Assembly: GCA_004369045.1 (NCBI GenBank)
Contig: ML213503.1
Location: 1,893,121 to 1,957,120 of the forward strand
Direction of reading: 5' to 3'
Length of the DNA stretch: 64,000 nt
Source: Heliocybe sulcata
Lineage: Eukaryota; Basidiomycota; Agaricomycetes; Gloeophyllales; Gloeophyllaceae
This document shows, piece by piece, positions 1 to 64,000 of this stretch. The notes under the pieces are model-generated. The model was not told the origin of the DNA. It ran no database searches and worked only from the letters and a program-made list of their open reading frames with translations. Numbering within the stretch: the first letter of the stretch is position 1; each line of letters starts with the position of its first letter. A program made the position numbers and the translations under genes.

Positions 1-3000
1 CTGAGCTGACGTTCGTGAAAAGACCGACTGGATTGCCAATGAAGTCAGCCGATCCAATAACACGATAGAGTTGTCGCAATGTGTCCTGTCGATAGTGATA
101 GACAAATCTGTCTTGAAGCTCATTAGGCGTCAGACGCATATCCTTGATGGCCAGGGCGTTCAGCTCGAGTGGGGCGTCGTTGATATTCCCCAATGTCATG
201 GTCAGAGCATTCACGAGCACCGCCAATGGATTCCTTGAGCTCAGTCTGCCGTCTGGGGTCAATGTGCCGCATGTGACGTCAAGCTGTCTGGGACCCACCT
301 TTCGTCGCTGCTCACTCGGTCTGTACGCATAAAGGATATAGCAAGCTTGATCGGCTGAAGCTCTAGTACCTCGAAGTAGAGGTCTTGACCAGCGCTATTA
401 GCCTGCGGCTCAGGGATACTCTCTGGATTCTGGATCAAGATGCTGGAGGCTGTGTCAGCGTAACTGTTCAGCAATAACAGGTTCACTCACTCATCCTGTT
501 CTTCTTCCCAGGAAGCTCCTCTAAATTGTGACAATTCATACAGTTCAAAGACGAAATCTTCATCCGCCTCTATGGTCAGAGCTTGAAGCAGGATTGAACA
601 ATACTTGATGAACATCACCCCATGTTCTGTATAAGGATCATCAGGTACCAAATATAAGTGAACGCAACCAGGAGCATACCATTGTCATTCAGCCAGATGA
701 CAGACGCTTGGACAGTAGGCAAAGCAGCACCTCCATTGGCCTCTTTGCTGATAGGAGTCGGTTGTAGGACAACCGGGAATATAGCATCGTGTAGTTGGTT
801 GTCGATTTGCAGCGTGCCACATGTGAGGCTCAAAGCCTGCGCCAGATCGCTCGCAGTATATTCGAACTTCAAACCACTGATTGATAGATAAACCACCTCT
901 ACCAGCTTGCGGTTTATAAGTGAAAGCCCGATACCAGCGAAATTGAGGTTGACACTGAGGCTCGGAGTTACTTGTTCTGTTACAGCTTCAAAAGCGTCCT
1001 GGCTGCTTGTTGTATCCGAGCGTGAGATGGATGCCGATTGTCGATGTTTCGGCTTGTACAAGCTGAAGGCGGGATTGTAGTTCGTTATACGCAAGACTTG
1101 TTTGGGCCCATCTGCTTTGACATCGAGGGAGACGGTCCGAGTGCCATGAGAAGTCTAAGGCTCATGAGTGACCCCGGTGCCCATTACCCCTCAACAGACC
1201 AGAGCCACTTACCATAAACTTGAACGGCATAAGGTCCCCGATTTCCATGATATCAACCACGCGGGAGGCATCTCCAACTCTGAGCAAGAGCTTCTTCTCC
1301 CTCGCAGCAGGATAATCCCAAGCATAGTCCATAGATGAATGTCTTGGTATAGTATATGATGGTCTGCTTCTCGATTGAGGTGAGACACCAGCCGATGTAG
1401 CATCCTAGTATTACCTGGACGTCAGCCAAACCCTCGCTTCCCTCTTTTGCACCTACCGTCTGAATCACAGCGAAGTCGAAGTCGCTGTCATTTTCGACAA
1501 GGAATGGCCAGCCATCCTCCGCTGGCGAGTATATCACAAATATAGTGGCGCCGTCGATCTTGACATCGGCTCTTACAAGGCGGGTTGCACCACCTTCCCC
1601 TGGCTCACGCAGTCGAAAATGCACAGAGCCGATGTCCTCGATATTGATAGGGGGCGACCTGGGATGCAGCGAAGCGAATTCAATACAGATAATACGTGAT
1701 AGTCTTATTGCGGACTTACCACACTGTGTCGAGACCAGGAAGTGCTACTGTCAAGAGCTTGTCCTGATCCGCCTTCGTCCAGTCCAATGATGCCCGCTCA
1801 TCAGGTTGCAACGTGGATCGATCCTGAGGCGGCACACCATGCTCGCGGAAAGTGAGGGGAGAGGACAGACAGTTCTTGATGAGGAATCGCGGCGCAAGCG
1901 TAATGACCTTCGTAAGTTTGTACTTGCCACTTGCCTCCGTCCAAGACAAGCCTACGTGAAGCTCTTTGCCTTTCTGTGCTTGCGATTGTAACACCAACCT
2001 CGTGTCGGCTGCAGGAGCATCAAGACTCACGCCCTAGAGAGTCTGATAAGACATATCACAGGTAAAGAACAAACATCTCTCACCCTTGACCATACAGAAT
2101 CGCCTAGTTGGAATGTAAACTCAGGCCTTTTGTCCTGAGGATGCGATAGCACTGGAGCATGATAATCAGCGACGAAGCTACTGGCGCCGGGGAAACTTAT
2201 CGTACTGAAAGGTGCGGGCTTGCATAGTGTCTCTGCACCCTACATCAGACCAGTAATAGCTTTCTGATAGATCGCTTACCAGTTCTGACATCGCCAGCAG
2301 CATCTTGAGGAGAACTTGGTCGAGCTGAGCGCATGCACCTCACGAAAAAAGGCAAGCCAGTCTTGTTGATGACCAGGTACGGACTGTAGATTTGCACTTT
2401 GAATGCTCCACCGGAGTTAGGGTAACGGCTAGTATATGTCAGTCACATGAACACGAAATCATGGATGGGATCCTACACGTAATTAAGACGCAGATCAAGC
2501 TTGCGTCCTTTAGCGTCGCGCATAGTCAGCTTGTTGTCAATTTCGAGGTCCGAGCTACCGTCGGTATTGATGATAGCGAAGTCGCTCGGCTGGAAGACTG
2601 TGAAGACAATCCAACTCGTATCTGCGACTTCAACAGGAGATGCAAAGCCACTCACCAGTGTCCTCGACCTGAATATTAAGGAGGACCAGATGACCTAACT
2701 CAACGGAGTGTACCGGCATGACACCGCCTGTCCTCAAGTAACTTCGCCAATTCTGGTCCGAATCTTTGTCATATATCCGGTACTGCACGTTATATGGCAA
2801 CAGATTCTCCAGCTCGATGGGGGCACGTAGCTTCAGGTGAATCTTGGGAGATTTCCTTGAATTCTCATTTGAGTCCCATGAGCGAGACAAGCACGTAGCC
2901 CAGAACTTACCGAGAAGCAGCGTCAGTCAAGTCAGTCTGAACGCAGGCTTGGAAACGAAAAGCAGCCTCAACCTCGTCCGTGTGAGGGCAACGAATGGGG

Positions 3001-6000
3001 AAGTTCTTTTTTGCAATCAGGTCCTCCCACCTGATAGCAGAAGACCATTTGTACCCAAATCCCTCTGTTGCTGTGTATGAGTATCGGATCTCAACAAAAC
3101 TGACGTTGACTCACGATCTGGCTGGATCCGGATCCTCGTGTGCCCAACCGCTTCTATGGGTAGGGAGAAGTCTTGTCCGGGGGCTGGACGCGGCGTAAGG
3201 TTGATGCAGATACAGCGATAGATGCCCTGGCATACCTATCTTTTCCAGAGAGTAGACCGGACGGCCAGACTCATCAACCATTGTCAATTCCACGGGGTAC
3301 AAAGTCTGGTTTTCCACTTTATATGTTGAGCGGAGAGTGACAACCTTCACATTGTCCTCTTGGACTTCAACTTCACAGAGGAGGCGGTTGGAATACTTCT
3401 CGGTCTGTGGCCGCAGCGAGAAGGCATATTCTCCTTCTCTGTCTACAGGAATGCTGCGTAACTTCTCCCAGGGTTTGCCGATGAATTGGACGCCAATGTT
3501 GTGCTGACCGATAGACGAATGCTGCGGTTGACAATTAGTATATGCAAAGAACACCTTCAGTCTAGCGCCTACCTCGCGTATTGTCCTCCAATCATCGAAT
3601 CTCCAATCCATCAATTGACCGTCTGCTAAGGTCGCAGTCGGTCCGCGTTTATCACTACTGCTGTCGTCCACATCGGACCAGACATACAGAGAAGACCCGG
3701 TTTTGTTGCGGATGCGATACGGTGCATAACTCCCGCGGGCCTTCTGCAGAACTCGCTCACCCTCCTTCCCCCATAGCTTGGCCGTAGTCATAAGGAGCTC
3801 TAAGAAGGTAGTGCTGACATTTAGATCCAGACGGTCTTGCGACGCGACTTTCACGGCCAGACCGTGCGAGGTTTCATCTCTGGAGATCTGCGAGAATGGG
3901 TCAGTGAAAACGGGCTAATAACGATCAACATACAGATGCGGTGAATGTCCAAGGATCAATTACTGGTAGCAGATGTTCAGTATAATTACTGCGTCTAGAG
4001 GAAAGCACCTACAAGGTTCCCAGTGAGAGTTGGTCAGATTCCAATAGCTGACCTGCGTGGACATTGTAGTGGTCGCGTGGAGCTGGTTCCCGCTGTCAGC
4101 GACTTCCTCAAAAAGCAGCAGCAACCATACCTCGCCTGACCAATCCTTCGCACCCACTATGAAACGCTTCACTTTCAGATGAAGCATGGGTTGCTCGTGG
4201 ATGTCGCCAATGAGGATTAGTCGAAACCCGTCCAACGAACCCGTAAACTGCAGAACTTAGCGACCTTGGATGGACAGAATAACCGGGAACTGCACCTGTT
4301 CTTTCGTGAGTAAGGCTTCTGCCTTTCCAATGGCTCCACTCTTAGGGCGACTGGACATCGTTCTTGATCCTGGGAATGAACCAGCCCTTTGGGACCTCTT
4401 TGATACAGAACCCTCCTCTTCCGATATCGGCTTGCTCTCAGACCTAGCTGACTCGGCATATAGCGAGAGCGCCTTGTTGGCAATTTGGGTTATCAGGTTG
4501 AAATCCCGATACGAAGTACGGAAGATGACAGGCTTCGAGGAGACCTCGATGCTTGTCATTTGCTGCGTGGATGACGAACTTCGACTGTCCAGTGACAGAG
4601 TGAAGTCCATCTCATCCAAGAAACTGACCCTTTCAGATTCCTTGCCCATCTGGACAAGCGACATACCCAGTCGCTCTACTGTAACCGCAAGTATGCCCTA
4701 AAGTGAAGCTCAATCACGTAGTTCCGCATAGTGGAATATAACAATGGGGTTCACCTGCTGCGAGACGAGAACCTGCTTGATAGACAACTGGATGGCCTGA
4801 GTGTTGGGAAGAGCGTCGTTCTCTAGCACTATCACCGATAAGTCATGCAAGTCAATCCTAAAATCGAGGGACGATTCGGTCGGGCCTGGTTCGGACTGTT
4901 CCAGTGCTTGATCTCCAGCTTCCGTATCGTTGTTAAGATTGATACCCCGCGTGAAGAAGTCGAGCAGGGCAAAGACCAAGTCAACAGCTAGTAGGATCTC
5001 GGGGGAATCAATTGTAGCTACCGCCATAGCAGAACTGTGAGAACCAGCTGACATGGTGTACAACACCATGACCTGGTTACGTTCGTGTTGAGCAGCTGGT
5101 ATGATCTCCCGGAACCGGGAGTTGCCTGGACGGGTGTTGCTCATTGTAAGCGACTGTAAGATGACCTGTGCCTCCCCAGCGCCGTCGGACAGCAACTTGA
5201 ACCGCACGGAGTTATTGTTGAGCGCGAACCTCGCGATTCCGTGCTCTTTGAGCGAGGAAGACGTCGTTGCGTTTTCGTCATACAAATGAAGCTTTATACT
5301 CTTCACGTCCAAAGCAAAGTCAAGAGACGTATAGGGTTGGCCGTCACCTGACGTGATCGGAAGCAGTTCAGGACGTAGGTCTTCGCCGGCTGGGGTACCG
5401 CTACTCTCTGAAGTACTTGCTTCCCTAGAAGGACTGTACAAGCTGGACTGCGCTGCTTGGGCTGATCCTTCCGGAGCGCCGGCCAGTACTCTGGGAACAG
5501 AAGTGGATAATGCAATCAGAGTACGGTATTGCACCTGCGTTAAGTGCAGTTTAACATCGGAAATCGTCACGGTAATCTGCAGAAATCATAAGAAACAGTG
5601 GACGGAAGAAAAGGGGTGGCAGATACCTGGGTAGCAGGTCGATCACGCCGCTGAATACGGTCGAGATCTGTGCTCTGACTGATGACTGCATTTACGTCAA
5701 TATCATCAATGATCTTGAGCATCGATGTATTTCCGTCATAGTGATAAGTCGACGTGAATTGTATCCCGCGTAAGCTTGCCTTGGTCTGAATCGCATCGCT
5801 TTCATAGGCATTGTTAGCTTGGACTTCACCGAGTCTCAACGTCAGAATATCCTTGGACTCCGTCGCATTGCACGGGAAGACCAGCACAGGAGACTTGACG
5901 GAAATCCGATACTGCATTCTTTCCATCTCCGATGCACTTTGGATAGCCGCTTGTGCCGCAGCGTCATATAATCCCTTCAGTTTTGCTAGTTTGGCAAGGA

Positions 6001-9000
6001 AGAGGTATAGGTCGTGCAGTGGCTGTTCCAGGAAGTGGAGGTGGATAGATGCAGCTTCTACCGAAACCGATGCCTTGACGCCCGTATACACTTCTGAATC
6101 TCTTGGGTCGTATGTCTGGTAGCTGAACACGGCAAAGTTATCGCCCTCGATGGACAGGATCTGCTTGAACTCGGGGTCGGCGGTGGCCAGGGAGGAGTCA
6201 TCGGTAAGGGAGAGGGTTCCAAGTTTACCGCTCACGCGCATTGTACCGGCTCGCAGAAGGATGGCGACATCAGCCGTCGAGAGTGAAAGGGTCGCAAGTT
6301 GGATGTCATCGTTAATTAGGAGCACTAGAAAGGTGTCAGGATTCGCTACTGGGATGCCGATATCGTGACTCCAAACCTTGGACGCTAGCTAGTTTCACGA
6401 CCACGCGAATTTTCTCGGACGAACTACCAGAATCGGCCTGAACTGGAGAGACTTCGGCATCTGCGTCCTGACTGTCATCTTGGTGTTCTTGTGCTGGTGA
6501 AGCTGGCCCACTTGACTGTGACTGGGGCACGAACGTAGACATGATGAAGTCGTACATCAGGACAACTGGTTCGGGTGCGGCACGGAAAATGAATGTAGAT
6601 ATCGTTATGTCTACATTCTGGTCTATGCTCTGGAACTTGCTGTCGAATTCCGGATTCGCCTTGTCCGCGCGTGTATATTTGACTGTCAACAAGTACTTGT
6701 TGTCCGGCGAATCCCCTGTCACCGAAGAGACGAACTTGATCGGTTCCTTGTCGGGTTGCGAAACATGCATAGACAGTGCCCTTGATGAGGGCATTCACAT
6801 TGCGAAAGGAAGCATAGACTGGAGGACATACCTTAGGTTAACGTCCACCTGCATATTATACTTCGCGAGAGCAAAGGCAAGCGCGAAACCTTCGAGGTTA
6901 AGATCGCCCATGGCCTTTTCGCCCTCGGAGCCTGACTTGAATAGCGAGACCCGGAACTCGTCGACTGAGAAGTCGAATTCGAAGATATGCTGATGAAACT
7001 CTGGCCGCTGAGTCAAACATTAGCTCCATGTACAGCATTCAACAGCCAAGCAATCATCACGCACTGTTGTTCTATGCTCTTCAACATCGAAAAACTGTTC
7101 CCGCCCCTCCGCTGGAGTTTCGTCTTCATTTTCCTCATCCGTCTCAATGCTATAGTCCGCCTCCGCCTGTCCGAATAGCCCGGAAGATAAGGTGAAGGCA
7201 TTAGACATGTTCCCGCCCTTGCTGGACTCGCTGACTGTGACAGTCTCCGGTTCACCGTCATCGAAATGAGGAATTGCAACGTCGATCAACCTCATAAGGG
7301 ACTTGTACTTCACATCGGACAAGTTGATCTGCAAGGTAGGCAGAGACCCTGAGACCTTGAAACGCGCCAGGTTGTATGCAGTGGGTACGATAGAGTTCTG
7401 CACTTGGAAATCCAGATTGATCCGTTCCAGCAAATGAAGATTGTCGCGGGTATCCGCAGCCAGAGCTGCCCTGCAAGAATGCAGGTTGTTCCCAATCACA
7501 AACTGCGTATCTGAATCAGTATATCTGGTCCTCTCACAAGTCAATAGCACGTACCTGCGCAGCCTCTAATCTCAACGACAGCTTGTCATACATCAGGGAC
7601 TCTAGTCGTTGCTGGTCTTCCTCAGTGTACTCCCGGTGGCGTTTCAGCTGCACCTCGCGAATAGCAGCCTTGTCCGCCAGATCGCTCTCAATCGCAATAT
7701 GACCAGCGTCCACGATCAGATGTCTGCAGTCATTCGTCGTGATACTGTCGAATATGCATGGGTCAGTCTTCGAGCTCATGACAGCACTGCAAGACTCACT
7801 CCTCAGGAATGATAATGATAGGCGCGTTGAGATCCATGTGCACGTCGATAGTCTTGTGCGCTTGCAGAGCATACTCTAGTCCTGCTCTCGTCTCTTTCCG
7901 TAGACCCTCTAGCGTCTGACTCGCTGCATCCTTGAAAATAAATGACCATCATTACAACGCCGAGCCCACATCAAAAAGGGATGCACGTACCAAAAGCGCC
8001 TCTACTGACTCCAGCTGACTCTTCGGTGGCTTGAAGAATCGGTAGACAGCTTCGACATATCCCTTGTGATAAATAATCTCCATATGCCGCATCCGAACCG
8101 TCAAGGCCGTATCCGCACGCTCGTCCAGCGGATTATTCTCGAACTTCAGGAAGAAGAACGGCTCCGGGTTCGACTGTACCGTCACTTCCGGCTCCTCGGC
8201 GACACTATCTTTGACGTGCACAATCTGATGGTACAGCGTATTCGGTGTCGTCCCATCGAACACTCTAAAGTCCCCCAGCGATATCGAAGTCTCGAGGTTA
8301 TCAGGCCGCTGCAAAACATCCGCCTTAAAATTGTCGAACACCACCGAAATGATATCCACAGCACTGCCGTGTGGATCCATCTTCAGCGCGAAACTGCCTC
8401 GCTGCAGCCGTGCATCGACATGCGCCTTCAACGCGTCCCTCGAGGGTTGAAACGACTCTACCAGGGCAGCCTTCTCGTCGTAGTCCAGGACGTCGTAAAG
8501 CTCCTTGCGCTGCTCCTCCGTCATCTCGCCCGAAAACGACGAGGACGTCTCCTGGGTATTCGACCCGTCTGAGCCCGAGGATCCCCACAACCAGCTGCCC
8601 CAGCCCGCTCGGGGCCGATTCGCTTGCTGTTGGTTGCGCTCTTCCTGGATCTTCCTCCGCGCTGCGTTGGCTTTCTTCAGCTGACTGCGCGCAATGGAGC
8701 GGTAGAATCTGATATCTTCGTAGGAGAGCTTGCGTTCCAGGCCCTCGAACATCTTGAGGTCCTGTCAATCAACAAAAGTTATATAGATCCAGTGCAAACA
8801 GCGGAAGTGCAAGCTTACGTTTCCAGCAAGCGGTCCAGTCGACTTCTGCTTGAACAACTCTACGTATCTCTTGCGGTCATCCCGTCGCTCGGCAAAGTAC
8901 GGCCACGTCCACTTTTGATTGCGCTCTTGAATGCCCGACAATATGGCAGTACTCGCGAAGCGGAGAAGTGCTCTTGCTCGGTTCTCCTTGAAGGCTTGCT

Positions 9001-10403
9001 CGCTGGGACGGAATTTGCGGTACTGAATTGGAGTTCGCATAATTCATAAGCCCAACGGAAATAATCCAATGAAGCATAATCACCTGCTTTTGCCGCGAAT
9101 AAAAGTGGAACATGTCCACCAATGAAATTGCATCGCGGTACTGGTTATCATCCACTACCACTCCGATCTCGTCGAACAGAAGTTGTACGTCGAAGCGAGG
9201 GGTATCCTTATCCAGCTTGTTGTTCATGACAATCTAAAGGGTCCCACTTCAGTTATAGATTCAAGCTGCACCGGCACATGAGACTTACCCTTCCCTCTCC
9301 GCTCACCGGCTTCAGAATGAATTGATGCGAGGAGGCATTCTTGTCCGTTGCGATCTATAGCATCGTTAGATTTTCATGGCCTACGGCGAATCCGCGAGGC
9401 TGACCAAATCCGTGAACCGCTTGATAGCCTGTGTGGGTGGTAGACCTGCCATGCTCTCCGAGTCCGTATCGAAATACACGGCCAACGACTCGAGCTTTCC
9501 TAGTTTGTGGATAGCACCGGCCGTACTCTCGATAAAGGCGGCCTCCCATTTCTCGTTCGTGGATACGGCGGAGAATCCGGCGAGCGTCAGGCCGGCCGCG
9601 AATGGGTGCTAGATATGAGCATAATTAGTCAGAAGTCGAAAATTTAATGAGCGCTGTTGTTCTTACGCCTGCTACGCTCAATCTATCCTCATACCGGACG
9701 TGGATGTTCTTTACCGTCACTTGGAGGTTGTTTATGACTTTCGCGATGAGAGACGCAATTAAACCCTGGGATTGCTGGCCTTCGCCTGCAGTCGAAGTTG
9801 ACACTTGTTCCCAGAATAGCAAAGGGTTGCTGCCGCGTACCTTGCGAGACATCAGTCTGGCCCCGTACGTGAAGTAACTCTGCATTCTCCAAGCGCTCCG
9901 CCTTGGCCGCCTGGGCCCGATCCTCCTCCTCCTTAGGATCGACATTCGTTTGCGGCGACGGAACAACTAGGAGATAGACGTCTTCGATCAGTACTTCCAC
10001 CGGCTGATTGCCCAGATTCATCCAATGCAGCGATAGTGTGAATGTTCCCAGGTGACCTGATTAACGGTAAGACTCGGGTGTCCCAAAGCCTAGACGACCG
10101 ATGCGGACCTTCCAAGACATCGACAGGCAGCCTGAATTTGTCGAGCGCTCCTTTCTTGAGGCGAAGGTTACGCAGGGTTAATTGACCTGGACCGACATTA
10201 GTCTGCGGATCTTGTCATATCGCAAAACACATGCCTTGTCCGATTCCATAGTTTACTTGGTTCAAGTCAAGATTCTCGATGTAGGGCGCAAGGACACGAT
10301 TGAACACCTACGCCACAATTGTCAGTTAATGTCATAATATCATAAACAGGCTTGAATTACGCACGACGTTCAAGACCTCCTTCCCTGGATCCAACCACCA
10401 CAT
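1..10403 (-). CDS. VPS13: Vacuolar protein sorting protein 13 (VPS13), 3' end outside window
   Basis: This is a bridge-type lipid-transfer protein that moves phospholipids between organelles at membrane contact sites. The chosen start reads MWWLDPGKEVLNVV, followed after an intron by a frame matching the chorein/VPS13 N-terminus (NRVLAPYIENLDLNQ, then LTLRNLRLKKGALDKF). An N-terminal chorein-like region is followed by the tryptophan-rich GWGSWLWGSS stretch near 8590. The long repeating-groove body continues through about 4-7 kb. A VAB-like segment (PYRIRNKTGSSLYVW) lies near 3700 and ELQPIKLAISFMRT near 350. Many short introns break the frame, and I could not define every one. The part seen is equivalent to nearly 3,000 codons, so the family's usual length of about 3,100 residues would be completed only a little beyond position 1. 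The family assignment is secure; exon borders are approximate. Confidence 0.93.
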
Positions 10404-12187
10404 ATTGGCAGGATGGATGTGTTATCGTCCAGGCTTTGCAGAGGGCCTACGAGAAGGTCACTGGGTATTAATGGGACGGCAGAACTGCGGACGCGGTGGA
10501 CTGGAGTGCGAGCATGTATGTTTAGAACGGACACCATGACGTCGGTCACGGCCGTACAGCCACCATGCGCAAATACAGAACAACAACGCGGATCACGAGA
10601 GCTGCCCCGGTGACAGACGCCCAGTCTCTCTCCCCAGCCACGGCGCTGGCCCATCATGCATCGTGCCCGGCAGTGTGTCCAGTGTGTCCAATCGCAGACG
10701 CGTTTCTCTGCTCGCGTGAACAGAAATGTCGCCTGGCCAGCTGATGCTCGAGGGACACGTGTGAACTGGGGTAACTGAACACTTTTATTTACGTCGCGTT
10801 TCGAATGGCTAGAACATTAACACCCTCCCGACCAGCATCTCCGATCAGTCCCGGTCTTCCATGTCCCGGTCTGCCCCGCAGAAGATGTTAGCAACACGCC
10901 GGGAGGTATATATGCCAGACGTACATTCAGAACGTGGCCTGGCCTATTCCCCTCAAGTCCGGACCGTCTCTCCTTGTCCTATATCAAGCCATTTGCTGGG
11001 CTACCCCACCCCCGCAACTCACCCCCACTTGCCTCGAGTGTTCTACCATGATCTCCATCGCCCAGGCCGCTGACGCGCACACCATGGAACCCCTCGACGA
11101 GCATGATGGGTCGGTACAGCTGCACGAGGTACGGAACCAGCCAAAGACACGTAGAACCCTCCGCTCACACGCTGCCTGCACAGCTCGGTACTGTCGAAGA
11201 CGCTCTTGAATATCTTTCCAAGTTGGTCTCGCTTTACACGTGTAATGACAGACATTAACTGAAGCAACCCTTTGTAGGATGGTGTCGAGCTCTGGGGGTG
11301 AATCAGTAAGGCTGCACTGCACAGTCCCGACATGGTGCCCCTCATCCGATACCTGTATGTCGCCCCCTCTTCAACCGCCTGTACGCTGATTTGACAGTGT
11401 TCCCTTTAAGGCCTCGATCTGCATGATCTCCACGATCTCAGATCACGCGCTCTCATGTTCATCCACAATCTCACGGAATCTCTACGTTCTTCTGGAGTAG
11501 GTCTCATTCCCTGGATGCGTGGGTCCTTAGGTGCTAATGTACACGGTCTCAGATCTCGGCGTCTTACCGATTGGCGCCCTGTAACTCTAGTCTCTGCGTC
11601 GTATGCCCAATTTCATCCAAACACGATGTGAACAAGGTTAAGGTGGCTGCCTTCCGCGCCGTCGAACATACAAAACACTTGGAAAGGTGCGGCACATGCT
11701 AAGCTCTTGATGGCCGATTCTAACTCGACGATGGCTTCCAGGGAGAAGGTGCTCTTAGCCGATCTGGAGTACGGCCCGGCCCTCATCATCACTTAAGCCT
11801 GGATATCTCGACTGCTACCTATGGGACCTATAATGCATAACCTATGCCTTTTCTGCATCATATCAGCATCTCATCTGCCTGTATCGATATATTTACGTCT
11901 TCTCCGTGGAATAACACCGTCTTTAGAGGTTCTTTAGTCACATTGTCTGGAGTAAGCATCGCGAAGTAAGACGGCCCAAATAATATGAGCCGACCCAAGT
12001 ATATACGTGGCATACGAATACGGGTTGGGTGAGCTTGTGATTTGGCCCGTCGTGGGCCGATTACATACGCGCTGGCCGGACACCCTCCGGGCATTGAAAA
12101 TCTGGTTCAGGCTCTCGTGGAACGTCTTTTTCTTGCCGACACGTTCGCTCCTCCCAGGTTGTCTCGGTTTCTCTGTCTCGTTTCGCC
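10404..12187. other. Intergenic region between VPS13 and the elongase gene
   Basis: About 1.8 kb separates two divergent genes, VPS13 (-) and the elongase (+). The part next to 10403 should contain the VPS13 promoter. A single ACGCGT lies at 10695-10700, which alone is not significant. Apart from a weak spliced frame near 11048-11300 (listed separately), I see no coding pattern, structural RNA or clear repeat. Confidence 0.5.
11048..11306 (+). other. Possible short spliced gene or gene remnant, unrecognised
   Basis: A 27-codon open frame starts at an ATG at 11048 (MISIAQAADAHTMEP...) and ends at a plausible GTACGG donor at 11129. A GCACAG acceptor precedes 11184 and leads in frame to LGTVEDALEYLSKLVSLY, which reads like a real amphipathic helix. 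Beyond that, a GTGTAA donor and a TTTGTAG acceptor give only a few more codons before a stop. I do not recognise the product. It could be a degraded gene, a small uncharacterised protein or chance. Without transcript support it should not be counted as a gene. Confidence 0.18.
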
Positions 12188-13429
12188 ATGGCTCCTCTTG
12201 CGGACTTCATCCTCAAATACGTCCCCCTCCCCTCGGTCCCGTATCACTACACCCACTATGTACGTGGGCAGACCCCTCTGTCGACCCAGACCGCTGTGTT
12301 CTCTGCCCTGGTCACCTATATTGTCACGGTCTTCAGCATACGCGAATTCATGAAGGATAAGGCCCCAATGAAATTGAACACGCTGTTCCAAATACATAAT
12401 ATTATCTTGAGTGTCGGCAGTGGGCTGCTGCTGGCATTGATGGTCGAGGAGGTTGTGCCTATTTGGTGGAAGCACGGTCTGTTCCATGCGATGTGCAGCG
12501 ATGACGCCTGGACACCGGTAAGCTTAATGATGTATTCCTGTCGTTTCTGCTAATCGAGTGCTCCAGCGCCTCGAGTTCTATTACATTATTACCTACTACA
12601 CTAAATATATGGAGCTCATCGATACCGTGTTCCTCGCCATTAAGAAGAAGCCTCTTGGTGCGTTCATGTATCTCTGCACGGGAACCACGCATCTGATCGC
12701 CTCGCCTCGCCTCTAGCTTTCCTGCACGTCTTCCATCATTCCGCAACCGCTCTTCTCTGCTACACGCAGCTGAATGGTAAGACTAGCGTAGTACGTACTG
12801 GGCCTTGATTTCTCCTTCCTATCAGCTTCCTGACAAAGTTGTTAGTCATGGGTCCCGATCACCTTGAACCTCTCTGTGCACGTCCTCATGTGTACGTCCA
12901 CGACCTCCTATCCACTACGTATGACTGACATTTGTTTTAGATTACTACTATTACGCTACCGCTGGTGGTAAGAAGATCTGGGTGCGTGTATATATGCTGG
13001 TGGCATGTGTCCCAGGCGCTGACGGGTGCCAAAGTGGAAGAAGTACCTGACGACCATGCAAATCGCACAATTCATCATTGACTTGTTTGCGGTGTACTTC
13101 GGCAGTGCGTACCACGTATCTCTTATAAAGCGCCGTATTCATGTCCTTCATTATAGCGTACTCTTACTACGCTGCCAATCACTTCCCTAAGCTCCCCCAC
13201 CTGGGGACTTGTGCTGGGACTGAGGGTGCAGCTGTGTTCGGCTGCGCGCTTCTGACCAGTTATTTGGGTCTGTTCATCAACTTCTACATTCAGACATACA
13301 AGAAACCCGCGGCCACGAAAAAGGCCGTGGCTAATGGAAATGGTGTTCCCAACGGCACGGCGTGAGTTGCTCCGTTCTCCACATACTGAGTTGTACTCAT
13401 GTTCTTTTCTCAGTCACAAGAACGACTAA
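12188..13429 (+). CDS. ELO-family very-long-chain fatty acid elongase
   Basis: This is a 3-ketoacyl-CoA synthase of the ER membrane that condenses malonyl-CoA with long-chain acyl-CoA in very-long-chain fatty acid and sphingolipid synthesis. Exon 1 (12188-12517) encodes the N-terminus and two hydrophobic segments. Exon 2 begins [20 protein letters not shown], including the ELIDT element typical of ELO proteins. Exon 3, from 12717, supplies the catalytic histidine box [10 protein letters not shown] (HxxHH), followed by [11 protein letters not shown]. Later exons contain LMYYYYA-type aromatic membrane segments. The protein ends in a lysine-rich hydrophilic tail (YKKPAATKK...), and a last short exon adds HKND. 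The length of about 300 residues is normal. Overall it looks closest to the fungal Elo2/Elo3 group, but that subtype is inference. At least five short introns are needed. Confidence 0.92.
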
Positions 13430-14231
13430 GTTGTCGCTGTAGCCGGGGATCGAATAAAAGGGAATTGCTTGGAGTCACATGCGAACGTGCGGCCTAATTT
13501 ATCGTAGCGTCCCACAACTCTTCTCGTGTAAAATCACTTTAATCGAGCGTACCGACCTCCAGCGAAGATCTTTCTTTTAATCGGTCCCACTGGGTAGCTC
13601 TAATCGATCTTTTACTTGCTGGTGTCCGTATCGTGTCTGCTGGCTGCGCTTGGGTGTTTGGGAGTCTGGGGGCGCTACGGCGGTGAGTGAGGACGGACAT
13701 TACATATTTTGTTTGTAGACCCTGTGATACCACCTCCGCACGCGCGAATAATAGAATACCGTACTCTTGGATTTATTTTGGGGAAATTTCGCATTACTGG
13801 TGCTGCTCATGTTTAGGAAGCAGCTTGTGGCTGTGGTTTTGATCTGTAGGTGCCTGTGCGCGCCACAGCTATCTTGAGTCTAAGGATGGACTGACACCTC
13901 ATGCACTAGTCCTTGTATACTCCCCAAGGCGTATAACTTTCCTCTCTTCGGTTGTACACAGTTCTATCTTTCCTTGTGTCTAGTGCACATTTACCGGTGG
14001 TCTCTCTGCTGTGAGGACACTGCATCTCATCGCCGCGGTTCTGCTCAAATCCTTGAGTTGCTCAAGCTTCTGGAAATTCCTGTCGTTTCGAACTGCTTTA
14101 TTTACTGGATACCGAAGCTATTCCTGGCAAGCTATATCTCTACGGCGCGCAAAGCCATCCTTATACCCGCGAAAACGCGATCCGTTATACCCAGTGGATA
14201 GTATTTCCTTGCGTCGGGAAGGCCGGATATC
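13430..14231. other. Intergenic region between elongase and RasGAP gene
   Basis: About 800 bp hold the 3' untranslated region of the elongase and the upstream region of the RasGAP gene. Short open frames occur on both strands but none shows a recognisable motif or splice-consistent extension. I see no repeat or RNA gene here. Confidence 0.5.
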
Positions 14232-17200
14232 ATGGAGGATGACAGACGCGAGATGAAGAAGGAATTTTTTGTGTCTGTGGAGCTGTTTGTGTCTAATAGA
14301 GCTGCTGTCGGATTGCGCAAGGTATGTCATGGCGTATTTGGTTGAAAATTATATGGTAAACCTTCCTCCAGCCCCCTCCACAGACGTCCAGGAAGAAGGA
14401 TGGAAAGCGCGAATCGATACGCCCGACGTTTGGTCCTTCAGATGATCCTCAGAAGAAGTTGAAAGGTGCGAACAGCCTTGACCTATAGCTGGGGCAATCG
14501 TTCAGTTATTTTCACTTTGCAGAGAAGTCTAGTTGGCTCACCCTGTCCCGGAATGCCACCAGCTCGGGGAGCTGGAGGCCCGCTCTGTGTAAGCTGACAG
14601 AAGAAGATGAAGGGTGTCTCATGAATGTATACGTCGACGTGAGTTTCACTTTAATGTATAGCCGCTCAAAAATGTTTCATATTCTGTTCTCCTAATATCT
14701 CGACAGGAAACGACTCTCCATCAGACCGTCTACGTCCATCAGCTTAATCATACAGATATTCGACATGCCGACCGCTCATTGTTTTATCGCAGAGATTGCG
14801 TAGGCATACATTGTGTCAGGTCCGACTGCTCCCCGAACTCTCTTTTGATAGACGTTCCCGCCATTAACACGTATTGTTTCTAGCGGCCAACGCTGGAGCG
14901 TTCTACCTAGTAATGAACCACTATATCTTCATTTCCCCAGCACTGAGACCGCTAACACCTGGATCACCCTCCTACGATCGTACGCCACACCCGAGATTTA
15001 TGGCTCCTACTTCTCACCGTCAGACGGAGGTCTCTACCGAATGTGGCGACAAGTCGAGCTGACGGTGGTCCAAGGGCGGAACCTAGGTCAGTCGAAGCTG
15101 TACGAGAACGTCGTCGGAGGTACGGAGACGGAAGTGGAAGTGGAAGCGGAGGGTACAGACATGGACGTATACTGCGAGGTGTACATCAACGACATTCTGT
15201 CCGGGCGGACTACCACGAAGAGGTGCCCAGGATCGACGGACTGGCATGAAGCGTTCGCATTTTGCGACCTGCCTCCGTTTGGGAACCTGGAGATCCTCGT
15301 ATTGCGCGAGAAAAAACTGACGAAACCAATCCCACTGGGCAACATCAAGCTCTTTGTAAGCGACTTCCGAAGAGGAGAGGCTGTGGAGGGATGGTTTCCT
15401 GTGCTATTCGGTGACGCAGGCGTGCCTTCGACGCATATAGGCGATCTTCGGCTGAAGCTGAAAGTGGACGAGTCAGTGCGTCCCATATGTGGTGATGGAT
15501 GATACCGACTCCTGCCTTTGTACAGGGAAATCATCTTACCGTTGTCAGCCTACTCGGACCTATTAGAGGTATCGACAGTCGAACGTGCTACTAATATTCT
15601 CATTCTGATAAGAAGGTATATGACAGATGCTGTATTCGCGCAATTGCCTGGACTGGATGAACGACCTCGATGGACGACTGCAACTCACACCCTTATCTTC
15701 CCAAGTCCTCTCCATATCGATTGCTCGGAACATACTCCTGGATCATATATTTGAGCTCGCAGACCGGGAGGTAGACGGGACCCCTAACTGTGAGTCCCTT
15801 ACTCATACGTGATATACTTTGATGGTGCTCTAGTACTCATGGCCTGTATAGCTCACAATACCTTATTCCGCGGAAACACCGTCTTAACGAAGACAATGGA
15901 GATGTCCATGGCTTGGTACGGGCGAGGCTTCCTCGAGGCTAGTATAGGCCCTGTCATCCGGCGGCTGCACGCTGAGAGAATCACTATTGAAATCGACCCG
16001 GTTCGGTCAGCGGGGAAGAGTGCGAAAGATATCGACCGTAACGTCGATCAGCTTGTGTATTGGTGCCAGGAAGTTTGGAATAGCATTTATTCCACCAGGG
16101 GTGAATGTCCATTGTGAGCTGCAATTCAAGACCGACTGGATCAAAAAGCTGACAATAGCCCGATGCAGGGAGATGCGTCGACTGTTCGCACATATCAGAC
16201 AGCTGGTGGAGAACCGCTATCAAGTTAAAGATATCCCAAACGACAAGGGGCGAGAGCTACCTTGGCAGAGTGTCTCCGCGTTCTGCTTCTTGAGATTCTT
16301 CGTTCCTGCGATTCTGCATCCGCATCTTTTTGGGCTCTGTCCAGGTCTGTGCTTCCTCACTCAGCTTGGGAATGCTCATCTGAGCTGTGTAGGCCTCCCG
16401 GAAGGACCTGTACAACGCAGCCTCACTTTGATCGCGAAAGTAATCCAGAGTTTGGCCAATCTGAATGCGGTCAGCAATTGCATCGTGGCTTGTGTTGAGA
16501 TTTGCTCAATTTATCTGATCAGGCTGTCCAACGCGAGGAGTTCATGAAGGGAGTGAAGAACTTCCTCAGCACCAGTCTTCCAGCTATGATAGACTACATT
16601 CTAGTCGTGTCGACTTTGGAAACCGAGAAGGTCCGCGGTCCTTACGGATATTCACAGGAAAGACACGAGCGGTTACATGTAATGAACTCGGTGCAACAGC
16701 GAGGTCCCAGCATGCCCTTGCTACACAGAGAAGCGATTCCCCTTCTTCCACACCTCTTGGACATACCGAGGCATCTCGCAATAATCACTTCTGCCGTCAT
16801 CAGGCACTCCAGGTCTGTCGCGCGCTCGACGTCAACTAATGCAGAGGAGGGCCCATTGGACACGTTTTATGCACGGTGTTTTGAAGTCGAGCAACGAGCT
16901 CTGCTTCGAGTAAGCCACTTGGCTGCCCGGCAGAAACCTTCGATGAACCGGCGTCCATCGACATCGGCCTCCGTATCTGTGTCCAGTGGTGAACCCGGCA
17001 TGGCAAAGTCAAAACGAGGATCGCGGAAGTTGTCCAGGGCGTCCAGGCCGGCTACTGCTCCATCCTTCAACGACAATAGTTCCGACGGTCGCCGCTCAAG
17101 GGCTCCGTCTTCCGCGACCTCGGACATCTCGCTACCTTCAAGTCCGGTGCGCAACAGGCACTCGACGCATGGCGACATGCTTTCTCAAGAAGTATCCGAA

Positions 17201-17371
17201 ATCGACCTCTCGAGCGACTATCCCCCTTCCCCGACTGCGCCGCTTAGCTCTATGTACCGAGTAATGTCGGAGGACTCCATGTCTCGCAATGGACCATATT
17301 CTACGGATGGACCGGAGGATCCTGGTAGGAAAAAGAAGGGTCTGCTGCGGGGCATATTAACACGTCACTAG
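14232..17371 (+). CDS. Ras GTPase-activating protein with PH, C2 and RasGAP domains
   Basis: It should accelerate GTP hydrolysis on a Ras-type GTPase at the plasma membrane. The start MEDDRREMKKEFF lies in a short exon. After two introns comes a PH-type domain (EKSSWLTLSRN..., ending SVLPSNEPLYLHFPSTETA and NTWITLLRSY). A C2 domain follows (RQVELTVVQGRNLG, WHEAFAFCDLP, LEILVLREK). The RasGAP domain contains the arginine-finger motif TLFRGNTVLTK near 15850 and the signature FLRFFVPAILHPHLFGL near 16300. The C-terminal 250 residues are serine-rich and disordered, ending in a basic tail (GRKKKGLLRGILTRH). The PH-C2-RasGAP order suggests the RASAL/Bud2-like class; which GTPase it acts on is not visible. 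It is convergent with AP-2 alpha about 205 bp away. At least eight short introns are required. Confidence 0.9.
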
Positions 17372-17576
17372 TTGGGCTGCAGATGCGTTGGACTAAGTAA
17401 CGGGGTTGATTAGTGTAGTCATACTAGTAGACATATATCCGGTTCCTGTACAATCGTAGCATGTCCATAGACGGGATTAAGGAAAGGGCAGGAGCTATGA
17501 CGGGGCAGCGAGAGGCTTCTGTATAAGTTTCTGCACTTCTGAGGCCACATCCTCGGATGTACTTCGAATGGTGACC

Positions 17577-20500
17577 CTAGACAACTATGGACGGGTATTG
17601 TAAGCAAAAAGACAGATGCTTCCACACTTCAAGACCAACCTTTGCTTCTCTGTTCGGCTCCAAACGCAGCAGACATCCGACTTTGCCTTCGATGGCTGTA
17701 TGTAATACCCCGGCACCGACGATATTTGTCGGATTGGGATCAATGCCCTCGAGGATGTCAAAGCGAAGGCCAGAAACAACTTGTTGTTGCTTTGGCATAT
17801 CGATATGACCAGCCGCATCCAATGTGATTGGGAAGACGCTCTGCGCTTCTCGTGGTGGACCGCCGATTAACTTCCACCTCTCGAAGAATTCATTGGGACC
17901 GAGCTTTACTCCTTCGAAAAACTTGGTGACTACGATGGGAAGGCGGATGGACAGGGTTTGATGTGAGCCAGCGAGGAAGGACACCGTCATAACTGGAGGG
18001 TTCTTAAAGACCTTGTTGCATTCAACGTGGAGGAGTAGTTGGGTCTGCGTTCTTGGTGCGACCATCGTTGGTGGCATCTTCGCAAATGTTATGGAAAGGG
18101 CATCTGAATCACCCCCCTGGACCGTCGTTGTGAACGACGTTAGGGCGGCAGGGAGTTTGTTGCCCACGTAGATGGCTAGTTGTCCGAGGTGCCCATGATA
18201 TCTAGACTTGATCCCTATCTGCAATTGCACGTCCTCATACAGGACGCCGTCGGTACTGTACATGAGCTTGTCGTACCACTTGTCCACATTCGGTCCCATC
18301 ACGACTGGGGGGATCTTCGAGGAGCTTGACGGAGCCGGTTCTGGCTGAGGAGCCTCCACCTGGCTTGGTGATGTGGAGAAATCAAGTCCCGCCAAGCTCT
18401 GAGTGATATCTCGCGCATTTGTGGACGCCGCGCCACTGGTGGACCCATTGGTCAACTTTCCGGCGCCTGTGGTCATAATTGTCAGGCGTCTGGACGCCTG
18501 GCGCTCCAAGTTGGCCTCCTTTCCACCAATAACCCAAGTACGCTTATCCTCCGTGTCCCCTTGCTTGCGATTAAGCCGGTCCAATAGGGCGCTCTGACGC
18601 GGCGGGAAAGGCGGCATCTCTTCGCATACGTTCTGCAATAACTCGTCATCCTCCGGTCTCGACGCGAGTGCGTAGAATTCGCAGGCACGTTGCTGCAGAT
18701 CAGAGTCGAGGACGTGTCGATACCGTTCGAAGACATTGATGAGCTGCAGCTTGAGCTCGGGAAAGACGTTAACCCATTTGATGTATGTCGAGAGTAGGAG
18801 GGCTCGCGTGGGCGCTCCGCAGAATTGCGACTTGGAATGCAGCAACTGGAATTGCTCGATAGGGCTGTATCCAGGCATGTTCGCTATCAAGTGGCCGTAT
18901 TCTCCCAAAATATAGCCTATCCCGTAACATTCAGGGGCATGAATTACAGAAAAATGATGGCAGGTGCTCACCGCCCACTTTGACAAGAGATTCGTGCGAC
19001 GACGGAGACTTCATGTGCTCGAAAACGACTTTGGCTGCGTATTCCTGGAGGTCCTCTGTATTCGTCACGATCTGGACGACGCGATACCACACTTCATCCC
19101 CGACGTGATCACCGGCAGCACTGATTAGGTCCAGTATAGTGTCGACATACCACTTGTACGAGCTCGCATATTTTTCGGTCAATATGGCAATTTTTAGCAC
19201 CATCTCTTCCCGCAAACCGTAGTCTGCCACTTTCAAGTAGCGAAGGAGCTCGCCGACAATCAGTTCCGAATTATCCACATCGCACATGCTATACAGTAGA
19301 TCGAGAGCGCGGCGCCTCACGGAGATGTCTTTGTCACGCAGGGACAGGATGATAGTCCCCTGGTGCTTTTTGATAGGTTCCAGAGAGTCAGCACGAGCTG
19401 CCAGGTGCGCCATCGTATCCAGACCCAGGTAGCGTACGTTCGTCTCCTTCGAGGATATGAATCTTGCCAAGAGAACGGCAGCTGTGCCCACCAGTGGAGA
19501 ATTCGTGTCTAAGTGGATAGCAAGGCCGATAGCCTCAAACAGGACAGCATGCTGGGCATTGTTATGTTGCACATTTCGTGTCGGCTCCGCAGAGTTGGTC
19601 ATGACTACCTGGAGGACATTATGCAGTACCGAGCGTATCGTAGGATCATCTTGCGAGACATCAATCCTGGTGCGGGCAGCACACTAAGATGACACACCTG
19701 AAGGAGGATAGTATTGCAATAGCCGAAGCAATTTCACTTGCAACCACGGAGATGGAACCTTATAGTAAGCGTACGTCGCCGAATATTCATGTTCAACCAC
19801 CAACTGTATGATTGAGTGAACGTCAGGGTTGGTTGATAATGACCCTGATACTGCTTACTCGGTGTAACCGATCCACTGATTTCTGGTAACATACAGCAAA
19901 CGCATCCAAGTGGTCTTGAGCTAAAGCCATAACCAAGCTTGTGACGCAAATAACGACACCCTTTCCATATGCATAAGCGCCATTCAGATAGATTTAGAAT
20001 AAAGAGACTTACCAAGTCGGGATCGTCCATAATGGAGATGATGCGCAACGCCCACTCTTCTGCAGGTATAACATCGGGATGCTTGCGATACATGCGCAAC
20101 AAGGTTAGCGCGGCTTTCTTCTTGACAAAGCTCTGGGAAGTCCTACCATCTATGTCAATGACAAGCCAGGCAGGGTCGGATAATACGCACGGGGATATTA
20201 ATAACCGATGTACATCTTCAGCTAAAGCTTCAGCCATCTCCCGGCCTCCAACATTAGCGATAGCGTGCAGAGCAAGGCAATTGTGAATCTCGTTATTGTC
20301 GTCCAGGTCTTTACGGATAGAGTTAACCACAAGACGAAGGAAGTCGGAGTTCTCGTGCATAAGCAATGTGACCGCGAGATACCCCTACGAGAAGTCAGCA
20401 GAGACATACGCAGTCGCATAATATGATCACTAACAATCTGCTTTTCGCTATACTTGTTGCTCGATATCAGATTCACAGCCTCCATGTGACCGACATCGAC

Positions 20501-20868
20501 CTTGTATCCCAGGATATACGTGAATATGATCTTGGCGACATACCTGCATAACCGAAGTCAAAAGATGGTAGTGAGGTTCAGGTTAGAGCACCCACTTCTT
20601 CTTCTGGTATCCGTCGAGGTTACCGTCTATATGACGAGAGGCTCAGTTTAGCTCTTAGCGCGGCTGAATTGCTCCTAGCGTCGTACCTTTGAATCTCTTT
20701 CGTATATTGGCCATCTCTTTGTTTATCCGCTTCTCCTCTAGTTCGCGCACCCTTGCACCACGGATGTCCGCAATGAACTACGACGAATAAGATTCCAGTT
20801 CAGTGACTGGACTCACATGAAGCAGCCGAGTTATTCACCTGGGTCAAACCACGCATTCCAGTCGCCAT
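17577..20868 (-). CDS. APL3: AP-2 complex subunit alpha (alpha-adaptin)
   Basis: This is the large subunit of the AP-2 clathrin adaptor, which binds PIP2 and cargo at the plasma membrane during endocytosis. The start [17 protein letters not shown] at 20868 is the canonical alpha-adaptin beginning. It is followed across introns by [52 protein letters not shown] and a long HEAT-type trunk ([42 protein letters not shown]). A disordered hinge rich in Thr/Ser follows near 18400. The C-terminal ear includes [22 protein letters not shown] and ends QYPSIVV. Length and domain order are normal. Several introns occur in the 5' half, while the last 1.4 kb is a single open exon. It lies tail to tail with the RasGAP gene. 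Confidence 0.95.
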
Positions 20869-21239
20869 CTTTGTGGATGCGGACTAATAGACAGGTCCAG
20901 CAGACTTAGGATGAACAAGGGGAACCTTGAGTATATGACAACGGCGCGCGACGAGTGCAAGCCGTAGGGAGCGTCCCTGCAGTGCCGCCCGGAGGGTAAT
21001 GGTCGCAGTCAAGCGTAGCGCGTGGCGTTACTCCTCCGAAATGGCACTTTAGCCAATCAGATTTCGACTTACAGCGGCACTACTAGTAGTCCCGGGCAAG
21101 GAGGAGAGGAAGGTATACATTGACAGTTATTAAGAGAATGATATGCGACTATATGCGACATAGAATCCAAAGGAGCAATGCAACAATTCTACGATTGGGA
21201 GGCTGCTAAAAGTACATGAATTAAATCCGTACAGGGGCC
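20869..21239. other. Intergenic region between AP-2 alpha and RNA helicase
   Basis: These 371 bp carry the upstream region of the AP-2 alpha gene and the 3' end of the helicase gene, both on the minus strand. The middle is GC-rich (about 20940-21030). No specific element is recognised. Confidence 0.45.
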
Positions 21240-24200
21240 TCATCTCCGCCCTAGCCGACTTGGTGTACTGGGTCTTGAGTTGTAAGGCGTAGACCGACCA
21301 GACGCCAGGTCTCGGACTCGGGGCATAGGTGACCATAATCCACTAACAGGAGTGCCTGAACGGGAACCCGTACGGGACCTCGTCTCGTCCGCGAAGCCCT
21401 CCAATATGTGGACCACTTGCTGAGTATAGATGCCCAGCTCGCGGACCTCAACGGTCGATAATGGTTGAGCTCCATCTACATCCAGTGCCGCACCGTCGTC
21501 TTCTTGTTCATTGACAGGCCTACCACTCAAAGACTTGTTTTGACTCGCAACAATCCCTTCGAAGACGCGCAGGAGACAGTCTTCTATACGGGTTTTTAAC
21601 CGTCGTACGTCGTCGAGAGCCTCCAGGTCCCCGACCAAGGGCAACCAGTCATCGCATTCGAGACCTTGCGACGTGGCCCTGGTCTCGTAGGCTCCGAACA
21701 AGATGTAAGTCAGGGGATCGATCCTGGTAGACGTCACCATGTACTTCTGAGCTTGACCTCCTCCGGATCCGGCCGCGGACAAGTTCTGGCGCTTCTCCAT
21801 GTAAGCGTACAGTTGTCGCTCTTCATCTTCAGATCCCTTATCATACTTGGCTCTCCGACGGAAGTTGACGCTGGACGGATGGATGCTGACGTTCTGGTTT
21901 GCGAGATATCAGTCCACTACATGCACGCGCCAGTAACATGATAAGACATACCTTATCTTCTGGCGTGCGATACATAGTATCAGATGTGCGGACGGCGAAC
22001 TTAGGTTGCGACGCAACCGTGATGAGGCCGGCCAGCACAGGCAGAGACTCCTGATTAGCATTAAGCTCACGTGGAACAGACCTGCCTCTGGTGTTACCGA
22101 GTGACCTTTCGTTGGCCATCGAGACCTGGATGACACCTGAGTTGAATAAAGACTGCAACAGATGGTTACGAGTCTTCTGAACTAAGAGCAGTGTCGGCTT
22201 GGACAAGAAATTCTCCACGCAGAACCGGTTGGCGGTGACGTATTGGCCCGATTCTTGTAAGCGTGCCCATTGGTTGTAAGCAGTCAGGGCGGCCAGTACA
22301 TCAGAGCGGTATTCTTGCGACGCAAATGAGAATTTCCTCCTATGGGCCTCTTCTCTAGCATGCATAGGGGCTACAAATGGATCGCGGTTGCCCATGATTG
22401 CGGCCAACGTCAATGCATGATCCACGCAGCGGAAGAAAACGCCGTAGAGCACTAGCCGCGCCAATTGCACATCCGCCGGGATTTGCAGCAGTACCCGCCC
22501 CAGAGAAGTCAGGTTCTGGTCACGATCGAGGGCCCCGGCCATTTCAAGGTCCTTGATAGCGACGGTGACCCTTTCAGGCGCTGGAGCCTCTATCGCAGCT
22601 GAGAGCACCTCCTCAACAGACATGCCAGGGAATTGCAGAGCTTTCACGTGCATGACGATGTTACTAAGATCCACCCGCTTCATCTCGACGGTCTGGTAGG
22701 GCTGCAAAACTTCGAGTTGCTGCTTGCTCAGGAGGCCGAAGTATTGTCCAGGCCTGTGCCGCCCTGCACGTCCAGCCCTCTGATGAATGTTCGAGGAGCC
22801 AACCCATGCAGACACAAGCGAGGTGATACGCCTCTCGGGATCGTACCGCTGTTCCTTGACTTTGCCAGTGTCTACGACGTACACAACATCCGGAATGGTG
22901 ACAGACGTCTCGGCGATGTTGGTTGCTAAGATTATACGCCGCACACCTTCTGGCGCAGGCTCAAAAATAACTTCCTGTTCAGCAAGGGGAATGGTAGAGT
23001 GCAAGAGATGGATGCTGAATTTATGCGTGTCCATGAAGTTCATTGGCCACGACCGTTCTAGAAGAAGTCGCTGGACGTTCGTTATATCGTCCCAGCCAGG
23101 AAGGAACACCAAAACATGACCATCATCCGACTGTTGCAGGACATGAGAAATCGTTAAAGCGACGAGCGGGTGAGGAAGGTCGAGGTCTTCGTTGATCATA
23201 CGAGTCGCCGACTGCATATCAGCCGGAGGCAGGATCCTCATCTCCTGCTCTATGTATTTCGACACTGCGGTCTCCTGGAAGACCCAACGAGAGCTAGGAT
23301 GGGCCTGCAACTGCGGCAAGAAGTCACCCAAGAAGAACTTGTCCACGGGGAACGCACGACCCGGAACCTCGATGACGCTAGCCGGCTGGCCCTTGTCATC
23401 AGGGAAGTACTCCTGGAAGAGCTGGGGTTCGATGGTAGCGCTCATCAAGATAACTTTCAAGGGCTGCCTCCCCCTCGCCTTGCGGTCAGCCAGGAGCCTC
23501 TTCATAACCACAAGGAGCAAGTCGGTATCCACGAACCGCTCATGCACTTCATCGATAACAACGTGCGTCACGTTGTCCAGGTCCGTAGATCCATCAAGTA
23601 ACGCTGACTGCATCCTCTTGAAGAAGATACCAGTAGTGCAGAAGGTGACCGAACCATGATCCCGGGGAGGCTTGGCTTCAAACCGTACATTGTATCCGAT
23701 AGACCCCTCTCCACATTTCTCGTTCCTTTCCTTGGCGACACGTTCTGCAACGCTAACTGCGGCCAGCCTACGAGGCTGGGTACAGACAATGTTACATTGG
23801 CCACCTTTCCCTTGCTCAATCCACTCGTCAAGGATCAGCTGGGGAATCTGTGTTGTCTTCCCGGAACCCGTAGTCGCCATACAGATCGTCACGTCGTTCT
23901 CGCGGACATGCTGGAGAATCTTGGGAGCGACTGTATTCACAGGGAGGGCTGCTCGGGACTGTCGCATCTTCTCTGTCGCTGGGTTACTGAGGTATTCCTG
24001 GCGCCTCCGTAACAACTCCTTGGATTTCCTCTCTAACCAGGCTGGAGAAACACCCAAGAGGTCATTCCTGCGCTGAGGATGCGACGTGCCCGTACCCTGC
24101 TCCTCCGCACTGTCCGACTTCGAACGCTTCGCGAATTCAGACTTCTCGTAGTTCCTCCATAGAGTGCTGTGACGGATTTCATCGGCCAAGTCCCTGATAT

Positions 24201-25399
24201 TATCCGCTAAACGATCGTTTGCGCGGAAGTAGACCTTCGGCGCCAAGCCCAGATCCTTCCCAGTTTTGGCAGCTTCGACGAATTCCTTCCAAAGCTCAGC
24301 ATCACAGCCTTGTAGATATGCAACCACGTCAAGATAGCACTGTATCTGCGCCTGCTTCTTCTGCTGTGCGGCACCTATACCAATTCGTCTATCGCCGACG
24401 TACATCACTGCTTCCCAACTAGTTTTGCCACGACCGACGGGGTTAAATGAGATATCAGGAGCTGCGAACTTGAACCGACGGCAGTAGTAGTCCATGAACT
24501 GTCTGGCGCGGTCATAGTCGATTTCAGTGCCATCCGTGAGTGTAATAACAGTCGCGGCAGGACTGGCCCTGCTTGTCGCCCGGGCCGCTTTTTTCTCTAA
24601 CTGCGACATGCTTCATCAGAATCATTGAAAGAGGGATAACCGAGAGGCACTTACGAGATCTCCCTGATGAAGCTGTATTATGGCAGATAGTGCTGCCAGG
24701 TGTTCAGCCTCCTTCTTGGTAGGAGCATCACCTGTACCGATAATGGGTGGATCCACGGAATTAAGAGTCACTATAACTCTGCGTATGGTCAGACGAGGGA
24801 AACCAGCCACGAAGACTCAACTCCACGTACCTTTGATACTTTTGTCGGTTGATGATAACCGTGCTCATGTTATATTCCGGCAGTCTGCCCTCATTGGTCA
24901 CCAGCCAATTTGCAAGGGAGCTCTTGGGGCTGATCTCCTGGTGGGACTTAAGCCCGCCAGTGTACGTCGACCGTACGTATTGTTCATCATGGACAGGCTC
25001 GTCCAAGACAGGGATGTCAGGCTCAGCCCTGGTCTTGCCTTTGGACCCTTTCCTTTCTCTTGAAGTCTGGCGCGAGACAGGTGCAGAGGCAGGTAGCCTG
25101 GAGTTATTCCGCCATGATGCATTGGCAGATGAGCGGGACGCATGGCCGCTAGGGCGTCCGGGAGTACGGGGAGGCGGCATATTGAAGGCTGGAGAGACTA
25201 CTGATCGTCCCCTAGAAGCATTGACTCTTGGGACTTTCGGAGGAGGGGAGCTGTCGCGGGGATTGGGATCGGCGTGGGCGAACGCTTGCTGGGCAAAGGT
25301 TCGTTTGAGACTGGGGTGCGAAGACGACTGGGTTCTTTCGGAGGGGCCGTGTTGCATGAGGAGGCGAAGCCTTTTCGAAAGCAGCCTCTTTACTGGCAT
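21240..25399 (-). CDS. DHX9/RNA helicase A-like DExH helicase with dsRNA-binding domains
   Basis: This is an ATP-dependent 3'-5' RNA helicase that probably unwinds structured RNA in the nucleus. Four exons are seen. Exon 1 (from 25399) has a basic, Ser/Pro-rich N-terminus and the first half of a dsRNA-binding domain (SSLANWLVTNEGRLPEYN). Exon 2 completes it (RVIVTLNSVD, TGDAPTKKEAEHLAALSAI). Exon 3 starts with a second dsRBD-like segment (WEAVMYVGDRRIGIGAAQQKKQAQ). It continues with the helicase core: Walker A TGSGKTTQIP, motif II DEVH, motif III SATI, TNIAETSVTIPDVVYVVDTG and motif VI HQRAGRAGR. HA2/OB-fold regions follow, and exon 4 carries a Ser/Thr/Pro-rich tail. Total length is roughly 1,300 residues, like animal DHX9. 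Motif II is DEVH rather than DEAH or DEIH, which this family tolerates. An upstream non-coding exon is possible. Confidence 0.93.
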
Positions 25400-25809
25400 A
25401 AGGATCTCGGCAACGACCTAGAGAGCTGGCGGGTGGATGAGGACGAAAGTATACGCACAGCGACTTTACAGACCCTTGCCTGCCGCCAAAAGACTCAAGC
25501 TCGTGCCAGCACTTTTGAAACAGTCGTGAGTGCACGGGTAAGAGGCGAATAGCGATCAGCAAATGGACTCAGCAAACGCTGGGGAGGCGCGCTGCTGAAG
25601 CTGAGCTCAAGCCGAAACTGAATGGAAAAATCTCAGTTACGGGCCTTCGGCACCTGCCGATTACCGTAAAGATGACCCTCTCTTGTTTCGTGCTCTCTTG
25701 TTTCGTGTAGCGGGAACTTCAGTACGGCGAAATTCGAATACAACACGAAGTACTCAGTGAGTGGTGTATTACTCTACTCTACATGAACTGTACAGCTAGA
25801 GTCTATGAT
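25400..25809. other. Intergenic region with a 15-bp tandem duplication
   Basis: These 410 bp lie upstream of the helicase start and downstream of the HscB/Jac1 stop, both genes being on the minus strand. The main visible feature is a perfect tandem duplication of CTCTCTTGTTTCGTG at 25678-25692 and 25693-25707. No gene is seen. Confidence 0.5.
25678..25707. repeat. Perfect two-copy 15-bp tandem repeat
   Basis: The unit CTCTCTTGTTTCGTG occurs twice with no spacer and no mismatch, about 280-310 bp upstream of the helicase start. It may be a slippage duplication or a pyrimidine-rich promoter element; function is unknown. Confidence 0.85.
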
Positions 25810-26653
25810 TTACCAATCGATATTTGGCCATGCTTGAGCAGCATCGTGTATGCCTTGCAAGTACTTAAGCCTGACTGCAGCCTGATTTGCCCGCTCCCAA
25901 TCTCTGTCACCTACCAGCTGCTCAATCTCAGCGACCGTAGCCTTGATTTTCTCTTTGTATCCGGTCAGATAGATAAAGGTGGTAATATCGGATAGGAGGG
26001 AACACACCTTGATTGCGCGACTTAATCTCGTCCACTTCACTCTGATTGGCGGCTTTGTCGATCAGCTCTCTTTCGTCCATAACCTCCACCAACAGTTCCA
26101 TATCATCCAGCTGATCGTACTCGGATATCTCGTAACCCTCCTGCTGTAGGAGATACTGTATTCTTCGCAGGGGGTCCAGGAGGGTTTTGTATGCCTCATT
26201 GATCAAGGAGGACATATGGTCTGCCACATCTTGCTTCTCCTAAAGAATATGTAATGCATAAAGGTGGTCGAACATGCGGGTGGACCGTGGACGACTGACT
26301 TTGGGCTGCCTTGACCAAGTGTCTGGATGACACACCTTCTGCGCTTGTAGAAAATGTCGCTTCAGGTCCCTCGTGTCCACAGCAAACGGATTGAAACCTG
26401 TTTCTACGCCAAGGAGCTCATGATATGGAGCGTTGGACGGTACTCTCTCAATGTATTGGCACTTCGGGCATGCGGGCAGTGGGGTAGGCAAGGGCGCGGA
26501 ACATTGAGGGCACTTCGACGGCGAGTACGCCGAAACAAAGCCACGATAAAGACAAAGACTCAGTGTTCTTTGGGCGCTGCACAGCGTTGGAACTAACGGC
26601 ACACGAGAGGCGGGCGTGCGGATGGATGCAGCGCGCAAAGCAGAGCGAAACAT
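25810..26653 (-). CDS. JAC1: Mitochondrial iron-sulfur co-chaperone HscB/Jac1 (HSC20)
   Basis: This is a J-domain protein that delivers the Isu scaffold to mitochondrial Hsp70 so that Fe-S clusters can be released to target proteins. The start MFRSALRAASIRTPASRVPL is Arg/Ser/Ala-rich with no acidic residue, as expected of a mitochondrial presequence. A zinc-finger-like CPQCSAPL...CPKC pair follows. The J domain has YHELLGVE and the invariant HPD motif in VCHPDTW. A second exon carries SSLINEAYKTLLDPLRRIQYLL and the C-terminal HscB helices, with DQLDDMELLVEVMD. The last exon ends WPNIDW. Two introns are placed, one with a GTCAGT donor near 26300 and one with GTGTGT near 26010. The four-cysteine N-terminal motif is known from some HSC20 proteins (human HSCB has one) and is absent in yeast Jac1. 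Confidence 0.93.
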
Positions 26654-26664
26654 GGCAGCGTGTG

Positions 26665-26672
26665 TGACGTCA
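26665..26672. promoter_or_regulatory. CRE-type palindrome TGACGTCA in a bidirectional promoter
   Basis: A perfect TGACGTCA palindrome lies in the 127-bp gap between the divergent starts of the HscB/Jac1 gene (26653) and the dysferlin-domain gene (26781). It matches the consensus bound by CREB/ATF-type bZIP factors. A role in either gene is inference from position. Confidence 0.5.
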
Positions 26673-26780
26673 TGTGACCGTACGTCGTTAAATGCTCTAG
26701 ATCTCTGCCACTTGCCTCTCACTATAACTGTAACTTGAAAGTACTCGCATGTCTTGACCTGCCGAGCCATCTTGCACACC

Positions 26781-28357
26781 ATGGATGCCGAGAACCAGGC
26801 GTCGTCGCCGGATGACCACGTACTGGAGGGAGCGCCGCCGCCGACATGGATGCAGACCGAGGACCCCACCGAAGCCAACGACGCCAGGCAAGCCATAGCA
26901 AAGCGAACTCGAAAGGGTCTCCTCACTTGGCTGCATTCCGCTCATATTGGCTCGAAAGGCAAGGACCGACTGAGACGTGATTTTTCAATCGGTGGTGAAC
27001 CCGAAGGTCCTGGGCCTGACGAGCCAGCTGGCTTTGCCACAGGACCGTCTCGGTCATCGACCATTGCGGAAGTGGAGATTGGCTCTTCTGCAGTATTAGA
27101 GGAACCAGCGAAGGATGAATACCGATGGGGTATACTTTACGAGAATCAGAGAGGGTAAATACACCCGTCATTGCTAGGCTGAATACGTGTAGGACGCTCA
27201 AATACGTAGGGTGACCCTCTTCTCCTCTTCATACTACTCGCGCCTCTCCCTTCTTCCGACTGATCCACCCGCCTTCACTCTACCATACGCTGGTCCTTCG
27301 ACTTCTACCTGGAACCTCGGATCACGCCGTCACCAACCGAAGATAGCCAAGCTCTCAGAGTACCCTCTTCCCGATGGCACATGGGAGTGGGTCTCGCAGA
27401 GCTGGATGATCGACATGCGAGAGAATGGCGAAGTGCAGCATGATGGCTTTGAGTACAACTGGCTCTTCCGGAGGCATAGCTGGAGAGCTGTGGTAGGCAA
27501 ATTCAACGCGGGTGGCTGGGTTAGGAGGCGGCGGTGGGTGAGACTTATGGTTAGGAGAGCTGAGACTATCTCCCATAAGATGGATGGTGACATCCAGGTT
27601 GATGATATCGAAGATAGCGGTCCGACGTCTGTCCGTCCATCACCGGCTGCGTCGGTTGTGGGGCTACCGTCCGACGAGAAATCAACCGGCGAGCTTGTCA
27701 ACCTCAATATCTGGAAGGGCGACCAGGAGATGGACTGGGAGAGGTGTCATACTATGCTCAAACGACTGCCACGTGACGGACGCAAGCTGGAGCTGTGGCG
27801 GCTATGGCTAGGGTTGCCTCATCACACTACGATGTCTCCTGTTTCTTCCTCGCTGAACGTGCTTGACTCGGAAGGCACTCAGCAGCAGTCCAGGAGAAAA
27901 CAATGGACGGAGGACGATGAACCTCTGCCATCTGAAGTTGCTTATGCCACCCGGGTATTGAAGACTGCTGCGCATGTTCCCTTGGAATACATCAAGCCTA
28001 TCGTACGTGCCCACGTGAGTGTCCCTGCTTCACACTCATCGTCGATTGTCGTACTGATGAGTGCCGTAGTTTGGTACGCTCCTCGAGATGTTCATATACC
28101 CTGATTCGCGGCTACGGCTTATGCAACAACTGGATCAGGCGGGCGTTCTGCCTGATCTCGACTCTGTCATTGAAGACGGCGCGGGCAGCATTGAAGATAG
28201 ACTGATTGCGCGGGAGTTCCGGAGCTACGTCGCTGAGCAGAGGAAGGTCAATCATCCTGGAGGGGAGGCGCCTCCCATCGGACCTCTATCGACTTCAGCT
28301 CAGGAAGAAGGGGTCAAGCTTGACACTGCCGAATTTGCAGGCTACTCGGTCGCTTAG
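26781..28357 (+). CDS. Dysferlin-domain protein
   Basis: The start MDAENQASSPDDHVLEG lies 127 bp from the divergent HscB/Jac1 start; an upstream ATG at 26754 is also in an open frame but less convincing. After a first intron (GTAAAT donor near 27156) the second exon contains a dysferlin-domain core rich in Trp and Arg. It reads YPLPDGTWEWVSQSWMID, FEYNWLFRRHSWRAVVGKF and GGWVRRRRWVRLMVRR, with a later WRLWLGLP half typical of the C-terminal DysF motif. A third exon from about 28069 adds a helical segment (FGTLLEMFIYPDSRLRLMQQL) and an acidic tail. No membrane segment is evident. Fungal relatives include Pex30-group peroxisome proteins and Spo73-like sporulation proteins. The lack of membrane segments makes Spo73-like more likely, but I cannot assign a function. 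Confidence 0.85.
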
Positions 28358-28698
28358 ATTATATCCTCCGGTTATCCGTATTCCATTAGTTTACCATGCC
28401 AGTTTAATACCACCGACCTTATACCCACCGAATACGATCGCTACATACGATATACCGCGGTGTTAGAACATACGACGGATGGCCTTCTTGCCCCGTGCCA
28501 AGCACCGCAAGTACTGCCTCCAGCGAAGCGATGTGGTCATTGTGCCCTAGATTGATCGCGACACCGCCGGGAACGTACTGTAACTCGTCTCATAAATAGC
28601 GCAAGTACGCGCCCGTGGCTTGTCTATGTACCTCGGTCTTGTCTCTAGTCCGCTCATCATCTAGACTTTCAAGTTACCCAGATTATCTTGCCTGAAAC
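28358..28698. other. Intergenic region upstream of phosphoacetylglucosamine mutase
   Basis: This 341-bp gap between two plus-strand genes holds the 3' end of the dysferlin-domain gene and the promoter of the mutase gene. An AT-rich CATAAATA stretch near 28590 could be a TATA-like element. Nothing else is recognised. Confidence 0.4.
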
Positions 28699-30629
28699 AT
28701 GTCGGGTTTGCCTGTTGAAGCGATCGAGTCGCTGTCCGAGCAACATCCGAAGCCAGTGGATGTGCACTTTCAGTATGGCACGGCTGGGTTCAGGACTCTG
28801 TACGTCTATGCCCTTTGTGGTTGCTCCGATGAGGCGCTCATGGCCTATTGCTTTCGCGTACTAGGGGCTCAATACTGGACTCTGTTCTGTTCCGAGTGGG
28901 TATCTTGGCCGGGTTAAGAAGTAAGAAACTTGATGGCAAAGTCATCGGAGTTATGGTGACGGCCTCGCACAATCCTGAACCCGTATGTGCAGATACGTGA
29001 GCAGTGCGCTATATAAAAGCTAACGGCTGGGTCATTAGGACAATGGCGTAAAGCTCGTCGATCCCCGTGGAGAAATGCTTGAGTCATCCTGGGAGGTGCA
29101 CGCAACGACCCTCGCCAACGCGCCGGACACTCCGGCTTTCCTCTCCGCCCTCGACGCCTTTGTCAAGACTACGAAGATTGACCTCTCCAAACCCGCGCGA
29201 GTGGTGTACGCCCGGGACACCCGGCCCTCCGGCGGCGCGCTCGTCTCTGCACTCGAGGACGGGCTCAAGGCGGTTGGTGCAGAGGCGCGCGATGCTGGTA
29301 CGACAACCACGCCGATTCTGCATTACCTTGTGAGGGCGATGAATACGAAGGGGACGAAGGATGAGTATGGCGAGGATTCGGAGGAGGGGTATATGCAGAA
29401 GCTGAGCGGGGCATTTAAGAAGTTGGTGGTAAGTGTGATATGGTATGTCTCTAGAGGAGTCTAATTTATTGTTGCAGGCCGGGAAGGCACCGATCTCGCC
29501 ACTTTTGATTGACTGTGCCAACGGTGTCGGTGCTCTAGCTGGCGCAGTCCTTGCGGAGCACCTCGGCGACACACTCCCCATTACTCTTGAGAACGGTGCG
29601 ATCAGTACCCCGGGAGCACTGAACGATCAGTGCGGCGCGGACTTTGTCAAGACGCAGCAGAAGCTCCCACCGTCACTGTCGTCTGTCCTTAAGCCCGGAC
29701 AACGTGCCTGCAGTCTCGACGGTGACGCTGATCGTCTGATGTACTACTACCTGGATGAGCGGGGCCAGTTCCATATGCTCGACGGGGACAAGATCGCAGC
29801 GCTTGTAGCTGCGTTTATTGTCGAACTGGTGAAGGCCGCTGGTCTCGAGGGCAAGATTAACGTCGGTGTTGTGCAGACTGCATACGCTAATGGTGCTTCT
29901 ACCAAGTATTTGGCGGAGGTTGGTCTGTCTCTATGAAATAGCTGTGCCGTTCACTGAGAGTTGTCCTAGCGCCTGCCCGTCAAATGCGTCCCCACGGGTG
30001 TCAAGCATCTGCATCACGCCGCTGAACATTATGATGTTGGGGTTTACTTTGAAGCCAATGGCCATGGCACGGTTCTGTTCTCGCCTGAGACGCAGGACAA
30101 ATTGACGTCATACCAGCCGTCCACGCCTGCGCAGTCGACAGCGCTTGGCCACTTGAGGAACCTGGTTCAGCTCATCAACCAAACAGTCGGTGATGCTCTG
30201 TCCGATATGCTACTCGTGGAAGTCGTCCTTGCACACAAATCTTATTCTGCAGAAGAGTGGGATTCGCTCTACTCGGATAAGCCTAACCGGTTGGTCAAGG
30301 TTGTCGTGAAGGACAGGAATATCTTCAAGACCGAGGATGCGGAGCGGAAGCTGGTCAGTCCGCCTGGTCTGCAGGTGAAGATTGATGAGCTCGTTCGTCG
30401 ATACGATGGTGGTCGCTCTTTCGTCAGGCCCAGTGGCACCGAGGACGTGGTCAGGGTTTACGCCGAGGCCACTGTGAAGTCCCAAGCAGACGGTATGTTA
30501 CAGGATCTTCCGTATGAGTTAGATCTGACCAGATGCCGAAAACATACAGAATTGGCATTCCGTGTTGCAGGGCTTGTCTACGACGAGACTGGCGGGGACC
30601 CTGTCAAGAGGCCGAAGGAATTCTTGTGA
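28699..30629 (+). CDS. PCM1: Phosphoacetylglucosamine mutase (AGM1/PCM1)
   Basis: It converts N-acetylglucosamine-6-phosphate to the 1-phosphate, the step before UDP-GlcNAc, and so feeds chitin, N-glycan and GPI synthesis in the cytosol. Exon 1 holds YGTAGFRTL. Exon 2 continues through the active-site serine loop VMVTASHNP near 28970. The metal-binding loop [14 protein letters not shown] lies near 29720, the substrate loop is in the [14 protein letters not shown] stretch near 30050, and the phosphate-binding C-terminal motif [17 protein letters not shown] lies near 30430. All four functional loops of the family are present. At least five introns are needed, and the last joins SQAD to [16 protein letters not shown]. 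The length of about 540 residues is normal. Confidence 0.96.
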
Positions 30630-31845
30630 GAGTAGTATATTATCACGAAGGACACGAGTGGATGAAGAACCAGTTATGAAGAAGAAATGGATAGGACACT
30701 GTATTAAGATAGTATCAGCATTTATCCTTGAATATTCTAAAGAACCTCCCAGTGCGATTGCCAGAAAGTGGCATGCGTATTGTACGAAGACGATCTCGGA
30801 GCGGGGTTCACTCACTCGAGAAGCGCCTGCGCGTTCGCGCAGGGCAAGTACCTTGCGACTTTCGCTTCCTTGTTCAGTAATGGATGTATTAACTGTGTAT
30901 TGTCGGTGCTCGGTTCTATCTATACTATTGTATTCCAAGTCGACTTTTGCTTCTGCTTCTTGCGCGGGCTCTCTAGCTAAAGCGGCATCACTAGGTCATC
31001 TTCGGAATTAACAACAGGTTTGAGCATGTATATGCCAACAATGTCAGCTTCAAATACCCATTGCTTGTTGATAACAATGCACGAGATCAATATCACCAGC
31101 ACTGTATTATCCACAATGATATATTAAATAGAGATTCTTAACATGAGCGGGTGGGCAGGCTGCTCTATGAAGCTTTCAATGTCGTCATACTGCTTAAAAC
31201 AGAGCATTGCTTCGCAGTAAACATTCAAGCCAATGGTATGGATGGCAAGAAGGTGCGACATACGATCAAAAGACATCAGTACCCAATGACAGCAACATAT
31301 GCATTCATGGACTATCCGGCACATGGCAATCTGTATGTTGCATCATCTTGCATTTCAGGCCAGCAGACACTGCGCTTCCTGGAGAGTTCAATTCAACAAT
31401 CTTCCAGCAATACCATGATATAATTTTGAAACAAGAGGACGAGCGATTAGAGCGTCTCGATGAAAGTGCGTCTACTTCCTCTTGACGAACGGTTGACGGA
31501 GTGGCGTGAATTGCCAAATATAGACCATAAAAAATACAAGGACAAATAAGTTGCATATTCGCTAATTTCTTTCTGACACACAAGAGACCTTGCTAGTCGC
31601 AAGGTAAAGTAGCCGGTGCTTCCGGGAGTTCGATCACGCCAAGTCGCGCGATCTATTAATGTGCCTTGCTCTGACTTGTCGACTTGCTCTTGACTGTTGT
31701 ATTCTCATCGTTCACCCATCTCTATTTCATTGCTTCTGATATTGATACCATTCTCTCAGCGCTGGGTATTTACTACGGCAGCGAGCGGTCTCACGTCTAT
31801 AAGTAACTCGCCGTTCACGCCCTCACTTCTTGACTTCGCAAGACC
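30630..31845. other. Intergenic region containing a Helitron-helicase relic
   Basis: About 1.2 kb between two plus-strand genes, less GC-rich than the surroundings. It contains the decayed helicase fragment listed separately at about 31027-31485. The last 200 bp should contain the promoter of the amidotransferase gene. No other gene is recognised. Confidence 0.6.
31027..31485 (+). pseudogene. Relic of a Helitron-type PIF1-like helicase
   Basis: The conceptual translation keeps the order of the C-terminal part of Helitron/PIF1-like helicases from fungi. It has a GRLLYEAFNVVILLKTE segment (like the GRxLYxxFxTVVxL motif), then KKVRHTIKRHQYPMTATYAF followed by DY (like the KRRQFPLTPAYAFTDY motif). 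The end is QTLRFLESS and LKQEDERLERLDES. The stretch between the first two motifs is missing compared with intact relatives, and the last part is in another frame, so the copy is internally deleted and frameshifted near 31400. The conserved GQT after TDY is replaced by HGN. No Rep domain and no Helitron termini were found nearby. The family call rests on remembered motif similarity and is inference. Confidence 0.6.
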
Positions 31846-33476
31846 ATGTGCCGCTTCGTGATATACAAGGGTACTTCCCCAGTACAGCTTTGCCATGTGA
31901 GTACCAGCGAGGCTCGTTCGACCAAAGGTTATTGAGCAGCATCTCAGCTCCTCACTCGTCCATGCCATTCCATCATCAACCAAGCCTTCGACTCTCGACT
32001 CCGCATTGACCGACGGCGACCGATTAATGGAGACGGTTTCGGTGTTGGTGAGTGCAGATCCTGCCCCAGCATATTTGGAATTGCTCTGATATCGGACTAA
32101 CCTGTACTAGGCTGGTATGACTCTGTGCATGACGAGGAATTGGGCAGCCAGCCTTGCATATTCACGTCCGTTACGCCCGTAAGTTCCGTATGCGGGATTA
32201 TCGACTAATTTACTTATTTGCGATGCAGGCGTGGAACAATGTAAATCTTGTCCGACTGGCTGAGAAGATCAAATCTCCACTTGTCTTGTAAGCCGCCCTG
32301 TATCGTCACGTCCCGGGTGCTCTGACCACCCCACAATCAGTGCCCATGTTCGCGCTACGACCGCCGGATCCTTATCCCTGGACAATTGCCATCCATTTGT
32401 TCATGGTAAACTGATGGTAAGTCTATCATACCCCGGAGTGCGCGGCACAGTTGATCATGCTCTACTGGCAGTTCATGCATAACGGCGGGATCGCGGAGTT
32501 CCCGAAGATTAAGCGCAAGATCCAGCAGGCCTTACCAGATGAAATATACAATGGCGTCAATGGAAACACAGGTTCGCACCCTTCTCCCAGGTTAACTATA
32601 TAACCGTTACCCGTTGACCTTAGATTCCGAATGGGCTTTCGCACTGTTACTGTCCAAGGTGGCAGCTTTCCTTCAGCCGACTTAGATCGCACTCATACTT
32701 CGACAGTTACCAGACGCAAATGCGAGCACCTTCACGACAAACACTCTAAAGCAAGCCATGCTCGACACCATTGCCCATCTGAACGCTCTGGCTGAAGATG
32801 CGGGTATCGAAGAGGTAACACATTCACAGGCAGGGGCAACCGTGTCTAACGGACGTATCAGCCCAGCTTAATGAACTTCTGTGTCACCGATGGTGAGAGT
32901 GTGATCGCGACGAGGTATATCTCGTCGCGGCATGATGAAGCTGCCTCACTCGTGGGTGCAATCCTTCCCTTGCTCTCGGTAGCTGCTGATCAGTCAACTA
33001 GTGGTTCTCATCGGGCACCGCATTCAGCGAGTACGCCAAGGGTGGACATTACAAGATGTCCAAGGCAGACAAGCGAGAAAATATCATCATGGTATGAGTA
33101 TAGACCTCGATTGTAAACCACCTTGCTGACCATATTGTAGATTGCGAGCGAACCTCTGACATTTGAGAAAGGTGCGGCCCAAGAGTCTTTCCCTTTCCTG
33201 CGTTGCTAACCTCGTCTTCCAGCCGACTGGATGGAGATCAAGACCAACAACATGGTGGTCATCACGCCCAAGATGAACCTCCTGCAAATCCCCATCGTAG
33301 ACAAGTTCTACGTCCCACCTTCGGACCCGGCCTTCCACACCCGTGGCACGACCTTTGCGGCGGAGAAGGGTTTGCTCAGCCCACGCCGGGCAGTAGGCCC
33401 GAGGAGTGCCAGTGTGATGGACACCGAGAGTGCGAGCATAGAGACTGCGCATATACCGCCTATTGCTGTAGCCTAG
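31846..33476 (+). CDS. DUG3: Class II glutamine amidotransferase, DUG3-like
   Basis: This resembles Dug3, the glutamine-amidotransferase-fold subunit of the cytosolic complex that degrades glutathione in fungi. The start MCRFVIYKG exposes Cys2, the N-terminal nucleophile of class II amidotransferases. Subsequent exons give LLTRPCHSIINQAFDSRLR, GDGFGVGWYDS, FAHVRATTAGSLSLDNCHPF and FMHNGGIAEFPKIKRK, all typical of the amidotransferase domain. They continue with EWAFALLLSKLPD and MNFCVTDGESVIATRYI. A final exon has ADWMEIKTNNMVVITPK and ends HIPPIAVA. About nine introns are needed, with several exons under 100 bp. The catalytic and ammonia-channel motifs appear intact. Partner genes DUG1 and DUG2 are not in this window. 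Confidence 0.9.
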
Positions 33477-33792
33477 TCTATAATGCTATGCTAATTTGTA
33501 TCATTTCGATCTGCTCAGCCTCGTATGGTTCTAGAGCATGCTCTGACTCCATAGGTTCACGTTCAGGCCGATATATATGAGGCAGTGGTTAGCTTTGCTG
33601 CAGCATAGGGAAGCCAGTCCGTCAGTGTTGAGCAATGGCATGCGGAGTAACCGGCCATCAAGCCCATAGTTTATCATCACTAGTATTTCGCACTGCACTT
33701 CAGAGACCGCATCGACTGTGCTGGTACATTACTGAAAATCGGTTCGAACATGCATCCAAGGACCACACACCATAGAACACTCCGACTGAGCT
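33477..33792. other. Convergent intergenic region
   Basis: These 316 bp separate the 3' ends of the amidotransferase (+) and the GRAM-domain gene (-). No coding frame or repeat is recognised; presumably it holds the two 3' untranslated regions. Confidence 0.45.
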
Positions 33793-36188
33793 TCATATTC
33801 TTATCCAGCGCCGGCCCTGCCAGCCTACAAGCCTTGCAAAGAGCTCGTCCCGGCCGCCAACCCAAGCAAATTTGTCTTCCTGCTCGGCTTCCGTATGTTC
33901 ATCGTACCAGCGGATGTGCAATCCTTTCGTGGGCCCTGCTTTCTTGACAGCCCGTATGCTCGACAGGGGAATAGTGACCTTTGCGGTGGAAGACAGCAGC
34001 GACGTAAAGAAAAAGCTTGCAGTTGTCAAAGTAATGAGTCCAGGTGCTTTCGCATGCTGAGCTGGGAAAGCTGAGACATAGTGAGCAAAAGACGAGTCCG
34101 AGCGAGAGAAACTTACTATGCGTTTCCACATGAAGATCTGGAGCGCTGTGAGCAAAGGCAAGGTTAGGGATCAACGGGCCAGGAGGCGGCCAGGAGCCGG
34201 TCCGCGACCACTGGAAGACTAATCAATACAGTCGCCTCATATGAGTACCAGGACATTGCATTACCTCTTGCCCCTTAAGCAGCTGTCGACCTCCCTCGAT
34301 CCATGCTTTGCCGTGTGCCACTCGTTCGCCCCACTTCTTCCATTTGGCATTGTTATCGACATCGCCCGGTTGTTCAGCAAGGGAAGGAGTCGACACAGCT
34401 GGATTGCTGCTGCCGTGCCGCTTGTTGGAAGGTCGCACGTCGAGGCCACGGGCCACTCTCTGAGATATAAGGTCCATAGCGTAGTCGGCATCTGTTGGCA
34501 GGGCATCCAGTGGAGGTGGCAATCTGCAACAGCTAAGTGAAAACGCCCCAGCTTAGCGACTCGTAATGCACGTTTACCTTGCTCTCTCAGCATCTGTCAA
34601 GGCAACAAGAATGGGAATCACATGCCAGAATATGATACCGCCAGTGGCATATACAGCCTTCGCCAGATACTTGGCCGGGACGAAGGTCGTGACGAGGCAA
34701 AGGCATAGGAGCACCTGATTATATGATAAGTCATCATGGGCCAGACAGGAGTGCAGAGCAGAGGCTCTACTCACAAGCGTAAATAACCAGGAAAATCGGG
34801 GCTCGCGCCACAGAAACAGGCTATTGAAAGATATTTACACGTACTTTTCATGCCGGCGTATCAGAGGACGCACTTTCGAATGCGTTCATGCAAGTCTGAT
34901 ATCTGGTCCATTACAAATAATGCGGTACTCTTGATATCTTCGACTTCTTTCTTCTCCGAGTCCTTCTCGAGCACAGTGGTGTCCTGTTCGATCCGGATTT
35001 CCTCAATCTCTTTCGCGGTATCCGATCTACGTGATCCCTTCGCAGCTGCTGACAACCTAGCTAGAGATGCGAGCTTCACAAAACGCCACAGTTCATTCAC
35101 CGCAACTGTCGCTGGAGCTGCTAAGCGTGTTTCGACCTCCTTCCCGAACGCGCGAGCGCGACCGACCTCCTCTCGGCGCTGCCGCAACTCGGACAGACTT
35201 GGGTACGGGAATACCTTGCGCCTCAACAGGGCATACAAGATGCGAACGAAGAAAGCAGGAAGAAGGAGGTTTTGGTACCACAAGATCCAGAATAACTGGG
35301 TGCTGAATGAGGCGGAAGCATCCCGCGATTATAATGGTAGACGTACAGCGCAATACCGGAGGCTGATTTCTCGCTTCTGCCAAGTAGCCAGACGCCAGAT
35401 CCGAATAAAGAGTCGTTCGTAAGGAGGCGCTAACGCAAGGTACAGCCGCTGAGTAGTGAGTCTTAGGCGGCCGAGAGTGAAAATCGGCCGAGTCGGTGCT
35501 CCTGGGGGTAAGTGAGGGATTATGTATTTCTAAGATAATATTAAACGCGGGTTTTCGTGGGCAAAAGCTACGTACAAGCGCAATCTGTCTGGGTAAAGAG
35601 ACGTCTTGCGCCGCAGCAGGAGGCCGTGGAGGTAACGGAGGCACATCTGAAGGAATGCCGGGCCGGACAGACATCCACTCCTCACTATCGGAGCCTTCTT
35701 CTGCGAGCTCGTATAATTCCGAGGTCTGCTCCTGCCCCGTCTCACTGGCGTCTGGTTCTACCGCCGCCCGTACTCCGGCTCCTGCCGCACCATCAGGCAG
35801 CCTTACTTCTGAGACATACTGGTAGCAAAGTTTGTTCATGAGGTGCGCAGAAAACTGATGTAAGGAGACCTACGGCAGAAAACAGATTCAGAAAGCGGTC
35901 AATCTCCTCGCTGTCGTACAGGGCCCTTAGCTGTGCCTCGGAAAGGTCTTCTGTCTCGTCCTCGGTAGCGGCTGTCCTATCCAAACCTGGCGTGGATGAC
36001 GATGTAGCATCTAGCCCGTCAGAAATGCCTGTAAACGAGCTGCTCGACTGCCGTGAGGAAGGGTGGACGGGAGGCCGCAAGCTGGCTTGGGAACCGCCGG
36101 CAAGCTGCGATACGGAAGATGACGACGCTGAAGCCTCTGCAACAGGTCTTCGCAGGTTCGGACTCAAGGGCGCTACAAACCTAGGCAT
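33793..36188 (-). CDS. GRAM-domain multi-pass membrane protein, GRAMD4-like
   Basis: The start MPRFVAPLSPNLRRPV at 36188 opens a disordered Ser-rich region followed by an acidic stretch (EDETEDLSEAQLRALYDSEE). A helical block LGRLRLTTQRLYLALAPPYE leads, after an intron with a GTACGT donor near 35335, into the hydrophobic segment LFWILWYQNLLLPAFFVRIL. A charged, coiled-coil-prone region follows (EEIRIEQDTTVLEKDSEKKEVEDI). Two further hydrophobic segments are LVLLCLCLVTTFVPAKYL and GGIIFWHVIPILVAL. The C-terminal exon carries a GRAM-like domain (HAKAPGLITLTTASFFFTS, VTIPLSSIRAVKK, KFAWVGGRDELFARL). This order matches animal GRAMD4 and its fungal relatives, which sit in ER or mitochondrial membranes. 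The function here is unknown. It shares a 227-bp divergent promoter with rec8. Confidence 0.82.
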
Positions 36189-36245
36189 TCTAGATGAGAG
36201 CAAGTTACAAGTCAGAGCGGCGTGCTAAGGAAAGTGCCCGACTCG

Positions 36246-36313
36246 ACGCGTCTCGGTAGTTTGGAAGTCCGCCCAACTCCGCGATATGCGCGTAGATTAG
36301 CGCGGCTACGCGT
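36246..36313. promoter_or_regulatory. Two MluI cell-cycle boxes in the rec8/GRAMD4-like promoter
   Basis: ACGCGT occurs at 36246-36251 and 36308-36313, about 105 and 165 bp upstream of the rec8 start and inside the 227-bp gap between two divergent genes. ACGCGT is the core bound by the MBF complex in yeasts. In fission yeast rec8 is a known MBF-dependent gene. Function here is inference from motif and position. Confidence 0.5.
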
Positions 36314-36415
36314 CGCGTCTCGCTGACTTCTGACTATATTGCCGACTTTGGTCAAAGTTCCTTGGCAAGTTGATTGGCTGTGCACAACGTTCGCTACCCT
36401 TAGTGGTGTCCTGGG

Positions 36416-39400
36416 ATGTTCTTCTCCACGGAACTGTTGTCGAGGAGAGATAGCGGATTCGGTCTGTTATGGTAGGAGCAGGACCGGTGACGGTATGCCT
36501 GTATACTAAGCCTATACAGGTTGGCCGCTACCCTGGGATCCAAGTCTTCCTTCAAAAAACTCCCAAAGCGCTCAGTACTGACGGCCGATATTGCACAACT
36601 ATGTGATTTAATTGTCGAGCCAGCAGAACCGTTAGCACTCCGGCTATCAAGCAACCTCATGGTAGGAGTCGTACGGTAAGCTGTTTCGTAACTGGTTCAC
36701 CCTGCTTCTGCTAATGGTCCTCCGAAGGGTTTACAAAGGTATTATTCATTCCATGGTGATTCTACGCGTGAAACTGAAGGGTACGCTGGGCAATCAGTCA
36801 AGCAAGAGATATTCCTTTCGGACGTCACTACATGTTTCCATTCTCTGAAGAAAGCAGTAAACGAACTTCAATCCATGACGCTGTCGGATGCCCAGCTTCA
36901 GATGGGACAGCCTACTGTCAGGCACGTTATACGTCATCCTACTCATTGAACAGATAGTAGCATGCTGACTACCTCGGCAGGCCCGATACTGTAACTCTTC
37001 AAGCAGATCCGGGCGCAGAATTTGCGATGAATTTTGATCACTTCTTTGCGGTATGTACCATGGCATGCTACCGTACATTGTGTCCCTGATTTGCCTCTTA
37101 GGATTGGAATGGGCTTCTTGAGCAAGATGGTGAGAGTCATTCATCTGCTCAGTCCGAGAAAATGCTGACTCATGATTGCACACAGAGAATGATGCAGATC
37201 AGGAGGATGAATATGGCAAAACTCGAGGTAAATCGAAAGGAAAGAACAAGCAGAAGTCAATTTCTGTCGCCGAGGATCCCAGAGCCATTCCCCATACACT
37301 CAATGAGAACCTGGAGCAGCTATTATCCACGTCGTTTGATGCCTCTTTTGGCGGAAACGCGTTCGCCGGTGCAGACCCGTCCTCCTCGCAAATGGATGGA
37401 GGCTTTGGGTTTGCTTTGGACGATAATCCATTCGGCGGACCGGATGATCTAGACCTAGGAATTGCAGACGAACTTGCAAAGGAACTTGGTGAAGGCTGGG
37501 GTATCCCGAGTCAGAGCCAAGCCCAGTAAGAACCTCTTGTGCTGCGATGATATACGAACTGACAGGTCTATTCCAGAGACGCTCAGATGGAGCTAAACAT
37601 GGAAATCAACTTGGACGCTCCCCCTCCTGATCTGGATTTTGGTGACTTCCCTATGAACATGGATGACCAAGTCGCTGTTCCGATCCTGCCGGAGGATAAC
37701 GGCATGAATGGTGCTTTCATTGAACCGGTATGTCGTTCACACTTCCTGTTGATCTCGGCTAACTTCTGCACTACCAGACAGCGCCGGTTGACCAGGGTCC
37801 CGGTCCGTCGTTCCAAATGTTGCTAGGTGTCATCTGACCTGGCCGTAGGTACTGGACCAACATCCCCCCGTGCGCCGGGGGTAGTTCCCAGATTGGAGGA
37901 TAGTCCGGCACCCTCGCCAGAGGAAGCGGCAGAACACCAAGACGCTGGCGCTAATCTTGACGAGATCCCAGTAGAGCCAAAGAAGCCAAAGAGATCGCGT
38001 GTGGTCTTGGATGCTCGTACCGAGCTGACTGATGAGGAGTTACAAGTCAGTCTATCGCGAATGCTGAGTGACGGACGTATGAAATGATAGTTTTGCAGGC
38101 TTCTCGGACAAACTACTTGGAGGGACAAAACGCGCTGAGGAACGTTCTGGAGTTGAGGAAGTTCGAGAAGGATGGCGTTAAAATAATTGAGGAACTGATA
38201 ACTGGAGTTCCTAGAGCATGTGAGTACCACTTCAGTACCCACTGAGTCCAAGCTGAAAAGACCTTAGTCAGGGCGCAGAGCTTGATGGACTTTTGGTCTC
38301 ATACTATGAAAGTCCAGATGGACGCTCGCGTTAGAGTGCCAGATGCAGGTGAAGGTAAGTATCCGTCACTGCAGTCTGTATGCTCATCTTCGTCATTCAG
38401 AATGCCTCTACTACAGACGAACCTCCAAGGAAACGTCGGAGAATCTCGCAAGCTGGGTCTGATAATCATAACCCAGAGGTCCGTCAAAATGATATACCTG
38501 GCTTTGAGTTCAACAATGGCGACAACGACCTGCAATTTGGAGGGGGCCTTGACCTGCCCATGGATATGGATGATAACATGGGGTTCATGCGTATGTGCCG
38601 TACTGATAAGCTAGTGATTGTCCTCACGCTTTTTAGAACCACTCGATGAGGACCCTCACGCCGGTCTGGAGTCGGGGCGCATTCGCTCATCCGAGGTAAG
38701 CAGCGCAGACCTGAATTGAGTCTCGTGTTGACGACAGCACCTGTGCAGGAACCTGATATAGCTCGTCGTGCCTCTCGTCCCCCTAGTGTCCTCGGAAGTT
38801 TCCTAGGTCAAGGAGCTCGGGATGTTCCGATTGGGAGTTCACAAAGAAGCTCACTGTTTCCTTGGGATAACGCTGGTCCAAGTTCTTCTGCTGCTGGAGT
38901 TCCATTCGGCTCGGCGGGCATTGGCAGTGACAGGATAAGTGTTGGTCAGGCGGATATCCGTCTCAGGCGCTCTCGCTCCGGCAGTAGGAGAGGGAGCTCC
39001 CTGGTCCCGAGTCGAGCTGTAAGTGTTCTTGGAGATGTGGGGATGTCGCCTATGCTTGGAGATGTGCCGCTGGGCAACGACGATTTTATGTTCGATAGTG
39101 AGTGGTCAACGGACAGTTCGCAGCCTTTAACCAAGTCTTTCGCAGTGCCTGTGGAGGACAAGGCTCCCGTCGAAGATTCTCAGATATCTGAGTTGAACCT
39201 CGTCACTCTGGAGAGAAATTCGCACAACTTCCTCGAGTATGTTCTTCCCCACGGAGAGTCTTGCCATCTGACTGTCCTCTGCTAGATACACCAAGATGCA
39301 AATTCAAAGCCTTCCTCACGGAACGGACTCTCTTACCTTTGACGATGTTGTCCCGAAGGATACCAGTACTCCGCATGTTGCCGCGGCCGCTTTCTACCAT

Positions 39401-39578
39401 TGCCTAGGTACGTGTCCATTCAGCCCGTTACTCACACTGGCCATCCATCCGTCTCCCTGTGGATTGCTGGCTCCTTGACGTTTACGGACCTCTGGACTGG
39501 GCAGTTCTTTCTACGAAGGATCTCCTGCGACTCAATCAAGATACCCCATACGGACCTGTGAAGCTGACCATCAAGTGA
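36416..39578 (+). CDS. REC8: Meiotic cohesin kleisin subunit Rec8
   Basis: This is the kleisin that closes the cohesin ring and holds sister chromatids together in meiosis. The first exon MFFSTELLSRRDSGFGLLW joins LAATLGSKSSFKKLPKR and PAEPLALRLSSNLM, then a third exon GVVRVYKGYYSF. This N-terminal SMC3-binding domain resembles Rec8 (PLALRLSSNLM is nearly identical to the fission-yeast protein) more than Rad21. The middle is long, acidic and Ser-rich with many short exons, as is usual for kleisins, and should contain separase sites; I did not assign any. The C-terminal winged helix reads QIQSLPHGTDSLTFDDVVPK and ends LRLNQDTPYGPVKLTIK. More than ten introns are required and several mid-gene exon borders are uncertain. 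Rad21 is the alternative but fits less well. Confidence 0.88.
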
Positions 39579-40038
39579 TTTCATTCCTCCTGTCCTCTGC
39601 CGCCCGCTTTCTACTGGATGCTTTCAAGACGATTTCTCGGGTTTTGTTCTGGGTGCTTGCCGTCACTATGTTTGCCCATTTCTCTGAACTGTGCCGTCTG
39701 CTATTTGCTCTGTTTGCTATCGCTCGTGCTGTTCTGCTCTGCTATGAATGCGATCATCCATCCGTAGTGTTGTACCTTAATGCAATATCGTTGTGCAATT
39801 TAGGGTGAGAAGCAAGAGGTACCGGCAGAAGGCCGAATGCTGTGCAGCTGATCGGGCTAACCACGTGGCGGAAAACAGAAACCGCGGAAGAGGTGATTGG
39901 CCGGAAACGATGGGATTGAGACTTGGAATAAGATGTTTGTTCGGCACGGCCGCACAATACAGGGCCACCGTAAAGCCATCGCCTCATAACGCCCGACTAT
40001 CATTCCACATCTCTCATCCTCTCTCCTATCCCACCACC
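39579..40038. other. Intergenic region and promoter of isopentenyl-diphosphate isomerase
   Basis: These 460 bp follow rec8 and precede the isomerase start. They include a CCACGTGG E-box (39861-39868) and a GATTGG, i.e. an inverted CCAAT box, about 30 bp further on. The region just before the start is C/T-rich, common for highly expressed basidiomycete genes. Confidence 0.5.
39861..39868. promoter_or_regulatory. E-box palindrome CCACGTGG upstream of IDI1
   Basis: A perfect CCACGTGG lies 171 bp upstream of the isomerase start. CACGTG is a site for bHLH factors, including SREBP-type and Pho4/Cbf1-type regulators. A link to sterol control is inference only. Confidence 0.35.
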
Positions 40039-40944
<906 letters not shown>

Positions 40945-41204
40945 TGTATATATTTATTGGCCGACGCGTACTACTTGAGATGCTTTCATTCGCTTTGTGA
41001 TGCTAGATGTACAATCATTGGAGGACCCCCAGTTGGGTGGGACGCTAGATACACAGATGTTCTCTCTATGGCCCATATGAAAGAAAGATATAAAGTTGAG
41101 TGCTACATATCAGTTAGGGATATGATACAAGACGCCAAATACCTAGAGACCGACGTGAAATATGATGCGTGAATGAGATCGTTGGGATGGTCTCAACAGA
41201 ACGG

Positions 41205-42620
41205 CTACGACTCTGGTTGCCTTCTCTTGAATATCCAGAGCTCCTTCCTGCCCCCGAGGCCGAGCGGACCACGGCGGGCGAGAGGGACACTGGCGTTCAG
41301 GTCATACCCATGACCCTGCAGATGCTTCAGCACAGCCGAGACGAACATACTCTTATCCACAGGCGGTGCTAAACAGCACTCTTTCAGTTCACGCCCACAA
41401 CTCCCCACGTACCCGCGCACTCACCTCCCATGACGTTCTTCTGCAGCTCGATCACGCACATTCCGTCCTCCAAAATCTTATCGGACGCAACGCGGCGGGG
41501 AAACGTGTTGCGCAGCGCGACGCCGATCGAGTCCTTGATCGGCTCTGGTGCGTCGAGGATGGTGACCTTTTCGCCCTTGCGGGAGAACATAACGGAAAAG
41601 AAGTGGATAGGACCGTCGGTGCGGAGTTTGCGCTCAGGAGGTTCAACGAATACAAGCCGTGGTAGCTGTGAATAGAGTGTTACAAGGCGGGTAGTGGTAA
41701 AACTCAAGGATGCGACTTACCCGTTTCCCAGAATTCACTGTCGTCTGGTAGAAGTAACCCTGTGACAGTGCGAGTGAACAGAAGTCAAGAGGGACGAGTC
41801 AATAAACGCACCAGCCGGGCCAGCGACGTGAAAAGGGCTGCCACCACCCTCCGTGCCCTTCATACAGGATTAGTGGGGATAGTTAGGCATAGTGTCGCAC
41901 ATGCTTACATGATCAAGTCATGGCCGGTGCAATTCCAAGGCGAGTCGCGAAAGACCACTCGCCACCGGTGCCCCTTGATGCCCTCGTCATCGACTGGCCA
42001 CATAGGCAACACCCGTTCCCTCAGAGCATCCGCAGTGTCCTCATAGGCGATGCCTTCGAAGCGCAACTCATTGCTGCCGTGGAAAGACACCATTATGTGA
42101 TCTAGGCAGCAGATCAGACACCAAGATGCCCGTGTATGTGAGATGACTAAGATTTACTAGGGATAAAGTGTGGCGATGAACCGGAATTGGTCCTCTGTCG
42201 AGTCATCGCACCGAGCGGGAGCCTCCCATCTCTTGCACTCGAACTGGACCGAGAGCGCGGGGTAGTCGGGCGAGGCCCTGGAGAATGCCCTGGAGTAGAT
42301 GGGCGGTGACCGTTCTGCGACGACCCCTTCTTCATCGCGGACTTGAGCGGCACCGCCGTTCTCGTGTCCCGAGCCTCTCTTTGCGCGGTGCTGATCCTCG
42401 TACTATGTTTCGCTCTCTGCAGTGGCGGCTGCTGGGGCACAGGGCCCTGGTGAGGAGAAGGACCAGGGAATCCGCCGTAGGTTGGGCTGGGGAAGGGCAC
42501 ACCCATGTTCTGAGGAGGCATGCCCCACCCCGGGGGCGGGTGCGTAGGAAAGCCGCCATCTGGGACGTAGTACGGTGTCGCGCCGGGGAAGTAGTGGGGT
42601 GCAGGCGCGTACTGCTGCAT
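41205..42620 (-). CDS. Unrecognised proline-rich protein with conserved-looking C-terminal domain
   Basis: Four coding segments join cleanly. Exon 1 (start 42620) encodes a Pro/Gly/Tyr-rich N-terminus (MQQYAPAPHYFPGATPYY) and an Arg/Ser-rich basic region. A GTAAAT donor near 42158 and a CTAG acceptor lead to HIMVSFHGSNELRFEGIAYE and PMWPVDDEGIKGHRWRVVF. A short exon GYFYQTTVNSGKR follows, then LPRLVFVEPPERKLRT, VMFSRKGEKVTILDAPEP and a last exon from KSMFVSAVLKHLQGHGYDLNA ending RRQPES. The N-terminus looks disordered; the C-terminal 190 residues look globular. I do not recognise the family. The joins keep frame and use good splice sites, so I favour one gene, but two adjacent genes remain possible. 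It is divergent from MPC1. Confidence 0.65.
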
Positions 42621-43077
42621 GAGCGCTCTGTCTCTTCACGCGCAAAGAAGATTAAGCTCGGAGACGGTGAAAAGGTCGCAGATAGAGTGAAGGAGGGGGC
42701 AAGGCGGGGGAAACGCCATCCCTCCGGATTGCAAAAGAAGAGCTGCAACGTGCTGGGCTGCCTTGCCTTTTCCAGTTTACATACGCGCCCACGCGTCTAG
42801 TTTTGACCCTGGATGCCGCAGGTACAAAGATACATGGACTCTGGCAGCAGAGCAGATCGCCGGAGACAGCGACGAGAGAGCGTACTCATTGTCGCAGTAG
42901 GCGAAGGAGAAAGAATATTGATATGAAATGGAATTGCAGTGGTCGTCAAGCCCGCAGGCCGGTTCCGCAATGCTGTGGTTCGCTCGCTCGCATGGTAAGC
43001 GGCACCCACGGCCTGGTCCGACCTTGCTGATTCCGTTTCTCCTCATACCATCCTCTCCTCGCTCTCTGTCTGCACAC
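42621..43077. other. Divergent promoter region between unrecognised gene and MPC1
   Basis: These 457 bp lie between two divergent starts and should contain both promoters. A single ACGCGT at about 42791 is within chance expectation. A pyrimidine-rich leader precedes the MPC1 start. No further element is recognised. Confidence 0.45.
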
Positions 43078-43714
43078 ATGGCTTCAGGTTTCGTCAACTG
43101 GCTGCGCTCGCCCAAGGCCCGCGAATACTTTTTCAGTGAGTTTACCCGCATTTTCGTAGCCGATCATTAATTGAAGAACCATCTAGGCACACACTTCTGG
43201 GGACCAGTGCGTGCCGTGCTCTCGCACATCCACCAGCCTTAAACCCTCATGAGTGGTATAGGTAGCCAACTGGGGTCTTCCGTTAGCGGCTATCGCAGAT
43301 TTGAAGAAGGATGAAGAGGTCATTTCTGGGCCAATGACAACGGCTCTTGCAGCTTACTCGTGAGTACCGCTTAACCTGACGGCTGCCATGTATGATTGTG
43401 ACCTGTACTCCCTTCCTCCCAGCATGGTCTTCATGCGCTTCGGTGAGTCAGAGCCTGGCTTCAGTCAGAGCGACATCTGACGTACATATTCAGCATGGCG
43501 CGTCCAACCACGAAACTACCTGCTCTTCGCGTGTCACGCCACCAACACGACTGCCCAATCAGTGCAGGGTTTCCGCTTCCTCAACTACTGGTACATGGGA
43601 GGCAAGGCCAAGAAGGAGCCAGAGGGCATTGAGAAGGTCAAGGCCGAGATTACGGAAGCAGCCGCCATCACACGAGAAGAGGCGAAGAAAGTCGCAGCAG
43701 GGCCAGCCAAGTGA
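43078..43714 (+). CDS. MPC1: Mitochondrial pyruvate carrier subunit 1
   Basis: This is a small inner-membrane protein that, as a heterodimer with an MPC2-type partner, imports pyruvate into mitochondria. The first exon [20 protein letters not shown] is joined to THFWGP, then [20 protein letters not shown] and [13 protein letters not shown], then a micro-exon MVFMRFA, then [20 protein letters not shown] and [13 protein letters not shown]. These match the MPC family signature (FWGPxANWGxPxAAxxD, [13 protein letters not shown]). The C-terminal tail is charged and Ala/Lys-rich, ending VAAGPAK. Total length is about 135 residues, normal for MPC1. Four short introns are placed; the third coding exon is only about 20 bp, so its borders deserve transcript support. 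Confidence 0.94.
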
Positions 43715-43845
43715 TCTGCGTGCGTCTGATACGGCTGCCTCTCTTCGACTGGGACTTTCAGGGATCTGAAGCGGGGTACACTGCTAGTAAGATATTGTTT
43801 CATAATACAAAATACCAGAGAAGCCCTCCAGCAGAGTGCATTCCG

Positions 43846-46800
43846 CTACCAAAATGTGCTGTCCCCATCATCCTTTTCCTTCCTCTTCTTGCCGCCCCCT
43901 TGCGCTAGGGCCTGCCGCTCATACATTTCCGCAATCTTGACATTGCTCATTAGCACACTCCGAGTCACCCATGGACATGGTCATTCTGCTTACCTGTTCC
44001 GGTCCCGTCGCATCGTCTGCCGACTTGTCGTCCCGGACGCGTATGAACCGAGGGAATCGCAGCGATATTCCACGCTCCTCCACCTGCGCTCTCACATGCA
44101 TAAGCAGGCTGACACAGAGTATGTTCACCAGGTTACGCACCAATCCTTGCGCTGCCGTATAAATAGGACTGAGACTCAAATCGGCTGTCAGGACTTCCCA
44201 GACGATCTTCGGCTCGAACCATACGTCCGGCTTTGCGCCGCCGATCTTGACGTCCCCTCTCGGCTTCTGTATCTCGAGTGGCTTGAGGATGCCCCAGTGC
44301 GATTGTAGCATCTCTTCGCTGAAACCCGTGCCGATTTTGCATATCGTTTGGTACTCCTCGGAGTCAGCGTCGTAGCATGCCAGGAGGAAGGCACCGTAGA
44401 CATTTGTGCGCTTCCCCTTGCCATAGTAGCCACCGATTGCGACAAGGTCCAACGAGTCGCCTATACCTGCTAAATAGTCCTTCTTGAGCTGTCATAGAAC
44501 GTATCATCAGCCGAAGGGTCGATAATGGTCACTGCGCGTCCCACCTTCAGCCAGTGTACAGTACGTCGGCTGGGTTGATAATAGCTAGCTTCAGACTCCA
44601 GCATCTTGACCATAAGACCCTCGCATCCATCCTTGACACTCTCCTCCAAGAACGACTGGATTTCCTCGGTCGTCTCGGCATCCGACGCCTTGGCGAACTG
44701 GAACTCGCCGTCGACCGGTTCGAAGTGTTGTCTCAGGAGCTCTCTCCTCTCCACCAAAGACTTTTGTAGTAAGGGCTGCAACCAAGTTTGACAGACTATC
44801 GATAATCACTAACAACGAAAGGACGTACCTCTCCGTTGAGATAGAGCAGATCGAAAGCGAAGAGACAAACCCGCACTTGAATGTCCTCCAATTTAACATC
44901 CTTGCGCTTTCGCCTGCTGAGCTCCTGGAAGGGCATGAGCTTCTTCGTGTCCTTGTCGATTGCTACCGCCTCGGCATCTATGACAAATGACTTTGTCGTG
45001 TCTTTGATACACTACCAGTCCAACTGTTAGTAAAGAGACTAGAGTGAAACGAGTATGCAATACTGACGTGAGGCAGCTGCTCCACCAGATCAGGATACTT
45101 CTTGCTCATATCTTCAGAATTCCGGCTGAACACAAACACCCTGCCGTCTTCCGTCCTGTGAATCTAACAGGCATCCATGAGCACGAGCTTGGGCTATGTC
45201 ATATGTTCTCTACCTGAGCACGTTCCCCGTCGTACTTATACTCGCAAGTGAACCGCTCATTCTCGAAGCGATCAAGCACTTCACCAATAGCCTTTGTCGG
45301 CCTGGCGAGCATAGGCTTCAGCGGGATGCCTGGTGTCAGCTTGCACTTTTCCTTCAAGCGATCGATCCCGAATTCGAGTAACGCAGGTATGACCTTGTCA
45401 TACGTAGGCAGCTCACTGAACGAGAAAAGATTAGGGACGAGCGACGGGTGTCCGAGACAGCCGAGCACTGACCTGTAGACCTGTTTGATAGTATTCGCTC
45501 CCTCCTGCAACCGGGAAGCAAGCTTTTCCTTGACCCATCTCTTGCCCTCTGTCAGATATCAGCTCGGTTCAGCTAGTATACGACAGCCCGTCTAACCTTT
45601 CTCCTTCGCGGCCAGCACTGCGGCATGAGCTACCGCAACCAAGACTGTGCGCTCCGCGTTGCCTATCCGGAGCTTGCCTTCCAAGCTCCGCACGATGTAC
45701 TTTGCCTCCTCTCCCTGGCATGCTGCTAGGAGCTTGGTGATGATGGACACTTTCTTGGCTTGAGACTGCGACATATGAGATTGAGGGGAGAATAGCGACA
45801 GCTACCACGTACGGAGTTGCCTGTGCTCATAGCAATTTTCTTCAGCTCCGAAAACACAAAGGGCACGGTGAGCGGTTTGGGTCTGAAGAGAGTCTTCTGG
45901 CTGTTCTTGGAGTTCTGAGAAGAAACATGAGAAGATCCAGACGGCGTGACCAGCACGCTCAGTATCTCACCATAGCCACCAAGCCCAAGTCACCCTTCGC
46001 CTTGAGGTCGGATTTGACGCTTGTGAGACTTCTGCCTGTTGATTCACTGATGGCCTTGACAAGCAAGCTCTCGCCTAGGCCCAACTCGATACCGACATAA
46101 TTCGGACACAACTGTTGATGGGTGTGAGCAGGGAGAATAGATAGTCTAAACAGAAGACGTATACCCTGTTTACACACAGGTAGACGGTCAGAAGCAGAGA
46201 TTCCGTATCTCCTGGTGCGCTTCGTTGGATGACGAGTTGTAGGAGAGCGGTCAACAGAGATGTCTTTTCTAGTCGTTTCGTTGTGGCCTCCACCAGAGAA
46301 AATGTCTTTGCTAGAGCAGCATACGGAACACTAGGAGAACTGTCAATAAAATCGTTGCAGAGGCGTCAGCTTAGACATACGGAGCTCCCACTTCCCAGCC
46401 GCCCTCCACATCGACTTCGTCCTTCCGAGAATTAGTCTTGTCCGCACTGGAGCCAGTCAATAAGAGGGACCAAGTGATTAGGGGGGTATCATACGCACTG
46501 GACTTTGGCGAGTCCGTCCTCTTCATCCTCAGTCAGCTCATCTTCACCCTCATCCGCCCGATCCTCTGCCTCATCAGCGCTAGTAGCGGGCAACTCATCA
46601 TCCGTAGCAGGGAGAGGAGCGGGACTTCCAAGCTCCTCGTCATCCTTCTCTTCTACGACCGCCCTCTTGCTTACCCGTGCCCGCTTCGTAGCTTCTGCTG
46701 GCTTTTTGCTCCGTTCAGCAGGCGGAGGAGTCTTCAACCCTGCCTTCTTGGAGGGTTCGGCATTGCTCGCAGTTGACGAAGGTTTACTGGACGGAGGTTT

Positions 46801-47183
46801 ACTACTGTTTTGTTCCACTGCGTCCTGGTCAGCTGGACGTCAGCATTACAGTCGATGGGACTTACGTGCAGGCGGAACTTCATCATCCGAGTCCACCACG
46901 CAACGCTTCTTGGTCTTCCGAGCCGCGCTATCTGAGTACGCAGTATAAGAGGGACGGAATGTTGCAGACAGGATCAGGAATTACTTTCGAGAGTGGCCGG
47001 TTTCTTCCGCTTGAAGACATTGTTGTCGACCTCCATCGGTGTGAGGCCATCCGACGAGCTTGAAGCCACCTGTTTTGTAGACTCCGAGCCTATTTTATGG
47101 GCTGCTTTCTTGCCCTTGCCTCCATCGTTCCACATATCCATGAGACTGGATTGCTGTGTCGACGGCTTGGCTCCTTTAGACAT
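43846..47183 (-). CDS. CDC9: DNA ligase I (ATP-dependent, replicative)
   Basis: It seals nicks between Okazaki fragments and in excision repair. The start [20 protein letters not shown] includes a PIP-box-like QSSLMDMW at residues 11-18 for PCNA binding. The next 200 residues are basic, acidic and disordered. The DNA-binding domain follows, then the adenylation site [11 protein letters not shown] with the nucleotide-accepting lysine near 45235. [20 protein letters not shown] lies near 44600 and [20 protein letters not shown] near 44400. The OB fold includes [22 protein letters not shown] and [20 protein letters not shown]. The final exon encodes [18 protein letters not shown] and ends DSTFW. 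All ligase I motifs expected are present. Ten or so introns are needed. Three ACGCGT boxes sit upstream. Confidence 0.95.
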
Positions 47184-47309
47184 TAAGAGAAGCTTTTCTG
47201 AATATGCAGGATGTCAGGACTATAAACATGCAGCGATTGGTTGCACGGACCGAGGTTAGAACGACGACAGAGAAGAGGAAACACGCGCACAAGCATCGAC
47301 GCGGATACG

Positions 47310-47344
47310 ACGCGTGATGTCAAATTATGAACGCGTCGACGCGT
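47310..47344. promoter_or_regulatory. Three clustered MluI cell-cycle boxes upstream of DNA ligase I
   Basis: ACGCGT occurs at 47310-47315, 47331-47336 and 47339-47344, i.e. 127-161 bp upstream of the ligase start. In budding yeast such boxes drive S-phase expression of CDC9 and other replication genes through MBF. Three copies within 35 bp is far above chance in a 64-kb window. Binding here is inferred. Confidence 0.65.
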
Positions 47345-47377
47345 CCGGGGGCTCGATAATGGTAGATCTGCATGGAA

Positions 47378-47421
47378 TTAAAAAAAAAGAAAAAAAAGAA
47401 AAAGAAAAAGAAAAGAGAGAA
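47378..47421 (+). repeat. A-rich polypurine tract
   Basis: About 44 bp consist only of A and G on the plus strand, with runs of A separated by single G. It lies between the ligase cell-cycle boxes and the direct-repeat block. It may be a nucleosome-depleting tract, a low-complexity expansion or the tail of an old retroposed sequence. Confidence 0.7.
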
Positions 47422-47539
47422 ATCGGGTGAGATATGTCATGCATCATGGCGCGTCTATGTAGGACGTATACAGCCTGAGTTTGCCAAGAATTCAGTATAT
47501 TTTCTTCCCGGCCTACGGCCGGGGGTGACCATCTGCAAC

Positions 47540-48141
47540 AATATTGAGACCCCGCTCAGTATCTGGTAAATTGAAACTCCGCTCATTATCTGGGACCTCT
47601 ACTGGAGCACTTGTTTTGGCTACAAAAAATACTGAGACTTTGGTCAGACCTTTCCAAGTGCTACTAGACTGTCTGGGCGTGTCCATAATATTTCATGATG
47701 TGTTTCAGCTTTATAGCATTTTGCATGCTCTCAACTCCTACCGGGACTTGCCGAGAATCCGGCCATATTCAAACTCCGATATCATCGAGAGCGATCTTGT
47801 TCTCCTGCAGCGGCAGGCATAAACTGCATCTGCGAGCCAAATGAGGCATAAAAGTTGGTAAGTATAGCTAGGCGTCAAAATGTTCATCAGAGTGGCTTAT
47901 GAGTGCTGAAATAGATCAGAAATCGATGCAGTGGCTCGTGACCCCCTTTGGTACTTTATTGATGTTGTAGTAGCATAGTAGAAGGCAGTAAATCTACTAC
48001 CTACCTTTATACTAATATTAATCTCACATTTACAGTTCTCCAGTCCATTCAGAATCCTGATAGCCGACATACCAGAGTCAGAGATGTTCAGCCACTCAAG
48101 CTCAAGCCTGTGGGAATATTGACGTAACTCCGCTCATTATC
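47540..48141. repeat. AT-rich block bounded by direct repeats of a CCGCTCA-type motif
   Basis: AATATTGA plus a short gap plus CCGCTCAGTATC occurs at 47540-47563, and AATATTGA plus a short gap plus CCGCTCATTATC occurs at 48115-48141. A third copy, CCGCTCATTATCTGG, lies at 47579-47593. The block between is less GC-rich than the flanks and has no convincing coding frame. It may be a small non-autonomous element or an old repeat remnant; the family is not recognised. Confidence 0.45.
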
Positions 48142-48359
48142 ATAATCATTATCATGCAGAGCCACGAGTAACCTCCCCGTCCGGGCAAGGCAATCCCACG
48201 TGCCCCACTTAGATAACAACCTCTCGTTACTCTGTACTGGACGCATACACACGTCGCACCACGTCAATGCGCAGCAACAAGGCTATGTAACGAATTCCTT
48301 TGCACCGGGAAAAGTAATATTTGTGGATCTATCTGAACTGAGACGAACCCTATCATACC

Positions 48360-49797
48360 ATGATTATCACCACCTCCAAAGACGAGCAAGCCCGTGCTGA
48401 CTATGCAGGTCTACGTCCCGATGCTCCAGTCGCCGGTCCTTCAGAAATGGTTGATCCACCGCCCAGCTTCGAGGAGACCATAGGGCACGTCGCGATAAAC
48501 ATTGATGAGACCTACGTGCCGGAGGGAGGAGAGCAGCCGCCTCCTAATTTCACGCCGTATGAGGCAGAGTTCATGATTTCTGGTTCTGGGGTTGTAATCT
48601 CGCACGACGCACATCTTAACCAGGACGGTCGGTGCTCCTCTTCCCCTCATTATTGCATTCTGGTCTGAGATAATATACCCCTCATTCTGCAGGCGAAGCA
48701 TTGTATCGCTTCCTGCTCTCACAAGCAAGCAAGCCGCCGACATACTGGCTTCACTGCCAGGGCACTCATCAAGAGACTCGCACTCGTTGGGTCCATCACA
48801 CGAACGACAGAGGACACAATGAGAGCCGCTCGGAGACGGACACAATCACCGTGACAGATTTTGACTTCTACATCGACATCGGACGCCACATAGTCTCCGG
48901 GCCTGTTCATTGGTCTGTAGGCGATACCGAGCCTGCATACCGCGGCAAGATGGTGAAGGAAGTGGATTTGCCTCACGAACGGAGGAAAGCCACTCGGGCC
49001 GAGAGAAAGTATACGGATGAGTGGCAAAAGAGCAGGGCAAGAAAGGGCCTGCCCCCTTGGATCGGGCCAGAATGGCGAGACATAGCCGGTTCAGACGCCC
49101 TAGGTGAAGTATGCGTCTTGAACTCGTCCAAGACTCTGCGGCAGTGGGCAGACGAGTATTGCGCCAGCCCGAAATACCTGAAGGAGTTCGAGTACCAGAA
49201 GGTCGGTCAATCCAGTTAGTGTGCATGGCAATGCTAAGTCTTCTACAGGTCGTGTACGGATGGAACACTCAAGCACTGACCGACGCAATCCGTGCAGCAA
49301 TCGTATCAACGCACTACCGAGGGACGCTCAAAGTCGACTTTGAAACAACGGCGGACAAGATATTCATTCGTCCAGACAACAAGCTGTCCCGCATCCTGTC
49401 CAAGCAATGGATCAAATTCCTCCTGATAATCACCCTCCTATACTTCCCCTTCATATGGCTCTTCAAGCGCTTCCACTCGCATGGGGGAGGCAGATGGGTT
49501 GTCTGTGGAGGCGCGTATGCCTTGAAGTGCTACCAGACCACGGCAGAGGACAACATGAGGCTTGGCGGTGGTGACATCCAGCTGTCTGCAAGCAAGGCGC
49601 CTGTGACACCGGATTTCGTCCGACAAAGTGACGGTGGTCTCCGCAGGTTAGTGGGCATGAGGGAAGGTGAATGGTTCCGTGACTGGGAGGGAACCATACG
49701 GTCGGCAGTCAGATCAAGGTTGCAGTCCAAGGAGCCAATGGTTCTTCCTGGTCATCTAGTATCCAATCACCCTGCGATGCTGTTGGACGGATACTAA
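48360..49797 (+). CDS. Unrecognised single-pass membrane protein
   Basis: Three exons. The first starts MIITTSKDEQARADYAGLRP and has an acidic Pro-rich region (MVDPPPSFEETIGHVA) with a PPSFEE stretch resembling a PPxY-like or adaptor motif. The second runs from EALYRFLLSQASKPPTYW through TDFDFYIDIGRHI to LRQWADEYCASPKYLKEFEY. A GTCGGT donor and CTACAG acceptor join it to VVYGWNTQALTDAIRAAI, then THYRGTLKVDFETTADKIF and the single clear membrane segment WIKFLLIITLLYFPFIWLF near 49430. The hydrophilic C-terminus ends HPAMLLDGY. Proteins with this RPDN(K/R)LSR plus hydrophobic segment arrangement are, as I recall, common in fungi but uncharacterised. No enzymatic motif is seen. Confidence 0.75.
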
Positions 49798-50190
49798 ATA
49801 GTGCATCATCCGAAGTCGTTGCTAGCAAGATCAACTGTTTTCTTGGTTTGAATATCTTCACAGGAATCAATACAATAAGGTTAACAAGATAAAAGGAAGT
49901 TAGCTGTCTAATAAATCCGCAAATAAGTGAAGAAGGCTCGATGAATAAACAAAGATGCAAAAGATGGTCGAAATGAGAAACGTTCCCTCGAAATAACAAG
50001 GAACAACGCGCATTAAGAGAGACGCGCCCTACAGACAGCGTCCGTACGCTGAGGGTATTGAACTGAGATGTGCTAATGTACATTATGTTGGGGAGTCTTC
50101 GTCTTCTAGGGGGTCGCAGGCGTGGCGAGCGGGAGAGGATCATTTGAGAAGCAATGACGACGGGTAGGAAGCCCAAACTGTGACGTGCAT
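49798..50190. other. Convergent intergenic region
   Basis: These 393 bp lie between the 3' ends of the membrane-protein gene (+) and the glycosyltransferase gene (-). The middle is A-rich with ATAA-type stretches compatible with 3' untranslated regions. No gene or repeat is recognised. Confidence 0.45.
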
Positions 50191-52701
50191 TCACAGTCGA
50201 TGCGTTGTGGAGGTCCGTAACGTTGAGCGTATCGACTTGTGAGCCTTGGGATTCGACTCGGTCGTCGTCTCATCGGAGTCCCCACGTGGGTCCCAGTCAA
50301 TCGCATCCTCCAGTTCATCCACCCTCGACTGCAACTCAGACTCGCTTTTCTCGGGGCCTTCAAGAAGCGCATAGGCGGTCTCCAACCACCAGACATGCTT
50401 CTTGACAAAGTGCACCACGACAGTGCCGCCGACGCGCTTATTCTCGTAGCGCCTGCGACGGCCCTCCCGATGTGTCCATGCATATTCGGGAGTCATTGGA
50501 CTGCCTATAAGAGTACTGATTTGAACACAGCCGATCTAAAATATGACACCGGAAGACTCTTACCTCCTCTTAAAGATGACATATCGCTGCCCTCGACGAG
50601 CGCTTCCACGCTTTGCAATATGGTCAGATCCGGCACAGGAGGGGTATACCGGACATTGAAAGTCGAGACACTCGAATGTGCCCACTGCGTTGGCGTAGGT
50701 TGGTCCACGAACCACTGCGTAGACGACGAATCCGTAACATTATTGAAGTAGTCGATCATGCGCTGGTCTCCATGGAAGAGACCTTGCATGGACTTCTTGA
50801 CTCGGGTCGTCTCGGAGGGAAACAAGAAGCCATGCGAGTACCTACAGCATGACCTTAGCATTCGATCGTATGAGATGATCGACAGATGCACTTACACAGT
50901 TCCCGCCCTCGGGTGATCGTATATCCAACAATGCTCACTTCTCCACCGCACCTCGTTCGCTCGAGGATGCTTCTCCATCCACTTGGCCGTCTGCTTGTCC
51001 TCAGCACCGCTCGTCATACTCTTCACGACAGGATCACGAGCGACCCAGTCGACGAGACTCCAGCTCAGCGCGTAAAGTTCCCCAGCCATAAAGCGGTGCT
51101 TGACGAGGTATCCCCAGTAAATCATGGGGTCATTACTTGTGAGCGCAGGATCAACAGCGGGTACAAGGCCTGACGATGATGGTCGAGGCGAGTTCGTGGT
51201 CAAGGGGATGTCGGCACGCGGAGCATGAGGATTGGTGACTGTCGAGTTAGCTGGCGGAGGTCGCGTATGCAGCTCGACACGAAGTCGTGCTTCTAGTTCC
51301 GCAAGCATGACGAAAGAGTCGTCATCCGTCTTGACAACATAGTCAGGTCGAACCCATGGCTGAGGTCTCTTGGAGAGGCTGTCCTGCCGTGCAAGCACTG
51401 GATCATGTTTCGCCACAGGTGATGGAGACGAGGTGAAATTAGAGTATGAGAAATCGGGTGGGGAGATGGACGTGTTGAAGTAGTAAGGCGGGACAGAAGC
51501 GTAGTTGGATGCCCATGTGAAGAAAGCATGCGTCTTGCCAGAATTCATATTCTCCGAGATGGGCAGGATGATGATGTCGTTATAGGCTGTGTGGTAGAGT
51601 AATTGAGCATCAGGCAACGAACTACATAAGGATACTCAACACTCACTCTCCATCTCGAGTCTGATTCGGCGCTCCAAGCGCCCAGAGGGCTGACCGAGAA
51701 TAAACCTCACTATGGTTCGGGACGTGCCGTTACCCCCATCACCCTCGAGCGCACCTTCGCGGCTGCGAGGATGGCTTGCCCAAGAGCTACGCACCAGCAT
51801 CCGCCTCTCGTAAGAAGAATCCAGCGAGAATACGCCGATGAACACTCCGGCGGGTGGTAGCGAATCCAGGTTATCGGGCGGGAAAGGCGGTGGGTAGTAG
51901 TTTAGTTCGTTGGCAGGGGGAATGATGTGAACACCAGAGCTAAGAAGGGATATGCGTTCGCTGTTGTATGGGGACAGGGAGGAGCAGTAGACGCGCCATG
52001 GCAAAGGCTCTTTGTCGGGGTTGAGAATGTGGATCAATAGGAGGGTTATAAAGATGCCAAGTATGGTGAGCAGGAGCAGAGTAAGGATCTGTGGGAGTAT
52101 GTTAGTACTCGATACCAAATTGAATATGAATGCAACGGACGATCGTTATGGGTTGGCTAGGGAAGAAGGGGTGTTGCACTATCTTTCTTACGCCTCTCTT
52201 TAACCTCCTCCACCATGAAAACCCTCGTCTCCGCCGCCGTCTCGTGGGTGCGCCAAACATCCACCATCGCCGCCGATCCTCCCTCCACCATGGTCCCCGC
52301 GGGCCGTTAAGTAGCGGTGATGTCGACTCGTAGGGCTCGCTCTCCGAGTCAGACGTGCAAGCAGACGACGAGCCCGACGCAAGGAAATGAGGTAGCGGGG
52401 AGGCAGATCGCGAAGGAAGGGGCGTGCTCGTGGCGGTGGAGCAGACCGAGCGCGACGAGACTCCACTTGGGTGATGTCGGTAGTAATCAGAGGAAGGAGT
52501 CGGTACACGAGAGGGGTTCTGAAGGAGGCTGCTGGGGATAGACGAGGAGGCTACGAACGGATTTCGCGGCCGCGGATAGTATCCCGAGGAGCGTCGACTG
52601 GGTGTCTCCGAGGATTCCGTTCCTGAAGAGGCCTCGTACTCGTCAGCATGGCTTGCTCGGGGCGACGACCTCGACGGCAAAAGTCCTAGCGAGAGCGCCA
52701 T
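50191..52701 (-). CDS. Glycosyltransferase family 31-like (beta-1,3-galactosyltransferase type), type II membrane protein
   Basis: The start MALSLGLLPSRSSPRASHAD opens a cytoplasmic Ser/Pro-rich and then strongly Arg-rich region (FGAPTRRRRRRGFSWWRR). After an intron comes the signal-anchor segment ILTLLLLTILGIFITLLLI. The lumenal part has VFIGVFSLDSSYERRMLVR and SSWASHPRSR (the RRxxxRxxW-type GT31 start), then IILPISENMNSGKTHAFFTW. The DxD metal-binding motif is in YVVKTDDDSFVML near 51320. YWGYLVKHRFMAGELYALSW and WRSEHCWIYDHPRAGTV follow. The last exon ends TLRTSTTHRL. It probably adds a hexose to glycoproteins or glycolipids in the Golgi; donor and acceptor cannot be read from sequence. 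Four introns are placed. A TIR element lies about 230 bp upstream of its start. Confidence 0.85.
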
Positions 52702-52922
52702 GTCGTACGACGAATGGAGCTATATTGAGACCAAAGACGGTCGACAGATGATTAGTATTATAGCAAGGCTGCGGAAGTTGGAGTCGGGATGTATTATTAG
52801 CAGCGTCGTCCGAAGTATTTTTGCAGGGCGCGAGTGGCCTGTAAAGACTGGAGGGGATGGCCCGGCGAAGGCGGGATATAAAGGAGAGTGAGGCTGTCGC
52901 GATGAGCAGCCAAGATACAGGT

Positions 52923-52932
52923 CGTACTGGAC
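52923..52932. repeat. Left target-site duplication of the TIR element
   Basis: CGTACTGGAC directly abuts the outer end of the left inverted repeat and is identical to the 10 bp at 53579-53588 that abuts the right one. Confidence 0.85.
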
Positions 52933-53084
52933 AGGTATGGCCTGATGAATTTCGGGAGGTTGACCGCCGCCGAAATTAGAGGCGATAGCACCTCCGAAAT
53001 TGGAGGTGCTGCTAAAAATAACTAACGCGCGTCGCTGGCGCGGGCAATGCCGGCGAACAAATTATGCGTATATAACTACAGCTC

Positions 53085-53114
53085 CCTTAGGGTACCACAA
53101 GTGGTACCCTAAGG
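53085..53114. repeat. Perfect 14-bp-arm inverted repeat inside the TIR element
   Basis: Arms CCTTAGGGTACCAC (53085-53098) and GTGGTACCCTAAGG (53101-53114) are perfectly complementary around an AA spacer. The left arm carries a TTAGGG, as does the nearby tandem array. It could form a stable hairpin or cruciform. Confidence 0.9.
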
Positions 53115-53174
53115 TGTCCAGTAGAATACAAAATATACATACAGATGACTTGCGCATATAGTACTTGCGGGGGT

Positions 53175-53334
53175 CCGGGGGTGCAACCCCCGGCGTTAAG
53201 GTTTGGTAGGGGGGTCCGGGGGGGTACCCCCCGGCTGGTTAGGGTTCCGTTAGGGTTCCGTTAAGGTCCGGTTAGGGTCCGGTTCAGGTCCGGGTTATAG
53301 GATATTTTCCCATGGGGGTCCGGGGGGCACCCCC
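53175..53334. repeat. Three G-run/C-run hairpins with a shared GGTCCGGGGG core
   Basis: Near-identical motifs occur at about 53169-53194, 53209-53235 and 53314-53335. Each has the form G-run, TCC, longer G-run, 2-4 spacer bases, C-run. The first has perfect 8-bp arms (CCGGGGGT and ACCCCCGG). The second and third copies are nearly complementary. They are all within the TIR element. Confidence 0.75.
53238..53292 (+). repeat. Five-unit 11-bp tandem array resembling telomere repeats
   Basis: Five contiguous 11-bp units occur: two of GTTAGGGTTCC, then GTTAAGGTCCG, GTTAGGGTCCG and GTTCAGGTCCG. Three carry an exact TTAGGG, the fungal telomere core; two more TTAGGG lie at 53356-53361 and 53372-53377. 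The 11-bp period is not that of a telomere, so it is a minisatellite inside the transposon rather than telomeric DNA. Confidence 0.85.
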
Positions 53335-53578
53335 GCTTGGTTAGGTTCGGGTCGGTTAGGGTCGGTGTTGGTTAGGGTACGGTGTAGGTACTTAAAATAA
53401 TATTTCATTACTACGGTACGGGGTGAGCATACGAGGGAAGAGACTAAGTCCCTTCTATACTATATACCAGCGCGCTGTGGCGTGCGTTATTTATTTTTAG
53501 CGGCACCTCCAATTTCGGAGGTGCTATACCTCTAATTTCGGCGGCGGCCAACCTCCCGAAAATCGTCAGGCCATGCCT

Positions 53579-53588
53579 CGTACTGGAC
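53579..53588. repeat. Right target-site duplication of the TIR element
   Basis: CGTACTGGAC directly follows the outer end of the right inverted repeat, identical to 52923-52932. Confidence 0.85.
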
Positions 53589-53827
53589 GAGGCGGTTATG
53601 CCGTTTGCATCAGCAATACGTGGGAATCTCGCCTGTCAATTATTACACCTATTACACCTCCCTCTTTCGTGATCAACTTTGCAAGGGGACTACCACCTTA
53701 CAATTTTCTCTGTCTAAGAGCTTACATGGCAGGCGTCCATAACTCTTTATTCCGCTATATCCAACTATTTCTCTTCCATCTACGACCGCATACAATTCTG
53801 TTACTTCATCTTCCAGGCTGTGCGCCC

Positions 53828-55233
53828 CTAGTGCAGCCCATTAGCATAAACCTTTTTCCAGCTCGGTCGCTCTCGAACAGCATCCCAGAATGCTGCCAAT
53901 TTGCTTTGCACGACTGGCTTGACCTCGGAGGTGTCATCCCGTCGCGCAGGCGTCCACTGAAAGTCTTTCGGCAGTGCAAACCCGTTGCCGATATGTTTCT
54001 CCAACTTGCCGATAGCGACGTCTCCTTTATCAGAGATGTCGCCTCCTGCCAGAGTCACTAGCCGCGCCAGCCAGGCTCCGAGATGAAGGTCAGCGAGGGA
54101 CAGTTGGTCGCCTATGAAACCATCCGAATCAGATATATTCAGCTCTGCCTCCGATGCTGACCGCAGCTGCAAGGGTCGTCGGGAGTAACGTACCGAGAGC
54201 ATGCGGACCGATCATTTCCTTGCTAAGCCTTGTCAAAACATTTCGGAGATTAGTCTCCCAAACGAGCTTAGCAGTGTTGAAGTATTCCTCGCGTTTGGCC
54301 TTTGCCTCCGGGCTCAGTTCGCTTTCCGGCTTCTCGCCGTCGCCGAATAACTGCGCAAACTCGGATGCGGCAGTGCTCTTGTCTTCCCAGAATTTCTTCG
54401 TCTTTGCAGACGCCTGGATAGCCCCCTTCTCGCTCTCTGCAAGGGAGGCGGCAATGGCGTCGCGCTTGGCTGCAAAGAACGCCTGAAGCGATGGGCAGAT
54501 CTTTGCCAGTGTCGCTTCATCCCTGGCGTTGTACCATCTCGCCGCACCTGGGTGAGCCTCGTCAGAGTGCAGGAGGTCTATGATGCTATTCGAGACTGTG
54601 GTGAACGCAATCGTCGCCGGGGCCAGGGCAGGGGCGGGGGCGGAAGAAGTGGTATTAGTGCGCGAGAAAGCGGATCGAGACTTGTCCAGGAATTCAATGA
54701 TGGTCTGTGTAGGTATATTCAATGTAGTCAAACAACCGTACAATCTCCGAAGTTGCCTCTACTGACCTTTGTCTCCGTGAGTGCCTTGAACCTACTCTCG
54801 ACTTCCGCGGAGAGTGTCTTCTCGAGCGGGGCGACGAGAGTCGGGACAGTGGCTATCAAGCTAGGGTCAAGAATGAGAGACATTTTGAAATGAGTGTCTT
54901 ATACCTTTCGGATTCAGTCTCAGAAACGACAGGGCGTAATTCTCTCCCTTGGCTAAAGGACGTTTGAAAAGGTGCACACCCTAACAATGACGAACTTACA
55001 CAAATCAACCACCTTCTTGTCTATTTCCTCCTCGCTATAGCCCTTCTCCTCTCTAAAACTTCTTAGCACCTTGACTTCCAGTCTCCATATCGATCAACTC
55101 ACAGACAAAGTAGAACTGCAATCGCTCGAGATCAGAGAACGATGGCTAGTGCACGAACAATGTTCTTACCTGCTGCACACCAAATGGACGGCGGATAGTA
55201 GTAAAGCGAGGCTTTCGGGACCGAGTCAGCCAT
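53828..55233 (-). CDS. Glutathione S-transferase-like protein with a long inter-domain linker
   Basis: Five or more short exons assemble in frame from MADSVPKASLYYYPPSIWCA. A thioredoxin-fold N-terminal domain follows (AVLLCLEEKGYSEEEIDKKV, NYALSFLRLNPKATVPTLVA) with the GST hallmark NPxxxVPTL, including the cis-proline. Next is LTETKTIIEFLDKSRSAFSR, then a linker of about 50 residues rich in Ser, Thr, Ala and Pro. The all-helical C-terminal domain contains WYNARDEATLAKICPSLQAF, TRLSKEMIGPHALG and DQLSLADLHLGAWLARL, the last typical of GST C-terminal domains. It ends WKKVYANGLH. It may conjugate glutathione to electrophiles or be a non-enzymatic relative. The usual catalytic Ser, Tyr or Cys is not obvious; WCAA near residue 20 offers a cysteine. 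It is divergent from SGT1. Confidence 0.75.
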
Positions 55234-55553
55234 CGTAGACGTGTATCGCAGAGGTCAAGAATAAATGCAAAGGCAAGAAGGCGGTATTAAAACCTGGCCG
55301 CGCCTGCATCGCGACTGGTCGAGTGATGCCTATCTGAATGTGGGAAACATGACGTCTCTGGGGTAAAGCATTTGCATGTGTTTGTTCTCCTTCCCTCTTT
55401 GGCAACGGCGGAATAGGGTCACGTGGCATATCTAGAAAGTTCCTTCCATGGGCGCCTAGCTTCGCGTTCAAAGCAGCAGTACAAAAATGAGCGCCCACAA
55501 GTCCGCACAATACTCTGTTCTGAAGCCGTACGCGCGCATCCGTGCCACTCGAC
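55234..55553. other. Divergent promoter between GST-like gene and SGT1
   Basis: These 320 bp lie between two divergent starts and should carry both promoters. A GGGTCACGTG-type stretch near 55415 contains CACGTG. Nothing else specific is recognised. Confidence 0.4.
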
Positions 55554-56311
55554 ATGACCAACATCAGGTAGTGGACGCCTTTCGAAATGTGTACCACATT
55601 TGACTGACCTATGCTAAGACATGAATTCTACGAGACGGAAGATAAAGTGATCATCTCCGTCTTTGACAAGGGCGCCGACCCGGAACAGGTTTCCGTCAAG
55701 TTTGAGCCACGCAAGGTCTGTCGCCAGATTTTCTTTCTGATAGGCACGCGTTGACACTTGCGTAGCTCTCGTATAAGAATGGCGAGAAAGAGCTCGTTCT
55801 GGAGCCCCTCCGGAGTCAGATCGATCCGGAGGCAAGCAGCTACACGGTGGGCAAAGTCAAAGTGGAGATCCGCGTAGCCAAGATCGCGCAGGGTAGATGG
55901 GGACAGCTGACTGGAGACACTCCAGATCGTGAGTTGACGCGTACGCTCAACGTCTGAGAGGTTCGTTGACCGTGTGGCGTCGCAGCACTCGCCTCCTACG
56001 CCACACCTGCATCAGCTCCGGCGGCGGCTCGCAAGCCGCAAAAGAACTGGGAAGGAATCACGACTGCGATCCTCGGGTCTGAGCCAGAGACCTCGTTGGA
56101 CCAGGATCCGAACGCTGGTGGCGACACCGCCGTCAACTCATTCTTCCAGAAGCTGTACGGCGATGCTGATGAGGACACTAAACGCGCAATGATGAAGAGC
56201 TACGTTGAGAGTGGTGGCACGACTCTTAGCACTAACTGGGATGAGGTTGGTAAGGGCAAGGTGGATGGCAAGCCGCCTCAGGGAAGTGAGTGGAAGAAGT
56301 GGGGCGCGTGA
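55554..56311 (+). CDS. SGT1: SGT1 co-chaperone lacking the TPR domain
   Basis: SGT1 links Hsp90 to SCF ubiquitin ligases and kinetochore assembly. The start MTNIR at 55554 is in a 14-bp coding exon whose GTAGTG donor joins in frame to HEFYETEDKVIISVFDKGAD, the beginning of the CS domain. The CS domain continues with SVKFEPRK, GEKELVLEPLRSQIDPEASS and VGKVKVEIRVAKIAQGRWGQL. After an Ala/Pro-rich linker comes the SGS domain with KPQKNWEGITTAI, FFQKLYGDADEDTKRAMMKS and STNWDEVGKGKV, ending GSEWKKWGA. The whole protein is about 200 residues; yeast and plant SGT1 have an extra N-terminal TPR domain that has no counterpart here. The short first exon could be wrong, but I found no upstream TPR-like frame. 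Confidence 0.88.
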
Positions 56312-57207
56312 GATGGGAGTCGGGATTGGTGACGTGTCGCAGATTTCTCTCCATCATCGGGTAATAATAGTAGGGCAGAGAGCCAAAATCGCTTTTAAAC
56401 GTTGCTCTCAAGTGTGCTTCTGTGCCTTCTGCCAATTGGAAGCTTTCCATGAATTCTACGCCGTCGTCCACATCGTGGTATCATGCGGAGACGAAGCCAT
56501 AGCATGCTCCCCCAAGGAGTGATTTCCGTCAGAAGTGATACATCGATGGCCCCACCTCATCGTACGTGGAAGATGCCTCTCAAGGAAAACTATTGAACTG
56601 CTGTGGCCAAGAGCCACACTCGCGACTGTCACGTGCCACAACACGGAGAAGAATCAAGATTTGTCTATTTCTGTTCACCTTCCGTTTTCCGAACAGTTCT
56701 GACTTTGTCCTGATGTTGCAGGGGAGGAGCCTTGCGCCACCCGTGCCGGATTAGAGTTATTTAGACTACAAAGGTTGATTTTAAACATTGCGTGCGGACG
56801 CACAACTTACCACGGTAGAACGTCGGGCACCACAACTTGCCGCCGGTTTGGAGACTCCGTGGATATACGAGAACAATTTCGACTGATTTATCTCATGCTG
56901 TCACCGTCTGCTTGCCCTTCATCTTAACTGCGCTTAGTCAGAATCAACGACATCTTTCGTAACTTCTTGCACAGCCACCCAGGCGGCAACCGCATTTCAC
57001 AAGCCCGGCTTGCGCGGCTTCGTGAGGGAGGGACGCATATCGATTGGTCCGGGCATCCTGGCCATCACTGAGCTACTCTGACTGTATATGCGGACCTTTG
57101 TTTATAACCAATGACGACTGCACCCGCAGTCCGAGTTCCGTTTGGATCCTTACCGTAACCTTTCCTTCCTCCCGCCCTTCCCCTCGAGATACAAGACCCC
57201 CGCCCAG
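56312..57207. other. Intergenic region upstream of the RTA1-like gene
   Basis: About 900 bp between two plus-strand genes. Only short unsupported frames occur. An upstream ATG at 57110 opens a short frame (MTTAPAVRVPFGSLP) that ends at a stop and could be a small upstream ORF. I see no repeat or RNA gene. Confidence 0.45.
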
Positions 57208-58588
57208 ATGGCTTCAGTCCTTTCTGCAGGTTGGCTTAGTGTCCCGTTCCCTCCAGCTATAAATTTATGATTTATAGCTTCAGGATTGACACCTCTGGAA
57301 ATCCAGACTGAGGTGCCATACCATTATATACCAACAGAGTGGATATGTGCATTATTTGTCGCCTTGTTCAGTGTGACAGGCAGTGAGTCTCATTTTCGTA
57401 GCAACAGCTGAGTGATACTGAGATGGCGCAGTTATCCACATCGTGGAGGCATGCATATTCCGCCTGTGGTGGCTTTTACCCACTGCCAGCTTAGCAGCCG
57501 TCGCCGAAGTCATTGGATGGTCTGGACGGCTATGGTCCAGTCAGAATCCTAGGTCGTTGAATCCGTTTTTGATGCAGTAAGCGTATCGTTTTCCAGGCTT
57601 ATGTGGGCGGGACTGAGATGGCTGCGCAGAATTACTACGACCATCATTGCTCCGACGCCGCTTGTCGCAGCTAACTTCGTTATCCTTGGCCGAATAATTG
57701 ACAGACTGGGGCCGCAGTATAGTCGCCTTGGTCCTGGACTGTGTAAGCTACACCCATGATATCAATTTTTAGGTGCTTATCCTGATCCCTTTTAGACACC
57801 CTGGTCTTCTGTAGCTGTGTAAGTCGTCTTGCAGGCTGCTATCCAAATCGCAGCTAATAAATGATGACTGCTAGGACATCATCGCACTCGTCGTGCAAGC
57901 CGTCGGCGGTGCCTCAGCATCACAAGCAGCCGAGCAACACCGAAATGCAAACAAGGGCGGCAACATCATGTTAGGCGGTATCGCGTTCCAGTTGGGTACG
58001 TCGGAGACTTCACCTTCCATAGGTATGCCGAGACACTTACACTACTGGTTTAGCCGCTATCTGCATATACGTGGCCTGCGCGTTAGAGTTCTTTACCCGG
58101 TACCTCCTTGACCGACCCGTACGCAAAGTGGAGACCCGTCAGAGGCAGGGCTCTTCCAGCACCCTGCACGAGCACGATGGACTGGCGCCGACGAGAGGGC
58201 ATCTGGACCGTCGCCTCTCGCTGATGGTCTTCGGACTTGGGCTTAGTACTGTCTTCATCTTCATCCGGTGAGTTCATTGATCTGCCTCTGCTATCATGGT
58301 CTTAACTGCGACAGATCCGTATACCGTACCATCGAGTTGAACGACGGTTGGAGCGGACGTATCATCTCCACTCAAGTATACTTTAGTAAGTTACCTTCCC
58401 GTGGACACGGACAACAAAAATAGCAGCTGACACGATTTCATGTAGATGTGCTCGATGGCGCTATGATCACCCTCGCGTCCTTCACCATGAACTTCTTGCA
58501 CCCCGGCTTCCTCATGGGAACCAGCAAGCAACTGAAAGACGCCCAAATGGAGAAGGAGCCAAAGAGCTCATACCAGGCGGAGGCATAG
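57208..58588 (+). CDS. RTA1-like multi-pass membrane protein (lipid-translocating exporter family)
   Basis: This is a fungus-specific seven-helix protein of the plasma membrane. Relatives such as Rta1 and Rsb1 confer resistance to 7-aminocholesterol or export sphingoid bases. The start MASVLSA joins by a GTTGGC donor to ASGLTPLEIQTEVPYHYIPT. Helices include WICALFVALFSVTG, LWWLLPTASLAAVAEVIGW, IIAPTPLVAANFVILGRII, CDIIALVVQAVGGASASQAA, NIMLGGIAFQLAAICIYVAC, LMVFGLGLSTVFIFI and VLDGAMITLASFTMNFLHPG. The family signatures D(I/V)xxLxVQxxGG, RSVYRTIEL and NFLHPG are all present. A charged loop sits between helices five and six. It ends PKSSYQAEA. About nine introns are needed. Substrate cannot be read from sequence. 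Confidence 0.9.
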
Positions 58589-59604
<1,016 letters not shown>

Positions 59605-59833
59605 CGACTCAACAAGAATATGTAAGGCCTCGCTCAGCTTCTTCACATCACAACCTCCGTCTCGCCCTATACCGCTTTCTCCTCTTGCTGCGATCCACTC
59701 GCTGCGACATTGCTCGGTGAATGCAGATGCCATAAAGAGGCGTTGTATTCTTGGTGGACGATGGTACGATAACACGAGTTCGAATTCCCCCTCAGCCTTG
59801 TCTCTGGAGAACGCTTAGCCGTGAGGGTGAAAG

Positions 59834-60097
59834 TCATTCTGTCTCATTACGCACCTGCTTGTGCTTCGGGTCATTGGAACAAATGACATATAACCGCCCC
59901 TTTCGGCGAACGATCTTGCACCCGTCGCACATCACCTTGATAGACGAGCGGACCTTCATTCCCCTCGTCAACAGCTGCGCGGGATGCGCTAATGCGGGTG
60001 CAGCATGGTTGTGTACATGCGGAACAAGGCTTCGTATCGATGCAAGTCGCGTCCGAGTGAGTAGCGGCCTTGATGAAGCGAGGAGCGCACGTAGCAT
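59834..60097 (-). CDS. RTC6: Mitochondrial large-subunit ribosomal protein bL36m
   Basis: This is the smallest bL36-type protein of the mitochondrial large ribosomal subunit. The chosen start [20 protein letters not shown] begins an Arg-rich presequence of about 45 residues without acidic residues. The mature part [20 protein letters not shown] and [15 protein letters not shown] is nearly identical to bacterial bL36 and keeps the zinc-ligand set C-x2-C...C...H. The last residues RNETE extend slightly beyond the bacterial end. A longer frame extends upstream to 60175 but lacks presequence character. There is no intron. It is divergent from the transporter gene, with 228 bp between starts, and convergent with DHFR. 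Confidence 0.94.
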
Positions 60098-60325
60098 GAC
60101 TGCAGAGTTCACGCTGGAGTTTGCTTGCGAGCTCTTCTCCCAAGCAGACGGCAGCGTCCAGATTCGAATTCCCACGGCACTTACAAGCGCGCGTCACCGA
60201 GATATGCCCAGGGGTTTCTATGTCCAGCGTTATCCGAGTGCTCAGCCCGCCTATGGTCTCTTACTGCGATACCCCTTCTAACGATTTAGTACGGCGAGAG
60301 GCCCCCCGCATTACACGTACACCGG

Positions 60326-61778
60326 ATGGATACTGAAGGCCAGAGCAGCGCGGACGCGCCGACTCGCGTGGTCCGGAGACTGGCTGTCGTATTATTCGTG
60401 GTCATTCTCCTGGCGTTTGCGATCCAGAGTCAGCTCACGCAGGTGAGACTATGCTGCGACAATGATTGTAGCGTTGACAGCCTGAATCTTGCTTTAGTAC
60501 GTTCAGACAACGCTGGGTTATCGTCAGCCGTTCTTCCTATTGTGAGTGATCAGCCGGTCTCGCATTGTCGTGTGTTTGTGGATGCTGACCGTTTTATGTT
60601 CAGCTATGCGGTGCATAGCTCCTTGCTTGTAATGCTGCCGTTGCATCTCTTGTACCTTGTTCTGGTGACGAAACGCTCTCCACGATATTTCCTCGCTATG
60701 ATACGTCGAACCCTAATCCGCCAGTTGCGCGCCCCGATATCGGAAGCCCATGCTTCCCCGTTTCCAACCCAGCGCCTGGTGCATCTGATACTTCTCTTCA
60801 CGGCCGGAATCTCTACCCCCGCGTTGCTCTGGTACATCGCGGTGTCGCTTTCCTCGTAAGATCTGGTTGAATAAAATACTGCCTCCCCGTTGCTAATCGA
60901 CAACTCGTTCACAGTATCAGCGACGTGACAGCTTTGTGGAACACAAACGCGTTCTTCGCATATGTTTTTGCCGTCAAGATATTTCATCTCAGCTGGCAAC
61001 CGACCAAGCTCATAGCTGTAACAGCTGCTACGGTCGGTGCCGCTGCAGTCGTGTACGGCGGCAGCTCATCTGTCCCTGATACCCCGGAACCTGCGCCAGA
61101 AGGAAGTGCAAGGACTGCTGCCCTCATCCGGCCCACAGCGCCGCTGCTTGGGGACCTTCTGACGCTTGTGGCCTCCATCACCTATGGATTGTATCAAGTA
61201 TTGTATAAGAAATACATCGCACTTCCTACCGATCCGGAATTCGATCCTGCCGAAGACTATGATCGACTTCCCGCTTCCGAAAACGAGGACGCAGTAGCCG
61301 TTGAAGAAGCCTTACTCCCTTCCTCCGATCATCCGCTCTCTCCGCTACCCTTCGGCTTGTACGCGAACTTCTTCACGTCTGCTATCGGCCTCTGTACTCT
61401 TGCACTGCTTTGGATACCCATCCCCATTCTCCATTATCTAGACCTGGAGCACTTCAAACTACCTGGCAATATATTTACTGTCGGCGTGATTGCCTGCATA
61501 GCAATGACAGGTGTAATATTTAATGGCGGACTCATGGTAAACCATAACCCAATGATCTGTCCCTGCGCTGACCAAAAATGCAGATACTATTAGGAATCTG
61601 GGGACCTATAATCACTTCAGTCGGCAACTTAATGACCATAGTGCTAGTCTTTATTTCGGACGTTATCTGGGGAGGAGCGGTGCAAACCGTTACAATATGG
61701 TCAGCCATTGGTGCAAGCATAATCGTAGGCGCCTTCGGCGTGCTAGTGTACGACATGGGCAAGGCCGGACAAGAGTAA
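60326..61778 (+). CDS. DMT-superfamily transporter, SLC35F/YML018C-like
   Basis: This is a ten-helix-type membrane protein of the drug/metabolite transporter superfamily, probably in an endomembrane or the vacuole. The start MDTEGQSSADAPTRVVRRLA precedes the first helix VVLFVVILLAFAIQ. A short exon adds YVQTTLGYRQPFF. Further segments include SSLLVMLPLHLLYLVLV, LLFTAGISTPALLWYIAVSL, SDVTALWNTNAFFAYVFAV, LIAVTAATVGAAAVVYGG, LLTLVASITYGLYQVLYKKY, LYANFFTSAIGLCTLALLWI, FTVGVIACIAMTGVIFNGG, ITSVGNLMTIVLVFISDVIW and a last helix ending VYDMGKAGQE. A hydrophilic acidic loop separates the two halves. The WNTNAFF and GNLMTIV-like signatures fit the SLC35F/thiamine-repressible YML018C group. The substrate is unknown. 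Four introns are placed. Confidence 0.87.
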
Positions 61779-63839
61779 TATGACACATGCAATGCTCTTA
61801 CCTGGGCCGTCGTAGCGTGTCTAGCTACTCAAATGCGGTTCCGTTTATACATGGGTTTCTGAGGGATGCAAATCAAGTATGGAGATCCTATTTCATGACC
61901 TTTGATCCCGCGGGGCGCTGATGCTTCTTGCTAACCTCGATGGTGCTTTGTGTTATGCATCGCAATTTCCATCCCTTTATGGCAGACAAAGTCGCATTAT
62001 GACTTCCACTGACGGAGCTCACAGTCGAGGTCTAACTGTTATGTGTAGTGGAATAGGCAATGCAGTATACGACTGCGAGGTGAGCGATTTGTCCGCCCTA
62101 ATACTGGTCCCATCTAACTACTTCTTAGTGTTGCTTCCAGAGTGACGCTTCTTCCCTGGGCTTCGTCGTTATACCTGATAGGTTGGCGGGAAGCCAACTC
62201 TTCGAAGTATAAAATTTGGCAAGATTGTTCGCAACCTCAAGCATCGCTGAGAGGGACAGGCTTATCCCGCCCCTTTATCAAGCATGACCGACGTTGACAA
62301 GGCAGTCCCGGGTAATGATGCGTCGCGACATCCCTCTTGCCCATACGCCATTCTCCTTGGCGGCTTCTGAGCCTTTGCGGAGGAAATGCTACATAGCTGG
62401 GAGTGCACAACCCCTGGCCAACCATGTGCTTCCTTGACGTTGTACTTAACCCGCTCGCCCTTGTAGCGACTCTTGTCTTCGGCGCGTCCTCTACTCTGAG
62501 GCCTGTTGAGAGATTCACGGCCGAGCGGGCAGTTTCCTTGACCAGCTCAAGAATTGCGTCTCCAAGGACGCTCACGTTGATTGGCTGAAGAAGGAACTGA
62601 GCGGCGACTTCGCCGTTACCCATGACTGGGACGCCGGATTTTTCATTGGCTTCTCCGGTACGTTGTAAACCTTTAATCCCAGACCTACCGTTTCAAGAAA
62701 CTTCATAGGGCAGTTCGATGAGAGCACTTTGAATACCCTTTGCTCGGCCGCATATGTCGAAAGCATCGCTTAGGATGGTATTGTAAGCATCAAGTCCACC
62801 GTGACCCAGTAAAACGGTCGCATTGTCCTCACTGCCCCTGAAATCGACATGGAGCTACATGTGACGGTCGCTCCCTGGAGCCTTATGCGACTGAGCGGTC
62901 GTGGACATCTACGCGCTAGGGTTGTCTGCTAGCAGGGCTTGGATCGGAAGCCCAAGTGCGCGTAGTGAACTGGTAGTACTCCAGCTCCTGATGCCACCCG
63001 CGGAATTGAACACGTCCTTTGCCCGCCGTGTAAACTTGACCATCCGGAGTCTGAGGGTCAAAAGCGCGCTCTCCGGCGTTCGTGAGTAATAGGCGCCAGC
63101 GTCAATGCATGTATATCTCCTGACCTCGCCTATTCAGCTTCGAGCACTGTGAATGATCTCGCCCACAATGCTTAAATCCATGATACGACATTGAGCTGCA
63201 CCTTTCTTGGGCCCTTCGCGATGGTCACACACAAGTAGAGTATGAGCTCCTACACGAGCCTTTATGTTGTAATGACCATTGCAAACGTAGATATCAAACG
63301 GTGATTATTGTAGAAATCCGGGATGAAAGGGGGCGTATTTTCACAATGGTAGTTATAGCACAGACAAGCGAAGCGACTACGACCAGATAGAGAGAGTAGA
63401 TAATGACCCGCGAGCTAAGAGCACAGAGATTCACTTGAGCAGTGGGATATGGATGCCGAAAGTGCAATGTCAGGAAGCGAAGTCCATAAAATAAGGGGCA
63501 CGGCGTCGAGCGACGGGGAGAACGGACTGCGTTACAGCAGCAAATAATAGGAAAAATGCCTCCGCTCCCGATGATACGGCATCTACCTATGCCTAGACGG
63601 AGACAATGGACCCAGAGGTCGCAACACCCTACGGGCTGTGGAGGACCCACTTCAATCAGTAGCCCTCCATATCACCACGGACCAATAGCAGTCCTGGCTA
63701 ACCAACCCACCAAGCGACATGACCAATTATATTCATATACACATCGCAACCCTACGTCATGTCGTATGGCAATCATTGGTTGGCGCCAGGGCTCATCAAA
63801 CTAGGAGGCACCGTACGTCAGTTCATCGCCAAGGAATAA
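61779..63839. other. Gene-poor stretch with scattered decayed frames
   Basis: About 2 kb without a gene I can model. Frames are short on both strands. The only part with protein-like composition is on the minus strand at about 62237-62850, listed separately. No inverted repeats, tandem repeats or RNA genes stood out. Confidence 0.5.
62237..62850 (-). pseudogene. Decayed minus-strand gene fragment, family unrecognised
   Basis: Protein-like segments in two frames follow one another. They are LLGHGGLDAYNTILSDAFDI and KGIQSALIELPYE (about 62840-62700), then GVPVMGNGEVAAQFLLQP and VLGDAILELVKETARSAVNL (about 62630-62520), then VEDAPKTRVATRASG. A stop follows LPYEVS between the first two. The composition looks like an enzyme or adaptor domain rather than chance, but I do not recognise it. 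An unplaced intron is an alternative to decay. Confidence 0.3.
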
Positions 63840-63979
63840 TCACGGACCAATGACGGACCTCTTCCGCTTAGCCTTGGTCATCTCCTTCCGTAATGCGGGG
63901 CCGTCCAACGGCTTCAGGAGCTCAAATGCGCACAGCAACTCCTCAGAAACGCTCATGCATGCCCCGTAATTGTCGAACT
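63840..63979 (-). CDS. Last exon of an unrecognised gene continuing beyond the window
   Basis: An open frame reads [20 protein letters not shown], then [20 protein letters not shown] and SVIGP before a stop at 63840-63842. Its upstream edge at 63979 follows a CGCAG acceptor, so an earlier exon should lie at or beyond the right edge. The basic C-terminus (KAKRKR) could be a nuclear localisation signal. The product is not recognised. Confidence 0.4.
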
Positions 63980-64000
63980 CTGCGTATGAAGAAACTTAGG

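Follow-up and report, generated by a model that had tools for sequence, protein, structure and literature searches.

The element and its target-site duplication

The window (the whole 64,000-nucleotide stretch of Heliocybe sulcata DNA that was analysed) harbours a 648-bp element with terminal inverted repeats (TIRs) at 52932..53579 on the plus strand, running from CAGG to CCTC. This copy sits between minus-strand reading frames. On one side it lies ~230 bp upstream of the ATG of frame 52102-52701, which has no Pfam match; the frame after that one weakly matches a galactosyltransferase, under the curated cut-off. On the other side, a frame whose weak matches are to glutathione S-transferase, likewise under the curated cut-offs, ends 248 bp before the element. 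No gene was recognised in the element or its interior.

An earlier note on this DNA had placed a TIR element of 646 bp at about these coordinates, and we find it there. Its boundaries had been called exact, although each falls one base short: a C adjoins the quoted left end in all eight copies known to us (see below), and a C likewise adjoins the quoted right end in 8/8, and we have therefore moved the ends one base outward on each side, to 52932 and 53579. The same note had reported a perfect 10-bp target-site duplication. The flanks of the window copy are indeed identical over 10 bp under the quoted ends (CGTACTGGAC), but flank reading and a comparison of boundary models indicate a duplication of 8 bp, GTACTGGA, with its left copy at 52924..52931 and its right copy at 53580..53587. 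The comparison used seven copies and left out the copy L008, which has no target-site duplication. Ends placed at AGG..CCT give an exact duplication (10 bp) in 3/7 copies, CAGG..CCT in 4/7 (9 bp) and AGG..CCTC in 3/7 (9 bp), while CAGG..CCTC gives an exact duplication in 6/7 (five of 8 bp and one of 9 bp), with the seventh matching at 7 of 8 bases. The exact 8-bp duplications under this last model are GTACTGGA for the window copy and TCAAAACC, CGTGTGGG, AGAGGTCG and GTTAACTA elsewhere; the 9-bp one is AGTCTACTG, and the imperfect pair is GTTGCTGG/CTTGCTGG. The 10-bp match at the window copy is thus accounted for by an 8-bp duplication whose outer neighbours are also C on both sides, through chance or a weak preference for such sites; five of the seven duplication-bearing copies have C immediately left of the duplication.

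Terminal repeats and interior

The inverted arms, estimated earlier at about 98 bp, measure ~99 bp and align without gaps in a block of 50 nt (92% complementary) and one of 47 nt (94%), with 89/100 alignment columns identical. Arm alignment and end comparison assign the 5' repeat (52932..53031, plus strand) to a CAGGTAT...GATGA end type and the 3' repeat (53481..53579, minus strand), read inward, to a GAGGCAT...GACGA end type. The window letters and repeat analysis reveal a palindrome, GCACCTCC-GAAATT-GGAGGTGC, inside the 5' repeat (52988..53009), and repeat analysis finds a like palindrome inside the 3' repeat (53503..53524). The CACCTCC half of the 5' palindrome recurs in both ends of a larger element on contig C24, described below, and the palindrome is a candidate transposase binding site.

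Further inward lies a perfect palindrome with 14-bp arms, CCTTAGGGTACCAC-AA-GTGGTACCCTAAGG (53085..53114), found by repeat analysis and copy comparison. Its 2-bp loop divides the copies evenly, four reading AA and four TT; L008, which belongs to the AA group, has one palindrome arm partly deleted. Inversion of the palindrome would account for the loop difference in one step.

The interior also contains a G-rich module (53169..53389, plus strand) of 11-bp GGTTAGGGTCC-like tandem units. The module sequence GGGGGTCCGGGGGGG occurs 14 times in the genome versus 0 times in a backward control. Seven of these occurrences fall in seven of the eight copies, and five are in or beside members of a second short family (C3:488051, C5, C9 and two in C15); another, at C3:494038, is near an end pattern of that family, and one further occurrence is at C25:116585. 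The second family, which has the G-rich module in common with the element at 52932..53579, is ~445 bp long with unrelated ends, GAGGGG...GTATATACTC (...ACTC), and is represented by L042 4307-4751 (C15), L043 (C9) and L044 (C5). Its duplications are of 8-9 bp, namely GTGGAAACT and GGATGCAAT (9 bp) and GTACCCTA (8 bp, shifted one base). Beside the end of one second-family copy, an insert of ~413 bp (L044 ~3827-4241) with ends TATGGTGCGGGC...GCCCGCACCATA resembles a short nested element with inverted repeats and a duplicated TA.

Copies and age of the family

Searching the organism's own genome (31.6 Mb, 51 contigs) we found eight copies with both ends, the window copy included; such counts are lower bounds. 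The copies measure 539-646 bp by the quoted ends, and their mutual identity is 92.5-99.7% over ungapped columns. The eight share their ends, bearing out the proposal of a complete non-autonomous TIR element belonging to a multi-copy family with a terminus of its own. Two copies, L002 and L003, differ in 0.3% of columns (99.7% identical), which indicates that, on its own scale, the family was mobile recently. The insertion in the window had itself been called recent, and this holds in part: its perfect duplication is compatible with a fairly recent event, but it carries 14 private changes, more than all but one of the other seven, and is not the least altered of the copies. No empty sites were found for seven of the copies, whose flanks match their own places only. 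L008 sits within a repeat; at three further places paired matches to its flanks lie ~0.3-0.6 kb apart, a spacing that suggests a deletion at L008. On the best reading the element is a member of a low-copy family of miniature inverted-repeat elements (MITEs), the family being new and its kind known.

End-like matches elsewhere in the genome

A search with the end pattern returned 44 matches (7 exact, 11 with one mismatch and 26 with two), compared with 10 in all for a backward control. The 18 matches at ≤1 mismatch are the ends of the eight copies and two that stand alone: a stretch of the 5' end at C15:36115 and, at C24:408813, the left end of the C24 element. The 26 two-mismatch matches are in excess over the control; 13 of them were examined (L027-L038 and one on C25), and none exceeds the best shuffles beyond the 17-mer. 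A joint pattern combining the 5' end with the C24 right end gave 11 one-mismatch matches. L008 and the C15 stretch account for two of them, in six others examined the similarity does not extend, and the remaining three are at C2:909459, C8:1175236 and C19:487005. The C15 stretch comprises 36 bases of the 5' end alone (L039 4917-4952, C15:36116-36151), 97% identical by BLAST, and no partner end was found in the surrounding 9.9-kb stretch. It is possibly the remnant of a deletion or of an excision.

On contig C8, L041 from 4781 and L045 4369-4462 are partly related to the element and lie in CpG-poor DNA, with CpG observed/expected ratios of ~0.69 and ~0.38, respectively, versus 1.05 in the element, as if from cytosine-directed mutation. 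L041 also includes a 2.7-kb stretch (5408-8161) with inverted arms of ~400 bp, in blocks 80-94% complementary, which is either a long-TIR element or an inverted duplication.

A larger element on C24 has both ends in common

The lone end at C24:408813 lies 2.2 kb from a match to a KDZ (Kyakuja-Dileera-Zisupton) transposase. Its first 30 bases match the 3' end of the short element without exception (30/30), and BLAST places the repeats of the eight copies at 72-86% identity to this C24 left end. At C24 420776-420792 we located the opposite end, an ATACCTG-terminated sequence with, directly after it, exactly the same 8 bases as stand before the left end, CAATCTCA. This is the sole position in 28.9 kb downstream with ≥13/17 end bases and then the exact 8-mer, for which ~6e-6 are expected (40 shuffles). 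The element thereby delimited spans C24:408813-420792, or 5224 bp once a nested insert is left out.

The insert (C24:414022-420775; L066, L067) has TGTCGG...CCGACA ends with AC on both sides and splits the right end, its boundary lying 17 bases inside. It gives two Plavaka matches, of which one exceeds the curated cut-off and one falls below it, and 70 bases of this Plavaka-type element are read as N. Such TGT..ACA termini and a 2-bp duplication are also reported for PlavakaA (PMC12730594). With the insert removed, the C24 right end aligns ungapped with the 5' repeat of the short element at 44/64 bases, scoring 74 as opposed to 43 with the insert kept; 2000 simple shuffles score 30.6 on average (sd 5.0, maximum 54). 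The part beyond the insert junction alone scores 53, against a shuffle mean of 26.2 and a maximum of 47.

We considered an origin of the short element by internal deletion from the C24 element and ruled it out, as the match is confined to the repeats and the interior is unrelated. Among the end-like matches examined there is no second large element with the same ends.

The C24 transposase

The transposase frame of the C24 element lies on the minus strand and comprises 945 codons (L066 5810-2976) with three in-frame stops. Each stop falls within a frame-keeping GT-AG intron candidate, of 51, 72 and 66 bases; the second candidate has no branch-point-like motif. The gene may be intact if these candidate introns are real. 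Pfam finds in the unmodified stop-to-stop frame a CxC4 cysteine cluster, of a type linked to KDZ transposases, with a score of 101.8 bits (E 3.4e-29, cut-off 26.9); the full frame is needed for this match, which is missed when the frame is cut at the first ATG. The spliced model scores 95.5 bits. The CxC4 match starts at a candidate intron junction and was made in the unmodified frame, so it supports the transposase and not the intron. The KDZ domain itself scores 27.7 and 27.6 bits on open frames, against a cut-off of 26.6, and 25.2 bits on the spliced model, just below that cut-off.

The KDZ identity of the C24 protein therefore rests mainly on CxC4. In Pleurotus, CxC5 and CxC6 clusters are described away from KDZ transposases (PMC7641404), and a cysteine cluster by itself would be no proof of a KDZ transposase; what counts is the presence of both domains, CxC4 and KDZ, in one frame. 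No TET/JBP match was found among the partner frames scanned with Pfam. The C24 protein is far from the other KDZ loci of the genome: phmmer gave no pairwise match to the frames of the ten others, and a profile built from those ten ranked it first of 474 sequences, yet with an E of 0.12. A protein search of the genome for a second close transposase found none, the catalytic frame matching its own place only.

Polarity of the two end types

Within their first 30 bases the two ends of the short element differ at positions 1, 5, 15 and 18. At all four (4/4) of these distinguishing positions its 5' end has the base of the C24 right end. The terminal bases of the CAGGTAT...GATG and GAGGCAT...GACG ends do not pair, the short copies having C at both ends of one strand and the C24 element G at both ends of the plus strand. 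The eight copies share this polarity by descent and count as one observation. The agreement suggests that the polarity of the two end types could matter to the transposase. A more specific proposal, which we regard as speculative and rather doubtful, is that in KDZ elements of the CxC4 type the two distinct ends are told apart by the transposase, and that the MITE keeps their polarity while its arms are otherwise nearly alike. The literature searched contained no earlier description of a KDZ MITE with kept end polarity.

Probable mobilisation of the family by a KDZ transposase

Our preferred reading, to which we assign a probability of about 0.88, is that the element is one of a low-copy family of MITEs, moved in trans by a KDZ transposase of the CxC4 type whose gene lies elsewhere in the genome. 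Among the eight copies, five have an exact 8-bp duplication, one an exact 9-bp duplication, one a match of 7/8 and one none; both C24 ends are held in common with the short element; and the C24 partner combines a KDZ domain (27.7 bits) with a KDZ-associated cysteine cluster (101.8 bits). Strong evidence comes from the ends and the duplication of the C24 element taken together, whereas proximity is weak evidence: of 11 KDZ loci in the genome (21 match rows), one lies within 10 kb of an end-like match, and this is the C24 element. Against the KDZ reading count the catalytic-domain score, which is close to the cut-off, the finding of the C24 transposase only once, the splitting of its right end by the nested insert, and the lack of a duplication at L008. 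The distance of the protein from the other KDZ loci, the unrelated interior of the short element, the failure to find empty sites for the remaining seven copies and the surplus of two-mismatch end matches over the control count against it as well.

The enzyme that spread the family need not have been the C24 one. In a variant of the KDZ reading, a sister of the C24 element, now lost or unassembled, would have done so and C24 would be only a cousin. We consider this a serious option, at somewhat under even odds. The interior of the short element is unrelated to that of C24 and its repeats are 72-86% identical to the C24 left end, as would suit a cousin; moreover, the C24 transposase is single and its element split, yet the 99.7% identity of L002 and L003 speaks for recent movement. 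Against the sister, our searches found neither a second close transposase in the genome nor a second large element with such ends among the end-like matches examined, and the C24 gene may still be intact if its candidate introns are real.

Transposases of other superfamilies fare much worse. The earlier note had proposed a Mutator-like element, in view of the long TIRs and the perfect 10-bp match at the window copy. Mutator-like elements typically make 9-11-bp target-site duplications. Here 8 bp is favoured (6/7 exact, one of these being the 9-bp case), and the outcome that the note had named as refuting its proposal, a lack of 9-11-bp duplications around other copies, is largely what we observe: an exact 10-bp match with the quoted ends is present in 3/8 copies, the window copy included. 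One of five MULE loci does lie 2.2 kb from copy L008, and two of the five are within 10 kb of an end-like match, but no MULE with these ends was found: one match is L008 with its own two ends, and the other, which has two mismatches, shows no similarity past the 17-mer. No MULE transposase gene was found between such ends at the five loci, a survey that more diverged ends would escape. With an 8-bp duplication, and with a KDZ transposase encoded by the sole larger element found to have common ends, the Mutator-like class is not upheld, and we regard it as the least credible of the alternatives.

A hAT MITE has slightly more to commend it. hAT elements often begin with CAGG, as the element here does. 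The genome contains nine hAT dimerisation-domain matches, and the 8-bp duplication is what hAT elements also make (PMC12730594); non-autonomous hAT elements of 597-631 bp are described in a mushroom (PMC9674265). Yet none of the nine hAT loci is within 10 kb of a match to either end pattern and no hAT transposase gene was found between such ends, although more diverged ends would escape this survey, and the element with common ends encodes CxC4 and KDZ domains instead. A hAT source is accordingly very improbable.

Under the KDZ reading, a transposase supplied by another locus of the genome would bind the terminal repeats, with its CxC4 cluster perhaps contacting the CACCTCC palindrome and the two end types perhaps playing different roles in the complex. 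Excision would take place immediately outside CAGG and CCTC, and reinsertion at a staggered cut followed by fill-in would give the 8-bp duplication. From the common ends we infer that this KDZ lineage probably mobilised the short family. The implication is a short gene-less family tied to a KDZ transposase via common, well-bounded ends, which offers eight short substrates and one candidate enzyme for studying KDZ end recognition. We found no description of a fungal KDZ MITE in the literature searched, a selection of partial texts too small in scope for a claim of priority.

Comparison with known systems

The closest parallels are KDZ1-3 of Cryptococcus, which are mobile and have TIRs of 139-241 bp and duplications of 8 bp (KDZ1) or 4-8 bp (KDZ2, KDZ3) (PMC12810828). 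They resemble our family in their long TIRs, in duplications of these lengths and in a KDZ transposase with a cysteine cluster, here found in the C24 partner. They are, however, elements of 9-11 kb with CxC1, whereas ours is a 0.65-kb gene-less element with a CxC4 partner, and the sections of that study cited here report no evidence for mobilisation of clearly non-autonomous copies (PMC12810828). Zisupton and a Dileera element also make 8-bp duplications (PMC12730594), but the C24 partner differs from them in having no TET/JBP match among its Pfam-scanned frames. Kyakuja of Laccaria has CA at its 5' end, as our element does, but is described in the relevant part of the same source with 7-bp duplications and no TIRs (PMC12730594). 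For nematode Zisupton elements, the cited portion of the account records TIRs as detected and duplications as not (PMC9297572).

Mobilisation in trans is likewise presumed for non-autonomous giant transposons of Ectocarpus, a set that includes KDZ, EnSpm and Sola-1; these differ in being giant, in carrying other genes and in belonging to a brown alga, and the cited part of the source leaves unspecified which of these giant non-autonomous families belong to KDZ (PMC12477816). MarorhAT-4, -11 and -12 of Marasmius oreades are hAT and not KDZ elements, set beside ours here by description and not by sequence; like our family, they are short, and their TIRs match those of a transposase-encoding relative (PMC9674265).
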